From contig NZ_VFNI01000007.1 in the NCBI RefSeq assembly GCF_006715495.1, positions 124,001 to 188,000 of the forward strand: a stretch of 64,000 bases of DNA, in the 5' to 3' direction. The position numbers and the translations under genes are program-made. Positions 1 through 64,000 of the stretch are shown piece after piece. This DNA is from Herbaspirillum sp. SJZ106. GTDB lineage: Bacteria; Pseudomonadota; Gammaproteobacteria; Burkholderiales; Burkholderiaceae_D. The notes beneath the pieces were generated by a model. The model saw only the letters and a program-made list of their open reading frames with translations. It searched no databases and had not been told where the DNA came from. Each line of letters starts with the position of its first letter. Within the stretch, counting starts at the first letter, position 1.

Positions 1-1089
1 ATCGTCGACCCGTCGCCGCTGGTGCTGGCGCAGTACCGCGCGCGCCAGGAGCGCATGCTGCGCGAGCGCAAGAAGCTGATGCGGCTGAAGAAGACGCCGG
101 CCATCACCCAGGACGGCGAGCCGATTGCCTTGCTGGCCAACATCGAGCTTCCCGCCGACGCCGCAACGGCATGGGAGGCCGGCGCGATGGGCATCGGCCT
201 GTTCCGTTCCGAATTCATGTTCATGGGGCGCGCCGGCTATCTGGAAAAATTCCCGTCCGAGGACGAGCAGTTCGAGTCCTACAGGCAGGCGGTCATCGCC
301 ATGAAGGGGCGGCCGGTGACGATCCGCACGCTGGACGTGGGCGCCGACAAGCCGCTGGACGAGGACGAGCAGACTGCGCTCAACCCGGCATTGGGTTTGC
401 GCGCGATCCGCTATTGCCTGTCCGAGCCGCAGATGTTCCTCACGCAGTTGCGCGCGATCCTGCGCGCATCGGCTTTCGGTCCGATCAAGCTGCTGATTCC
501 GATGATGGCGCATGCCTTCGAGATCGACCAGTCGCTGGGCATGATCGAGCAGGCCAAGCAGCAACTGCGCGAGCGCAAGCAGAAGTTCGACGAGGACATC
601 CCGGTCGGCGCCATGATCGAGATTCCCGCTGCCGCGCTGGCCTTGCCGATGTTCGTCAAGCGCCTCGACTTTCTGTCGATCGGCACCAACGACCTGATCC
701 AGTACACGCTGGCGATCGACCGCGTCGACCATGAAGTGGCGCATCTCTACGATCCGCTGCATCCGGCGGTGCTGTTCCTGCTCTCCACGGTGATCGCGCA
801 GGGCCGCAAGGCCGGCATCCCGGTCTCGGTGTGCGGCGAAATGGCGGGCGACGTCAAGTGGACGCGCCTGTTGCTGGGCATGGGTTTGCTGGAGTTTTCC
901 ATGCATCCCTCGCAACTGCTGTCGGTGAAGAACGAAATCCTCAACAGCGACTTGCGCTTGCTGGAACCGCAAGTCAAGAAGGTCATCCGCGCCACCGAAC
1001 CGGCCGCGATCGCTTCGGCCATGACGCAGCTGCAGGCGTTGTCGGCCGAACCCGAGATCCGGGAAGCCAAGACCGCGCGCCGCCGTTGA
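1..1089 (+). CDS. ptsI: PTS enzyme I, C-terminal part (5' end outside window)
   Basis: Last 362 residues of phosphoenolpyruvate-protein phosphotransferase, the cytoplasmic enzyme that takes phosphate from PEP and hands it to HPr. The frame is open from base 1, so the HPr-binding N-terminal part and the phospho-histidine lie before the window (family length about 570-590). The PEP-binding barrel is intact: GLFRSEF, TLDVGADKPL, LGLRAIRY, EIPAAAL, SIGTNDLIQY and VCGEMAGD, with the catalytic Cys codon at 832. A terminator follows 22 bases after the stop, so this is the last gene of its transcript. Whether the system is sugar-type or regulatory cannot be told from this part. Confidence 0.95.
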   Translation: MVDPSPLVLAQYRARQERMLRERKKLMRLKKTPAITQDGEPIALLANIELPADAATAWEAGAMGIGLFRSEFMFMGRAGYLEKFPSEDEQFESYRQAVIAMKGRPVTIRTLDVGADKPLDEDEQTALNPALGLRAIRYCLSEPQMFLTQLRAILRASAFGPIKLLIPMMAHAFEIDQSLGMIEQAKQQLRERKQKFDEDIPVGAMIEIPAAALALPMFVKRLDFLSIGTNDLIQYTLAIDRVDHEVAHLYDPLHPAVLFLLSTVIAQGRKAGIPVSVCGEMAGDVKWTRLLLGMGLLEFSMHPSQLLSVKNEILNSDLRLLEPQVKKVIRATEPAAIASAMTQLQALSAEPEIREAKTARRR

Positions 1090-1111
1090 TCGGCCATCCG
1101 GCGCGTTCGGC

Positions 1112-1140
1112 AAGGCCGCCTGCGGGCGGCCTTGTTTATT
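1112..1140 (+). terminator. Rho-independent terminator after ptsI
   Basis: Nine-base perfect stem (1112-1120 with 1125-1133), TGCG loop and a T-rich tail GTTTATT. It lies directly after the ptsI stop and before the metX promoter. Confidence 0.85.
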
Positions 1141-1159
1141 TCCGGCGCAGTGCGCCGGT

Positions 1160-1188
1160 TTGACGCGCCTGCCCGACTTGGGTATTCT
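1160..1188 (+). promoter_or_regulatory. sigma70 promoter of metX-metW
   Basis: TTGACG (1160-1165), 17-base spacer, TATTCT (1183-1188). The expected start of transcription, about 1195, falls just before the first paired base of the SAM-II aptamer, which fits a riboswitch leader. Confidence 0.75.
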
Positions 1189-1197
1189 TATGCCACT

Positions 1198-1275
1198 GCG
1201 CCGATTTGAATGGTTTAACCAACCTCAGCTTGCGGGCGCCGGGAGATTGTTCCCATATAAATGCGGCTAAAGCGA
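1198..1275 (+). promoter_or_regulatory. SAM-II riboswitch aptamer in the metX leader
   Basis: Matches the SAM-II (metA motif) pattern. The P1 strand GCGCC (1198-1202) is followed by GATTTG (1203-1208), CTTGC (1229-1233), the second P1 strand GGGCGCC (1234-1240), then ATAAATG and GCTAAAG (1257-1272). These elements are conserved in known SAM-II RNAs, which bind S-adenosylmethionine in a pseudoknot. Two small hairpins appear inserted: TGGTTTAACCA (1211-1221) in the first loop and GGGA..TCCC (1241-1254) after P1. Known SAM-II RNAs often hide a ribosome-binding site; here the gene starts 212 bases later and a terminator follows instead. Assigned by eye; a covariance search was not run. Confidence 0.82.
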
Positions 1276-1304
1276 GCTTGGAGTCAGCAGTTCTCCCCAA
1301 GACG

Positions 1305-1334
1305 AGCCCGCAAGCGATGCTTCCGGGCTTTTTT
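1305..1334 (+). terminator. SAM-controlled terminator of the metX leader
   Basis: AGCCCG (1305-1310) pairs with CGGGCT (1324-1329), AAGC (1312-1315) pairs with GCTT (1319-1322), with one C-C mismatch and a GAT loop; a run of six T ends at 1334. Bases 1306-1315 are also a perfect 10-base complement of 1228-1237 inside the aptamer. Terminator and aptamer are therefore mutually exclusive with an antiterminator helix. Confidence 0.85.
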
Positions 1335-1486
1335 GTTGCCCCGATGCGGCCCCGATTTTGCCCTGGGTTTGCTCCGGGTTTGCCCGGAAGCAGGTGGAAA
1401 ACCTTCGCTGAAGCGAAGCGATCGTCCCATGCCGGCATGCGATGCGCGTGCCTGGCGGGACGCCTTGCCACTCACGCCGAATCATC

Positions 1487-2629
1487 ATGTCGATTGGAAT
1501 CGTATCGCCCCAGGTCATGCATTTCGCCGAGCCGCTCCCGCTGCAAGGGGGCGCGGCGCTGGCGGATTATTCGCTGACCTATGAAACCTACGGCACGCTC
1601 AATGCGGACAAATCCAACGCCGTGCTGGTGTGCCATGCGCTCAACGCTTCGCACCACGTCGCCGGCGTGTATGCCGACGATCCCGACAATGTCGGCTGGT
1701 GGGACAACATGGTGGGCCCCGGCAAAGCGCTCGATACCGACAAGTTCTTCGTCATCGGCGTCAACAACCTGGGCTCCTGTTTCGGCTCGACCGGGCCGAT
1801 GCATGCCAACCCGGCCACCGGCAAGCCTTATGGCGCCGATTTCCCGGTGGTCACGGTGGAAGACTGGGTCAACGCCCAGGCACTGCTGGCCGACCGCCTC
1901 GGCATCGCGCAGTTCGCCGCCGTCATGGGCGGCTCGCTGGGCGGCATGCAGGCATTGGCCTGGAGCCTGATGTATCCGGAGCGCCTGCGCCATTGCCTGG
2001 TGATCGCGTCCACCCCCAAGCTGTCGGCGCAGAACATCGCTTTCAACGATGTCGCGCGCCAGGCCATCCTGACCGATCCGCAATTCCACGGCGGCGATTT
2101 CTATGCGCACGGCGTGGTGCCCAAGAACGGCCTGCGCGTGGCGCGCATGGTAGGGCACATCACCTATCTGTCGGACGATGACATGGCCGAGAAATTCGGC
2201 CGTGACCTGCGCTCGGGCAGTTATCAGTTCGGCTATGGCATCGATTTCGAGATCGAGTCCTACCTGCGCTACCAAGGCGACAAGTTTTCTACCTACTTCG
2301 ATGCCAACACCTACCTGCTGATCACCAAGGCGCTCGACTATTTCGATCCCGCGCGCGAGTTCGGCGGCGGCGACCTGGCCAAGGCCTTCAGCCGCACCCA
2401 GGCCAAGTTCCTGCTGGTGTCGTTTACCACCGACTGGCGCTTTTCCCCGGAACGCAGCCGCGAGATGGTGCAGGCGCTGGTGGCCAACAAGCGCCGCGTG
2501 TCGTATGCGGAAATCGACGCGCCGCATGGGCACGACGCTTTCCTGCTGGACGATGCGCGCTATATGAAGGTGGTGCGCGAGTACTACCAAAGCATCTGGA
2601 ACGAACTGGCGCAGGAGGGCCGCGCATGA
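1487..2629 (+). CDS. metX: Homoserine O-acyltransferase
   Basis: Acylates homoserine from acetyl- or succinyl-CoA, the first committed step of methionine synthesis. 380 residues, alpha/beta-hydrolase fold. The triad is visible: Ser150 in GGSLGGMQ, Asp316 in TTDWRFSP and His349 in PHGHDAFL. The start at 1487 (MSIGIVSPQ) matches the usual MetX N-terminus; an in-frame ATG at 1442 would add 15 unlikely residues. No clear Shine-Dalgarno precedes either. It overlaps metW by 4 bases. Proteobacterial MetX proteins are often succinyltransferases (known of the family), so the acyl donor is left open. Expression is probably shut off by SAM through the leader riboswitch. Confidence 0.96.
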
Positions 2630-3228
2630 CTTTCAACGAATTGAGCGGGCTGCGCCCGGACCTGGCGTTCATCGCCCACTGGGTGCGCGAGCAATCCAAC
2701 GTGCTGGATCTGGGCTGCGGCGATGGCGTGATGCTGGACTACCTGCAAAGCGACAAGCAGTGCGTGGGCTATGGCGTGGAGATCGACGACGAGCAGATTC
2801 CCAAGTGCGTGGCGCGCAATGTCTCGGTCATCCAGCAGGACTTGAACGGCGGGCTGGCGATGTTCGAGGACAATGCCTTCGATACCGTGCTGTGCCTGTC
2901 GGCATTGCAGATGGTCAAGGATGTGGAAGGTACGCTGCGCGAGATCGCGCGGGTGGGGCGCGAGGCCACGGTTTCCTTCCCCAATTTCGCGTACTGGCCG
3001 CACCGCGTGGCGCTGTTGCGCGGGCGCATGCCGGTGTCCAAGACGCTGCCATACCAGTGGTATGATACGCCGAACCTGCGCTGCGCCACGATCAGGGATT
3101 TCGAGGCGCTGGCCAACGCGGTCGGGCTGGAAGTGCTGGAATGCGTGGCGCTCAAGGATGGCAAGCCGGTGCGTTATCTGCCCAACTGGCGCGGCAGCGT
3201 CGCCGTGTTCAGGTTGCGCAAGAAGTAG
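2626..3228 (+). CDS. metW: MetW, methionine biosynthesis methyltransferase-like protein
   Basis: 200-residue class I methyltransferase-fold protein with the SAM-binding motif VLDLGCGDG at residues 26-34. MetW accompanies MetX in many proteobacteria and is needed for, or stimulates, homoserine acylation; it is not known to be a classical methyltransferase. The ATGA overlap with metX indicates translational coupling. It ends 84 bases before the AmpG-type gene. Confidence 0.95.
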
Positions 3229-3311
3229 GCTGGCGCAAGGCAGCGCCATCCCGTGTCGCAAACGCCGGTTCGCCGGCGTTTTTCATTTCCCCTTTCACCA
3301 GACTCTCGCCT

Positions 3312-4574
3312 ATGACAGCACCTGACGCCATTTGGCGCCAATACCTGAACCGGCGCATGCTTATCTGCGTCTTCCTCGGTTTCACCTCCGGCCTGCCGCT
3401 GTTCATCCTGCTGAGTCTGTTGCAGGCATGGCTGGCGAAGTCGGGCCTGAATGTCAAAACGCTCGGCCTGTTCGCGCTGGTGATGTTTCCGTATACGTGG
3501 AAATTCGTCTGGTCGCCGCTGATGGACCGCTTCCACTTCGGCAAGATGGGGCGCCGACGCGGCTGGATGTTCTTTACCCAACTGTTGCTGTTCCTGGGCA
3601 TCGGTTGCATGGGAATGCTCGATCCGCTGACCCAGGTGCCGACGATCGCCTTCATGGCCTCGGTGGTGGCCTTCCTCTCGGCCAGCCAGGACATCGCCAT
3701 CGATGCCTTCCGGCGCGAAATCCTGCCTGATGATGAACTCGGCCTGGGCAGCGCCATCCATGTCAACGCCTACAAGCTGTCGGGCATGGTGCCGGGCGCG
3801 CTGTCGCTGGTGCTGGCCGACCGCATGCCCTGGGCCAGCGTGTTCTGGATCACCGCCGCCTTCATGCTGCCGGGGCTGCTCTGCTCGTTGCTGGTCAAGG
3901 AACCCAAGATGTATGGCGTGCCGCCCAAGAGCCTCTACGAGGCGGTGGTGCTGCCGTTCCGCGAATTCATTGCGCGCGGCGGCTGGCGCAGTGCGGCATG
4001 GGTGCTGGGCTTTATCTTCTTCTACAAGCTGGGCGACAGCATGGCCACGGCGCTGGCCACCAAGTTCTATATCGACCTCGGCTTCTCGATGACCGAGATC
4101 GGCGTGGTCTCCAAGACCACCAGCCTGTGGGCCAGTGTGGCGGGCGGCATCATCGGCGGCGTCTGGATGGTAAAGCTGGGCATCAATCGCGCGTTATGGG
4201 TGTTCGGCGTGCTGCAGGCGATCCCCATCCTCGGCTTTGCCTGGCTGGCGCATGTCGGCGCGAGCCTGCCGACGCTGGCCGCGGTGATCGGCCTGGAGGC
4301 TTTCGGCGTGGGATTGGGCACCACGGCTTTCGTCGCCTACATCATGCGGGAAACCGACCCCCGCTACACGGCCACGCAGTTCGCCCTGTTCACCAGCCTG
4401 ATGGCGGTGCCGCGCACTTTCGTCAATTCCTCGGTCGGGTATGTGGTGGCAGAAACGGGCTGGCTGACTTTTTTTGTCATTTGCTTCGTTCTTGCCTTGC
4501 CTGGAATGCTGATGTTGCCTAGAATTGCGCCCTGGAATGAAAAGCCGGTTGAGTCGCAGACAAGAAAAGCCTGA
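3312..4574 (+). CDS. ampG: AmpG-family MFS permease (muropeptide uptake)
   Basis: 420-residue inner-membrane protein with about twelve hydrophobic segments. AmpG imports anhydromuropeptides released during wall turnover for recycling. Family marks are SGLPLFILLSLLQAWL near the N-terminus, the cytoplasmic loop KFVWSPLMDR followed by GRRRGW, and SASQDIAIDAFRRE. The start at 3312 (MTAPDAIWRQ) is chosen because the first membrane segment follows at once; the frame is open upstream into metW but that part is not membrane-like. No beta-lactamase gene is nearby, so a role in wall recycling is inferred rather than resistance. Confidence 0.85.
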   Translation: MTAPDAIWRQYLNRRMLICVFLGFTSGLPLFILLSLLQAWLAKSGLNVKTLGLFALVMFPYTWKFVWSPLMDRFHFGKMGRRRGWMFFTQLLLFLGIGCMGMLDPLTQVPTIAFMASVVAFLSASQDIAIDAFRREILPDDELGLGSAIHVNAYKLSGMVPGALSLVLADRMPWASVFWITAAFMLPGLLCSLLVKEPKMYGVPPKSLYEAVVLPFREFIARGGWRSAAWVLGFIFFYKLGDSMATALATKFYIDLGFSMTEIGVVSKTTSLWASVAGGIIGGVWMVKLGINRALWVFGVLQAIPILGFAWLAHVGASLPTLAAVIGLEAFGVGLGTTAFVAYIMRETDPRYTATQFALFTSLMAVPRTFVNSSVGYVVAETGWLTFFVICFVLALPGMLMLPRIAPWNEKPVESQTRKA

Positions 4575-4657
4575 AGATTCGAAAAAACGTCGTCGCGTCA
4601 TTCCTGAGAGCAACTCTCGCCAAGTCAATAAAAAGCATGCTCCGGCTCTTCTTTTAG

Positions 4658-4686
4658 TTGACAATCGAAAAGTGTTCCACTATAGT
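4658..4686 (+). promoter_or_regulatory. Strong sigma70 promoter of the tRNA-tuf-secE-nusG unit
   Basis: TTGACA (4658-4663), 17-base spacer, TATAGT (4681-4686), ending 17 bases before tRNA-Tyr. The perfect -35 and good -10 suit a stable-RNA promoter. Confidence 0.85.
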
Positions 4687-4702
4687 TTTGAGTTCCCTGC
4701 GC

Positions 4703-4788
4703 GGAGAGGTGGCCGAGTGGTTAATGGCAGCAGACTGTAAATCTGCCCTCTTACGAGTACGCTGGTTCGAATCCAGCCCTCTCCACCA
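4703..4788 (+). tRNA. tRNA-Tyr (GTA)
   Basis: 86 bases. The acceptor stem GGAGAGG pairs with CCTCTCC, the anticodon GTA is at 4737-4739, a long variable arm is typical of tyrosine tRNA, the T arm is GGTTCGAATCC and the CCA end is encoded. First of a Tyr-Gly-Thr cluster in front of tuf, as in many proteobacteria. Confidence 0.97.
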
Positions 4789-4846
4789 TTTAGTCGGGAA
4801 AGTCGAACGAAAGATTCGGCGGCAGTGAAGTGAAAGTTGTTTCCTC

Positions 4847-4920
4847 GCGGGTGTAGCTCAATGGTAGAGCTGAAGCCTTCCAAGCTTAAGACGAGGGTTC
4901 GATTCCCTTCACCCGCTCCA
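4847..4920 (+). tRNA. tRNA-Gly (TCC)
   Basis: 74 bases including an encoded CCA. The acceptor GCGGGTG pairs with CACCCGC and the anticodon TCC is at 4879-4881 within the loop CTTCCAA. The outermost anticodon-stem pair (27:43) reads G-A rather than a Watson-Crick pair; the other four pair normally. Confidence 0.97.
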
Positions 4921-4967
4921 AGTTTTGGTCCGGTTGCATGTTTGGTAGTTGTGCAATTGGCAAAAAT

Positions 4968-5042
<75 letters not shown>

Positions 5043-5121
5043 GTTTCTTGAGTCGTTTCGCTGAGGCAAGTCAGCAATCGTCGGGCGTGTTGCCTGGACA
5101 TTCTCATCAAATAGTTAGGAG

Positions 5122-6316
5122 TCTAAAATGGCAAAAGGCAAGTTTGAGCGGACCAAGCCGCACGTGAACGTGGGCACGATTGGCCACGTTGACCACGGCA
5201 AGACCACGCTGACCGCAGCGATTGCGACCGTCCTGTCGAAGAAGTTCGGCGGCGAAGCGAAGGCATATGACCAGATCGACGCGGCACCGGAAGAAAAGGC
5301 GCGCGGCATCACGATCAACACCGCGCACGTCGAATACGAAACTGCAAACCGCCACTACGCGCACGTTGACTGCCCCGGCCACGCCGACTACGTCAAGAAC
5401 ATGATTACCGGTGCAGCGCAGATGGACGGCGCGATCCTGGTGTGCTCGGCCGCAGACGGCCCGATGCCGCAGACGCGCGAACACATCCTGCTGTCGCGCC
5501 AGGTTGGCGTTCCTTACATCATCGTGTTCCTGAACAAGGCCGACATGGTGGACGACGCCGAGCTGCTGGAGCTGGTGGAAATGGAAGTGCGCGAACTGCT
5601 GTCGAAGTACGAGTTCCCGGGCGACGACCTGCCAATCGTGAAGGGTTCGGCCAAGCTGGCGCTGGAAGGCGACACGGGTCCGCTGGGCGAGCAGGCGATC
5701 ATGGCGTTGGCCGAAGCGCTGGACAGCTACATTCCGACGCCGGAACGTGCCGTTGACGGTACCTTCCTGATGCCGGTGGAAGACGTGTTCTCGATCTCGG
5801 GCCGCGGCACCGTGGTGACCGGTCGTGTCGAGCGCGGCATCGTCAAGGTTGGCGAAGAAATCGAAATCGTCGGTATCCGCGACACCCAGAAGACCACCTG
5901 CACCGGCGTGGAAATGTTCCGCAAGCTGCTGGACCAGGGTCAAGCTGGCGACAACGTCGGCGTGCTGCTGCGCGGCACCAAGCGTGAAGACGTGGAGCGT
6001 GGCCAGGTGTTGGCCAAGCCGGGTTCGATCAAGCCGCACAAGCACTTCACCGGCGAGATCTATGTCCTGTCGAAGGACGAAGGCGGCCGTCACACCCCGT
6101 TCTTCAACAACTACCGTCCGCAGTTCTACTTCCGTACCACGGACGTGACCGGCGCGATCGAACTGCCGAAGGACAAGGAAATGGTCATGCCGGGCGACAA
6201 CGTGTCGATCACCGTGCAACTGATCAACCCGATCGCGATGGAAGAAGGCCTGCGTTTCGCTATCCGTGAAGGCGGTCGTACCGTCGGCGCCGGCGTCGTC
6301 GCCAAGATCTTCGACT
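5122..6316 (+). repeat. tuf repeat, copy 1
   Basis: A 1,195-base block that reads identically to 22684-23878. Identity starts 6 bases before the ATG (TCTAAA) and ends in the stop codon (TAA here, TGA in the other copy). All alternative-frame translations of the two blocks also agree, which supports nucleotide identity. Confidence 0.95.
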
Positions 6317-6318
6317 AA
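5128..6318 (+). CDS. tuf: Elongation factor Tu, copy 1
   Basis: 396-residue GTPase that brings aminoacyl-tRNA to the ribosomal A site. G1 is GHVDHGKT (19-26), G3 is DCPGHADY and G4 is NKAD, followed by two beta-barrel domains. The start has an AGGAG-type site (GTTAGGAG) 6 bases upstream. It lies between tRNA-Thr and tRNA-Trp, the position of the E. coli tufB gene. The protein is identical to copy 2 at 22690. Confidence 0.99.
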
Positions 6319-6393
6319 GATCAAGCTGTAAAACACCTTGCCGCGCTGCGAATTTCGCATCGCGGCATTCGTGTCTCAATCGAGAGTTTTTGT

Positions 6394-6469
6394 AGGGGCG
6401 TAGCTCAATTGGCAGAGCGTCGGTCTCCAAAACCGAAGGTTGGGGGTTCGATGCCCTCCGCCCCTGCCA
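6394..6469 (+). tRNA. tRNA-Trp (CCA)
   Basis: 76 bases. The acceptor AGGGGCG pairs with CGCCCCT, the anticodon CCA is at 6427-6429, the discriminator is G and the CCA end is encoded. It sits between tuf and secE, a conserved proteobacterial order. Confidence 0.97.
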
Positions 6470-6501
6470 CCGAATCAGGTGCAGGGTACTGAAAGTAAAT
6501 A

Positions 6502-6882
6502 ATGTCTAGCCAGCCTGTTCAAACCGTCAATACCTCCAACGACAAGATCAAGATTGCCTTGGCAATCGTTGCCGTCGTCGCAGGTGTGGTCGGTTTTTTT
6601 GTGTTGTCTGACCAGTCGACTCCGGTGCGTGCTCTCGCCCTGGTCGCCGGTCTGCTGGTGGCGATTGCATTTGCCTGGACCTCTGCGCAAGGCCGCGGCT
6701 TCGTCGGTTTCGCCAAGGAATCGGTTCGCGAAACCAAGAAAGTCGTCTGGCCCACCCGCAAGGAAGCGATGCAGATGACCGCAGTGGTCTTCGCCTTCGT
6801 ATTGGTCATGGCGATCTTCCTCTGGGGTACGGACAAGTTGCTCGAATTCCTGTTGTACGACGTAATTTTGGGCTGGAAATAA
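6502..6882 (+). CDS. secE: Preprotein translocase subunit SecE
   Basis: 126-residue inner-membrane protein that clamps SecY in the SecYEG channel. It has three hydrophobic segments (about 17-36, 44-60 and 96-117), as in the long gammaproteobacterial form. The conserved amphipathic region [16 protein letters not shown] comes before the last segment. Only one base separates its stop from nusG. The order secE-nusG-rplK is widely conserved. Confidence 0.97.
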
Positions 6883-6883
6883 C

Positions 6884-7474
6884 ATGAGCGATAGCACACA
6901 AGACAGCGCACCGATTGGTGCGCAAAGCGTTTCAGGCGCCGGAAAAAAGCGCTGGTACGTGGTGCATGCGTATTCCGGCATGGAAAAGAGCGTCCAGCGT
7001 GCGCTGACCGAGCGCATCACCCGCGCCGGCATGCAAGAGCAGTTCGGCCAGATCCTGGTGCCGACCGAGGAAGTCGTCGACATGAAGAACGGTCACAAGT
7101 CGGTGACCGAGCGCCGCTTCTTCCCGGGTTATGTGCTGGTCGAAATGGAAATGACCGACGAAACCTGGCACCTGGTCAAGAACACTAGCAAGGTCACCGG
7201 TTTCATCGGCGGCAAGTCGAACCGTCCGACGCCGATTCCCCCGCATGAAGTCGACAAGATCATGCAGCAGATGCAAGAGGGCGTCGAAAAGCCGCGTCCG
7301 AAGGTGCTGTACGAAGTCGGCGAAATGGTGCGCATCAAGGAAGGCCCGTTCACCGATTTCAACGGCAACGTCGAAGAAGTGAACTACGAAAAATCGCGCG
7401 TGCGCGTATCGGTCACCATCTTCGGTCGCGCCACCCCGGTCGAGCTCGAATTCGGCCAGCTGGAAAAAGTCTGA
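6884..7474 (+). CDS. nusG: Transcription elongation factor NusG
   Basis: 196 residues: a short acidic leader, the NGN domain (starting near [11 protein letters not shown], residue 23), then the KOW domain ([13 protein letters not shown]). NusG binds the RNA polymerase clamp, aids processivity and links polymerase to Rho or to ribosomal protein S10. The ATG follows the secE stop after one base, so coupling is likely. The N-terminal leader is slightly longer than in E. coli (181 residues). Confidence 0.97.
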
Positions 7475-7635
7475 TCCCTTCCCGGAATCTCACTCTCCGC
7501 AAAACAGAACAAGCGCCCGCAGGAGCGCGTCGCACGGGTATCCCCGTTCGGCCAATCCGGCAAGCCGAGGAGCCACAGTAAAGAGCCGCAAGGCGAATGA
7601 ACAGGCGCTAAAACTCAATCAACACAGGAGCCGTC
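7475..7635. other. nusG-rplK spacer
   Basis: 161 bases without an ORF. It includes short GC-rich complementary stretches around 7514-7535 but no convincing promoter or terminator. In E. coli a promoter and the L1 target lie in this interval; neither could be recognised here. Confidence 0.4.
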
Positions 7636-8067
7636 ATGGCAAAGAAGATTATCGGTTTTATCAAGCTGCAAGTGCCAGCTGGTAAAGCAAACCCCTCCCC
7701 CCCGATCGGTCCGGCGCTGGGTCAGCGCGGTCTGAACATCATGGAATTCTGCAAGGCGTTCAACGCGCAGACGCAAGGCGTCGAGCCGGGCCTGCCGATT
7801 CCGGTCGTGATCACCGCCTTCGCGGACAAGTCCTTCACTTTCGTGATGAAGACGCCGCCGGCGACCATCCTGATCAAGAAGGCTGCCGGTATCCAGAAGG
7901 GTTCGGCCAAGCCGCACACCGACAAGGTCGGCAAGATCACCCGCAAGCAAGCGGAAGAGATCGCAACCCAGAAGAAGCCGGATCTGACCGCTGCTGATCT
8001 GGAAGCTGCAGTGCGTACCATCGCTGGTTCCGCACGTTCGATGGGCATCACGGTGGAGGGTCTGTAA
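7636..8067 (+). CDS. rplK: 50S ribosomal protein L11
   Basis: 143 residues. L11 binds the GTPase-associated region of 23S rRNA and is needed for RelA activation. The N-terminal proline-rich switch segment ([13 protein letters not shown]) and C-terminal rRNA-binding domain (KAAGIQKGS..) are present. An AGGAG site precedes the ATG. The stop shares one base with the rplA start. Confidence 0.98.
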
Positions 8068-8762
8068 TGGCTAAGGTATCCAAGCGCGTCAAGGCGATCA
8101 AGGACAAGATCGATCGCACCAAGGCTTATCCGTTCGATAACGCCGTTTCCCTGATCAAGGAATTCGCCACGGCGAAATTCAATGAATCGATCGACGTTTC
8201 CGTCCAGCTGGGCGTGGACGCCAAGAAGTCGGACCAGGTCGTTCGCGGTTCCGTCGTTCTGCCTGCCGGCACCGGCAAGACCGTGCGCGTGGCCGTGTTC
8301 GCCTCGGGCGACAAGGCTGAGGCCGCCAAGGCCGCCGGCGCTGACGTGGTCGGCATGGAAGATCTGGCAGAGCGCGTGAAGGCCGGCGACATGCCGTTCG
8401 ACATCGTGATCGCTTCGCCCGACACCATGCGTATCGTCGGTACCCTGGGCCAGATCCTGGGCCCGCGCGGCCTGATGCCGAACCCGAAGGTCGGCACCGT
8501 GACCCCGGACGTCGCCACCGCCGTCAAGAACGCCAAGGCTGGTCAAGTGCAATACCGTACCGACAAGGCTGGCATCATCCACGCCACTATCGGCCGCAAG
8601 TCGTTCTCCGACGCCGATCTGAAGGCCAACCTGCTGGCCCTGATCGATGCGCTGAACAAGGCCAAGCCGGCCAGCAGCAAGGGTATCTACCTGCGCAAGA
8701 TCGCTCTGTCGTCCACCATGGGCGCCGGCGTGCGCGTTGACCAGGCTTCCCTGGCTGCTTAA
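8067..8762 (+). CDS. rplA: 50S ribosomal protein L1
   Basis: 231 residues. L1 forms the mobile stalk that guides E-site tRNA out and in E. coli represses translation of the L11-L1 message. The typical central motif [14 protein letters not shown] is seen near residue 130. TAATG overlap with rplK implies coupled translation. Confidence 0.98.
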
Positions 8763-8839
8763 GAAGGAATCAAGTCCCCGTTTCCGTCAGGGAGCGGGGC
8801 GCATCTTTGGGCTGTAGCGGTTGAAGTCTGGCCGCTGCA

Positions 8840-8930
8840 GGCAATCAAAGACCGTTGGGCGGACGCCGGGCTGGATTGCCGGAAGAAGTTAAACAGAGCG
8901 CATGCGAATGCAATCGACCCAGCGCAGATG
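8840..8930 (+). promoter_or_regulatory. L10 leader (rplJL autoregulatory RNA), candidate
   Basis: Within the 322-base rplA-rplJ spacer. CGTTGGG (8853-8859) can pair with CCCAGCG (8918-8924), enclosing GATTGC (8874-8879) with GCAATC (8910-8915). The AAAGACCGTTGGG and CCCAGCGCAGATGG blocks resemble L10-leader RNAs, where the L10-L12 complex binds to repress rplJ translation. The downstream part (8931-9084) has further pairing (CTCGG 9001-9005 with CCGAG 9059-9063) up to the rplJ ribosome-binding site. Assigned by eye. Confidence 0.65.
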
Positions 8931-9084
8931 GTGAACCCGAACAAGTTTTGTAGTCTCAGGCCGCATTTTCTTCGCACTATGCTGCAATGAACTCCTAAAC
9001 CTCGGACGCCGTGTTCGAACCGGTGTAAGGCAAGCAGGCATCTCCGCCTGTGTCATGGCCGAGCACTATTTTTGGAGGTTGATC

Positions 9085-9582
9085 TTGAGTCTCAATCTGA
9101 ATGACAAGAAGGCCGTCGTCGCCGAAGTTTCCGCAAAGGTTGCAACTGCGCAAACTATCGTCGTGGCCGAATACCGTGGCATCCAGGTTGGTTCCTTGAC
9201 GCAACTGCGCGCACAAGCGCGTGCCCAAGGCGTGTACCTGCGCGTGTTGAAAAACACGCTGGCTCGTCGCGCCGTTGAAGGCACTCAGTTTGCCGACCTC
9301 GCCCCACAACTGACCGGTCCGCTGATCTATTCGATCTCGGAAGATGCCGTTGCCGCTGCCAAAGTCGTCGCCGACTTTGCCAAGTCCAACGACAAGCTGG
9401 TTGTGAAGGCGGGTAACTACGCAGGCAAGCAGCTCGACAAGGCTGCCGTGACCGCGTTGGCAAACATCCCAAGCCGCGAAGTTCTGCTGGCCCAGTTGCT
9501 GGGCATGATGCAGGCTCCGGTGTCGGGCTTCGCGCGTGGCCTGGCTGCCCTGGCAGCCAAGAAGGAAGCCGAAGCCGCATGA
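9085..9582 (+). CDS. rplJ: 50S ribosomal protein L10
   Basis: 165 residues, base of the L7/L12 stalk. The start is TTG at 9085 (reads [12 protein letters not shown]), set by GGAGG at 9074-9078 with a 6-base spacing; an upstream in-frame ATG at 9055 lacks a site and would add ten unrelated residues. The core motif AEYRGI and C-terminal helix for L12 dimers ([17 protein letters not shown]) are present. The TTG start may help keep L10 output matched to autoregulation. Confidence 0.96.
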
Positions 9583-9677
9583 TGCGCGGCCGCCTGATGG
9601 CGGCTGTCTCTGCAGTTTCGACGTTCCGCGTCACTACCAATCTGATGTTATTACCGAAATAAATTTAGGAGTTTCAA

Positions 9678-10058
9678 ATGGCAATTAGCAAAGAAGATAT
9701 CCTGGAAGCCGTAGGCGCGCTGTCCGTGATGGAACTGAATGACCTGGTCAAGGCATTCGAAGAGAAGTTTGGTGTTTCCGCTGCGGCGATGGCCGTTGCC
9801 GGTCCTGCTGGCGGCGCTGCTGGCGGCGCTGCTGCTGCTGAAGAGCAAACCGAGTTCACCGTTGTTCTGGCCGAAGTCGGCGCGAACAAGGTTGGCGTCA
9901 TCAAGGCAGTCCGCGAAATCACCGGTCTGGGCCTGAAGGAAGCCAAGGACCTGGTCGACGGCGCACCGAAGCCGCTGAAGGAAGGCATCGCCAAGGCCGA
10001 CGCCGAAGCAGCCAAGAAGAAGCTGGAAGAAGCTGGCGCCAAGGCAGAACTGAAGTAA
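9678..10058 (+). CDS. rplL: 50S ribosomal protein L7/L12
   Basis: 126 residues: N-terminal dimerisation and L10-binding helices, an Ala/Gly hinge (residues 41-54), then the C-terminal domain that recruits translation factors ([21 protein letters not shown]). A TAGGAG site precedes the ATG. Present in multiple copies per ribosome, it needs higher output than rpoBC downstream, which fits the attenuator-like hairpin that follows. Confidence 0.98.
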
Positions 10059-10092
10059 TTTCTGCTTGCCAACCAAGGCGAGTTGTTACGCC

Positions 10093-10140
10093 GGAGTCAA
10101 AGTGCAGAATCCCTTGAAAAAGGGATTCGGCTTTGGCTCC
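10093..10140 (+). terminator. rplL-rpoB attenuator-like hairpin
   Basis: Outer arms 10093-10102 and 10131-10140 pair (GGAG-T-CAAAG with CTTTG-G-CTCC). The inner arms GAATCCCTT (10107-10115) and AAGGGATTC (10120-10128) pair perfectly around GAAA. A T-rich but interrupted tail follows (TTTGTCGTTTCTTATTTTTG). In E. coli the equivalent gap holds a partial terminator and an RNase III site that lower rpoB expression; the same role is inferred here. Confidence 0.7.
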
Positions 10141-10332
10141 TTTGTCGTTTCTTATTTTTGTTCGATTTTGATGCGCTGCAATCTTCCGTTGCCCGGAATA
10201 TTAAGCGCGATTCGGGCAAAAACCAAGGGTTGACACTTGAAGATTTGAGATACCGGTTTCCAGTGCCTTCGGGCCGCACGGTGCGAATCGAGTCTTGAAC
10301 TATCTATCCTTCCTGTCACTCACGGAGTGTCC

Positions 10333-14436
<4,104 letters not shown>

Positions 14437-14450
14437 CCTGATGCGCAGGA

Positions 14451-14480
14451 GGGGCGCCGCGGCTGATGCCGCCGCGCCCC
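14451..14480 (+). other. GC-rich hairpin between rpoB and rpoC
   Basis: Thirteen-base arms (14451-14463 with 14468-14480) pair at 12 of 13 positions around a TGAT loop, 14 bases after the rpoB stop. No T-run follows, so it is not a classical terminator; it could be a processing or stability element. The rest of the 249-base spacer holds no ORF with a ribosome-binding site. Confidence 0.75.
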
Positions 14481-14685
14481 GCCGGTGCGTCGGCAGGCAG
14501 TCAAGAATTCAAGCAATACCAGTAATCCAAGAAGTCTCAGTTGTAGGCCGTGGACGCCTGTCCCGGTATCGGTGGAACCGCAGGGCGCAAGGCCCGCCGG
14601 CTCGCCCGCCGATGCGAACAGGGTTAAGCAGGACGAAACGGCCAATCGATGGACTAGCGTTTTTCACGCCAACCTGGAGTGATAC

Positions 14686-18933
<4,248 letters not shown>

Positions 18934-18938
18934 GTTGC

Positions 18939-18969
18939 CTGAGGCGGCCGGAAGCATCGGCCGCCTCAG
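18939..18969 (+). other. Perfect 12-bp hairpin after rpoC
   Basis: CTGAGGCGGCCG (18939-18950) pairs with 18958-18969 around a 7-base loop, six bases after the rpoC stop. No T-run. It may protect the mRNA 3' end or slow polymerase before the terminator at 19000. Confidence 0.7.
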
Positions 18970-18999
18970 CCTCCGAGTGAGCGTCATGCAAGACAGAAG

Positions 19000-19032
19000 C
19001 GGCACCGGAATAGCTTCCGGTGCCGTTTTTTT
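19000..19032 (+). terminator. Terminator of the rpoBC transcript
   Basis: Eleven-base perfect stem CGGCACCGGAA (19000-19010) with 19015-19025, TAGC loop and seven T (19026-19032). Confidence 0.93.
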
Positions 19033-19133
19033 ATCCGGGGCGGCAGACTGTCCAATGTTGCTTGATTGACATATGCCAAACGTCGTAATTTGGCGTCAGA
19101 AAGCCTGCCAACAGGGTAAAAGGCCCGACCGGG

Positions 19134-19162
19134 TTGACCAAATGGCCTTTCAGGCATATACT
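19134..19162 (+). promoter_or_regulatory. sigma70 promoter of the str operon
   Basis: TTGACC (19134-19139), 17-base spacer, TATACT (19157-19162). The following leader to rpsL (about 185 bases) carries no ORF. A second weaker box, TTGACA at 19066-19071, lacks a well-placed -10. Confidence 0.8.
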
Positions 19163-19352
19163 CGCGAGTTCTCGAATTTAGGCTCGCCCGGGCTTATGCG
19201 TTCTTTGGTCTGAAGTTTCGCTGTTGCGACGCTTATCTCCCTCCCGGTCTTAAATCGAAACGCGCAGTTTCTCTCGCGCAAGTTTCTTGTGTGGTTCCGG
19301 GCAACCGTTTCCGGAACCTGTTTTCAATGTCGTACTTTGTTGGATTAAAACG

Positions 19353-19736
19353 ATGCCAACCATCAATCAACTGATTCGCAAACCACGCGTCTCCGCGATC
19401 GTGAAGAGCAAATCGCCGGCGCTGGAAAACAGCCCGCAGAAACGCGGCGTTTGCACCCGCGTTTACACCACCACCCCGAAGAAGCCGAACTCCGCGCTGC
19501 GTAAGGTCGCCAAGGTACGCCTGACCAACGGTTTCGAAGTCATTTCGTACATCGGCGGCGAAGGCCACAACCTGCAAGAACACAGCGTCGTGCTGATCCG
19601 CGGCGGCCGTGTGAAGGACTTGCCGGGTGTGCGTTACCACATGGTTCGCGGTGCACTGGATACCCAGGGCGTCAAGGATCGTAAGCAAGCCCGCTCGAAG
19701 TACGGCGCCAAGCGCGCCAAGGCAGCGAAGAAGTAA
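19353..19736 (+). CDS. rpsL: 30S ribosomal protein S12
   Basis: 127 residues at the decoding centre. The start [12 protein letters not shown] is universal; the in-frame codons upstream to 19287 are leader. Lys43, Lys44 (TTPKKPNSA) and Lys88 (GRVKDLPG) are the streptomycin-sensitive residues. First gene of the rpsL-rpsG-fusA-tuf-rpsJ unit. Confidence 0.98.
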
Positions 19737-19892
19737 TAATTGGTCTTTATCATGGCGCTAGTCGCCTGGTAAAAGTGTCGGTCCGGAATGGGCCGAGTAA
19801 GTGGAGATCATGATGGTCTCCGCGAGTGCAGGCGATGTTGAAAGCGAAGTCTCAGGGTTCGCCCACTCAACTGAAGATTGAAAGGAATTGAA
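19737..19892 (+). other. rpsL-rpsG spacer, possible S7 target
   Basis: 156 bases without a gene. A 7-bp hairpin GGAGATC..GGTCTCC lies around 19803-19821. In E. coli S7 binds this intercistronic region to repress its own operon; no sequence match to that target could be shown, so the role is a guess from position. Confidence 0.35.
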
Positions 19893-20363
19893 ATGCCACG
19901 TCGTCGTGAAGTCCCCAAGCGGGAAATTCTGCCGGATCCGAAGTTCGGCAATGTTGATGTCGCCAAGTTCGTCAACGTCCTGATGCTGTCGGGCAAGAAG
20001 TCGGTTGCCGAAAACATCATCTATGGCGCGTTTGACCACATCCAGCAAAAGTCCGGCAAGGACCCGCTGGAAGTGTTCGCCGCCGCGCTGGCCAACTGCA
20101 AGCCGATGGTTGAAGTCAAGTCGCGCCGCGTTGGCGGCGCCAACTACCAGGTGCCTGTTGAAGTGCGTCCGGTGCGCCGTATGGCCCTGTCGATGCGTTG
20201 GCTGCGTGAAGCCGCCAACAAGCGCAGCGAGAAGTCCATGCCGCAACGCCTGGGCGGCGAATTGATGGAAGCGGCCGAAGGCCGCGGCGGCGCAATGAAG
20301 AAGCGGGATGAAGTTCACCGTATGGCTGAAGCGAACAAGGCGTTCTCGCACTTCCGCTTCTAA
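19893..20363 (+). CDS. rpsG: 30S ribosomal protein S7
   Basis: 156 residues; starts assembly of the 30S head and contacts E-site tRNA. The start [11 protein letters not shown] at 19893 is chosen over the in-frame TTG at 19878 because AAAGGA at 19881-19886 lies between them at good spacing for the ATG. The family motif [14 protein letters not shown] is present. Length equals the short S7 form. Confidence 0.98.
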
Positions 20364-20376
20364 CAAAGACAGGACG

Positions 20377-20402
20377 GGGCCCTCGTTGCATCGGCAGGGC
20401 CC
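20377..20402 (+). other. Hairpin between rpsG and fusA
   Basis: GGGCCCT (20377-20383) pairs with AGGGCCC (20396-20402), followed by TTGTCTATAT. The stem is strong but the T-tract weak; a partial attenuator or processing element is possible. Confidence 0.5.
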
Positions 20403-20489
20403 TTGTCTATATCTGAATTGGTTCGAGCCGAGCGTTTATTTGAAAAAATTGACGCTCGGTTTCGTGCATTAAAGACTTAGGAATAAATC

Positions 20490-22595
20490 ATGGCTCGCAA
20501 GACCCCCATTGAGCGCTACCGCAATATCGGTATTTCCGCGCACATCGATGCAGGTAAAACCACCACGACCGAGCGCGTGCTGTTTTACACAGGCGTGAAC
20601 CACAAGATCGGTGAAGTGCACGATGGCGCCGCCACCATGGACTGGATGGAGCAGGAGCAAGAGCGCGGCATCACGATTACGTCGGCTGCCACCACCTGTT
20701 ACTGGAAGGGCATGGCGAACAATTTCCCGGCCCACCACATCAACATCATCGATACCCCGGGCCACGTCGACTTCACCATTGAAGTCGAGCGCTCGATGCG
20801 CGTCCTGGACGGCGCCTGCATGGTCTACTGTGCAGTCGGCGGCGTGCAGCCGCAGTCGGAAACCGTGTGGCGCCAGGCCAACAAGTACAAGGTTCCCCGT
20901 CTGGCATTCGTCAACAAGATGGACCGTACCGGCGCCAACTTCTTCAAGGTGTACGAGCAGATGCGCGCTCGCCTGAAGGCCAACCCGATCCCGATGCAAG
21001 TGCCTATCGGCGCCGAAGAAAACTTCGAAGGCGTGATCGACCTGGTCAAGATGCGCGCGATCTACTGGGACGACGCCAGCCAGGGCATGAAGTTCGACTA
21101 CCGCGACATTCCGGAAGGCCTGAAGGCTGAAGCCCAGAAGTGGCGCGAAAACCTGGTCGAGACCGCCGCCGAAGCGTCGGAAGACCTGATGAACAAGTAC
21201 CTGGAAGAAGGCGACCTGACCGAAGCCGAAATCAAGGGCGCGATCCGCCAGCGCACCATCTCGGGCGAAATCGTCCCGATGATGTGCGGCACCGCATTCA
21301 AGAACAAGGGCGTGCAGGCCATGCTGGACGGCGTGATCGAATACCTGCCGTCGCCGGTCGACATCCCGCCGGTTCCGGGCCTCAACGAAGACGACGAGCC
21401 GGTCGTGCGCGAAGCCAAGGACGACGAGAAGTTCTCCGCCCTGGCGTTCAAGATCGCTACCGACCCGTTCGTCGGCCAGCTGTGCTTCATCCGCTGCTAC
21501 TCGGGCACCCTGAACTCGGGCGACACCGTGTTGAACTCGGTGAAGTCGAAGAAGGAACGCATTGGCCGTATCGTCCAGATGCACGCCAACCAGCGCGAAG
21601 AAATCAAGGAAATGCTGGCAGGCGACATCGCCGCTGTCGTGGGTCTGAAGGACACCACCACCGGCGACACCCTGTGCGACGACAAGTCCGTGGTCGTGCT
21701 CGAGCGCATGGTCTTCCCTGAGCCGGTGATCTCGCAGGCCGTCGAGCCCAAGACCAAGGCCGACCAGGAAAAGATGGGCCTGGCCCTGAACCGCCTGGCC
21801 GCAGAAGATCCGTCGTTCCGCGTGCGTACCGACGAAGAATCGGGCCAGACCATCATCGCCGGTATGGGCGAGCTGCACCTGGACATCATCGTCGACCGCA
21901 TGAAGCGCGAATTCAACGTTGAAGCCACCGTCGGCAAGCCGCAGGTTGCCTACCGCGAAACCATCCGCAAGACCTGCGAAGAGTCCGAAGGCAAGTTCGT
22001 CAAGCAGTCGGGCGGCCGCGGCCAATACGGCCACGTCGTGCTGAAGATCGAGCCGCAAGAAGCCGGCAAGGGCTTCGAGTTCGTCGACGCGATCAAGGGC
22101 GGCACCGTCCCCCGCGAATTCATCCCGGCGGTGGAAAAGGGTGTTCGCGAAACCCTGAACACCGGCGTGCTGGCCGGTTATCCGGTGGTTGACGTCAAGG
22201 TCACGCTGTTCTTCGGTTCGTACCACGATGTGGACTCGAACGAAAACGCGTTCCGCATGGCCGGTTCGATGGCGTTCAAGGAAGGTTGCCGTCGCGCCAG
22301 CCCGGTGATCCTGGAGCCGATGATGGCGGTCGAAGTGGAAACGCCGGAAGATTACGCCGGTACCGTGATGGGCGACCTGTCGTCCCGCCGCGGCATGGTG
22401 CAGGGCATGGATGAAATCGCCGGCGGTGGCGGCAAGATCATCAAGGCTGAAGTCCCGCTGTCGGAAATGTTCGGTTACTCGACGACGCTGCGTTCGGCCA
22501 CGCAAGGCCGCGCAACCTACTCGATGGAATTCAAGCACTACTCCGAAGCGCCCAAGAACGTGATCGACGCGATCGTCACTTCGAAGGCCAAGTAA
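20490..22595 (+). CDS. fusA: Elongation factor G
   Basis: 701-residue GTPase that drives tRNA-mRNA translocation and, with RRF, ribosome recycling. G1 is AHIDAGKT, the switch II region is DTPGHVDF and G4 is NKMD, followed by domains II-V ending in the usual [15 protein letters not shown] precedes the ATG. The protein is full length and without disruption. Confidence 0.99.
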
Positions 22596-22619
22596 GGTCA
22601 AGTAAGTCGAGAAAGTATC

Positions 22620-22643
22620 GATCCGTCCCGTGTGGGGCGGATC
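22620..22643 (+). other. Hairpin between fusA and tuf copy 2
   Basis: GATCCGTCCC (22620-22629) pairs with GGGGCGGATC (22634-22643) with one G-T pair and a GTGT loop. The tail ACTGTTTAAC is only partly T-rich. It may set the fusA:tuf ratio. Confidence 0.55.
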
Positions 22644-22683
22644 ACTGTTTAACGTTAAGCAAACATTCGTTCCTTGAAGGAAA

Positions 22684-23878
22684 TCTAAAATGGCAAAAGG
22701 CAAGTTTGAGCGGACCAAGCCGCACGTGAACGTGGGCACGATTGGCCACGTTGACCACGGCAAGACCACGCTGACCGCAGCGATTGCGACCGTCCTGTCG
22801 AAGAAGTTCGGCGGCGAAGCGAAGGCATATGACCAGATCGACGCGGCACCGGAAGAAAAGGCGCGCGGCATCACGATCAACACCGCGCACGTCGAATACG
22901 AAACTGCAAACCGCCACTACGCGCACGTTGACTGCCCCGGCCACGCCGACTACGTCAAGAACATGATTACCGGTGCAGCGCAGATGGACGGCGCGATCCT
23001 GGTGTGCTCGGCCGCAGACGGCCCGATGCCGCAGACGCGCGAACACATCCTGCTGTCGCGCCAGGTTGGCGTTCCTTACATCATCGTGTTCCTGAACAAG
23101 GCCGACATGGTGGACGACGCCGAGCTGCTGGAGCTGGTGGAAATGGAAGTGCGCGAACTGCTGTCGAAGTACGAGTTCCCGGGCGACGACCTGCCAATCG
23201 TGAAGGGTTCGGCCAAGCTGGCGCTGGAAGGCGACACGGGTCCGCTGGGCGAGCAGGCGATCATGGCGTTGGCCGAAGCGCTGGACAGCTACATTCCGAC
23301 GCCGGAACGTGCCGTTGACGGTACCTTCCTGATGCCGGTGGAAGACGTGTTCTCGATCTCGGGCCGCGGCACCGTGGTGACCGGTCGTGTCGAGCGCGGC
23401 ATCGTCAAGGTTGGCGAAGAAATCGAAATCGTCGGTATCCGCGACACCCAGAAGACCACCTGCACCGGCGTGGAAATGTTCCGCAAGCTGCTGGACCAGG
23501 GTCAAGCTGGCGACAACGTCGGCGTGCTGCTGCGCGGCACCAAGCGTGAAGACGTGGAGCGTGGCCAGGTGTTGGCCAAGCCGGGTTCGATCAAGCCGCA
23601 CAAGCACTTCACCGGCGAGATCTATGTCCTGTCGAAGGACGAAGGCGGCCGTCACACCCCGTTCTTCAACAACTACCGTCCGCAGTTCTACTTCCGTACC
23701 ACGGACGTGACCGGCGCGATCGAACTGCCGAAGGACAAGGAAATGGTCATGCCGGGCGACAACGTGTCGATCACCGTGCAACTGATCAACCCGATCGCGA
23801 TGGAAGAAGGCCTGCGTTTCGCTATCCGTGAAGGCGGTCGTACCGTCGGCGCCGGCGTCGTCGCCAAGATCTTCGACT
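22684..23878 (+). repeat. tuf repeat, copy 2
   Basis: Identical by reading to 5122-6316, including the six bases before the ATG. The flanks differ completely, so the identical block matches the gene itself and is best explained by gene conversion. Confidence 0.95.
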
Positions 23879-23880
23879 GA
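22690..23880 (+). CDS. tuf: Elongation factor Tu, copy 2
   Basis: 396 residues, same protein as copy 1 at 5128, with the G1 motif GHVDHGKT and NKAD. It lies downstream of fusA, the position of E. coli tufA. It differs from copy 1 only by TGA instead of TAA at the stop. GAAGGAAA supplies the ribosome-binding site. Confidence 0.99.
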
Positions 23881-23918
23881 TTGTCGGATCGCAATACCTG
23901 TAGCAATTTTCACCATCG

Positions 23919-23940
23919 CCGGGGATGATCCCATCCCCGG
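23919..23940 (+). other. Hairpin between tuf copy 2 and rpsJ
   Basis: CCGGGGAT (23919-23926) pairs with ATCCCCGG (23933-23940) around GATCCC, followed by TTCGTTCTTT and then the rpsJ ribosome-binding site. Possible attenuator. Confidence 0.5.
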
Positions 23941-23961
23941 TTCGTTCTTTAAAGGAAAATC

Positions 23962-24279
23962 ATGTCGGTTCCTAGCCAAAAAATCCGTATCCGTCTCAAA
24001 GCATTCGACTATCGTCTGATCGACCAGTCCGCACTGGAAATCGTCGACACCGCCAAGCGTACCGGCGCCGTCGTCAAGGGCCCGGTTCCTCTGCCGACCC
24101 GCATCCAGCGTTTTGACGTCCTGCGTTCCCCGCACGTCAACAAGACTTCGCGCGACCAGTTCGAAATCCGTACCCATCAGCGCCTGATGGATATCGTCGA
24201 TCCGACCGACAAGACGGTTGACGCATTGATGAAGCTGGACCTGCCCGCTGGCGTTGATGTAGAAATCAAGCTGCAATAA
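23962..24279 (+). CDS. rpsJ: 30S ribosomal protein S10 (NusE)
   Basis: 105 residues; part of the 30S head and, as NusE, of antitermination complexes with NusB and NusG. Conserved [19 protein letters not shown] and [20 protein letters not shown] lies 6 bases before the ATG. Only 81 bases separate it from tuf and no S10-type leader is visible. A strong terminator 20 bases downstream ties it to the str operon rather than to rplC. Confidence 0.98.
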
Positions 24280-24298
24280 AAGCAGGCAATGTGTTGGA

Positions 24299-24330
24299 AA
24301 AGCGCACAACCTATGGTTGTGCGCTTTTTT
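24299..24330 (+). terminator. Terminator between rpsJ and rplC
   Basis: Thirteen paired bases (24299-24311 with 24315-24327), TAT loop and a T-run to 24330. Its right arm also contains the -35 box of the next promoter. Confidence 0.92.
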
Positions 24331-24345
24331 ATTCCGGGCTATAAT
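24317..24345 (+). promoter_or_regulatory. Promoter of the rplC (S10) operon
   Basis: TTGTGC (24317-24322), 17-base spacer, perfect TATAAT (24340-24345). The -35 lies inside the terminator hairpin's 3' arm. A leader of about 90 bases precedes rplC. Confidence 0.75.
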
Positions 24346-24442
24346 GCTCGGCTTCGATGTGGGTTTTGCGTCTGCAGAGCCCGCAATTATTGGTAGTACG
24401 AACATCAGCCCCGCCCAATCGCAGGCGGGAATGGAGAAAACA

Positions 24443-25099
24443 ATGAGCCTGGGCCTTGTTGGTCGCAAGGTTGGTATGATGCGCATCTTCACGGAAGATG
24501 GGGATTCGATCCCTGTGACCGTGCTGGACGTGTCCAACAACCGCGTGACACAAATCAAAACGCCTGAAGTGGATGGTTATTCCGCTGTTCAGGTGACCTT
24601 CGGTCAGCGTCGCGCTTCCCGCGTGACCAAAGCCGCTGCCGGCCACTACGCCAAAGCTGGCGTTGAAGCTGGTACCGTTCTCAAAGAATTCCGTGTTGAC
24701 GCCGCCAAGGCTGCCGAATTGAAGGCAGGCGAGGTCGTGGGCATCGGCATGTTCGAAGCCGGTCAGAAAGTGGACGTCCAGGGCGTCTCGATCGGTAAGG
24801 GCTACGCCGGTACCATCAAGCGTTACAACTTCTCGTCGGGTCGCGCGACCCACGGTAACTCCCGTTCGCACAACGTTCCTGGCTCCATCGGTATGGCGCA
24901 GGATCCGGGCCGCGTGTTCCCGGGCAAGCGCATGACCGGCCATCTGGGCGATGTCACCACCACGGTGCAGAACCTGGAAATCGCCCGTGTCGACGCCGAA
25001 CGTCAGCTGCTGCTGGTCAAGGGCGCCGTTCCCGGCGCCAAGAACGGTCAAGTGATCGTTTCGCCCGCAGTCAAAGTCAAAGCGAAGAAGGGGGCCTGA
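24443..25099 (+). CDS. rplC: 50S ribosomal protein L3
   Basis: 218 residues; an early 23S rRNA-binding assembly protein reaching toward the peptidyl transferase centre. The start at 24443 ([12 protein letters not shown]) has GGAG at 24433-24436; the frame is open further upstream through the promoter region, which cannot be coding. [18 protein letters not shown] is typical of the centre-facing loop. First gene of the S10-spc-alpha series here. Confidence 0.97.
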
Positions 25100-25102
25100 T
25101 CA

Positions 25103-25723
25103 ATGGAACTGAAGCTCCTGAATGACCAAGGTCAAGCTGCTTCGAACGTCGCCGCACCGGATACCATTTTCGGCCGCGACTACAACGAAGCCCTGATCCA
25201 TCAGGTCGTGGTTGCCTACCAAGCGAATGCTCGCAGCGGCAACCGCAAGCAAAAGGATCGTGAAGAAGTCAGTCACACCACCAAGAAGCCCTGGCGCCAA
25301 AAGGGTACCGGCCGCGCACGCGCCGGTATGTCCTCGTCGCCGTTGTGGCGCGGTGGTGGTCGCATCTTCCCGAACTCGCCCGACGAAAACTTCACGCACA
25401 AGGTCAACAAGAAGATGTATCGCGCAGGCGTCTGCTCGATCCTGTCTCAGTTGGCACGCGAAGGCCGCCTGTCGGTCGTTGAGAATTTCGCCGTCGAAGC
25501 GCCGAAGACAAAGCTGTTGTCCCAGAAGCTGAAGGGCATGGGCCTGGATTCGGTGCTCGTGATCACCGACAGCCTGGACGAGAACCTGCTGCTGGCATCC
25601 CGCAATCTGCCGGGCGTGCTGGTGGTTGAGCCGCGTCAAGCTGATCCCGTGTCGCTGGTGTACTTCAAGAATATCTTGATCACCAAGTCGGCTCTGGCAA
25701 AGATTGAGGAGTTGCTGGCATGA
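25103..25723 (+). CDS. rplD: 50S ribosomal protein L4
   Basis: 206 residues; its long loop lines the exit tunnel ([14 protein letters not shown]). In E. coli L4 also represses the S10 operon through a leader before rpsJ. No such leader exists at rpsJ here, so if L4 control operates it would have to act on the 24346-24442 leader. Its stop overlaps the rplW ATG. Confidence 0.98.
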
Positions 25724-26037
25724 ACGCAATCGTGAAACATAGCGAAGAGCGCCTGATGAAGGTGCTGCTGGCGCCGGTCATCTCTGAAAAGGCAACCTTC
25801 GTGGCCGAGAAGAACGAGCAAGTCGTTTTCCTGGTCGCCAAGGATGCAACCAAGCTGGAAGTCAAGGCCGCTGTCGAACTGCTGTTCAAGGTGGAAGTCG
25901 AGTCCGTGCAAGTGGCAAACCGCCAGGGCAAGCAAAAGCGCTCCGGCAAGACCATGGGCCGTCGCAACCACACCCGTCGCGCCTTCGTCAGCCTGAAGCC
26001 GGGTCAAGAGATCAACTTCACCGAGGAGGCTAAATAA
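25720..26037 (+). CDS. rplW: 50S ribosomal protein L23
   Basis: 105 residues; at the tunnel exit, docking site for trigger factor and SRP. Conserved [16 protein letters not shown] and the C-terminal [17 protein letters not shown] within the end of rplD gives the ribosome-binding site for the ATG at 25720, overlapping rplD by 4 bases. The stop shares a base with rplB. Confidence 0.97.
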
Positions 26038-26864
26038 TGGCACTCGTAAAAGTTAAGCCGACCTCGCCCGGCCGGCGCGGTATGGTCAAGGTCGTTAATC
26101 CCGACCTGTACAAGGGCCGTCCGCTGGCATCGCTGGTCGAAAAGAAGTCCAAGACCGCTGGCCGCAACAACAACGGTCACATCACCACCCGCCACATCGG
26201 CGGTGGCCACAAGCAGCATTACCGCGTTGTCGACTTCCGTCGCAACAAGGACGGTATTCCTGCCAAGGTCGAGCGTATCGAATACGACCCGAACCGTACC
26301 GCGCACATCGCATTGCTGTGCTACGCGGACGGCGAGCGCAAGTACATCATCGCTCCCAAGGGCCTGACCGTGGGTGATTCGCTGATCAGCGGCTCGGAAG
26401 CGCCGATCAAGTCGGGCAACACCCTGCCGATCCGCAACATTCCGGTCGGCACCACCATCCACTGCGTGGAAATGCTGCCGGGCAAGGGCGCACAGATCGC
26501 CCGTACCGCCGGCGCTGCCGTGGTACTGATGGCGCGTGAAGGCACCTACGCCCAGGTTCGCCTGCGTTCCGGTGAAGTGCGTCGCGTTCACATCGAATGT
26601 CGCGCCACCATCGGCGAAGTCGGCAACGGCGAGCACAACCTGCGCAAGATCGGCAAGGCCGGTGCGACGCGTTGGCGCGGTATCCGCCCGACCGTTCGCG
26701 GTGTGGTCATGAACCCGGTCGACCACCCGCACGGTGGTGGTGAAGGTAAGACTGCGGCTGGCCGTCACCCGGTTTCGCCGTGGGGTCAGCAGACCAAGGG
26801 CAAGAAGACTCGTAGCAACAAGCGTACGACTTCGATGATTGTCTCGCGTCGCGGCAAGAAATAA
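26037..26864 (+). CDS. rplB: 50S ribosomal protein L2
   Basis: 275 residues; required for peptidyl transferase centre assembly and subunit joining. The near-invariant [14 protein letters not shown] with the important histidine is present near residue 225. GAGGAGG is at the end of rplW; the TAATG overlap indicates coupling. Confidence 0.98.
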
Positions 26865-26874
26865 GGGATAAAAC

Positions 26875-27150
26875 ATGACACGTTCATTGAAAAAAGGTCC
26901 GTTCTGCGACGCGCATCTGGTGAAGAAGGTGGAAACCGCCCAGGCGACAAAGGACAAGAAGCCGATCAAGACCTGGTCGCGCCGTTCGACGATCATGCCG
27001 GACTTCATCGGCCTGACGATCGCGGTGCATAACGGCAAGCAGCACGTGCCGGTCTATGTGTCGGAAAACATGGTTGGTCACAAGCTCGGCGAATTCGCGC
27101 TGACCCGTACGTTCAAGGGTCACGCTGCCGATAAGAAGGCTAAGAAATAA
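26875..27150 (+). CDS. rpsS: 30S ribosomal protein S19
   Basis: 91 residues; head of the 30S subunit, forms a pair with S13. Starts [12 protein letters not shown]; contains [13 protein letters not shown] and [11 protein letters not shown]. Ten bases after rplB. Confidence 0.98.
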
Positions 27151-27156
27151 GGTCCT

Positions 27157-27489
27157 ATGATGGAAACTAAAGCTACTCTGCGCGGTGTGCACCTGTCGGC
27201 CCAGAAGGGCCGCCTGGTTGCAGACCTGATCCGCGGTAAACAAGTTGATCAGGCACTGAATATCTTGGCTTTCAGCCCCAAAAAGGGCGCGGCGATCATC
27301 AAGAAGGTTCTGGAGTCCGCAATCGCGAACGCCGAACACAATGATGGCGCTGACATTGACGAGCTGAAGGTCAAGACCATTTATGTGGAAAAGGGTGCGG
27401 TCCTCAAGCGCTTCACAGCGCGTGCGAAGGGCCGTGGTGATCGTATTTCCAAGCAATCGTGTCACATCTACGTGACCGTCGGAAACTAA
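27157..27489 (+). CDS. rplV: 50S ribosomal protein L22
   Basis: 110 residues; its beta-hairpin (about 82-95) narrows the exit tunnel where macrolides bind. Two tandem ATGs (27157 and 27160) could start; the first is used, with AAGG nearby. Conserved [16 protein letters not shown] and [16 protein letters not shown]. Confidence 0.97.
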
Positions 27490-27498
27490 GGAGTCACG

Positions 27499-28314
27499 AT
27501 GGGACAGAAGATTCATCCAACCGGTTTCCGTCTGGCGGTTACACGTAACTGGGGCTCGCGCTGGTATGCAGGCAATAACAACTTTGCCGACATGCTCAAC
27601 GAGGACCTGAAGGTCCGTGCTTACCTGAAGAAGAAACTGAAGAACGCTTCGGTTGGCCGCGTCGTGATCGAGCGTCCGGCGAAGAACGCCCGCATCACCA
27701 TTTACAGCTCCCGTCCGGGCGTTGTGATCGGCAAGAAGGGCGAAGACATCGAAGTGCTGAAGACCGCACTGGCCAAGCTGATGGGCGTGCCCGTGCACGT
27801 CAACATCGAGGAAATCCGCAAGCCGGAAGCCGATGCCCAACTGATCGCCGATTCGATCTGCCAGCAGCTGGAAAAGCGCATCATGTTCCGTCGCGCCATG
27901 AAGCGTGCGATGCAGAACGCCATGCGCCTGGGTGCACAAGGCATCAAGATCATGTCGTCGGGTCGCCTGAACGGCATCGAAATCGCCCGTACCGAATGGT
28001 ACCGCGAAGGCCGTGTGCCCCTGCACACCCTGCGTGCCGATATCGACTACGGTTTTGGCGAAGCTGAAACCACCTACGGCATCATCGGCGTCAAGGTGTG
28101 GGTCTACAAGGGCGACCGCCTGGCAAACGGCGAAGCTCCGGTGCTGGTCGGCGAACTGGACGACGACAAGAAGCGTCGTGGTCCGCGTCGTGACGACGGC
28201 AAGCCGGGTGCTCGTCCCCGCTCGAAGACTGGCGCTCCTGGCGCCGGCGCGAAGCGCGGTGGACGTCCTCAAGCTGCCGATGCCGGTGTGTCGGCTGAGA
28301 AAGCAGGAGAATAA
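27499..28314 (+). CDS. rpsC: 30S ribosomal protein S3
   Basis: 271 residues against 233 in E. coli. N-terminal [16 protein letters not shown] domain with [14 protein letters not shown], then the C-terminal S3 domain. The last 50 or so residues are a Lys/Arg/Gly/Pro-rich tail ([14 protein letters not shown].. to the end), predicted disordered and basic. Such extensions occur in beta- and alphaproteobacterial S3. S3 lines the mRNA entry channel with S4 and S5. Confidence 0.98.
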
Positions 28315-28316
28315 TC

Positions 28317-28736
28317 ATGCTGCAACCAGCACGTAGAAAATATCGTAAAGAACAAAAGGGTCGTAATACCGGCATTTCGCACACCCGCGGAACCGCCGTG
28401 TCGTTCGGCGACTTTGGTCTGAAGGCAGTCGGCCGTGGCCGTCTTACCGCCCGTCAGATCGAAGCCGCACGTCGCGCGATGACCCGTCACATCAAGCGCG
28501 GTGGCCGTATCTGGATCCGCGTGTTCCCGGACAAGCCGATCTCCCAGAAACCTGCTGAAGTGCGTATGGGTAACGGCAAGGGCAACCCGGAGTACTACGT
28601 GGCTGAAATCCAGCCAGGCAAGGTACTGTACGAGATGGACGGTGTTGACGAAACTCTGGCGCGCGAGGCGTTCCGTTTGGCTGCTGCCAAATTGCCGCTG
28701 TCGACGACTTTCGTTGTTCGTCAAGTCGGTCAATAA
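28317..28736 (+). CDS. rplP: 50S ribosomal protein L16
   Basis: 139 residues; contacts A-site tRNA elbow and is essential for late 50S assembly. [17 protein letters not shown] start, [18 protein letters not shown] and [18 protein letters not shown] ends 5 bases before the ATG, inside the end of rpsC. Confidence 0.98.
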
Positions 28737-28749
28737 TTAGGAGCGGAAC

Positions 28750-28944
28750 ATGAAAGCATCTGAACTCCGCGGTAAGGACAAGGCATCGTTGGAAAAGGAA
28801 CTGGGCGAATTGTTGAAGGCCCAGTTCAGCCTGCGCATGCAAATTGCAACCCAGCAACTGAACAATACCGCACAGCTGAAGAAAGTACGTCGCGACATCG
28901 CGCGTGTGAAAACTGTGATCAACTCGAAGGATGGTCAACAATGA
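28750..28944 (+). CDS. rpmC: 50S ribosomal protein L29
   Basis: 64 residues; two-helix protein beside L23 at the tunnel exit. [10 protein letters not shown] start; LFSLRMQ-type motif reads [19 protein letters not shown] upstream. Overlaps rpsQ by 4 bases. Confidence 0.97.
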
Positions 28945-29213
28945 ACGATCAAGTGAAACAAGCGCTCAAGCGCACGCTGATTGGCAAAGTTGTGTCCGAC
29001 AAGATGGACAAGACTGTTACCGTCCTGATCGAGCGTCACGTCAAGCACCCGCTGTACGGCAAGATCATCGTGCGCACCAAGAAGTACCATGCGCATGACG
29101 AGTCGAACACGGCCAAGGCCGGCGACACTGTCGAGATCCAGGAAGGCCGTCCGGTCTCCAAGACCAAAGCCTGGACCGTGACACGCGTTGTACAAGAAGC
29201 ACAAATCGTATAA
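28941..29213 (+). CDS. rpsQ: 30S ribosomal protein S17
   Basis: 90 residues; primary binder of the 16S 5' domain. Core [18 protein letters not shown] and the KHPLYGKII strand. The start overlaps rpmC (ATGA). It is followed by a 195-base gap with a strong hairpin and promoter-like boxes, so it probably ends the S10 transcription segment. Confidence 0.97.
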
Positions 29214-29228
29214 GTAGTTAAGTAGTCC

Positions 29229-29264
29229 TTGCGCGCTCGATATTATGCTGCCATAATATCGAGC
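29229..29264 (+). promoter_or_regulatory. Candidate spc promoter within a 13-bp inverted repeat
   Basis: TTGCGC (29229-29234), 17-base spacer and CATAAT (29252-29257). The region 29235-29247 also pairs perfectly with 29252-29264 around CTGC. The tail TCTCTTCTTG is a poor T-run, so the hairpin alone is a weak terminator. In E. coli the spc promoter lies in the same rpsQ-rplN gap. The remaining leader to rplN (29265-29408) has no gene. Confidence 0.55.
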
Positions 29265-29408
29265 TCTCTTCTTGCTGCGCCCTGCCTGCAGGAAGAGTCA
29301 AAAAAGTAGCTAAATTCGTCCCCTAACTAGCGAGTTCGCTTGCTAACAGGACCAAGACTGACCGCTTCTGCATTGTGCACGGCGGATTAAGTTGGGAAAG
29401 AAAATATC

Positions 29409-29777
29409 ATGATTCAAACTGAAAGCCGGCTCGAAGTGGCCGACAACACTGGTGCGCGCGAAGTCCTGTGCATCAAGGTCTTGGGTGGTTCCAAGCGCCG
29501 CTATGCGGGCATTGGCGACGTGATCAAGGTTACTGTTAAGAGCGCAGCTCCGCGTGGTCGCGTCAAAAAAGGTGAAATTTATAACGCTGTCGTCGTGCGC
29601 ACCGCAAAGGGTGTCCGTCGTCAGGATGGTTCTCTGGTCAAGTTCGATGGTAATGCAGCTGTCCTGCTGAACGCTAAGCTCGAGCCGATCGGCACCCGTA
29701 TCTTTGGGCCGGTGACTCGTGAGCTGCGTACGGAGCGCTTCATGAAGATCGTCTCCCTGGCGCCTGAAGTTCTGTAA
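29409..29777 (+). CDS. rplN: 50S ribosomal protein L14
   Basis: 122 residues; subunit-interface protein making an intersubunit bridge, and target of Rsf[18 protein letters not shown] start and [10 protein letters not shown]-type C-terminus ([10 protein letters not shown]). First gene of the spc series. Confidence 0.98.
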
Positions 29778-29786
29778 GGAGTGGTC

Positions 29787-30101
29787 ATGACAAAGATTCG
29801 TAAAAACGATGAAGTCATCGTGTTGACCGGCAAAGACAAGGGCAAGCGCGGTGTCGTGGCTGCTCGCGTCAGCGCCGATTATGTCATTGTGGAAGGCGTC
29901 AACGTCGCTAAGAAGGCAACCCGCCCGAACCCGATGACTGGTGCAACTGGCGGCATCGTCGATAAGCTGATGCCAATTCATGTGTCCAACGTTGCGTTGT
30001 TCAACGCAGCTAGCGGCAAGGCAGATCGTGTGGCTTACAAGGAAGTGGACGGCAAGAAAGTCCGCGCCTACAAGTCGAGCGGCGAAGTCGTTAAGGTTTA
30101 A
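29787..30101 (+). CDS. rplX: 50S ribosomal protein L24
   Basis: 104 residues; assembly initiator with an N-terminal KOW motif ([14 protein letters not shown]). AAGGAG at 29776-29781 lies 5 bases before the ATG at 29787; the in-frame GTG at 29781 overlaps that site and is rejected. Confidence 0.97.
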
Positions 30102-30106
30102 TCATC

Positions 30107-30646
30107 ATGGCACGTCTTCAACAGTTCTATAAAGATAAAGTCGTTGCTGACCTGACTGCGAAGTATTCGTATAAGTCGGCAATGGAAGTTCCGCGCATCC
30201 TGAAGATCACCCTGAACATGGGTCTGTCGGAAGCGGTAGCGGACAAGAAAATCATCGAGCACGCAGTGGGCGATCTGACCAAGATCGCCGGCCAGAAGCC
30301 GGTGGTGACCAAGGCGCGTAAGGCGATCGCGGGTTTCAAGATCCGTGAAGGTTACCCCATCGGTTGCATGGTGACCCTGCGTGGCGCGCGCATGTACGAA
30401 TTCCTGGATCGTCTGATCACCGTGGCCCTGCCGCGCGTGCGTGACTTCCGTGGCGTGTCGGGTCGTGCGTTCGACGGTCGTGGCAACTACAACATCGGCG
30501 TGAAAGAGCAGATCATTTTCCCCGAAATCGAGTACGACAAGATCGATGCGCTGCGTGGCATGAATATCAGCATTACCACGACTGCGAAGACCGACGACGA
30601 AGCGAAAGCGCTCCTCGCCGCATTTAAATTCCCGTTCAGAAACTGA
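30107..30646 (+). CDS. rplE: 50S ribosomal protein L5
   Basis: 179 residues; binds 5S rRNA and bridges to S13 in the 30S head. Conserved [12 protein letters not shown] start, [20 protein letters not shown] and [18 protein letters not shown]. Only five bases follow rplX. In E. coli S8 represses translation from the start of rplE. Confidence 0.98.
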
Positions 30647-30653
30647 GGATGCC

Positions 30654-30959
30654 ATGGCAAAACTGGCACTGATTAACCGTGAACAAAAGCGCGCTGCACT
30701 GGTGAAGAAGTACGCCGCCAAGCGCGCCGAGTTGAAGGCTGTTATCGACGACCAATCGAAGTCGGAAGAAGAGCGTTACGAAGCTCGCCTGAAGCTGCAG
30801 GCGCTGCCGCGCAATTCGGCTCCGACCCGTCAGCGCAATCGTTGCGCACTGACAGGCCGTCCCCGTGGTACTTTCCGCAAGTTCGGATTGGGCCGTATCA
30901 AGGTCCGTGAAATCGCCATGCGCGGCGAAATCCCGGGTTTGACCAAAGCTAGCTGGTAA
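30654..30959 (+). CDS. rpsN: 30S ribosomal protein S14, zinc-free form
   Basis: 101 residues; 30S head. The C-terminal rRNA-binding part reads [19 protein letters not shown] with a single Cys, so this is the longer form without the CxxC pairs of zinc-binding S14. Seven bases after rplE. Confidence 0.98.
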
Positions 30960-30973
30960 TAGGAGAAGAAGCA

Positions 30974-31369
30974 ATGAGTATGAGCGATCCTATCGCCGAT
31001 ATGCTGACCCGTATCCGCAATGCGCAAGGCGTGAACAAGACTACCGTCGTCATGCCGTCTTCCAAAGTGAAGGTAGCCATTGCCAACGTCCTCAAGGACG
31101 AGGGTTATATCGAAGATTTCGCCGTTGTTGCCGCTGAAGGCAAGGCTGAATTGAAAATCGGTTTGAAGTATTACGCCGGCCGTCCGGTTATCGAGCGCCT
31201 GGAGCGCGTGTCCCGTCCGGGTCTGCGCATCTACAAGGGCAAGGACGATATCCCGAACGTCATGAATGGCCTGGGCGTGGCGATTGTGTCCACCCCGCGC
31301 GGCGTGATGACTGACCGCAAAGCACGCGCAACCGGTGTCGGTGGCGAAGTGATTTGCTACGTGGCCTAA
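30974..31369 (+). CDS. rpsH: 30S ribosomal protein S8
   Basis: 131 residues; binds 16S helix 21 and in E. coli represses the spc operon. [17 protein letters not shown] start with AGGAGAAG five bases upstream. C-terminal [13 protein letters not shown] motif intact. Confidence 0.98.
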
Positions 31370-31379
31370 GGAGTGCAAG

Positions 31380-31913
31380 ATGTCTCGTGTAGGTAAAATG
31401 CCTGTTGCACTGCCGAATGGCGCGGAAGCGACCATCACTGCAGCGCACATCACCGTCAAGGGCCCGCTGGGCTCGCTGACGCAGCCGCTGACCAACAAGG
31501 TCAAGGTGGCAAACAACAATGGCTCGCTGAGCTTCGAAGTGGCTGATGACAGCCGTGAAGCGAATGCGATGTCCGGCACCCTGCGTGCCCTGGTCAACAA
31601 CATGGTCAACGGCGTCACCAAGGGTTTCGAAAAGAAGCTGACGCTGGTTGGCGTGGGCTTCCGTGCACAGGCGCAAGGCGACAAGCTGAACCTGTCGCTG
31701 GGCTTCTCGCACCCCATCGTTCACCAGATGCCTGCAGGTATCAAGGTTGAGACCCCGACCCAGACCGAAATCCTGATCAAGGGTATCGATCGCCAGGTGG
31801 TTGGCCAGGTCGCCGCAGAAATTCGCGCGTACCGCGAACCCGAGCCCTATAAGGGCAAGGGTGTTCGCTACGCTGACGAAGTGGTGACGCTCAAAGAAAC
31901 CAAGAAGAAGTAA
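31380..31913 (+). CDS. rplF: 50S ribosomal protein L6
   Basis: 177 residues; two repeated domains near the sarcin-ricin loop. [12 protein letters not shown] start and C-terminal [15 protein letters not shown] signature. AAGGAG upstream. Confidence 0.98.
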
Positions 31914-31925
31914 TAGGGGTTGATG

Positions 31926-32288
31926 ATGGATAAGAAACAATCTCGTCTGCGCCGCGCGACGCAAACTCGTGCCAAGATCGCAGAACTGAAGGTCAATCGC
32001 CTGGCCGTGCATCGTACCAATACGCACATTTACGCCAGCGTCATCGGTCCTGATGCAAACGTGCTGGCTTCGGCCTCCACCCTGGAAGCGGAAGTTCGCG
32101 CCCAGCTGGCTGGCCAGTCGGGCAAGGGCGGCAACGCCGCTGCCGCGGCACTGATCGGCAAGCGCGTTGCGGAAAAGGCCCTGAAGGCGGGTGTGACCGA
32201 AGTCGCATTCGACCGTTCCGGTTTCCGTTATCACGGTCGCGTCAAGGCGTTGGCTGAAGCTGCGCGTGAAGCCGGCCTGAAGTTCTAA
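31926..32288 (+). CDS. rplR: 50S ribosomal protein L18
   Basis: 120 residues; 5S rRNA-binding. Three closely spaced starts exist (TTG 31920, ATG 31923, ATG 31926). The last gives the usual [19 protein letters not shown]-terminus and the best spacing from AGGGG. C-terminal [16 protein letters not shown]. Confidence 0.96.
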
Positions 32289-32299
32289 GGATAATCATC

Positions 32300-32818
32300 A
32301 TGGCAAAAATGCAATCGAAAACGCAAAGCGACAAGCCTGATGACGGCATGCGCGAAAAGATGATCGCGGTCAACCGCGTCACCAAGGTGGTGAAGGGCGG
32401 CCGTATCATGGGTTTCGCTGCGCTGGCAGTGGTTGGTGACGGCGATGGCCGCATCGGCATGGGCAAGGGCAAGTCGAAGGAAGTGCCTGTCGCCGTGCAG
32501 AAGGCAATGGAAGAAGCCCGCCGCAAGATGATCAAGGTCACCTTGAAGAACGGCACCCTGCATCACACCGTGATCGGCAAGCACGGCGCATCGTCGGTTC
32601 TGATGTCGCCGGCCAAGGACGGTACCGGCGTGATCGCCGGCGGCCCGATGCGCGCGATCTTCGAAGTGATGGGCGTGACCAACGTGGTGGCCAAGTCGAC
32701 CGGTTCGACCAACCCCTACAACATGGTGCGTGCTACCCTCGACGGTCTGTCGAAGATGAACACTCCGGCTGAAGTTGCTGCCAAGCGCGGCAAGTCGGTC
32801 GAAGAAATCCTGGGCTAA
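32300..32818 (+). CDS. rpsE: 30S ribosomal protein S5
   Basis: 172 residues; double-stranded RNA-binding fold with the mRNA-entry helicase role shared with S3 and S4. [20 protein letters not shown] carries the spectinomycin loop and matches wild type. C-terminal GKSVEEILG. Confidence 0.98.
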
Positions 32819-32828
32819 GGTGATTCAG

Positions 32829-33008
32829 ATGGCTAACACAATCAAAGTCAAGCTGGTCAAGGGTCTGATCGGTACTCGTCAGGATCACCGCGCAACCGTG
32901 CGCGGTCTGGGTCTGCGTCGCGTCAACTCGGTTGCCGAGCTGGAAGACACCCCATCGGTGCGCGGCATGATCAACAAAGTGTCCTATCTTGTGAAAGTGG
33001 TGTCGTAA
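32829..33008 (+). CDS. rpmD: 50S ribosomal protein L30
   Basis: 59 residues. [20 protein letters not shown] start at 32829; the longer frame from 32775 overlaps rpsE and has no ribosome-binding site. [21 protein letters not shown] is typical (given here in two parts: [10 protein letters not shown] and [11 protein letters not shown]). Confidence 0.97.
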
Positions 33009-33034
33009 GCGTCAGCTTGCGAACGGAGCGAATC

Positions 33035-33469
33035 ATGCAATTAAACACAATCCAACCCGCAGAAGGCGCAAAGCACTACAAGCGTCGCGTCGGTCGTGGT
33101 ATCGGTTCGGGCCTGGGCAAGACTGCCGGCCGCGGCCACAAGGGTCAGAAATCGCGTTCGGGCGGTTTCCACAAGGTCGGTTTCGAAGGCGGCCAGATGC
33201 CTTTGCAACGTCGTCTGCCCAAGCGCGGCTTCAAGTCGCTGGCAACGCCGTACAAGGCTGAAGTGCGCCTGTCGGACCTGGAAAAACTGCCCGTCGCCGA
33301 GATCGATGTGCTGGCACTCAAGCAAGCCGGCCTCGTGTCGGAACTGGCGCGTGTCGTGCGTATCATCAAGGCTGGCGAATTGACCAAGAAGGTAACCGTC
33401 AAGGGCCTGATCGCTACCAAGGGTGCCAAGGCTGCAATCGAAGCCGCTGGCGGTTCTGTTGGCGAGTGA
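33035..33469 (+). CDS. rplO: 50S ribosomal protein L15
   Basis: 144 residues; assembly protein with a long Gly/Lys/Arg-rich N-terminal extension ([19 protein letters not shown]). Start at 33035 with GGAG at 33025-33028; the TTG-type upstream codon at 33017 is not needed. Ends 19 bases before secY. Confidence 0.97.
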
Positions 33470-33488
33470 TCCGGGCTCGGAGCATTAA

Positions 33489-34820
33489 TTGGCAACTACT
33501 CCTCAAATAGCGAAAGGCGCCGCCAAAGGCTTCCCATGGGGCCGTTTGTGGTTCCTGCTGGGAGCGTTGGTCGTCTATCGCATCGGTGCGCATATCCCGG
33601 TTCCGGGTATCGACCCGACGCAGCTGGCCCAATTGTTCAAGCAGAACCAGGGCGGCATCCTGGGCATGTTCAACATGTTCTCCGGTGGTGCTCTGTCGCG
33701 TTTCACGATCTTCGCACTGGGGATCATGCCGTACATCTCGGCATCGATCATCATGCAGCTGCTGTCGGTAGTTTCGCCGCAGCTGGAGGCGTTGAAGAAA
33801 GAGGGTGAAGCCGGTCGTCGCAAGATCACGCAGTACACGCGTTACGGCACCCTGGTGCTGGCGACGTTCCAGGCGCTGGGCATTGCAGTGGCGCTGGAGT
33901 CGCAAGCCGGCCTGGTGCTGGATCCGGGCCTGGCGTTTCGCCTGACTACCGTGGTGACGCTGATTACCGGCACGATGTTCCTGATGTGGCTGGGTGAGCA
34001 GATTACCGAACGTGGTCTGGGCAACGGCATCTCGATCATCATCTTCGCTGGTATCGCGGCTGGTTTGCCGAATGCTCTGGGTGGTTTGTTCGAACTGGTC
34101 CGTACGGGTTCGATGAGCGCCTTGTCGGCGATCCTGATTTGCGTGATCGTGGCGCTGGTGACCTTCCTGGTGGTGTTCATCGAACGCGGCCAGCGCAAGA
34201 TCCTGGTCAATTATGCCAAGCGTCAGGTCGGCAACAAGATCTACGGCGGCCAAAGCAGCCATTTGCCGCTGAAGCTGAACATGGCAGGCGTGATCCCGCC
34301 GATCTTCGCATCGTCGATCATCCTGTTCCCGGCGACGATCACCAGCTGGTTTACGTCGGGCGACACGTCGAATCCCTTCATTCGTTTCCTGAAGGATCTG
34401 GCGGCATCGATGGCGCCGGGCGAGCCGATCCATGCTCTGTTGTATGCGGCGGCCATTGTGTTCTTCTGCTTTTTCTATACCGCGCTGGTGTTCAACAGCA
34501 AGGAAACGGCAGATAACCTGAAGAAGAGTGGTGCATTTGTTCCGGGTATCCGCCCGGGCGACCAGACGGCGCGTTACATCGACAAGATCCTGACGCGTCT
34601 GACACTGGCTGGTGCGGTCTATATCACGCTGGTCTGTCTGTTGCCCGAGTTCCTGATTGCCCGCTGGAAAGTGCCGTTCTACTTCGGTGGCACATCGCTC
34701 TTGATCATCGTGGTCGTGACCATGGACTTCATGGCTCAGGTGCAGAATTATGTAATGTCGCAGCAGTACGAATCGTTGCTTCGCAAGGCTAATTTCAAAG
34801 GCGGCATGACTCCGCGTTAA
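33489..34820 (+). CDS. secY: Preprotein translocase subunit SecY
   Basis: 443 residues, ten membrane helices forming the protein-conducting channel. The start is TTG (33489, LATTPQIAK) with GGAG at 33479-33482, 6-base spacing. Signature stretches: [17 protein letters not shown] in the second helix, plus the cytoplasmic loops [15 protein letters not shown] and [14 protein letters not shown]. Co-located with ribosomal genes as in most bacteria. Confidence 0.98.
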
Positions 34821-34851
34821 GCGGACCCGGTTCCAATGGAAGAAGACGGGA

Positions 34852-35070
34852 ATGGCAAAAGACGATGTTATTCAGATGCAAGGCGAGATTCTGGAAAATC
34901 TCCCTAACGCGACATTCAGGGTTAAGTTGGAAAACGGGCATGTTGTACTCGGCCATATTTCCGGGAAGATGCGGATGAACTATATCCGCATCCTGCCAGG
35001 CGATAAGGTAACGGTGGAACTGACGCCTTACGATTTGAGCCGGGCACGTATCGTGTTCCGTACCAAGTAA
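34852..35070 (+). CDS. infA: Translation initiation factor IF-1
   Basis: 72-residue OB-fold protein that occupies the ribosomal A site during initiation. Conserved [20 protein letters not shown] and [12 protein letters not shown]. Position between secY and rpmJ is the common betaproteobacterial order. Confidence 0.97.
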
Positions 35071-35109
35071 CAGTGAATCGAACCTAGTATTGAAAGAAAG
35101 AGGGCCACA

Positions 35110-35223
35110 ATGAAAGTGCTCGCATCAGTGAAGCGGATCTGCCGCAACTGCAAAATCATCAAGCGCAATGGCGTCGTTCGTGTGATCTGCACCGAACCCC
35201 GCCACAAGCAGCGCCAAGGTTAA
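35110..35223 (+). CDS. rpmJ: 50S ribosomal protein L36
   Basis: 37-residue protein, translated directly from the sequence as [17 protein letters not shown].. to HKQRQG. It carries the zinc ribbon Cys11, Cys14, Cys27 and His32, so this is the zinc-binding form. AGAGGG lies upstream. It sits 39 bases after infA and 28 before rpsM. Confidence 0.97.
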
Positions 35224-35251
35224 CTTAACGTTATTGATCGAGGAATAACGC

Positions 35252-35617
35252 ATGGCACGTATTGCAGGGGTCAACATCCCCAACCATCAGCACACCGTGA
35301 TCGGCCTGACCGCCATCTATGGTATTGGCCGTCCGCGCGCAGAAGACATCTGTGTCGCAACCGGCGTTCCGACCAACAAGAAGGTCAAGGACCTGGACGA
35401 TAACGAGCTGGAAAAGCTGCGTGACGAAATCGCCAAGTTCGTCGTGGAAGGCGATCTGCGCCGTGAGTTGTCCATGAACATCAAGCGTTTGATGGACCTG
35501 GGCTGCTACCGTGGCCTGCGTCACCGTCGCGGTCTGCCGGTGCGTGGCCAACGTACCCGTACCAATGCCCGCACTCGCAAGGGTCCGCGCAAGGCCGCTC
35601 AATCGCTGAAGAAATAA
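35252..35617 (+). CDS. rpsM: 30S ribosomal protein S13
   Basis: 121 residues; 30S head, bridges to L5 and contacts P-site tRNA with its basic tail. [14 protein letters not shown] start, [19 protein letters not shown]. Only 28 bases separate it from rpmJ, too few for the S4-binding pseudoknot that regulates E. coli rpsM. Confidence 0.98.
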
Positions 35618-35660
35618 TCCCGGCAGGCGCTAGTCACTGGTCGGATTCAAGGAAATCATT

Positions 35661-36065
35661 ATGGCAAAGTCCCCCAACAACGCAGCAGCATCGCGTGTTC
35701 GCAAGAAAGTAAAGAAGAACGTTGCTGAAGGTATCGCGCACGTTCACGCTTCGTTCAACAACACCATCATCACGATCACCGACCGCCAGGGCAATGCCCT
35801 GTCGTGGGCGACTTCGGGTGGTGCTGGCTTCAAGGGTTCGCGCAAGTCGACTCCGTTCGCTGCTCAGGTCGCTGCTGAAACAGCCGGCAAGGTCGCGATC
35901 GAATGCGGCATCAAGAACCTGGAAGTGCGTATCAAGGGTCCGGGCCCTGGCCGTGAATCCGCCGTGCGCGCCCTGAACAACCTGGGCATCAAGATCACCC
36001 AGATCCAGGACGTGACTCCGGTTCCGCACAACGGCTGCCGTCCGCCGAAGCGCCGTCGCATCTAA
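35661..36065 (+). CDS. rpsK: 30S ribosomal protein S11
   Basis: 134 residues; 30S platform beside the E-site codon. [20 protein letters not shown] region and C-terminal [18 protein letters not shown]. Followed by a promoter-like box and a terminator, so transcription may break here. Confidence 0.98.
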
Positions 36066-36084
36066 GTTGTACGCATTTATGTAG

Positions 36085-36090
36085 TATAAT
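36085..36090 (+). promoter_or_regulatory. Candidate -10 box upstream of rpsD
   Basis: Perfect TATAAT, 20 bases after the rpsK stop. No good -35 at 15-19 bases (best is CTAAGT at 17), so it is weak or needs an activator. Its transcript would first meet the hairpin at 36101-36127 and the terminator at 36143. Confidence 0.45.
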
Positions 36091-36142
36091 CTTGCGCTTT
36101 GCGGGATTCGGCTGAAAAGCCCCCCGCGAAACGCCGGAAACC

Positions 36143-36174
36143 ACCCGCCAATGACCTTGGCGGGTTTTGTTCTT
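36143..36174 (+). terminator. Terminator between rpsK and rpsD
   Basis: ACCCGCCAA (36143-36151) pairs with TTGGCGGGT (36157-36165), TGACC loop, tail TTTTGTTCTT. A smaller hairpin GCGGG..CCCGC with inner GGCT-GAAA-AGCC (36101-36127) lies just before it. Confidence 0.85.
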
Positions 36175-36183
36175 AAGACCACT

Positions 36184-36221
36184 GTCTGATCCTGCGCATT
36201 TTTTGCGTATGCAGATCAGAC
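36184..36221 (+). other. Hairpin in the rpsD leader
   Basis: GTCTGAT (36184-36190) pairs with ATCAGAC (36215-36221) and CTGC (36192-36195) with GCAG (36211-36214), one base bulged. It lies 43 bases before the rpsD start. A self-regulatory S4 target is possible, by analogy only. Confidence 0.5.
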
Positions 36222-36264
36222 TAGCGTCCGGCTGTACGGGACGTCATTCAATAAAGGAAATACT

Positions 36265-36888
36265 GTGGCACGTTATATCGGACCCAAAGCAAAACTCTCC
36301 CGCCGCGAAGGCACCGACCTGTTCCTGAAGAGCGCACGCCGCTCGCTGGATTCCAAGTGCAAGCTGGATTCCAAGCCAGGCCAGCACGGCCGCACTTCGG
36401 GCGCCCGCACCTCCGACTACGGCAACCAGCTGCGCGAAAAGCAGAAGGTCAAGCGCATGTACGGCGTCCTCGAGCGTCAGTTCCGCCGCTACTTCGCTGA
36501 AGCCGACCGCCGCAAGGGCAACACCGGCGAAAACCTGCTCAAGCTGCTGGAATCGCGCCTGGACAACGTCGTCTACCGCATGGGCTTCGGCTCGACCCGC
36601 GCTGAAGCGCGTCAGCTGGTCTCGCACAAGGCGCTGACCGTCAACGGTATCGTCGTCAACATCGCTTCCTACTCGGTCAAGGCCGGCGACGTCATCGCCA
36701 TCCGCGAAAAGGCCAAGAAGCAAGTGCGTATCGCTGAAGCCCTGTCGCTGGCTGAGCAATCCGGTTTCCCGTCGTGGGTTGCCGTCGATGCCAAGAAGCT
36801 GGAAGCGACCTTCAAGTCGTCGCCGGATCGCAGCGAAATCGCCAATGACGTCAACGAATCGCTGATCGTCGAATTGTATTCGCGTTAA
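36265..36888 (+). CDS. rpsD: 30S ribosomal protein S4
   Basis: 207 residues; nucleates the 16S 5' domain and helps unwind mRNA. GTG start ([16 protein letters not shown]) with AAAGGAA eight bases upstream. S4 RNA-binding domain [22 protein letters not shown] is present (seen as [13 protein letters not shown] and [12 protein letters not shown]). No N-terminal zinc cysteines, as expected for this family branch. A terminator lies between it and rpoA. Confidence 0.98.
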
Positions 36889-36910
36889 TCCGTAGTACTC
36901 AGTATCTCCG

Positions 36911-36935
36911 TGCCCACCATCAGGTGGGCATTTTT
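36911..36935 (+). terminator. Terminator or attenuator between rpsD and rpoA
   Basis: Eight-base perfect stem TGCCCACC (36911-36918) with GGTGGGCA (36923-36930), ATCA loop, five T. It lies inside the classic alpha operon; no good promoter is visible between it and rpoA, so partial read-through is likely. Confidence 0.8.
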
Positions 36936-36993
36936 CCGAACTGCCATCAGCCTTATCGGCGTAACGAGCCGAGGGTATTGAAAAGGACATTTC

Positions 36994-37971
36994 ATGCAAA
37001 ACAGTTTGTTGAAGCCCCGCATCATCGAAGTGGAAGCAATCGCTCCCGGTCACGCCAAGGTCGTGATGGAGCCGTTCGAGCGCGGTTACGGTCACACCCT
37101 GGGCAACGCGCTGCGTCGCGTGCTGCTGTCGACCATGACCGGTTATGCGCCGACCGAAGTCACCATCGCCGGCGTGGTCCACGAGTATTCCTCGCTGGAC
37201 GGCGTGCAAGAAGACGTGGTCGACATCCTGCTGAACCTGAAGGGCGTGGTTTTCAAGCTGCACAACCGTGACGAAGTCACCCTGACCCTGAAGAAAGAAG
37301 GCGAAGGCGTGGTGCTGGCGTCGGATATCGACCTGCCGCACGATGTCGAGCTGATCAATCCGGATCACGTGATCGCCAACCTGACCGCCGGCGGCAAGCT
37401 GGACATGCAGATCAAGGTCGAGAAGGGCCGCGGCTATGTGCCGGGCAACGTTCGCCGCCTGTCGGAAGATACCAACAAGACCATCGGTCGCATCATCCTG
37501 GACGCATCGTTCTCGCCAGTGCGCCGCGTTTCCTACGCCGTCGAATCGGCGCGTGTGGAACAGCGTACCGACCTGGACAAGCTGGTCATGAACATCGAGA
37601 CCAACGGCGTCATCACTCCGGAAGAAGCGATCCGCCAGTCGGCCCGCGTGCTGGTTGACCAGCTCAACGTGTTTGCCGCCCTGGAAGGCACCGAAGCGAC
37701 TGCCGAAGCGCCGTCGCGCGCACCGCAGGTCGATCCGATCCTGCTGCGTCCGGTCGACGACCTGGAGCTGACCGTGCGTTCGGCAAACTGCCTGAAGGCC
37801 GAGAACATCTACTACATCGGCGACCTGATCCAGCGCAGCGAAAACGAATTGCTCAAGACCCCGAACCTGGGTCGCAAGTCGTTGAACGAAATCAAGGAAG
37901 TCCTGGCTTCGCGTGGCCTGACCCTGGGCATGAAGCTGGAAAACTGGCCGCCTGCCGGCCTGGAGAAGTAA
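36994..37971 (+). CDS. rpoA: RNA polymerase subunit alpha
   Basis: 325 residues. N-terminal dimerisation domain ([19 protein letters not shown]), flexible linker near 233-248, and the C-terminal domain that binds UP elements and activators ([29 protein letters not shown]). AAAGGA lies upstream of the ATG. Followed by a hairpin and rplQ. Confidence 0.99.
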
Positions 37972-37982
37972 TTCTGATGCTA

Positions 37983-38010
37983 ACGGCCGGCGAGTATTCC
38001 AGCCGGCCGT
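37983..38010 (+). other. Hairpin between rpoA and rplQ
   Basis: ACGGCCGGC (37983-37991) pairs with GCCGGCCGT (38002-38010) around a 10-base loop; no T-run. The 174-base rpoA-rplQ gap otherwise shows nothing recognisable. Confidence 0.55.
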
Positions 38011-38145
38011 AGCGGCAAGAAATAAAGCAGTACCTGTTGTTTATTCGTTTGTTTTTCGTCATTTACCGGTCCGCGAGCGGGTCAGCCAAGCTGGCTTTGC
38101 CGATAGAAGAACTGGATCAAAACTGTTATCTGAAAGGAAATCATC

Positions 38146-38541
38146 ATGCGTCACCGTCACGGTCTCCGTAAACTGAACCGTACTTCGTCCCACCGTCTGG
38201 CAATGCTGCGCAACATGACCGTTTCGCTGCTGCGCCACGAAGCCATCAAGACCACCCTGCCGAAGGCCAAGGAACTGCGCCGCGTCGTCGAGCCGATCCT
38301 GACCCTGGGCAAGACCGACACCCTGGCCAACAAGCGCCTTGCATTCAACCGCCTGCGCGACCGCGAAATCGTCGGCAAGCTGTTCTCCGAACTGGGCCCG
38401 CGCTACGCTACCCGCAATGGCGGCTACCTGCGCATCCTGAAGATGGGTTTCCGTCAAGGCGACAACGCCCCGATGGCATTCGTCGAACTGGTTGACCGTC
38501 CGGAAGTCAGCGACGATGCAGAAGTCCAGACCGCCGAATAA
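38146..38541 (+). CDS. rplQ: 50S ribosomal protein L17
   Basis: 131 residues; tunnel-exit region. [17 protein letters not shown] start, [25 protein letters not shown] upstream. Last gene of the supercluster; a strong terminator follows 18 bases after its stop. Confidence 0.98.
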
Positions 38542-38558
38542 TTCCGGTTGTCACAATT

Positions 38559-38587
38559 AAAAAAGCCAGGCATTGCCTGGCTTTTTT
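38559..38587 (+). terminator. Terminator of the alpha operon
   Basis: GCCAGGC (38565-38571) pairs with GCCTGGC (38575-38581), ATT loop, preceded by six A and followed by six T, so the stem extends through A-T pairs. It could act in both directions. Confidence 0.93.
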
Positions 38588-38598
38588 GTTTCTGCAGC

Positions 38599-38627
38599 CG
38601 GCGGGCGGATGAGTGTGCCGCCCGCCG
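38599..38627 (+). other. GC hairpin before cutA
   Basis: CGGCGGGCGG (38599-38608) pairs perfectly with 38618-38627; loop of nine bases, no T-run. The remaining spacer to cutA has no clear promoter. Confidence 0.5.
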
Positions 38628-38800
38628 ATGCGCTGCAACTGTTCTTGACTTGAGCGGAGTGGCGGCACGCCCGCCGCAGATGTGGTTGAATATGGGACCG
38701 CATCTGCCGCGCAGCCCCACGTTCCCGCAGAGGCCGCCCATTTCATCCGCAGCCGCCATGCCTGGGCATCGCCGGGCCAGCATGGCAAAGGACCGCAGAC

Positions 38801-39148
38801 ATGACATCATCCTTATTGAACCAGCCGCTGCTGGTGTTGACCAATGTACCTGAGCAGGAGCTGGCGCAATCCCTGGCGCGCGCGCTGGTGGATGGGGGGC
38901 TGGCCGCCTGCGTCAACATCCTGGCGCCGGTGGCGTCGGTGTACCGCTGGCAAGGCCAGGTGGAACACGCGGTCGAGATTCCGCTGCTGATCAAGACCAC
39001 GCAGGCGCGCTATGGGGAAGTCGAGCAGGCGATCTGCCGGGCCCATCCTTACGATGTGCCGGAAATCGTCGCGCTGCCGGTCGCGGCCGGCTTGCCGGCG
39101 TATCTGGGGTGGATAAGGGAAGAGACCGGCCAGCCCCTGCGCACCTAG
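38801..39148 (+). CDS. cutA: CutA1 family protein (divalent-cation tolerance)
   Basis: 115 residues; small trimeric ferredoxin-like protein linked to copper tolerance in E. coli, with an ill-defined biochemical role. Conserved LVLTNVPEQE, NILAPVASVYRWQG and HPYDVPEIVALPV. It sits between rplQ and dsbD; in E. coli cutA also precedes dsbD, which supports the call. The gap to dsbD is 60 bases, so an operon is likely. Confidence 0.93.
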   Translation: MTSSLLNQPLLVLTNVPEQELAQSLARALVDGGLAACVNILAPVASVYRWQGQVEHAVEIPLLIKTTQARYGEVEQAICRAHPYDVPEIVALPVAAGLPAYLGWIREETGQPLRT

Positions 39149-39208
39149 AGCGCGTTTCTCGCCTGTCGATGTAACGCGTTCCACGATGAAGAATCCAATT
39201 TGAGCCGC

Positions 39209-41014
39209 ATGAACAAAACCGAGAACCGTTTTTACCGCAGCATGCATCGCCTGCTGACAAACATCCTTTGCCTGTTGCCGCTGGCGGCACTGCTGTCATT
39301 GAGCCCGGCCCGTGCCGCCGATGACTACCTGCCGCCGGAACAGGCCTTCCAGCTCAGCGCGCGCATGCTGGATGCCGCCACGCTGGAGCTGAGCTACCGG
39401 ATCGCCGACGGCTATTACATGTACCGCGACCGCTTCCATTTCAGCGCCGAGGGGGCGACGCTGGGCGAGCCGCAATTCCCGCATGGCGTGACCAAGTACG
39501 ACGAGAATTTCCAGAAAGAGGTCGAGACCTATCACCAGGCGGTGACGGCGCGCATCCCGGTGGCGGACGCGGCCGGCCCGTTCACCGTCAATGCGGTGTC
39601 GCAGGGCTGCGCCGACAAGGGCTTGTGCTATCCGCCGATGACGCTGAAAGTGAACCTGTCGCCGCAGGCAATCGGCACCGTGGTGCGGGCCGGCAGCGCC
39701 AGCGATACCGATGGCAAGATGGCGCCGGCCGGCGGCGCCGATGTCGATGGCATCGCCGCGGTGCTCAAGGGCGGCAAGCTGTGGAGCATTCTCTCGCTGT
39801 TCTTCATCCTCGGCATCGGCTTGTCGTTCACGCCCTGCGTGTTGCCGATGGTGCCGATCCTGTCTTCTATCATCGTCGGCCAGCAAGGAACGGCCTCGGG
39901 CCAGGGACGCGCCCGCAGCTTCCTGCTGTCGGTCGATTACGCGCTGGGCATGGCGCTGGTCTATACGGCGCTGGGCGTGGCCGCGGGCATGCTGGGCGAA
40001 GGCTTGTCGGCGTATCTGCAGAATCCCTGGATCCTGGGCGCCTTCGCATTGCTGATGGCCGGCCTGGCCTTGTCCATGTTCGATGTCTACCAGTTGCAAG
40101 TGCCGGCCGCGCTGCAGTCGAAACTGTCGAGCGCTTCCGGCGGCGGCAGCGGAACGTGGGTGGGCGTATTCCTGATGGGCGCCATTTCCGCATTGATCGT
40201 CGGCCCTTGCGTGGCCGCTCCCCTGGCCGGCGCGTTGCTGTATATCAGCCAGAGCGGCAACGTGGTGCTGGGCGGCAGTGCATTGTTCGCCATGGCGCTG
40301 GGCATGAGCGTGCCATTGTTGCTGATCGGCGCCTCCGCCGGCGCCTTGCTGCCGCGCGCCGGTGCCTGGATGGACGCCGTCAAGCGTTTCTTCGGCGTAC
40401 TGATGCTGGGTACCGCGCTGTGGATGGTGGCGCCGGTGATCCCGGCCTGGCTGCAGGTCGCCGGTTGGGCCGCGCTCGGCATTGGGTATGGCGCCTACCT
40501 GCTGTGGTCGCGTCCGGCCGGCTGGCTGGCGCGCGCCTTCGGCCTGGCGTTCGCCTCGCTGGGATTGCTGCAGCTGGTCAGCGTGGCCACCGGCGGGCGC
40601 GATCCGCTGGCGCCATTGGCGCATCTGGCCGCGCCAGGGGCAACTGCCGCGCACACGGAGTTCGTGCGCGTGCGCTCATCGGCCGAGCTGGATGCTGCGC
40701 TGGCGCAAAATGCCCGCGGCGAGCGCCGGCCGGTGATGCTGGACTTCTATGCCGACTGGTGCGTCTCCTGCAAGGAGATGGAACGCTTCACCTTCACCGA
40801 CGCCCGCGTGAAGGAACGCTTTAGCCGGATGCTGTTGCTGCAGATCGATGTCACCGCCAATAACGCCGACGACCGCGCCATGCTCAGGCGCTTCAACCTG
40901 TTCGGGCCGCCGGGCATCATGTTCTTCAATGCCGACGGCAAGGAACAGGTTGGCAAGCGCGTCATCGGCTACCAGGACGCCGATCGTTTCCTGGCGGTAT
41001 TGCAGGGCTTGTAA
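39209..41014 (+). CDS. dsbD: Thiol:disulfide interchange protein DsbD
   Basis: About 601 residues. Moves electrons from cytoplasmic thioredoxin across the inner membrane to periplasmic DsbC, CcmG-like and other reductases. All three redox pairs are seen: periplasmic SQGCADKGLCYPP, membrane FTPCVLPM and GPCVAAPL, and the C-terminal thioredoxin-like DWCVSCKE. A signal peptide (LLTNILCLLPLAALL..ARA) leads. The start is uncertain: TTG 39200, ATG 39209 or ATG 39242 are in frame with no strong ribosome-binding site. It may serve the ResB/CcsB cytochrome c maturation genes further downstream. Confidence 0.95.
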   Translation: MNKTENRFYRSMHRLLTNILCLLPLAALLSLSPARAADDYLPPEQAFQLSARMLDAATLELSYRIADGYYMYRDRFHFSAEGATLGEPQFPHGVTKYDENFQKEVETYHQAVTARIPVADAAGPFTVNAVSQGCADKGLCYPPMTLKVNLSPQAIGTVVRAGSASDTDGKMAPAGGADVDGIAAVLKGGKLWSILSLFFILGIGLSFTPCVLPMVPILSSIIVGQQGTASGQGRARSFLLSVDYALGMALVYTALGVAAGMLGEGLSAYLQNPWILGAFALLMAGLALSMFDVYQLQVPAALQSKLSSASGGGSGTWVGVFLMGAISALIVGPCVAAPLAGALLYISQSGNVVLGGSALFAMALGMSVPLLLIGASAGALLPRAGAWMDAVKRFFGVLMLGTALWMVAPVIPAWLQVAGWAALGIGYGAYLLWSRPAGWLARAFGLAFASLGLLQLVSVATGGRDPLAPLAHLAAPGATAAHTEFVRVRSSAELDAALAQNARGERRPVMLDFYADWCVSCKEMERFTFTDARVKERFSRMLLLQIDVTANNADDRAMLRRFNLFGPPGIMFFNADGKEQVGKRVIGYQDADRFLAVLQGL

Positions 41015-41077
41015 GGAAGTTTCGGGCTTAGGTAGATCATCATTGCGTCACGTTATTTGGTTACGTCTTAATAATTG

Positions 41078-41106
41078 TTGGACGAAGCCATCGCGCGAGC
41101 TATAGT
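41078..41106 (+). promoter_or_regulatory. sigma70 promoter of the peroxiredoxin gene
   Basis: TTGGAC (41078-41083), 17-base spacer, TATAGT (41101-41106), 42 bases before the ATG. Confidence 0.8.
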
Positions 41107-41148
41107 CAATCTTCTGTTTTACCCTCACCCTCGAACAAGGAGACCGTT

Positions 41149-41787
41149 ATGACACTGCGTCTGGGCGATACCGCGCCGGATTTCGAGCAAGAATCCTCGA
41201 TCGGCAAGATCAAATTCCACGACTGGGCGGGCGATTCCTGGGTCGTGCTGTTTTCCCATCCGGCCGATTTCACGCCGGTCTGCACCACCGAACTGGGCCT
41301 GACCGCCAAGCTCAAGCCGGAGTTCGACAAGCGCAACGTCAAGGCCATCGCGCTGTCGGTGGACGGCGCCGAAGCCCACCAGCAATGGATCAAGGACATC
41401 GAGGAAACCCAGCAGACCGTGGTCGGTTTCCCCATCGTGGCCGACGTCGACAAGAAGGTTGCCGGCCTGTACGACATGATCCACCCGAACCAGTCCGAGA
41501 CCGCCACCGTGCGCTCGCTGTTCGTGATCGACCCGAAGAAGAAAGTGCGCCTGATCATCACCTACCCGATGAGCACCGGCCGCAATTTCGATGAAGTACT
41601 GCGCGTGATCGATGCCCTGCAGCTGACCGACGGCTACACCGTGGCCACCCCGGGCAACTGGAAGGACGGCGACGACGTGATCATCCCGCTGACGGTCAAG
41701 GATGAGGAAGTGATCAAGCAGAAGTACCCGAAGGGCTACAAGTCGCCGCGCCCTTACCTGCGCATCACGCCGCAGCCGAACAAGTAA
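41149..41787 (+). CDS. 1-Cys peroxiredoxin (Prx6 type)
   Basis: 212 residues, cytoplasmic thiol peroxidase that reduces peroxides. The peroxidatic Cys45 lies in HPADFTPVCTTE. There is no second cysteine, so an outside thiol must regenerate it. The long C-terminal domain (NWKDGDDVIIPLTVKDEE) places it in the Prx6 group rather than AhpC. It has its own promoter and terminator, with AAGGAG eight bases before the ATG. No OxyR gene is adjacent. Confidence 0.95.
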   Translation: MTLRLGDTAPDFEQESSIGKIKFHDWAGDSWVVLFSHPADFTPVCTTELGLTAKLKPEFDKRNVKAIALSVDGAEAHQQWIKDIEETQQTVVGFPIVADVDKKVAGLYDMIHPNQSETATVRSLFVIDPKKKVRLIITYPMSTGRNFDEVLRVIDALQLTDGYTVATPGNWKDGDDVIIPLTVKDEEVIKQKYPKGYKSPRPYLRITPQPNK

Positions 41788-41810
41788 GCCGCTCGCTTCA
41801 CGCGGACAAG

Positions 41811-42068
41811 AAAACGCTCCTTCGGGAGAAATGCCGTTCAGTTAAGTACTGAACGGCATTTTTGTTTGTGGAGTTGTGTTTGTGGAGTCCAGACTCCGTT
41901 CGCCCTGAGTAGCTGCGCAGCAGCGTATCGAAGGGCAGGCAAGGCCGCTGACGCTGGTGCGCTGGCTTCGATACGGCCCTGGCGGGCCTACTCAGCCCGA
42001 ACGGACTCGGTGATGAGCGGTTCAGAATTGGCTTTAACGGGACGGCATTTCTCCATCGGGAGCGTTTT
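41811..42068. repeat. Nested inverted-repeat element
   Basis: The outer arms 41811-41836 and 42042-42068 are imperfect inverted copies (AAAACGCTCC, 4 differing bases, GGAGAAATGCCGT). Between them, CCGTTCG-CCCTGAGTAG (41896-41912) is inverted at 41988-42004. CGTATCGAAG (41924-41933) is inverted as CTTCGATACG (41966-41975). The inner sequence resembles short dispersed intergenic repeats common in proteobacterial genomes. The gap has no ORF with a ribosome-binding site. Confidence 0.75.
41829..41863 (+). terminator. Terminator after the peroxiredoxin gene
   Basis: ATGCCGTTCAGT (41831-41842) pairs with ACTGAACGGCAT (41848-41859), TAAGT loop, T-run to 41863. Preceded by a small CTCC-TTCG-GGAG hairpin. 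Confidence 0.9.
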
Positions 42069-42099
42069 TTCATTGGAGGATGCATGCGTCCCAGGCAGC

Positions 42100-43104
42100 T
42101 CATGCGTCCGGGGACGGGGCGAGCGCCTGCGCGAAATCCTCGATGAACAGCCGCGCCACCGGCGACAGCTGGGTGCCGTGGCGCGTCACCAGCTGGTAGG
42201 GTTCGCTGCGCGTGTGCAACTGCAGCGGCAGGATGCAGGTCATGCCGAAGCGGGTGCAGAACTGCGCCACGTCCACCGACAGCAGTGCTACGAAGTGCGG
42301 ATTCTTTTGCAGCAGCGAGAGCGTGGTGAAGGCCGAGGTGGTTTCCATCAGGTGCAGCGGAAAGCGCAGGTCGGCGTCGTGGAATTCGCGCTCCAGCGAG
42401 ACCCGCATCGGCATGTTGGCCGAATACACCACCCAGCGCGAATCGGCCAGGTCGGACAGCTGCAACTCTTGCGCCTGCGCCAGCGGATGGTTGACGCTGG
42501 CCACGACCGCCAGCTGTTCATCGTGGATATTGAAGGCGTCGTACAGGTGCGGGCGCTGGCTGATGCTGGTGCGGCAGATCGCCATGTCCAGCCGGCCCTG
42601 GTCCAGCAGGCGCAGCAGGCGCGCGCTGGTGTCTTCGACGATTTCCACCGACAGCGAGGGCCGTTTTTCCAGCAGGCGCGTCAGCGCATCGGTCAACAGC
42701 GGCACCGCGCCCATGATGGTGCCCACCGCCAGCCGCCCGCCATTGCCTTGCATGATCGACAGCATTTCCTCGCGCAGGTGGGTCAGGTCGGTCTGGATCA
42801 GCCGCGCATAGCGGATCACGCAATGGCCCAGCTCGGTCGGTTCCAGCCCGCGGTTGGTGCGCACGAACAGTTGCGCGCCGAGGGTGCTTTCGATTTCCTG
42901 CAAGGCCTTGCTGGCGCCCGGTTGGGTCAGGGCGACCTGTTCGGCGGCCTTGAGCAGCGAACCGTGGTCGGACAAGGCGATCAGCAGGCGCAGCTGGCGC
43001 AGGTGCAGGCGCGAGGTGATCGAAGCGAGCGAGGGCAGGGAGGTTTGCATGGCGGCGGGCCGTGGCGTCGGAAAACCCTCAGTATGACTGTTGGTTATAC
43101 CCAT
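42100..43104 (-). CDS. LysR-family transcriptional regulator
   Basis: 334 residues. N-terminal winged helix (LRQLRLLIALSDHGSLLKAAEQV, given in parts: RQLRLLIALSDHGSLLKAA and LTQPGASKALQEIE) and a C-terminal effector-binding domain. The chosen start at 43104 has GAGGTG five bases upstream. An earlier ATG (43119) lacks a site; a later one (43050) gives a shorter, also possible, form. It is divergent from the alcohol dehydrogenase gene at 43260, the usual place for a LysR regulator of its neighbour. The N-terminal half resembles GbpR-type sugar regulators, but the ligand cannot be read from sequence. Confidence 0.9.
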   Translation of the reverse strand: MGITNSHTEGFPTPRPAAMQTSLPSLASITSRLHLRQLRLLIALSDHGSLLKAAEQVALTQPGASKALQEIESTLGAQLFVRTNRGLEPTELGHCVIRYARLIQTDLTHLREEMLSIMQGNGGRLAVGTIMGAVPLLTDALTRLLEKRPSLSVEIVEDTSARLLRLLDQGRLDMAICRTSISQRPHLYDAFNIHDEQLAVVASVNHPLAQAQELQLSDLADSRWVVYSANMPMRVSLEREFHDADLRFPLHLMETTSAFTTLSLLQKNPHFVALLSVDVAQFCTRFGMTCILPLQLHTRSEPYQLVTRHGTQLSPVARLFIEDFAQALAPSPDA

Positions 43105-43259
43105 ATCAACACCTCTCATTAGTCAAAGCGCCCGCATTGGCTTAGAGTCTGGCTTTCCAAACCAAGGCGGTAACGGGGAAAGCGGATCAATGTCCGGCTC
43201 CCCGCCAGGCCGGGCGCGAATCGGCCCTTGGTCTGACATCTATAAATCAAGGCTATGTG

Positions 43260-44399
43260 ATGGCACTCATCAATTACATTACCCAGGTCCAGTTCGACTA
43301 CGGCGCGCTGTCGCTCCTGCAGCAGGAATGCGAGCGCATCGGCATCAAGAAGCCGCTGGTGGTCACCGACATGGGCATCCGCAACGCCGGTATCCTCGAC
43401 AAGGTACTGGGCCAGTTGAAGGACGGCGCGGCCGTCCCGGTGTTCGACCAGACGCCGCCCAACCCGAACGAAGGCGCGGTGCGCGCGGCCGTGGCGATGT
43501 TCCGCGCAGCCGGCTGCGACGGCATCGTGGCCGTGGGCGGCGGCTCCTCGATCGACCTGGCCAAGGGCGTGGCGGTATGCGGTACCCACGAAGGCACGTT
43601 GAAATCCTTCGCGCTGATCGAAGGCGGCCTGGCCAACATCACCGCCAAGACTGCGCCGGTGATCGCCATCCCGACGACCGCCGGCACCGGCAGCGAAGTC
43701 GGCCGCGGCGCCATCCTGATCCTGGACGACGGCCGCAAGGTCGGCGTGCTGTCGCCGTTCATCGTGCCCAAGGTCGCCATCTGCGACCCGGAACTGACGC
43801 TCGGCCTGCCGCCGCTGATGACCGCCGCCACCGGCATGGACGCCATCGCCCACTGCTTGGAAACATTCATGGCGCCGGCGTTCAATCCGCCCGCCGATGG
43901 CATCGCGCTCGATGGCCTGTGGCGCGCCTGGGCGCATATCGAACGCGCCACCAAGGAGCCGGGCGACCGCGAAGCGCGCCTGAACATGATGAGCGCCTCG
44001 ATGCAGGGCGCGATGGCATTCCAGAAAGGGCTGGGCTGCGTGCACAGCCTGTCGCACTCGCTGGGCGGCATCAATCCCAAGCTGCACCACGGCACCCTGA
44101 ACGCCATCTTCCTGCCGGCCATCATCGCTTTCAACGAAAGCGCCGAGACCATGGTCAAGGACAACAAGATGGCGCGCATGGCGCATGCCATGGGGTTGAA
44201 GGACGGCGCCGCGATCGGTCCGGCTATCAAGGAGATGAGCTGTCGTCTCGGTTTGCCTGCCGGCCTGGGCGAGCTGGGCGTGAGCGCCGACATGTTCCCC
44301 AAGATCATCCAGGGCGCATTGGCCGACCACAGCCACAAGACCAATCCGCGCGTGGCCTCGGCGCAGGATTACGAACGCATGCTGCAGCAATCCATGTGA
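43260..44399 (+). CDS. Iron-containing alcohol dehydrogenase
   Basis: 379-residue group III NAD(P)-dependent dehydrogenase. Nucleotide site GGGSSIDLAKG and PTTAGTGSE. Metal ligands are expected in TGMDAIAHCLE (Asp, His), SLSHSLGG and LHHGTLNA. ATG 43260 preferred over GTG 43257 from AAGG at 43249-43252. Relatives act on small alcohols and hydroxy acids such as 4-hydroxybutyrate. With the aldehyde dehydrogenase next in line, a two-step oxidation of an alcohol to an acid is inferred. Substrate unknown. Confidence 0.9.
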   Translation: MALINYITQVQFDYGALSLLQQECERIGIKKPLVVTDMGIRNAGILDKVLGQLKDGAAVPVFDQTPPNPNEGAVRAAVAMFRAAGCDGIVAVGGGSSIDLAKGVAVCGTHEGTLKSFALIEGGLANITAKTAPVIAIPTTAGTGSEVGRGAILILDDGRKVGVLSPFIVPKVAICDPELTLGLPPLMTAATGMDAIAHCLETFMAPAFNPPADGIALDGLWRAWAHIERATKEPGDREARLNMMSASMQGAMAFQKGLGCVHSLSHSLGGINPKLHHGTLNAIFLPAIIAFNESAETMVKDNKMARMAHAMGLKDGAAIGPAIKEMSCRLGLPAGLGELGVSADMFPKIIQGALADHSHKTNPRVASAQDYERMLQQSM

Positions 44400-44413
44400 T
44401 GCAACACAATAGA

Positions 44414-44437
44414 CCCGTGCGGCACACGCCGTGCGGG
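44414..44437 (+). other. Hairpin between the two dehydrogenase genes
   Basis: CCCGTGCGGC (44414-44423) pairs with GCCGTGCGGG (44428-44437) with two G-T pairs, ACAC loop, no T-run. Probably an mRNA element rather than a terminator. Confidence 0.5.
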
Positions 44438-44538
44438 AAGCTTAACCGGAACCAACCGGCCGTCCTCGCCAACACGAGGTGCGGCCCTTCGCGCGTGACC
44501 CGTCAGGGCAGCGCCAACGCACAGAGCAGGAGTACATC

Positions 44539-46128
44539 GTGAGCTTGAACATCCTCGGACACAACTACATCGGCGGCCAGCGCAGCGGCGAAGGCGACCT
44601 CCATCTGCACAGCATCGACGCCACCAGCGGCGCGATTTTCGAGATTCCCTTCGTGACCGCGACCGAGAAGGAAGTGGCGGCCGCCGTCCACGCGGCGGAG
44701 CAGGCCTACCCGGCGTTTCGCGCGACCACCTCGGAGCAGCGCGCCGCCTTCCTGGACGCGATCGCCGATGAGATCGACGCGCTGGGCGACGACTTCCTCG
44801 CCGCCGTCTCGCGCGAAACCGCGCTGCCGGCCACGCCCCGCCTGGCTGGCGAACGCGCCCGCACCAGCGGCCAGATGCGCCTGTTCGCCAAGGTCCTGCG
44901 CCGCGGCGACTTCTACGGCGCCCGCATCGACACCGCGCTGCCCGAGCGCAAGCCGATGGCGCGTCCCGATATCCGCCAGTACAAGATCGGCGTCGGCCCG
45001 GTGGCCGTGTTCGGCGCCAGCAACTTCCCGCTGGCCTTCTCGGTGGCCGGCGGCGATACCGCGGCCGCGCTGGCGGCCGGCTGCCCGGTAGTGTTCAAGG
45101 CCCACACCGGCCACCTGGTCACCTCTGAAATCGTGGCCGACGCCATCGAGCGCGCCGTCAAGAAGACCGGCATGCCGGCCGGCACCTTCAATATGATCTA
45201 CGGCGACCGCGTCGGCGCCCAGCTGGTCAAGAGCGCCGCCATCCAGGCGGTCGGCTTCACCGGTTCGCTGCGCGGCGGCCGTGCGCTGTGCGACATGGCG
45301 GCGGCGCGTCCGCAACCGATCCCGGTGTTCGCGGAAATGTCGAGCATCAACCCCATCATCCTGATGCCCGAGGCGCTCAAGGCGCGCGGCGACGCCATCG
45401 CCAAGGACCTGGCCGGTTCCGTCACGATGGGCTGCGGCCAGCTGTGCACCAGCCCGGGCCTGCTGCTGGGCGTGAAGTCGCCTGAATTGACCGCCTTCAT
45501 CGAGAAGCTGTCGGCCGCCTTCGGCGGCACCGCGCCGGCCACCATGTTGAACAGCGGCGGCCTGTCGCACTACAACAGCGGCGTGGCGCGCCTGACCCAG
45601 CTGCCCGGCGTGAAGGTCATCGCCACCGGCGGCAGCAGCTACACCCAGGCCGTGCCGCACCTGTTCAAGGCCGAGGCTTCGCTGCTGTTCTCCAAGGAAG
45701 CGCCGCTGGAAGAAGAAGTGTTCGGCCCCTCGACCGTGATCGTTGAGCTGGAAAGCCGCGAACAGCTCATCGATTTCGCCGCCAACATGCATGGCCAACT
45801 GACCGCCACGCTGCAAGCCGAGATCGGCGACCTGCAAGGCAACCAGGACCTGATCGCGCTGCTGGAACAGAAGGCCGGCCGGCTGCTGCTCAACGGTTAC
45901 CCGACCGGCGTCGAGGTGTGCGACGCGATGGTCCACGGAGGCCCGTACCCGGCCACCTCGGATGCGCGCGGCACTTCGGTCGGCACGCTGGCCATCGAGC
46001 GCTTCCTGCGCCCGGTGTGCTACCAGAACTACCCGGACGCGATGCTGCCGGCGCCGCTGAAGAACGCCAACCCGCTGGGCATTACGCGCCTGGTCGATGG
46101 CGAACTGACGCGCGCCGTCCTCGGCTGA
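44539..46128 (+). CDS. NADP-type aldehyde dehydrogenase, 2,5-dioxovalerate dehydrogenase family
   Basis: 529 residues. GTG start at 44539 (VSLNILGHNYIGG) with AGGAG at 44528-44532. Family-specific FGASNFPLAFSVAGGDTAAA, general base Glu266 (FAEMSS) and catalytic Cys303 (GCGQLCTSPG). Relatives oxidise 2,5-dioxopentanoate (alpha-ketoglutarate semialdehyde) to 2-oxoglutarate in sugar-acid and hydroxyproline breakdown. No dehydratase genes of those pathways are nearby, so the real substrate is open. It likely shares a transcript with the alcohol dehydrogenase 139 bases upstream. Confidence 0.9.
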   Translation: MSLNILGHNYIGGQRSGEGDLHLHSIDATSGAIFEIPFVTATEKEVAAAVHAAEQAYPAFRATTSEQRAAFLDAIADEIDALGDDFLAAVSRETALPATPRLAGERARTSGQMRLFAKVLRRGDFYGARIDTALPERKPMARPDIRQYKIGVGPVAVFGASNFPLAFSVAGGDTAAALAAGCPVVFKAHTGHLVTSEIVADAIERAVKKTGMPAGTFNMIYGDRVGAQLVKSAAIQAVGFTGSLRGGRALCDMAAARPQPIPVFAEMSSINPIILMPEALKARGDAIAKDLAGSVTMGCGQLCTSPGLLLGVKSPELTAFIEKLSAAFGGTAPATMLNSGGLSHYNSGVARLTQLPGVKVIATGGSSYTQAVPHLFKAEASLLFSKEAPLEEEVFGPSTVIVELESREQLIDFAANMHGQLTATLQAEIGDLQGNQDLIALLEQKAGRLLLNGYPTGVEVCDAMVHGGPYPATSDARGTSVGTLAIERFLRPVCYQNYPDAMLPAPLKNANPLGITRLVDGELTRAVLG

Positions 46129-46144
46129 TTGTCGCAAGCATGAT

Positions 46145-46166
46145 GGCATGCGCCTCGGCGCATGCC
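46145..46166 (+). other. Hairpin after the aldehyde dehydrogenase gene
   Basis: GGCATGCGC (46145-46153) pairs perfectly with GCGCATGCC (46158-46166), CTCG loop, no T-run. A second hairpin, CTCCGCA with TGCGGAG, lies at 46178-46197. Together they may stabilise or separate the upstream and downstream message parts. Confidence 0.6.
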
Positions 46167-46274
46167 GGCAACACCTTCTCCGCACTCGCTTGCGGAGTCG
46201 CAACAAGAACACCACGCGAGAAATCCAAACGAACCGCGGCACGACGCCGTGGCGTTCACCCAGAGGAGGAGACT

Positions 46275-47483
46275 TTGAGGAAAAGCATCAAGCGCGCGGC
46301 GCTGTCCGCTGCCGTCTGCGTCCTGTTCGGCGCATCCCTGCCGGCGCAGGCCGCCGGCGATACCATCAAGATCGGTTTCATCACTGACCTGTCCGGCACT
46401 TACGCCGACATGGACGGCCAGGGCGGCGTCGAAGCCATCAAGATGGCCATTGCCGATGCCGGCGGCGCCATCAACGGCAAGAAGATCGAATTCGTGTTTG
46501 CCGACCACCAGAACAAGGCCGACATCGCCGCCAACAAGGCGCGTGAATGGTTCGACCGCGACGGCGTCGACATGCTGGTCGGCGGCGTGAACTCGGCCGC
46601 CAGCCTGGCCATGGGCAAGGTCGCCGGCGAAAAGAAAAAGGTCTTCATCTCGGTCGGCGCCGGCACCACGCGCCAGACCAACGAGGAATGCAACGCCTAC
46701 ACCATCCAGTACGCCTACGACACCACTGCGCTGGCGCGCGGCACGGGCGCGGCCATCACCAAGCAGGGCGGCAAGTCGTGGTATTTCGTGACGGCCGATT
46801 ATGCGTTCGGCACTTCGCTTGAAAAAGACACCAGCGATGTGGTCAAGGCCGGCGGCGGCACCGTCGTGGGCCAGATCCGCGCGCCGCTGGCGACGTCGGA
46901 CTTCTCCTCCTTCCTGCTGCAGGCGCAAGCCTCCAAGGCCCAGATCCTGGGCCTGGCGGTGGCCGGCGGCGACGTCATCAATGCCATCAAGGCGGCCAAT
47001 GAATTCGGCGTGAACAAGACGATGAAGCTGGCCGGTCTCCTGATCTTCATCACCGATACGCATTCGCTGGGCCTGCAAGTCACGCAAGGCATGTACCTGA
47101 CCGACGGCTGGTACTGGGACATGAACGACCAGTCGCGCGCATGGGGCAACCGCTACTTCGGCAAGATGAAGAAGATGCCGACGATGTTCCAGGCCGGCAA
47201 TGCATCGGCCGTGGGCCAGTACCTGAAGGCGGTCAAGGCCGTGGGCAGCACCGACGCCGACAAGGTGATGGATTACCTGCGCAAGAACAAGATCAACGAC
47301 TTCTTCACCTCCAACGGCGTAGTCCGTCCGGACGGCCGCATGGTGCACGACATGTACCTGATGGAAGTGAAAAAGCCGTCGGAATCCAAGCGTCCGTGGG
47401 ATTACTACAAGCTGGTGCAGACCATTCCCGGCGAGCAGGCCTACATGACCAAGGCCGAGTCCAAGTGCGCGCTGTGGAAGTAA
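46275..47483 (+). CDS. ABC transporter periplasmic binding protein (branched-chain amino acid/amide type)
   Basis: 402 residues with a signal peptide (RAALSAAVCVLFGASLPAQA) and a two-lobed Peripla_BP_6 fold (TIKIGFITDLSGTYADMDG). TTG start at 46275 set by AGAGGAGGAG; no ATG exists at a fitting place. The binding loops (NSAASLAMG, TTRQTNEE) differ from classic LivJ. No permease or ATPase gene lies in the window, so it is an orphan component here and must pair with a transporter elsewhere. Its position after the two dehydrogenases suggests it binds their precursor. Confidence 0.9.
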   Translation: MRKSIKRAALSAAVCVLFGASLPAQAAGDTIKIGFITDLSGTYADMDGQGGVEAIKMAIADAGGAINGKKIEFVFADHQNKADIAANKAREWFDRDGVDMLVGGVNSAASLAMGKVAGEKKKVFISVGAGTTRQTNEECNAYTIQYAYDTTALARGTGAAITKQGGKSWYFVTADYAFGTSLEKDTSDVVKAGGGTVVGQIRAPLATSDFSSFLLQAQASKAQILGLAVAGGDVINAIKAANEFGVNKTMKLAGLLIFITDTHSLGLQVTQGMYLTDGWYWDMNDQSRAWGNRYFGKMKKMPTMFQAGNASAVGQYLKAVKAVGSTDADKVMDYLRKNKINDFFTSNGVVRPDGRMVHDMYLMEVKKPSESKRPWDYYKLVQTIPGEQAYMTKAESKCALWK

Positions 47484-47500
47484 GGCAGCAATAGGTTCAG

Positions 47501-47524
47501 CCGGCGTTTCCGAGGAAGCGCCGG
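47501..47524 (+). other. Hairpin after the binding-protein gene
   Basis: CCGGCGTTTCC (47501-47511) pairs with GGAAGCGCCGG (47514-47524) with one G-T pair; tail GCAGGTTTTG. A weak terminator ahead of the stronger one at 47569. Confidence 0.6.
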
Positions 47525-47568
47525 GCAGGTTTTGAGCAGAAAGTCTGATGTGGATCGGACCATGTTCG

Positions 47569-47601
47569 ACGCATCCCGGGCGACCGGGGTGCGTTTTTTT
47601 T
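47569..47601 (+). terminator. Terminator of the dehydrogenase/binding-protein unit
   Basis: Eleven-base stem ACGCATCCCGG (47569-47579) with 47584-47594 including one T-G pair, GCGA loop, eight T. Confidence 0.92.
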
Positions 47602-47627
47602 CGTCCTTGTCCTGTGCGGTACGCCGA

Positions 47628-48089
47628 TCAGCTGCGGCGCGGCACCTGCGGGCGCATCGACACACCCAGGCGGTTCCAGGCATTGATGATGGCGACCGCG
47701 AAGGTGATGTTGGCGATCTCGGTTTCAGTGAAGTGCTGCTTCATCAGCGCGAACGCGGCGTCTTCCTTGTCGGCGTCCGGGTTCTTCAGGTCGGTGAAGC
47801 GCTCTGCCCAGTTCAGCGCGGCGCGCTCCTGTTCGGTGAAGAAGGGGATTTCGCGCCAGGCGGCCAGGGTGTTGAGGCGCTGCTGGTTTTCGCCGGCCTT
47901 GAGCAGGTCGTGCGAATGCATGTCGGCGCAGAAGGCGCAGCCGTTGATTTGCGACACGCGCAGGAACACCAGTTCCAGCAGCTTGGGATCGACGCCGCTG
48001 GTGTGCACGGCCTCGCTGGCCTTGAGCAGGGCATTGAAGGCAGGGGCTGCGAGCTTGGTGTGTTGCAGGCGTTGCTTGAAGTCGGACAT
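47628..48089 (-). CDS. Carboxymuconolactone decarboxylase-family (AhpD-like) protein
   Basis: 153 residues. The AhpD-type motif Cys51-Ala-Phe-Cys54 followed by His58 (CAFCADMHSH) suggests a thiol-based hydroperoxidase or decarboxylase fold. Start at 48089 (MSDFKQRLQHTKL) with AGGAG seven bases upstream; the frame upstream to 48143 is leader. It lies directly downstream of an ECF41 sigma factor and carries an ECF41 promoter, the known arrangement of these sigma factors with carboxymuconolactone decarboxylases, oxidoreductases or epimerases. Physiological substrate unknown. Confidence 0.92.
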   Translation of the reverse strand: MSDFKQRLQHTKLAAPAFNALLKASEAVHTSGVDPKLLELVFLRVSQINGCAFCADMHSHDLLKAGENQQRLNTLAAWREIPFFTEQERAALNWAERFTDLKNPDADKEDAAFALMKQHFTETEIANITFAVAIINAWNRLGVSMRPQVPRRS

Positions 48090-48116
48090 GGCAATTCTCC
48101 TGTGGGTTTGGAATCG

Positions 48117-48139
48117 ACGCCGGCGCAAATCGCCGGCGT
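48117..48139 (-). other. Leader hairpin of the AhpD-like gene
   Basis: ACGCCGGCG (48117-48125) pairs perfectly with CGCCGGCGT (48131-48139) around a five-base loop, between the ECF41 promoter and the ribosome-binding site. Confidence 0.6.
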
Positions 48140-48149
48140 TCATCCATAA

Positions 48150-48176
48150 GACGGAGCGCCATGTCGGCTTGTGACA
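48150..48176 (-). promoter_or_regulatory. ECF41-type promoter
   Basis: On the minus strand TGTCACA (48176-48170), exactly 16 bases, CGTC (48153-48150). This equals the published ECF41 consensus (TGTCACA, N16, CGTC). It points at the AhpD-like gene 60 bases downstream and lies just after the sigma factor gene. Confidence 0.88.
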
Positions 48177-48207
48177 GTTTTTTTTGAAAAAGCGAAAAAA
48201 GATTTTT

Positions 48208-49182
48208 TCAGGCGGCCAGGGTCTGGCGCGCGATCGCCGCCAGCTTGTCCGGATTGCGCACCACGTAGATTTCGCGGATCAGGCCGTTGTCGGTCTCCAG
48301 CACCTGGGCCGACTCCAGCTGGCCATCCACATAACGCAGCAAGCCCGGGCCGCCGTTGATCCAGGCCGGGCGATAGGCGATGCGCGCGCCGAAGCGGCGG
48401 ATATTGGCGTAGTACAGCCAGGAAATGCGCGCGCCGGAGAACAGCGGATGCGGGAACGAGGACACCTTGCCGCCGCCGTCGCCGATCAGGCGCGCGTCTT
48501 CCGCCAGCAGACCCAGCATGGCCTCGCGCTCGCCGCTTTGCACCGCCTGCATGAATTTCTGCAGCAGGGTCTCATGCGCGGCACGGGAGATGGGGCTGGA
48601 GGCGGCGCGCAACGGCTTGCGCGGGGCGGCGCTGCGCTGGCCGGTATCTTCGTGCCGGGCCAGCCGTTCGCGCGCGCGGTGCACCAACTGGCGGCAATTG
48701 GCTTCGCTTTTTTGCAGGATGGCGGCGATGTCGGGATAGTCGTTGTCGAACACTTCGCGCAGCAGGAAGGCGGCGCGCTCTTCCGGGTTCAGGCGTTCGA
48801 GCAGCAGCAGGTAGGCGAAGGAAACGTCGCTGTGCTGCTCCAGCAGCGCCTCGGGCGAAGGCGCCAGCATGGCGCTGCCGAACAGGTCGATCTCGGGCGC
48901 GGCGTCGGCCAGGTCGACTAGCGGTTCCGGCAGCCAGTGGCCGACGTAGGACAGGCGTTCCTGCCGGGCCTGGCGCAGGCGGTCGATGCACAGCCGTGTG
49001 ACCACCGTGACCAGCCAGGCCTCAGCCGATGCCAGCGTCGTCGTGTCTTGCCCATGCCAGCGCAGCCAGGCGTCCTGCAAGACGTCGTCGGCGTCGCTGC
49101 GCGAGCCCAGCATGCGATAGGCCACGCCGAACAGGCGCGGCCGATGGCGGGTGAAGATATCGGTGTCGGCGCTGGCGCCCAT
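48208..49182 (-). CDS. ECF41-group RNA polymerase sigma factor
   Basis: 324 residues. Sigma region 2 (about 8-75; RMLGSRSDADDVLQDAWLRW) and region 4 (about 115-175) are followed by a SnoaL-like extension of about 120 residues. The extension carries the ECF41 hallmarks DGGGK (235-239) and NPDKL (310-314). In this group the fused extension regulates the sigma factor instead of a separate anti-sigma, and the DGGGK motif contacts the core part. The gene starts 16 bases after hemB, so it may be transcribed with hemB; its own product drives the adjacent AhpD-like gene. Confidence 0.93.
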   Translation of the reverse strand: MGASADTDIFTRHRPRLFGVAYRMLGSRSDADDVLQDAWLRWHGQDTTTLASAEAWLVTVVTRLCIDRLRQARQERLSYVGHWLPEPLVDLADAAPEIDLFGSAMLAPSPEALLEQHSDVSFAYLLLLERLNPEERAAFLLREVFDNDYPDIAAILQKSEANCRQLVHRARERLARHEDTGQRSAAPRKPLRAASSPISRAAHETLLQKFMQAVQSGEREAMLGLLAEDARLIGDGGGKVSSFPHPLFSGARISWLYYANIRRFGARIAYRPAWINGGPGLLRYVDGQLESAQVLETDNGLIREIYVVRNPDKLAAIARQTLAA

Positions 49183-49198
49183 GGCTGGTCGGGGCGGA

Positions 49199-50233
<1,035 letters not shown>

Positions 50234-50265
50234 TCAGTTCAATGTGTTTCTAACTCACGTCAACT

Positions 50266-50279
50266 TAGAATAATTTCTA
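50266..50279. promoter_or_regulatory. Palindrome and -10-like boxes between hemB and the sRNA candidate
   Basis: TAGAA-TAAT-TTCTA (50266-50279) is a short inverted repeat. On the plus strand TAGAAT (50266-50271) can serve as a -10 for the sRNA; on the minus strand TATTCT (50273-50268) can do so for hemB. No strong -35 box was found for either. Confidence 0.4.
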
Positions 50280-50470
50280 GGTAAATGTCGCTATGTTCTG
50301 AAAATTGCGGTTCTCGATGGGGGTTTCGAAACTTCCCATGGAGCACTCAATCCTATGTGCAGGCAATTCGTTGCCTCCCGCTTCCCCTTCCCTCCCTGAG
50401 CGGGGCCGATCGCGCAAGCGAAAGGCGTTGGGCCTTGGAGATTGTTCCCCTTTCTCCAAGGCTTTTTTTT
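50280..50470 (+). ncRNA. Candidate small structured RNA (6S-like size; unassigned)
   Basis: A region without a plausible gene ends in a strong plus-strand terminator, although no plus-strand gene precedes it. A transcript from the TAGAAT box would be about 190 bases. AGGCAA-TTCG-TTGCCT (50361-50376) forms a hairpin exactly midway. TTGCG..CGAT (50305-50318) can pair with ATCGCGCAA (50409-50417), giving a long hairpin-like outline. Length and outline recall 6S RNA, but no diagnostic 6S sequence could be verified. It is convergent with engB and divergent from hemB. Confidence 0.45.
50432..50470 (+). terminator. Plus-strand terminator with no gene in front
   Basis: GCCTTGGAGA (50432-50441) pairs perfectly with TCTCCAAGGC (50453-50462), 11-base loop, eight T. 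On the minus strand the T-run is on the wrong side, so it does not serve engB. Confidence 0.88.
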
Positions 50471-50540
50471 ATGGCCGATGGCCTGCCTGTGTTTCGTCTC
50501 TTCCGCCTCTTTTTTCCTGTTTTTCGCCACGTTCCCGGGC

Positions 50541-51245
50541 TTATTCCGCGGCCGGGGGGAGCTCTTCGCCCTGCTCGTCGGCGCCGGACAATCCTGCCAG
50601 TTGCAGGATCCGGTCATTGGCCTCATCCAGGCCGGTACGCTTGAGCGCCGAGAACAACTGGGCCGTGAACGGGAACGGGTCGCCATTCGCATCGACATAG
50701 CTGGACAGGTAGGTCTGGGCCTGGCGCAAGGCATTGGTGGCGTCGTTGCGGTTGAGCTTGTCGGCCTTGCTGAGAATGCAATGGATGGGCTTGCCGGTCG
50801 GCGCGAACCACTCGATCATCTGGATATCGAGGTCGGTGAAAGGGCGGCGTGAGTCGACGATCATCACCAGTGCGGCCAGTTGCTGGCGCTGGCGCACATA
50901 GTCGCCCAGCAACGCTTGCCAATGGTGCTTGGCCGAGCCGGAAACCTCGGCGTAGCCGTAGCCGGGCAGGTCGACCAGCATTGCGCGGATCTCGTCGGCG
51001 CGCACTTCGTCATGGCGATGCTGGCCGACGTGGGCGCCGCCGATGGAAAAGTAATTGATATGCTGGGTGCGGCCCGGCGTCTTGGACGCGAAGGCCAGGC
51101 GTTTCTGGTTGCACAGCACATTGATGGCGGTGGATTTGCCTGCGTTGGAGCGGCCGGCGAAGGCCACTTCCGGCACATCGGTCTTGGGCAGATCCCGCAA
51201 ATGATTGACGGTGGTGAAAAAGCGGGCTTGCCAAAGTTGCGACAT
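50541..51245 (-). CDS. engB: Ribosome biogenesis GTPase EngB/YsxC
   Basis: 234 residues; essential GTPase for late 50S assembly. G1 [10 protein letters not shown]3 DLPGYGYA, G4 SKADK. Start at 51245 ([20 protein letters not shown]); the frame is open 41 codons further upstream but those precede all family sequence. Divergent from the cytochrome c4 gene. Confidence 0.95.
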
Positions 51246-51457
51246 AGGTGGGGCAGAAATCCGAAAGAGGGGCAAAAATGCAGAGAAGCTATTGTACAAT
51301 GGGGCGCTACCTATTGCCGTGTTGACGCCAAGCAAACAAAAAAATGGCGGCCATCGGAGACAGGTCAAAAGACCGGCATTGGGTATGGGGGCCGCTAGCC
51401 GCCAGACGGGCAGAATCTCTGAATTTCACAACCACAATAAGTAAATTAGGGTGACGA

Positions 51458-52120
51458 ATGAACCGTGCCTTTTCCCGAGTGTTGCAGACCGTGTTTGTTG
51501 CATTGCTGGCAGTTTCTTCCCAGGCATATGCAGCCGAAGAAAAGAAAGCAGTCGTCAAGGCCGATCCGGCCAAAGGTGAAGCGCTTTATACCAATGGCGA
51601 CAATGCCCGCAATATCGTGGCTTGCGTCTCCTGCCACGGCGCAGCCGGCAATTCGACCATCACGCAAAACCCCAAGCTGGCCGGCCAGCATGAAGCCTAC
51701 ATCGCCAAGCAGCTGATGAATTTCCGCACGCCGGAGCGCAACAACCCGGTGATGTCGCCGCTGGCCAAGGCCTTGTCCGACGAGGACATCAAGAATGTCG
51801 CGGCCTACCTGGCAGCGCAGTCGCCCAAGCCGGGCGCGGCCAAAAACAAGGATACGCTCGAGCTCGGCAAGCACATCTGGCGCGGCGGCATCGCCTCCAA
51901 GAACGTGCCTGCCTGCGCCGGTTGCCACAGCCCGAACGGCGCCGGCATTCCGGCCCAGTATCCGCGCCTGGCAGGCCAGCATCAGGATTACACGGTGGCG
52001 GAGCTGACCAATTTCCGCGGCGGCAGCCGCAACAACAGCCCGCAGATGACGGCCATCGCCGAACGTTTGTCGGACAAGGAAATCAAGGCCGTGGCGGATT
52101 ACATCGCCGGCCTCAAATAA
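51458..52120 (+). CDS. Cytochrome c4 (di-heme)
   Basis: 220 residues with a signal peptide (RVLQTVFVALLAVSSQAYA) and two heme-binding motifs, CVSCH and CAGCH, in two similar halves. Each half has a Met-type axial ligand region (NNPVMSPLA, NNSPQMTAIA). It passes electrons in the periplasm, usually to terminal oxidases. It sits next to resB-ccsB, which attach its hemes. Ends with its own terminator. Confidence 0.95.
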   Translation: MNRAFSRVLQTVFVALLAVSSQAYAAEEKKAVVKADPAKGEALYTNGDNARNIVACVSCHGAAGNSTITQNPKLAGQHEAYIAKQLMNFRTPERNNPVMSPLAKALSDEDIKNVAAYLAAQSPKPGAAKNKDTLELGKHIWRGGIASKNVPACAGCHSPNGAGIPAQYPRLAGQHQDYTVAELTNFRGGSRNNSPQMTAIAERLSDKEIKAVADYIAGLK

Positions 52121-52150
52121 GAATCAAGACCCTGTTGGCGATCCGGTACC

Positions 52151-52182
52151 AAAGAGGCGGCCCGCGTGCCGCCTCTTTTTTT
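52151..52182 (+). terminator. Terminator after cytochrome c4
   Basis: AAAGAGGCGGC (52151-52161) pairs perfectly with GCCGCCTCTTT (52168-52178), CCGCGT loop, T-run to 52182. Confidence 0.93.
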
Positions 52183-52498
52183 GTGCACGGGCTGGATCGG
52201 GTTTGACGTAGCGCCGGCGTGTTCCCCGGGCTCGCATCGCCATGTGGCCATGCGCGGCCCCGGAAGGACTGGCGCATCCGGAAGCGGCGTGCGGAGGATG
52301 TCTTCCGGTCCGGCAGGTTCGCATTTCCCGGGGTGCAGGCTGCGCCAGATATGCGGTCTCAGATACCGGTGCTGCGCCGGTACGTATCACGGAGTTTCAC
52401 CGGGAGCGGTAGAATCCGGGGTTGGCGATGCTTTGCTGTCCGGCAAGGCAATTGAAATGGATGCGGGACCGGCAAGCCGGATCCGGTAAGGCAGGAAT
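52183..52498. other. Spacer before resB
   Basis: 316 bases, no ORF with a ribosome-binding site. A TAGAAT box at 52410-52415 could be the -10 of a resB promoter, but its -35 (TCACGG) is poor. GGCAGGAATATG supplies the resB ribosome-binding site. Nothing else recognised. Confidence 0.4.
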
Positions 52499-54649
52499 AT
52501 GACGACGGGCAGCAGTACCGAAGGGATTTTGATCAGGACCAGGCAGCGCTGGGTCAGCGATGCGGTCGAACTGGTGTCATCGATGCGCTTTGCGATCAGC
52601 TTGCTGACGTTGATCGCGGTCGCCTCGGTGATCGGCACCGTGATGAAGCAGAACGAGCCGATGCCGAACTACGTCAACCAGTTCGGGCCGTTCTGGTTCG
52701 AGGTCTTCAACAAGCTGGGCCTGTATGCGGTGTATTCGGCCTGGTGGTTCCTGCTGATCATGGGCTTCCTGGTGCTGTCGACCTCGCTGTGCATCGCGCG
52801 CAATGCGCCCAAGATGCTGCGCGACGTCAAGAGCTGGCGCGACAACGTGCGCGAGCAGTCGCTGCGCAACTTCCACCACAAGGCCGAATGGCGCAGCGCC
52901 GAACAGCCGGCGCAGGCCGCCGCGCGCCTGGCCCGGCAAGTCGGCGCGCGCGGCTACAAGGTCAAGCTGGTCGACAAGGATGGCGGCACGCTCCTGGCCG
53001 CCAAGCAGGGTGCGGCCAACAAATGGGGCTATATCTTCGCGCACGCGGCCATCGTCATCATCTGCCTGGGCGGCCTGCTCGACTCCGACTTGCCGATCCG
53101 TTTCCAGCAGTGGTTCTACGGCAAGCAGGCCTTCTCCGGCAACGGCATCATCTCGCAGATCCCGGAGCGCTACCGCCTGGGCATCGGCAACCCGACCTTC
53201 CGCGGCAACACGCTCATTCCCGAGGGCGCCAGCAGCAGTACGGCGATCATCCCCCAGCAGGACGGCGTGATGATCCAGGACCTGCCCTTCACCATCCAGC
53301 TCAAGCGTTTCATCATCGATTTCTATTCCACCGGCATGCCCAAGCTGTTCGCCAGCGAAGTGGTGGTGCGCGACCATGAGACCGGCCACGAGATCGCCGC
53401 CACCATCAAGGTCAACGAACCGCTGATCTACAAGAACGTGGCGATCTACCAATCCAGCTTCGAGGATGGCGGCACCAGGCTCAAGCTGGTCGGCTACCCG
53501 ATGCGCGGCGCCGAGAACAACCGCTTCGACTTCGCCGGCGAAGTCAACGGCAGCACGCCGCTGGCCCAGGCGGCCGGAGACTACACCGTGGAGTGGACCG
53601 GCTTTCGCCCCTTCAACGTGGAAAACATGAACAGCGCCGGCAACGGCGCGGGCGGCGCTGCCGGCGGCGATGCGCGCGCGGTCAACATCGGCAAGACGGT
53701 GAACCAGGGCTTCATGGGCAGCCTCGACAAGCATCTCGGCTCCGGCGCCAAGAATGCCAACAACAAGGATTTCAAGAACGTCGGCCCCAGCATCCAGTAC
53801 AAGCTGCGCGACAAGACCGGCCAGGCGCGCGAGTACTTCAACTACATGCAATCGATGCAGATCGACGGCGCCTACGTGTTCCTAGCCGGCATGCGCGAGC
53901 AGCCCGACCAGCCGTTCCGCTACCTGCGCATCCCGGCCGACGACAACGACAGCGTGGTTGAATGGATGCGCCTGCGCGCTGCGCTGGCCAATCCGGCATT
54001 GCGTGAAGAAGCGGCGCGCCGCTACGCCCGCCAGGCCATTTCCGGCGGCCGCGATACCCCGGCCGCGCTGCGCGAGCAACTGCAGCAATCGGCCCAGCGC
54101 GGGCTGGATATCTTCGCCGGCGATGGCAAGACCTCGGGTTTCATCGCCGTCACCCGGTTCCTGGAAAAGCTGCCGGCCGCCGAGCAGGAGAAGGCCGCCG
54201 ATATCTTCATGAAGATCCTCAATGGCAGCATGTGGGAACTGTGGCAAGCCGCGCGGGCCAAGGATGGCTTGGCCCCGGTCGCCAGCGACGAGGTGCATGG
54301 CCGCTATCTGCAACTGGCGATCAACGCGCTGGCCGACGCGGCTTTCTATCCGGCGCCGGTGTTCCTGCAGCTTTCCGGCTTCGAGGAAATCAAGGCGTCG
54401 GTGCTGCAGGTGACGCGCTCGCCGGGCAAGAAGGTGGTCTACCTGGGCTGCCTGTTGCTGGTGCTGGGCGTGTTCGCGATGCTGTATATCCGCGAACGCC
54501 GCCTGTGGATCTGGATCAAGCCGCAAGAGGGCGGCCGGGGCAGCCATGCGCTGCTGGCCATGAGCACCCAGCGCAAGACGCTGGATTTTGAAAAGGAATT
54601 CGAGCAGATGAAAGCGGGGCTCGCGCCGGCCGCCGATTCTGCCTCCTGA
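52499..54649 (+). CDS. resB: Cytochrome c biogenesis protein ResB/Ccs1
   Basis: 716-residue membrane protein of System II cytochrome c maturation; with CcsB it moves heme out and ligates it to CXXCH apocytochromes. Hydrophobic segments lie near 28-48, 80-100, 186-204 (GYIFAHAAIVIICLGG, with the family histidine) and 655-676. A large periplasmic domain separates the last two. A Gly/Ala-rich stretch (GNGAGGAAGGDA) interrupts that domain. Followed by ccsB after 152 bases. Confidence 0.94.
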   Translation: MTTGSSTEGILIRTRQRWVSDAVELVSSMRFAISLLTLIAVASVIGTVMKQNEPMPNYVNQFGPFWFEVFNKLGLYAVYSAWWFLLIMGFLVLSTSLCIARNAPKMLRDVKSWRDNVREQSLRNFHHKAEWRSAEQPAQAAARLARQVGARGYKVKLVDKDGGTLLAAKQGAANKWGYIFAHAAIVIICLGGLLDSDLPIRFQQWFYGKQAFSGNGIISQIPERYRLGIGNPTFRGNTLIPEGASSSTAIIPQQDGVMIQDLPFTIQLKRFIIDFYSTGMPKLFASEVVVRDHETGHEIAATIKVNEPLIYKNVAIYQSSFEDGGTRLKLVGYPMRGAENNRFDFAGEVNGSTPLAQAAGDYTVEWTGFRPFNVENMNSAGNGAGGAAGGDARAVNIGKTVNQGFMGSLDKHLGSGAKNANNKDFKNVGPSIQYKLRDKTGQAREYFNYMQSMQIDGAYVFLAGMREQPDQPFRYLRIPADDNDSVVEWMRLRAALANPALREEAARRYARQAISGGRDTPAALREQLQQSAQRGLDIFAGDGKTSGFIAVTRFLEKLPAAEQEKAADIFMKILNGSMWELWQAARAKDGLAPVASDEVHGRYLQLAINALADAAFYPAPVFLQLSGFEEIKASVLQVTRSPGKKVVYLGCLLLVLGVFAMLYIRERRLWIWIKPQEGGRGSHALLAMSTQRKTLDFEKEFEQMKAGLAPAADSAS

Positions 54650-54801
54650 CGTTGCACAAAGCCGGCGCTGGCGTAGACAATAAGCCGGTTCATGACATGA
54701 CGGAGACCGTGCCGCCGGAATATGGCGGTTATCATCCTGCACATATAAACGCTGGGCGGCGCCGCCGCTAGCATGGCCGCAGGAATGCAGTGGAGATCGG
54801 A

Positions 54802-55959
54802 ATGGAACTGACAGAAGCAACCACCCCAGGCTACCCCCAGGAACAGGGCTTCTTTCGCCGCCTGAGTGCGGTGGACTGGATTTACGCCGCCGCGCTGGTG
54901 GCCGGCTCGCTGTATGCGCTCATGCGTTTCGGCAGCTATATGGATTACTACGAGAAGGCGGTGCTGCTGCTGGCCGCACCGACCTTCGCCTGGCTGGGCT
55001 GGCACTGGAAACAGGTGCGCTGGCTGATCCCCCTGCTGGCGCTGCTGTCGCTGGGCGCCATCGGCATGTACGGCGGCTCGCTGGACATGGCGGAGAAGAA
55101 ATTCTTCCTCAAGTACATGCTCTCCAGCCAGTCGGCCATCCTCTGGATGAGCGCGCTGTTCGCCCTGTCCACGCTGTTCTACTGGGGCGGGCTGGCCACG
55201 CGCGCCGGCACCGGCGCGGCGCTCGGCTCCAAGCTGTGCTGGGCGGCGGTGGTGCTGGGATTTACCGGCATGATGGTGCGCTGGTACGAGTCCTACCTGA
55301 TCGGCCCCGACGTCGGCCACATTCCCATCTCCAACCTGTATGAAGTGTTCATCCTGTTCTGCATGATCACGGCGCTGTTCTACCTGTATTACGAAGAGCG
55401 CTATGCCACCCGCCAGCTGGGCGCCTTCGTGCTGACGGTGATCTCGGCGGCGGTCGGCTTCCTGATGTGGTACACCGTGTCGCGCGATGCGGCCGAGATC
55501 CAGCCGCTGGTGCCGGCGTTGCAGAGCTGGTGGATGAAGATCCACGTGCCGGCCAACTTCATCGGCTACGGCACCTTCGCGCTGGCGGCCATGGTGGCGG
55601 TGGCCTACCTGTTCAAGTCCAAGGGCATCCTGGCAGATCGCCTGCCGTCGCTGGAAGTGCTGGACGACGTGATGTACAAGGCGATCGCGGTCGGCTTCGC
55701 CTTCTTTACCATCGCCACCATCCTCGGCGCCCTGTGGGCGGCCGAAGCCTGGGGCGGCTACTGGTCGTGGGACCCGAAGGAAACCTGGGCGCTGATCGTC
55801 TGGCTCAACTACGCGGCCTGGCTGCACATGCGGCTGATGAAGGGCCTGCGCGGCCGGGTGGCGGCATGGTGGGCGCTGGTCGGTTTGCTGGTGACGACCT
55901 TCGCCTTCCTGGGCGTGAACATGTTCCTCTCCGGCCTGCATTCTTACGGAGAGCTTTGA
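54802..55959 (+). CDS. ccsB: Cytochrome c biogenesis protein CcsB (ResC/CcsA family)
   Basis: 385-residue inner-membrane protein with about eight membrane segments and the heme-handling WWD motif (WGGYWSWDPKETWALIVW). Histidines in VGHIPISNLYE, KIHVPANF and GLHSYGEL are the likely heme ligands. ATG 54802 preferred, with GGAG at 54792-54795; an in-frame GTG at 54790 is the alternative. Works with ResB; the pair replaces CcmA-H. One base separates it from the HAD gene. Confidence 0.94.
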   Translation: MELTEATTPGYPQEQGFFRRLSAVDWIYAAALVAGSLYALMRFGSYMDYYEKAVLLLAAPTFAWLGWHWKQVRWLIPLLALLSLGAIGMYGGSLDMAEKKFFLKYMLSSQSAILWMSALFALSTLFYWGGLATRAGTGAALGSKLCWAAVVLGFTGMMVRWYESYLIGPDVGHIPISNLYEVFILFCMITALFYLYYEERYATRQLGAFVLTVISAAVGFLMWYTVSRDAAEIQPLVPALQSWWMKIHVPANFIGYGTFALAAMVAVAYLFKSKGILADRLPSLEVLDDVMYKAIAVGFAFFTIATILGALWAAEAWGGYWSWDPKETWALIVWLNYAAWLHMRLMKGLRGRVAAWWALVGLLVTTFAFLGVNMFLSGLHSYGEL

Positions 55960-55960
55960 C

Positions 55961-56611
55961 ATGAAGGATCCCGGCAACGCGATCGACCTGGTCATCTTCG
56001 ATTGCGACGGAACCCTGGTTGACAGTGAAGTGGTCGCTGCCGAAGCCTGGTCCGAATATGTCGCCCGCTACGGCGTCGACCTCACGGCCCGGGAGGCGCT
56101 GGCGCAGTTCCGCGGGGTGAGCATGAAGCTGTGCGTGGCGCGCATCGAGGAGTTGCGCGGCGCGCCGTTGCCGGCCGTTTTCGAACAGGAATTGCGCGAC
56201 ATGATGGCCGGCATGCTGGAACAGCGACTGCAGCCGATCAATGGCGCGCTGGAGATGGTGCAGGCGCTGTCGATTCCCTATGCGCTGGCCTCCAACGCGC
56301 CGCATCCCAAGATCGAGCTGTGCCTGCGCGTGACCGGCTTGTTGCCGTATTTCGCCGGCCGCATCTTCAGCGCCTACGATGTGCAGCGCTGGAAGCCCGA
56401 CCCGGCGTTGTTCCTGTTCGCCGCCAGCAGCCTGGGCGTGGCGCCGGCGCGCTGCGCGGTGGTGGAAGACAGCCTGCCCGGCATCAAGGCCGGCATCGCG
56501 GCCGGCATGAAGGTGATCGCGCTGCAGGAGCATGGCGTGCATCCCGAGATGCCCAAGGAGGTATCGGTCATTACCCGGCTGGCCGAACTGCATCCGCATC
56601 TGGCATCCTGA
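55961..56611 (+). CDS. HAD-superfamily phosphatase (subfamily IA)
   Basis: 216 residues. Motif I DCDGTLVDSE (nucleophile Asp), motif II ASNAPH, motif III Lys in RWKPDP, motif IV VVEDSLPGIKAG. Closest in style to YieH-like sugar-phosphate phosphatases, but the substrate cannot be assigned. It starts one base after the ccsB stop, so it is cotranscribed though functionally unrelated as far as known. Confidence 0.9.
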   Translation: MKDPGNAIDLVIFDCDGTLVDSEVVAAEAWSEYVARYGVDLTAREALAQFRGVSMKLCVARIEELRGAPLPAVFEQELRDMMAGMLEQRLQPINGALEMVQALSIPYALASNAPHPKIELCLRVTGLLPYFAGRIFSAYDVQRWKPDPALFLFAASSLGVAPARCAVVEDSLPGIKAGIAAGMKVIALQEHGVHPEMPKEVSVITRLAELHPHLAS

Positions 56612-56699
56612 CGGCGATGCGCTGCAGCGCCGATGAAACGTCCTCGAATGTATGCGCAACAGGCCCCATGTTGCGCTTTTCCCGAGCCAGCGACCGAGC

Positions 56700-57290
56700 A
56701 TGAACCACCATCTAGACCGCGACCGGCAAATCATTTACTGCGACCGTGACATCGAGGTGCGCCCGCTGGGTTTGCGGGAAGCGCCGGCGCTCTACGACGC
56801 GATCCGCCAATCGGTGCGCGCCATCAGCGAATGGGAAGCCTGGTGCACGCTCGATTACGCGCTGGCCGATGCCCGGCAGTTCCTGCAGCGCAGTATCGAA
56901 CAATGGGAGATGCGCGCTGCGTATGACTTCAACGTCATCGAGCGCGTTTCCGGCCTGGTGGTGGGTTCCGTGGCGATCAACCAGATCAGCCAGCTTAACC
57001 AGCTGGCCAACCTGGGTTACTGGGTGCGCGACGGCTACACCGGCCGCGGCATTGCCGTGACAGCCGCGCGCGCGGCGGCCGCTTTCGCGTTCGGCAAGAC
57101 CGGCCTGACCCGGCTGGAGATCGTGGCCCAGGCCGGCAACCTGCGCAGCCAGCGCGTGGCCGAAAAAACCGGCGCCACGCTGGAGTGCCTGGCGCGCAAC
57201 CGCCTGGTGTTCCATGGCGAACCGCGCGACGCCAAGGTGTTTTCACTGGTGCCGGCCGATCTCGGCGTGCCGGCGCCGGTGGTGGCCTGA
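56700..57290 (+). CDS. GNAT-family N-acetyltransferase (RimJ/RimL type)
   Basis: 196 residues. The acetyl-CoA loop reads LGYWVRDGYTGRGIAVTAAR, followed by RLEIVAQAGNLRSQRVAEKTGAT, both typical of this group. ATG 56700 is chosen; an earlier in-frame ATG at 56652 adds a non-conserved stretch. Acts on N-termini or small molecules; target unknown. It follows the HAD gene by 88 bases. Confidence 0.88.
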   Translation: MNHHLDRDRQIIYCDRDIEVRPLGLREAPALYDAIRQSVRAISEWEAWCTLDYALADARQFLQRSIEQWEMRAAYDFNVIERVSGLVVGSVAINQISQLNQLANLGYWVRDGYTGRGIAVTAARAAAAFAFGKTGLTRLEIVAQAGNLRSQRVAEKTGATLECLARNRLVFHGEPRDAKVFSLVPADLGVPAPVVA

Positions 57291-57728
57291 CGTCTTTTCC
57301 TCCCAGCAATTCCCCGTTGCGGGAAAATTGCCTTCGTGAAATTTCCTTGCCTTGGCGACAGCGTTTCGTATTCCACGCGCCGGATCGATACGTTTAGAAA
57401 CAGTTGTTTCATCTTTGCACTGCCCCGGGAAAGTGCACAATCAACCCTTTGTTGGGCAAGGGAAAACCTATTGTTTTCAATCACTTGAATCAATATTGCA
57501 AAGCATCATGAAAATGCTGCCCAAAAATAAATGAAAATTGGCTGACAAAATACTGACTTTTACGTATTCCAAATCGCGCTTGGGACGTTACATAGTTCAA
57601 GCGCCTGTCATGGGCGCTTATGTATCTGGAACGGTTGTCGGAGAGCAAACATTCCTCCGGGCCGTTGCCGGTTCCCCGGAACGTCAACCGGGGAACGTTG
57701 AGCGTCAAGCGACGTAAGAGGAAATACG
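57291..57728. other. AT-rich spacer with two hairpins
   Basis: 438 bases without a recognisable gene, clearly more AT-rich (57440-57600) than its surroundings. It holds a hairpin AAGCGCC..GGCGCTT (57599-57619) and a 9-bp hairpin GTTCCCCGG..CCGGGGAAC (57671-57696), then AGAGGAAA before the small ORF. It looks like a long 5' leader or a promoter region of the next gene. Confidence 0.5.
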
Positions 57729-57989
57729 ATGCAAGCCATACAACGCAACAAGACCAATGCCAGTAACAACCATGCCGGCCGCGCGGCCCAGCAATACGTG
57801 ACCAACGGTGAGTCCCGCCCGTCCCGCTTCGGCAAGCGCTTCAAGGGCGCCGGCGAAGCGCCGCATCATGACGATGATTGCTCATCGGCCTACGACAAGA
57901 TCTCCAAGCAGATGGACGATATCGTCGAGGGCGGCTCGCCGCAGCGCTTCAAGCGCCCCAAGATGGAAAGCGACATCATCGCCCGATGA
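57729..57989 (+). CDS. Small protein of unknown function
   Basis: 86 residues, not recognised. N-terminal half is Asn/Gln/Lys/Arg-rich and low in hydrophobic residues (QRNKTNASNNHAGRAAQQYV); then RPSRFGKRFKG and APHHDDDCSS, ending KRPKMESDIIAR. No signal peptide or membrane segment; likely soluble and partly disordered, possibly nucleic-acid-binding given the basic clusters. AGAGGAAA lies five bases before the ATG. It stands alone between GNAT (+) and gpsA (-). Confidence 0.65.
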   Translation: MQAIQRNKTNASNNHAGRAAQQYVTNGESRPSRFGKRFKGAGEAPHHDDDCSSAYDKISKQMDDIVEGGSPQRFKRPKMESDIIAR

Positions 57990-58056
57990 TGTCGTGATGC
58001 CCCGCGCTGTCGCGGGAGCGGAGATGTCCGGCCGAAGCAAGGCCGGACCCGGAGAT

Positions 58057-59061
58057 TCACAGAGTTTCTTCGCGCGGATCCCGCGACAGCAGGCGCGCTA
58101 CCATTTCCTGCACCGACACCCCATCGAACAAGGCCGCCGCCACCGCGTTGGTGATCGGCATGTCGACGCCTTTTTCCTGCGCCAGTTCGCGTACCGCCTT
58201 GGCGCAGCGCACTCCTTCGGCCACGTGCCCCAGTTCGGTCACGATATCCTCGAGTTTCTTGTTTTGCGCCAGGCCCAGGCCTACGCGCCGGTTGCGCGAG
58301 AGGTCGCCGGTGCAGGTCAGGATGAGGTCGCCCACGCCGGACAAGCCCATGAACGTCTCGGGCCGGCCGCCCAGCGCCACGCCCAGCCGGGTGATTTCGG
58401 CCAGCCCGCGGGTGATCAGCGCGGCGCGCGCATTCAGGCCCAGTTGCAGGCCGTCGGCCACGCCGGTGGCAATGGCCAGGATATTCTTCACCGCGCCGCC
58501 GATTTCCACCCCGATCAAGTCGTCGCTCGAATAGATGCGGATGTTGCCGCCATGCACGGCGGTGACGACGCGTTCGCACAGTGCGCCATCGGCGCCGGCG
58601 ATGGTCAGTGCGCAAGGCAGCCCGCGCGCGACCTCCTGGGCGAAGGAAGGGCCCGATAGCGCGCCGGCCGGGATGGCCGGTCCCAGCACCTGCTGCACGA
58701 TCTGGTGCGGCAACAGCCGGGTGTCTTCTTCCAGGCCCTTGCACAGCCAGACCAGGTTGGGAATGGGATGGCCGCGCAGTTGCCCGGCCAAACCGCGCAA
58801 GCCCGCCACCGAAGAGGCGACGATCAGCAGCGAGGTCTGCGGTTCGCCGCAGACGTGGCGTACGGCGGCGCTGAAATCGGCCGTGACGGTCAATTCATCG
58901 GGCAGCGGGAAGCCCGGCAGGTAACGCTGGTTCTCGCGTTGCCGGCCGGCTTCTTCCATGGCCTGGGGGTTGCGCCCCCAGAGCATGACGTCGTGCTTGC
59001 GCGCCAAAGTGATGGCCAGCGCGGTACCCCATGCGCCGGCGCCGAGGATGGTGATTTTCAT
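58057..59061 (-). CDS. gpsA: Glycerol-3-phosphate dehydrogenase [NAD(P)+]
   Basis: 334 residues; reduces dihydroxyacetone phosphate to sn-glycerol-3-phosphate for phospholipids. Rossmann motif ILGAGAWGTALA, catalytic Lys in EIGGAVKNILAIA, and GLSGVGDLILTCTGDLSRN. Last gene of the rhodanese-grxC-secB series on this strand. Confidence 0.97.
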   Translation of the reverse strand: MKITILGAGAWGTALAITLARKHDVMLWGRNPQAMEEAGRQRENQRYLPGFPLPDELTVTADFSAAVRHVCGEPQTSLLIVASSVAGLRGLAGQLRGHPIPNLVWLCKGLEEDTRLLPHQIVQQVLGPAIPAGALSGPSFAQEVARGLPCALTIAGADGALCERVVTAVHGGNIRIYSSDDLIGVEIGGAVKNILAIATGVADGLQLGLNARAALITRGLAEITRLGVALGGRPETFMGLSGVGDLILTCTGDLSRNRRVGLGLAQNKKLEDIVTELGHVAEGVRCAKAVRELAQEKGVDMPITNAVAAALFDGVSVQEMVARLLSRDPREETL

Positions 59062-59126
59062 TAGGGGGCGTGAGAGCGTAAACAGGTTCTAAGCGGGCGA
59101 TCCCCGGATTGGCGGATCGGGGAGAT

Positions 59127-59579
59127 TCAGTCGCCCCAGACGTCGGCGACCCTGGCAAAGCCGGTCTGGCCGTCGCGGTGGCGAACCTTGACCCAGCCAT
59201 TGTTGGGACTCTCGACCATTTCCAGCAGCACGTTCCTGTCGGCGGTAAACACGACCGGGCTGCTCTCGTCAGCCGCATTGAAGATGCGTGCGTTGGCGGC
59301 GGAAACCACCAGCATGCGCTTGGGCGTCAGGGCCTTGGACTGTATCCACGACAGCGTGCCGGCGGCGTCGCGCACCTTGCTCCATTCGCCATAGGTCAGC
59401 ACCACCTCGACCGGCATGCCGCGCGGCGCGACATAGACGCGGCGGCCCTTTTCGGACGGGGCGTCATACATGACGGAAGGCGAGGCGCCGACCGACTTGA
59501 AATCGAGCGCAAAGGCGTTGGGGGCGAATGCGGCAGCGCCCAGGACGGTCGCGCAAAGGATCAGGGGCAGGCGTTTCAT
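59127..59579 (-). CDS. Exported SH3-like domain protein
   Basis: 150 residues with a signal peptide (LPLILCATVLGAAAFAPNAFA). Two bacterial SH3-like repeats follow: one around SVMYDAPSEKGRRVYVAPRG to GTLSWIQSKAL, one around ANARIFNAAD to GWVKVRHRDGQTGFARVADVWG. Probably periplasmic, perhaps wall-binding. It sits between secB and gpsA, which are adjacent in E. coli. Confidence 0.85.
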   Translation of the reverse strand: MKRLPLILCATVLGAAAFAPNAFALDFKSVGASPSVMYDAPSEKGRRVYVAPRGMPVEVVLTYGEWSKVRDAAGTLSWIQSKALTPKRMLVVSAANARIFNAADESSPVVFTADRNVLLEMVESPNNGWVKVRHRDGQTGFARVADVWGD

Positions 59580-59682
59580 CGGTGAAGTCTCCGCAGGTTC
59601 GGGGGGAAGCGCCGCGGCGGCGGCTGGCCGGCCCCGGCGCGCCGGGGCGATCCGCCGGCGCCGCGCGAGGCTGGACTGCAGG

Positions 59683-60183
59683 TCAGTTGACGGCGGTGGA
59701 GCCGTTGTTGACCAGGGTGGCGCCTTGCTGCTCGGCCAGGGCCTGCAGGCGTTGCTGGTAGAACACTTCGAAGTTGATCTCGGCCAGGTGCACCGGCGGG
59801 AAACCGGCGCGGGTGATGGCGTCGGCGATGTTGGCGCGCAGGTACGGGTAGATGATGTTGGGGCAGCCGATGCCCAGCAGCGGATCCAGCTGGTCGGCCG
59901 GCACGTTGCGGATTTCGAAGATGCCGGCTTGCTTGCCCTCGACCAGGAAAGCCACCTTGTCGCCGACCTTGGCGGTCACGGTAATGGTCACGGTCGATTC
60001 GAACACGCCTTCAGCCAGCGCCTCGGCGCCGACGTCGACCGACACTTCGATCGACGGCGCTTCCTGTTCCAGGAAAATGGCCGGCGAATTCGGCTGCTCC
60101 AGCGACAGGTCCTTCAGGTAGACGCGCTGGATCTGGAAAACGGCTTGCTGTTGCTCTTGCTCTTGCTGGTTCTGTTCCGACAT
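59683..60183 (-). CDS. secB: Protein-export chaperone SecB
   Basis: 166 residues; tetrameric cytoplasmic chaperone that delivers unfolded preproteins to SecA. Conserved [40 protein letters not shown] (partly shown as [13 protein letters not shown]) and [13 protein letters not shown]. Longer Gln/Glu-rich N-terminus (NQQEQEQQQ). Confidence 0.97.
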
Positions 60184-60237
60184 GGATCTCTTTCAGGGTT
60201 CGGTGGGTTATTCAAAAAATGTACGCTGGCACTGGCG

Positions 60238-60498
60238 TCAGGCTTGCAGCAGCGGGTCCAGCTTGCCGGCGCGCTCCAATGCGTTCAGGTCGTCGAAACC
60301 GCCGACATGGGTGTCGCCGATATAGATCTGGGGCACCGTGCGGCGGCCGGTTTTCTGCATCATCAGCTCGCGCTGCTGAGGTTCGAGGTCGACGCGGATC
60401 TTCTCGATCTGCGTCACGCCCTTGTTGGTAAGCAGGCGCTCGGCCATGACGCAGTACGGGCACACGGCGGTGCAGTACATCACGACCGGCGCGCTCAT
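60238..60498 (-). CDS. grxC: Glutaredoxin 3
   Basis: 86 residues; glutathione-dependent dithiol reductase. Active site Cys13-Pro-Tyr-Cys16, glutathione-binding TVPQIYIGDTHVGGFDDL. The start at 60498 overlaps the rhodanese stop by 4 bases. Same order yibN-grxC-secB as in E. coli. Confidence 0.96.
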   Translation of the reverse strand: MSAPVVMYCTAVCPYCVMAERLLTNKGVTQIEKIRVDLEPQQRELMMQKTGRRTVPQIYIGDTHVGGFDDLNALERAGKLDPLLQA

Positions 60499-60908
60499 TT
60501 TGCGTCCTTGGTGGTCAGCGGCAGGCCCTGGCCGGCCCAGGCGGCAATGCCGCCGTTCAAGCCGTAGACGTCGGCAAAGCCGGCTTTCTTGAGCGAGGCT
60601 TCGGCCTTCATGGCCTGGGTGCCGTTCTGGCACACCACGATGACCTGGCGGCCCTTGAACTTGTCCAGTTCGGCGATGCGCTGCGGCAATTCCTTCAGCG
60701 GGATGTTGCGGGCGTCGCGCAGGTGGCCGGCGGCGAACTGGTCGGCGTCGCGCACGTCCAGCACCAGTGTCTTGCCCTGGTTGATCATCTGGGTGGCTTG
60801 CAGCAAGGTCAGCTTATTGCCGCGCTGCTGCAGGTAAGGAACCAGCAGGGCGCCGCCGGAGACCAAGGCCAGAGCGATCAGGAAAATATTGTCGATGATG
60901 AATTTCAC
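60495..60908 (-). CDS. Membrane-anchored rhodanese-domain protein (YibN-like)
   Basis: 137 residues: one N-terminal membrane segment ([20 protein letters not shown]), then a rhodanese domain with the active-site Cys93 (VVCQNGTQA). Probably a sulfur carrier or redox helper facing the cytoplasm. First gene of the rhodanese-grxC-secB group and coupled to grxC. Confidence 0.92.
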
Positions 60909-60938
60909 GGCTGTCCAATGAGTTTACTGAATCCCGGC

Positions 60939-60944
60939 ATTATA
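60939..60944 (-). promoter_or_regulatory. -10 box of the rhodanese-grxC-secB promoter
   Basis: Perfect TATAAT on the minus strand, 31 bases before the rhodanese start; the -35 position (GCAAAT at 17 bases) is weak. The same intergenic region must also hold the gpmA promoter, which was not recognised. Confidence 0.5.
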
Positions 60945-61084
60945 AAATAGAAGCATTCGCGATTTGCATTATCCGACGCTCACGGCCCGCGAGGGCCTGG
61001 GAACGTGTTCATGATCTGAAAGCCGCGGCAGCCATGCGCCCGGACTTTCCGCGCACAGCTTTTCCATCATCAAAAAAGCCAACT

Positions 61085-61831
61085 ATGTACAAAATCGTAT
61101 TCATGCGCCACGGCGAATCGACCTGGAACCTGGCCAACCGCTTCACCGGCTGGGTCGACGTCGACCTGACCGAAAAGGGCGTGGCCGAGGCCCGCCAGGC
61201 CGGCAAGCTGCTCAAAGAAGCGGGTTTCCGTTTCGACCTGGCCTACACCTCGGTCTTGAAGCGCGCCATCCGCACCCTGTGGACCACCCTGGACGAAATG
61301 GACCAGATGTATGTGCCGGTCAAGAACGACTGGCGCCTGAACGAGCGCCACTACGGCGCCCTGCAAGGCCTGAACAAGGCGGAAACCGCCGCCCAGTACG
61401 GCGACGCCCAGGTGCTGGTCTGGCGCCGCAGCTACGATACGCCGCCCAATCCGCTGGCAGCCGGCGACGAGCGCGATTCTTTTGGCGACCCGCGTTACGC
61501 CGGTCTGTCGCGCGCGCAAGTCCCGCTGACCGAATGCCTGAAGGATACCGTCGCGCGCGTGCTGCCGGCCTGGAACGATGCCATCGCCCCGGCCATCCGC
61601 GCCGGCCGGCAGATCATCGTGTCCGCCCACGGCAACAGCCTGCGCGCCCTGATCAAGTACCTCGACGGCATCAGCGACAATGACATCGTCGGCCTGAACA
61701 TCCCCAATGGCCAGCCGCTGGTGTATGAGCTGGACGCCGACCTGAAGCCGATCAAGAGCTACTATCTGGGCGACCAGTCCGCCATCGAAGCTGCGCTCAA
61801 GGCGGTAGCCAACCAAGGGAAGTCGAAATAA
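61085..61831 (+). CDS. gpmA: Phosphoglycerate mutase, cofactor-dependent
   Basis: 248 residues; interconverts 3- and 2-phosphoglycerate using 2,3-bisphosphoglycerate. Phospho-His9 in MRHGEST, then [13 protein letters not shown] and the second histidine in [14 protein letters not shown]. Start at 61085 ([11 protein letters not shown]); upstream frame lacks family sequence. E. coli has the unrelated cofactor-independent GpmM at the equivalent place, before envC and divergent from yibN-grxC-secB. Confidence 0.97.
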
Positions 61832-63306
61832 AACTGCGTTCCTTCCGTAAGACGTGCGCCGTCCCGCGCACGCCATTCCATTGGATTTTCCGGACAGCCC
61901 GGCGGCATGCCGCGCCGCTGCTGCTGGCGGTCGCGGCCGCCAGTGCCGCGGCGTGGACGCCTGCCGCGCAGGCCCAGGCCATCACCGAGCGCACCCGGCA
62001 GAAACAGGCCGCCGAAAAGGAAAGGGCCGACCTGCAGCAGCGCCTGACCGCCTTGAAGCGCGACATCGACCAGACCGAGACCGCCAAGGACAATGCCGCC
62101 GATGCGCTGGCCGCCTCCGAACAGGCGATTTCCAAGGCCAACCGTTCGCTGCGCGACCTGGCGCAGGAACAGCAGGCCACCGAAAGCCGGCTGGCCCAAC
62201 TGGTGCGCCAGCTCAACGAGCTGACCGCGCTGGTCAACGCGCAGCAGGCGCAACTGTCCAAGCTGCTGCGCGAGCAATATGTGGCCGGCAACGAAGACCG
62301 CATCAAGCTGCTGCTGTCGGGCGACAATCCCAACCGCATCAACCGCGAACTGCAGTACATGGGCTACATCTCGCAAGCCCAGGCCAAGCTGATCGAAACG
62401 CTGCGCGCCAATCTGCAGGCGATCCGCAGCAACAAGGCCGACACCCAGAACGCCAAGTTCGAACTGGAAGAAATCGCCCAGGAAGAGAACGAGCAGAAAC
62501 AGGTGCTGGAGAAGGAAAAGGCGCGGCGTTCGGCGCTGCTGTCGCAGTTGTCGACCAAGCTGAACACGCAGCGCAAGGAAGCCGGGCGCATCGAGCAGGA
62601 CCAGCAGCGCCTGTCGGCCCTGGTCGACAAGCTGGCGCAGATCATCGAACAGCAGAAGAAGGCCGAGGCCGCAGCGCGCGAGAAGCGGCGCCAGGAACAA
62701 CTGGCCAAGGCCCGGGCCGAACGCGAGAAACGCCTGGCGGAGCAGCGTGCGCGGGCGGCCGAGCGGGCGGCGCAAGCGGCCAAGGCCGGCAAGCCGGCGC
62801 CCAGGATGCCGGATCCGGCTGACGCCATCGACGACGACGAGCCGCCCAAGACCGCTTCGCTGGGCCGCAACGATACGCTGCCGGAACTGCAGCCGGACAA
62901 TTTCGGCAAGCCCTTCGCCAGCCTGCGCGGCCAGCTGCGCCTGCCGGTCAAGGGCGACCTGACGTCGAAGTTCGGCAGCCGCCGCGGCGACGGGCCGACC
63001 TCGCGCGGCCTGTTCATCCGCGCCGCCGAAGGCTCGGAGGTGAGGGCAGTGGCGGCCGGGCGGGTGGTGTTCGCCGACTGGCTGCGCGGTTTCGGCAACC
63101 TGATCATCGTCGACCACGGCAACCAGTACATGACGATCTACGGCAATAACCAGTCGGTGCTCAAGCGGGCGGGCGATCTGGTCAAGGCCGGGGAAGGCAT
63201 TGCCACTGCGGGCAATAGCGGCGGCAACGAGCAATCGGGTTTATACTTTGAAATGCGGTATCAAGGCCGCGCATTCGACCCACAAGGGTGGGTAACTACT
63301 AGGTGA
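61828..63306 (+). CDS. envC: Murein hydrolase activator EnvC-like, start codon non-standard
   Basis: About 492 residues if started at ATA 61828. The frame carries a signal peptide ([19 protein letters not shown], bases 61915-61980), a long coiled coil (about 61981-62760) and a C-terminal LytM domain. The metal ligands of active M23 peptidases are lost (SRGLFIRAA where HxGxD is usual; GLYFEMRY for HLHFE). That matches EnvC, which activates amidases rather than cutting peptidoglycan. No ATG, GTG or TTG occurs in frame between 61729 and TTG 62053, which would remove the signal peptide. AAGGGAAG lies six to seven bases before ATA 61828, which overlaps the gpmA stop; CTG 61834 is another choice. 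Confidence 0.85.
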
Positions 63307-63309
63307 CAC

Positions 63310-64000
63310 ATGGGCAGCAAACTCAAGAATATCAGTCTGATCGGGTTGGGCATGGTGGCAGGCGCCACCGCGATGATTCAGTTCGATGCCATCGCGCAAA
63401 AGAACGCAACGGCATCGCTGCCATTGGAGGAGCTGCGCCAGATGGCCGATGTGTTCGGCCTGATCAAGTCCGACTACGTCGAGCCGGTCGATGACAAGAA
63501 GCTGCTGACCGAAGCCATTTCGGGCATGGTCGCCTCGCTCGACCCGCACTCGGCGTATCTGGACAAGAAGGCCTACAAGGAGCTGCGCGAAGGCACCATG
63601 GGCAAGTTCGTCGGCCTGGGCATCGAAGTCGGGATGGAAGACGGCTACGTCAAGGTTATCTCGCCGATCGAGGATTCGCCGGCCTTTCGCGCCGGCATCA
63701 AGTCGGGCGACCTGATTACCCGCCTGGACAGCACCCCGGTCAAGGGCCTGACCCTGGACGAGGCGGTCAAGAAGATGCGCGGCGAGCCCAATACCAAGAT
63801 CACGCTGACCATCGCCCGCAAGGAAGAAGACAAGCCCATCATCCTGACCATCACGCGCCAGGAAATCCGCGTGCAAAGCGTCAAGTCCAAGGTCATCGAA
63901 CCCGGCTACGCCTGGTTGCGCGTGACCCAGTTCCAGGAACCGACAGTCGATGACATGGCCAAGAAGCTGGCCGCGATCTACGCCCAGGAACCCAATCTGA
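63310..64000 (+). CDS. ctpA: C-terminal processing protease, S41 family (3' end outside window)
   Basis: First 230 residues of a periplasmic serine protease. N-terminal membrane anchor or signal (SLIGLGMVAGATAMIQF), the S41 N-terminal region (MVASLDPHSAYLDKK) and a PDZ domain (GLGIEVGMEDGYVKVISPI to TRQEIRV). The catalytic Ser/Lys part lies beyond base 64000. It starts 3 bases after the envC stop, so both are cotranscribed; the pair links wall-hydrolase activation with periplasmic proteolysis. Confidence 0.92.
   Translation, partial: MGSKLKNISLIGLGMVAGATAMIQFDAIAQKNATASLPLEELRQMADVFGLIKSDYVEPVDDKKLLTEAISGMVASLDPHSAYLDKKAYKELREGTMGKFVGLGIEVGMEDGYVKVISPIEDSPAFRAGIKSGDLITRLDSTPVKGLTLDEAVKKMRGEPNTKITLTIARKEEDKPIILTITRQEIRVQSVKSKVIEPGYAWLRVTQFQEPTVDDMAKKLAAIYAQEPNL

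Follow-up and report, generated by a model that had tools for sequence, protein, structure and literature searches.

How is metX controlled in Herbaspirillum sp. SJZ106, and could its leader be a SAM-II riboswitch wired to a terminator? In the window (the whole 64,000-nucleotide stretch of DNA that was analyzed), the forward strand from 1089, where a PTS enzyme I-like gene stops, to 1487, where metX starts, holds a promoter, an aptamer and a terminator. Reading the leader itself (1160-1334, forward strand), we find a promoter, a SAM-II core, a terminator hairpin and a perfect 10-base complement. After the promoter the order is GCGCC-GATTTGA-[hairpin]-CAGCTTGC-GGGCGC-[hairpin]-AAATGCGGCTAAAGC, and then come the terminator hairpin and six Ts. 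We conclude that the leader is very probably a beta-proteobacterial metX-type SAM-II riboswitch with two added loop hairpins, which would switch off transcription of metX-metW. The features are the following.

1160-1188, forward strand: sigma70-type promoter TTGACG-17-TATTCT, 9 of 12 matches (0.2 expected per shuffle)
1198-1202, forward strand: P1 5' strand GCGCC, pairing with GGCGC at 1235-1239
1203-1209, forward strand: conserved SAM-II core loop GAUUUGA (GATTTGA in DNA), aligned to the RF00521 consensus in the homologue L039
1212-1224, forward strand: inserted hairpin 1, GGUU (1212-1215) with AACC (1221-1224), from the comparison of relatives
1226-1233, forward strand: P2 5' strand CAGCUUGC, its GCUUGC aligned to RF00521 in L039; 1228-1233 double as putative antiterminator
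1228-1237, forward strand: putative antiterminator 5' strand GCUUGCGGGC, by exact complementarity
1234-1239, forward strand: P1 3' strand GGGCGC, of which GGCGC (1235-1239) pairs with 1198-1202 and 1234-1237 double as putative antiterminator
1241-1254, forward strand: inserted hairpin 2, GGGAG (1241-1245) with UUCCC (1250-1254), from the comparison of relatives
1259-1273, forward strand: conserved AAAUGCGGCUAAAGC, P2 3' strand and predicted ligand pocket, its GCUAAAG aligned to RF00521 in L039 and L041
1304-1334, forward strand: intrinsic terminator, with a hairpin at 1304-1330 (-15.1 kcal/mol) and a T6 tract at 1329-1334
1306-1315, forward strand: putative antiterminator 3' strand GCCCGCAAGC, the left part of the terminator, identical in 15 of 25 same-genus leaders
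1487-2629, forward strand: metX (NCBIfam NF047916 MetX, 681.7 bits)
2626-3228, forward strand: metW, overlapping metX by 4 bases (TIGR02081, 237.8 bits)

P2 is presumed to pair as in known SAM-II RNAs and as the complementarity of its strands suggests, and 1259-1273 presumably forms the ligand pocket, as in SAM-II structures. For MetX, the succinyltransferase-type model (NF047916) is the best in NCBIfam and scores above the acetyltransferase models. Further downstream (4703-6466), four tRNA genes surround an ORF that resembles elongation factor Tu by eye, which is an ordinary arrangement.

The first-pass annotation of this DNA had placed a sigma70 promoter, a SAM-II aptamer at the expected transcript start and a strong terminator in the leader, and all three are borne out. 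The -10 box ends at 1188 and the aptamer core begins at 1198, about at the expected transcription start. A letter pattern for the form with both inserts found 51 stretches in genomes labeled Herbaspirillum, Collimonas, Noviherbaspirillum, Glaciimonas, Herminiimonas and other Oxalobacteraceae or Burkholderiales, with a few metagenome bins among them labeled otherwise (L074, L080, L113); these loci were selected by the letter pattern alone. A -10 box is present in 43 of these 51 leaders and an upstream TTGAC in 42, and the distance from the end of the -10 box to the start of P1 is 9 nt in 38 of the 43. A terminator was recognized in 91 of 95 related leaders. In the window, a simple terminator scan did not list 1304-1330 and gave another site, 1170-1184. 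Directly after the aptamer core, GCGAGCUUG at 1272-1280 is invariant in 17 aligned same-genus leaders while the spacer behind it varies, and in many same-genus leaders it could pair with a downstream CAAG as a small hairpin.

The curated covariance models do not recognize the aptamer. A search of 1000-1560 with all Rfam families and E values up to 10 gave zero matches to RF00521 or RF01726, and at the gathering threshold the metX leader had no Rfam match within the window. On the organism's own genome, RF00521 had no match at the metX leader (150 of 1008 candidates scored) and RF01726 had no match at all (150 of 532 candidates scored). Weak RF00521 matches elsewhere in this genome (best E 0.57) were set aside as chance, since all 14 control genomes match at the same threshold. 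Among 145 genomes of the family, RF00521 reached E ≤0.01 in 45 and passed its cut-off in 2, and the eight same-genus genomes among those listed had no match.

The link to SAM-II comes from compact relatives. Of 30 loci fetched from the family search, 21 have metX, and in all 21 the leader has a compact core with the same letters, in which no more than a few bases stand in the places of the window's hairpins. One of the two genomes above the cut-off has a metX leader (L039), whose score of 40.6 bits exceeds the cut-off of 36 and whose GAUUUG, GCUUGC and GCUAAAG fall on the SAM-II consensus. The window leader carries GAUUUG ... GCUUGC ... GCUAAA in this order around P1, and it sits upstream of the methionine/SAM synthesis genes metX and metW. 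Because the compact metX homologues share the core and L039 passes the cut-off, the window element is best read, on sequence homology, as a SAM-II RNA with two insertions. Its failure to reach the RF00521 threshold is a matter of detection and not a biological feature. The complementary strands of P1 and P2 are both present and nearly invariant in the group, so that covariation is no proof of either helix here. The claimed SAM-II identity thus draws support from homology, conservation and folding, although the RF00521 model misses the window element itself; the RF00521 search that the first-pass annotation had proposed as a check gave its positive result on the compact homologue and none on the window.

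Related leaders also occur in other settings. Some SAM-II-like leaders have no metX in the locus: L040 appears by eye to precede a metH-like gene, and L046 and L065 metZ-type sulfhydrylases. In other loci a second SAM-II-like core lies 70-144 bases past the first core, beyond the first terminator (L189, L191, L192 and L203, all of family f5, and also L056, L188 and L197); a regular expression counted such tandems in 6 of 161 leader matches, and L189 was recognized by eye. In the f5 loci, a small ORF and a gene that looks by eye like a MATE-type transporter follow.

The architecture is widely conserved. Upstream of metX, the core, both inserts and the T tract that follows are found in 25 of 25 same-genus leaders. 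Model R1, based on 17 same-genus leaders, has matches at E 0.001 in 231 of 399 genomes of the order (109 of 158 genera), and a letter pattern was found in 182 of the 399. The figures for RF00521 (cut-off in 2 and E 0.01 in 45 of 145 family genomes) come from a different genome set and threshold and are not like-for-like with those of R1. The curated SAM-II model misses these RNAs. P1 is nearly constant: GCGCC and GGGCGC are each present in 29 of 30 order-wide loci fetched by a pattern that does not include P1, and the count is limited to these 30 as the other leader patterns required GGGCGC. Other listed matches of the P1-free kind (L187-L192) depart from GCGCC/GGGCGC. A near-constant P1 fits a strand that has a second task in an antiterminator; common descent would explain it more simply.

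The two small inserted hairpins that had been noticed in the window are backed by the comparison of relatives. We aligned 60 rows (the window, L009-L032 and 35 of the 51 pattern loci), which contain 46 distinct insert pairs. At the first insert, at least 3 anchored pairs form in 29 of 35 distinct sequences (mean 3.9, versus 1.0 for shuffles and 2.6 for swapped arms); at the second, at least 4 form in 42 of 45 (mean 5.1, versus 1.4 and 3.0). The sequences below these marks (6 first and 3 second inserts) include some with a stem in another register by eye. Both inserts vary in sequence yet keep their stems, as RNA structure does. An earlier pairing of hairpin 1, UGG/CCA, which had been used for model R1, was dropped because GGUU/AACC fits the 60 rows better.

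We then consider how the aptamer might be connected to the terminator. The perfect complement is exact in sequence, as had been claimed: read in reverse complement, 1228-1237 (GCTTGCGGGC) gives 1306-1315 (GCCCGCAAGC). Counted over both strands, the 4.58 Mb genome has 47 copies of the 10-mer and 16 of the same letters read backwards. Among 145 terminator hairpins in 464 kb of the genome (both strands), GCCCGCAAGC is found only in the leader's own hairpin, and an exact complement of 10 bases to some part of the aptamer occurs in just 1 of the 144 others. Duplex energy was rejected as proof of an antiterminator, since it is unexceptional and 22 of the 144 control terminators are as good or better. 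The left half contains CCCG, complementary to CGGG of the P1 3' strand, in 64 of 66 distinct leader terminators versus 22 of 144 other terminators of the genome; the 66 come from many genomes and are kin by descent, hence not independent cases.

Folding with ViennaRNA, which models neither pseudoknot nor ligand, gives different results for the truncated and the complete transcript. For a transcript that ends at 1318, the lowest-energy fold contains the 10-bp antiterminator (-39.5 kcal/mol). In the complete leader, the terminator with P1 has -46.6 kcal/mol versus -44.2 kcal/mol when the antiterminator is enforced. Even in the absence of SAM, the complete leader thus favors the terminator, by 2.4 kcal/mol, so that control has to be kinetic or partial. 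The antiterminator excludes both the terminator and P1.

The same folding covered 91 related leaders (loci up to L148), 4 of an initial 95 being left out for want of a recognized terminator. Among the 91, the predicted wiring is a helix of this kind in 39, the P2 3' strand in 19 and another in 9, and 24 are unclassified; in 23 of these 24, folding pairs 4 arm bases with the P2 3' strand. Within the genus the arm is GCCCGCAAGC in 15 of 25 leaders and the helix folds in 21 of 25, while the aptamer-terminator spacer varies. According to these predictions, the 10-base helix would hold for the genus and is not a general design, and the wiring probably differs from that of many relatives. The switch proposed in the first-pass annotation is supported in part: the truncated transcript folds its antiterminator, and folding predicts a helix of this kind in 39 of the 91 related leaders.

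We infer that the metX leader binds SAM and that its termination depends on SAM. When SAM is scarce, the emerging RNA would pair 1228-1237 with 1306-1315 while the terminator still lacks its right arm, and with this antiterminator in place the polymerase would read into metX. When SAM is plentiful, it would lock the P1/P2 pseudoknot and so occupy the bases that the antiterminator needs; with the antiterminator blocked, 1304-1330 would fold and transcription would end at about 1334. A termination OFF switch wired through this antiterminator agrees with homology, conservation and folding.

In relatives, this leader seems to have been described under another label. Khoo et al. (2012) described Bp2_Cand287, now RF02424 (Bp2_287), as an sRNA upstream of methionine genes in most genomes; in the available part of that paper, the family goes back to an RT-PCR-validated candidate that its authors took for a possible cis element in methionine metabolism. 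At E 0.01, 61 RF02424 matches are listed in 50 of 145 family genomes, none above the family's own cut-off. Of these 61, 32 overlap RF00521 matches, and all 32 lie on the opposite strand; L039 and L041 are examples in which both models match one stretch on opposite strands. Among 30 fetched RF02424 matches (L119-L148), the SAM-II core is on the opposite strand in 26, on the same strand in 0 and on neither in 4. An independent sRNA was rejected by strand on these counts, which suggests that RF02424 may represent the wrong (antisense) strand of beta-proteobacterial SAM-II leaders.

Three rival explanations were considered. If the SAM-II aptamer and the terminator are real, the antiterminator could instead be the P2 3' strand (CGGCUAAA with UUUAGCC of the terminator left arm), which would make the 10-base match secondary. 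This wiring folds in the 19 leaders mentioned above and is approached by the 23 unclassified ones, and Barrick and Breaker (2007), in the part available, describe SAM-II as meeting its platform through the distal pseudoknot. In the window, however, the left arm GACGAGCCCGC lacks UUUAG and allows only about 5 pairs, and the transcript to 1318 folds the 10-bp helix, as do 21 of the 25 same-genus leaders. Covariation for this alternative is also weak: the base before GCUAAA could pair with the terminator in 41 of 44 leaders, against a permutation mean of 39.3 (153 of 5000 permutations as good), and the motif is found in only 44 of 141 leaders. We consider it unlikely.

It is very improbable, in our view, that the same architecture senses another ligand, such as SAH or a methionine precursor. 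The two inserts do lie in loops that adjoin the pocket, we found no ligand test on the enlarged type in the open-licence PMC literature, and the title of one paper (PMC10853860) names a spermidine riboswitch obtained from a near variant of a SAM aptamer. Against this, the core letters equal those of the compact leaders, one of which is above the SAM-II cut-off, and the leader precedes metX. A leader that is constitutive or yields an sRNA, without ligand control (the small-RNA reading of RF02424), could appeal to the RT-PCR validation, and terminated leaders would appear as small RNAs; yet the opposite strand of all 32 overlapping matches and the cis element suggested by the authors themselves make it extremely improbable. 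We therefore retain the SAM-II OFF switch for metX-metW.

A broader proposal is more tentative, and we hold it as possible though on balance doubtful. In Oxalobacteraceae, SAM-II aptamers may be an enlarged subclass in which the two hairpins add new tertiary contacts and so alter affinity or folding speed; Herbaspirillum may have been rewired so that one 10-bp antiterminator takes P1 and P2 strands at once; P1 may be frozen in beta-proteobacteria through its double role in antitermination; and the orphan metXZ element would thereby be SAM-II order-wide.

Comparison with known systems separates what is familiar here from what is new; the papers are cited for the parts of their text that were available. 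The metX leader resembles RF00521, SAM_alpha (Corbino et al. 2005), in its GAUUUG, GCUUGC and GCUAAAG core, its one stem with a predicted pseudoknot, the promoter just upstream of P1, the methionine gene and the terminator, but differs in having two extra loop hairpins and no match to the model. The first-pass annotation had regarded a clean termination design as a departure for SAM-II. This view does not survive, as SAM-II RNAs with terminators are not unusual (Barrick and Breaker 2007); Corbino et al. (2005) reported putative terminators after many of them. The SAM-II long loops family RF01726 (Weinberg et al. 2010) shares enlarged loops by name, but is listed for Bacteroidetes and marine samples, and the metX leader is unmatched at an E of 10. 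For the SAM-II of S. meliloti metZ (Scheuer et al. 2022), termination was predicted and a short RNA was more abundant in rich medium; that RNA is alpha-proteobacterial, and the available text does not mention inserts. RF02424 covers the same genomic stretch as the SAM-II leader in many relatives, but is modeled as an sRNA on the opposite strand.

A close counterpart is the metXZ element of Leyn et al. (2014), a beta-proteobacterial leader of metXW or metZ for which the authors described a pseudoknot and a terminator and guessed at an antiterminator. It has six conserved regions, of which the highly conserved region 3 is described as lacking a complement within the element. In the available text it is not equated with SAM-II, and SAM_alpha is given only for Rhizobiales and Rhodobacterales. 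The conserved, terminator-bearing metX leaders of beta-proteobacterial relatives agree with it, and from the match in taxa, genes and anatomy, set against the text description only, we infer that the metX leader is the metXZ element. The beta-proteobacterial leader thus appears to have been reported twice without a SAM-II label, as metXZ and as RF02424.

In the open-licence PMC literature, we found no SAM-II tied to Herbaspirillum or Oxalobacteraceae, no measurements of binding or termination for the metX leader RNA, only Leyn et al. (2014) for metXZ with riboswitch and for SAM-II with Burkholderiales and metX, and nothing on the enlarged form, the genus-specific wiring, metXZ as SAM-II or the strand problem of RF02424. 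The available parts of a B. cenocepacia start-site study (PMC4603805) and an attenuation survey (PMC2965389) do not mention metX. The SAM-II class and the type of mechanism are already known. New, to judge from this literature, are the probable enlarged SAM-II variant, the proposed identification of metXZ and RF02424 with SAM-II leaders, and a predicted antiterminator wiring unlike that of many relatives. With these, metXZ, a conserved beta-proteobacterial leader, gains a concrete ligand hypothesis, namely SAM.
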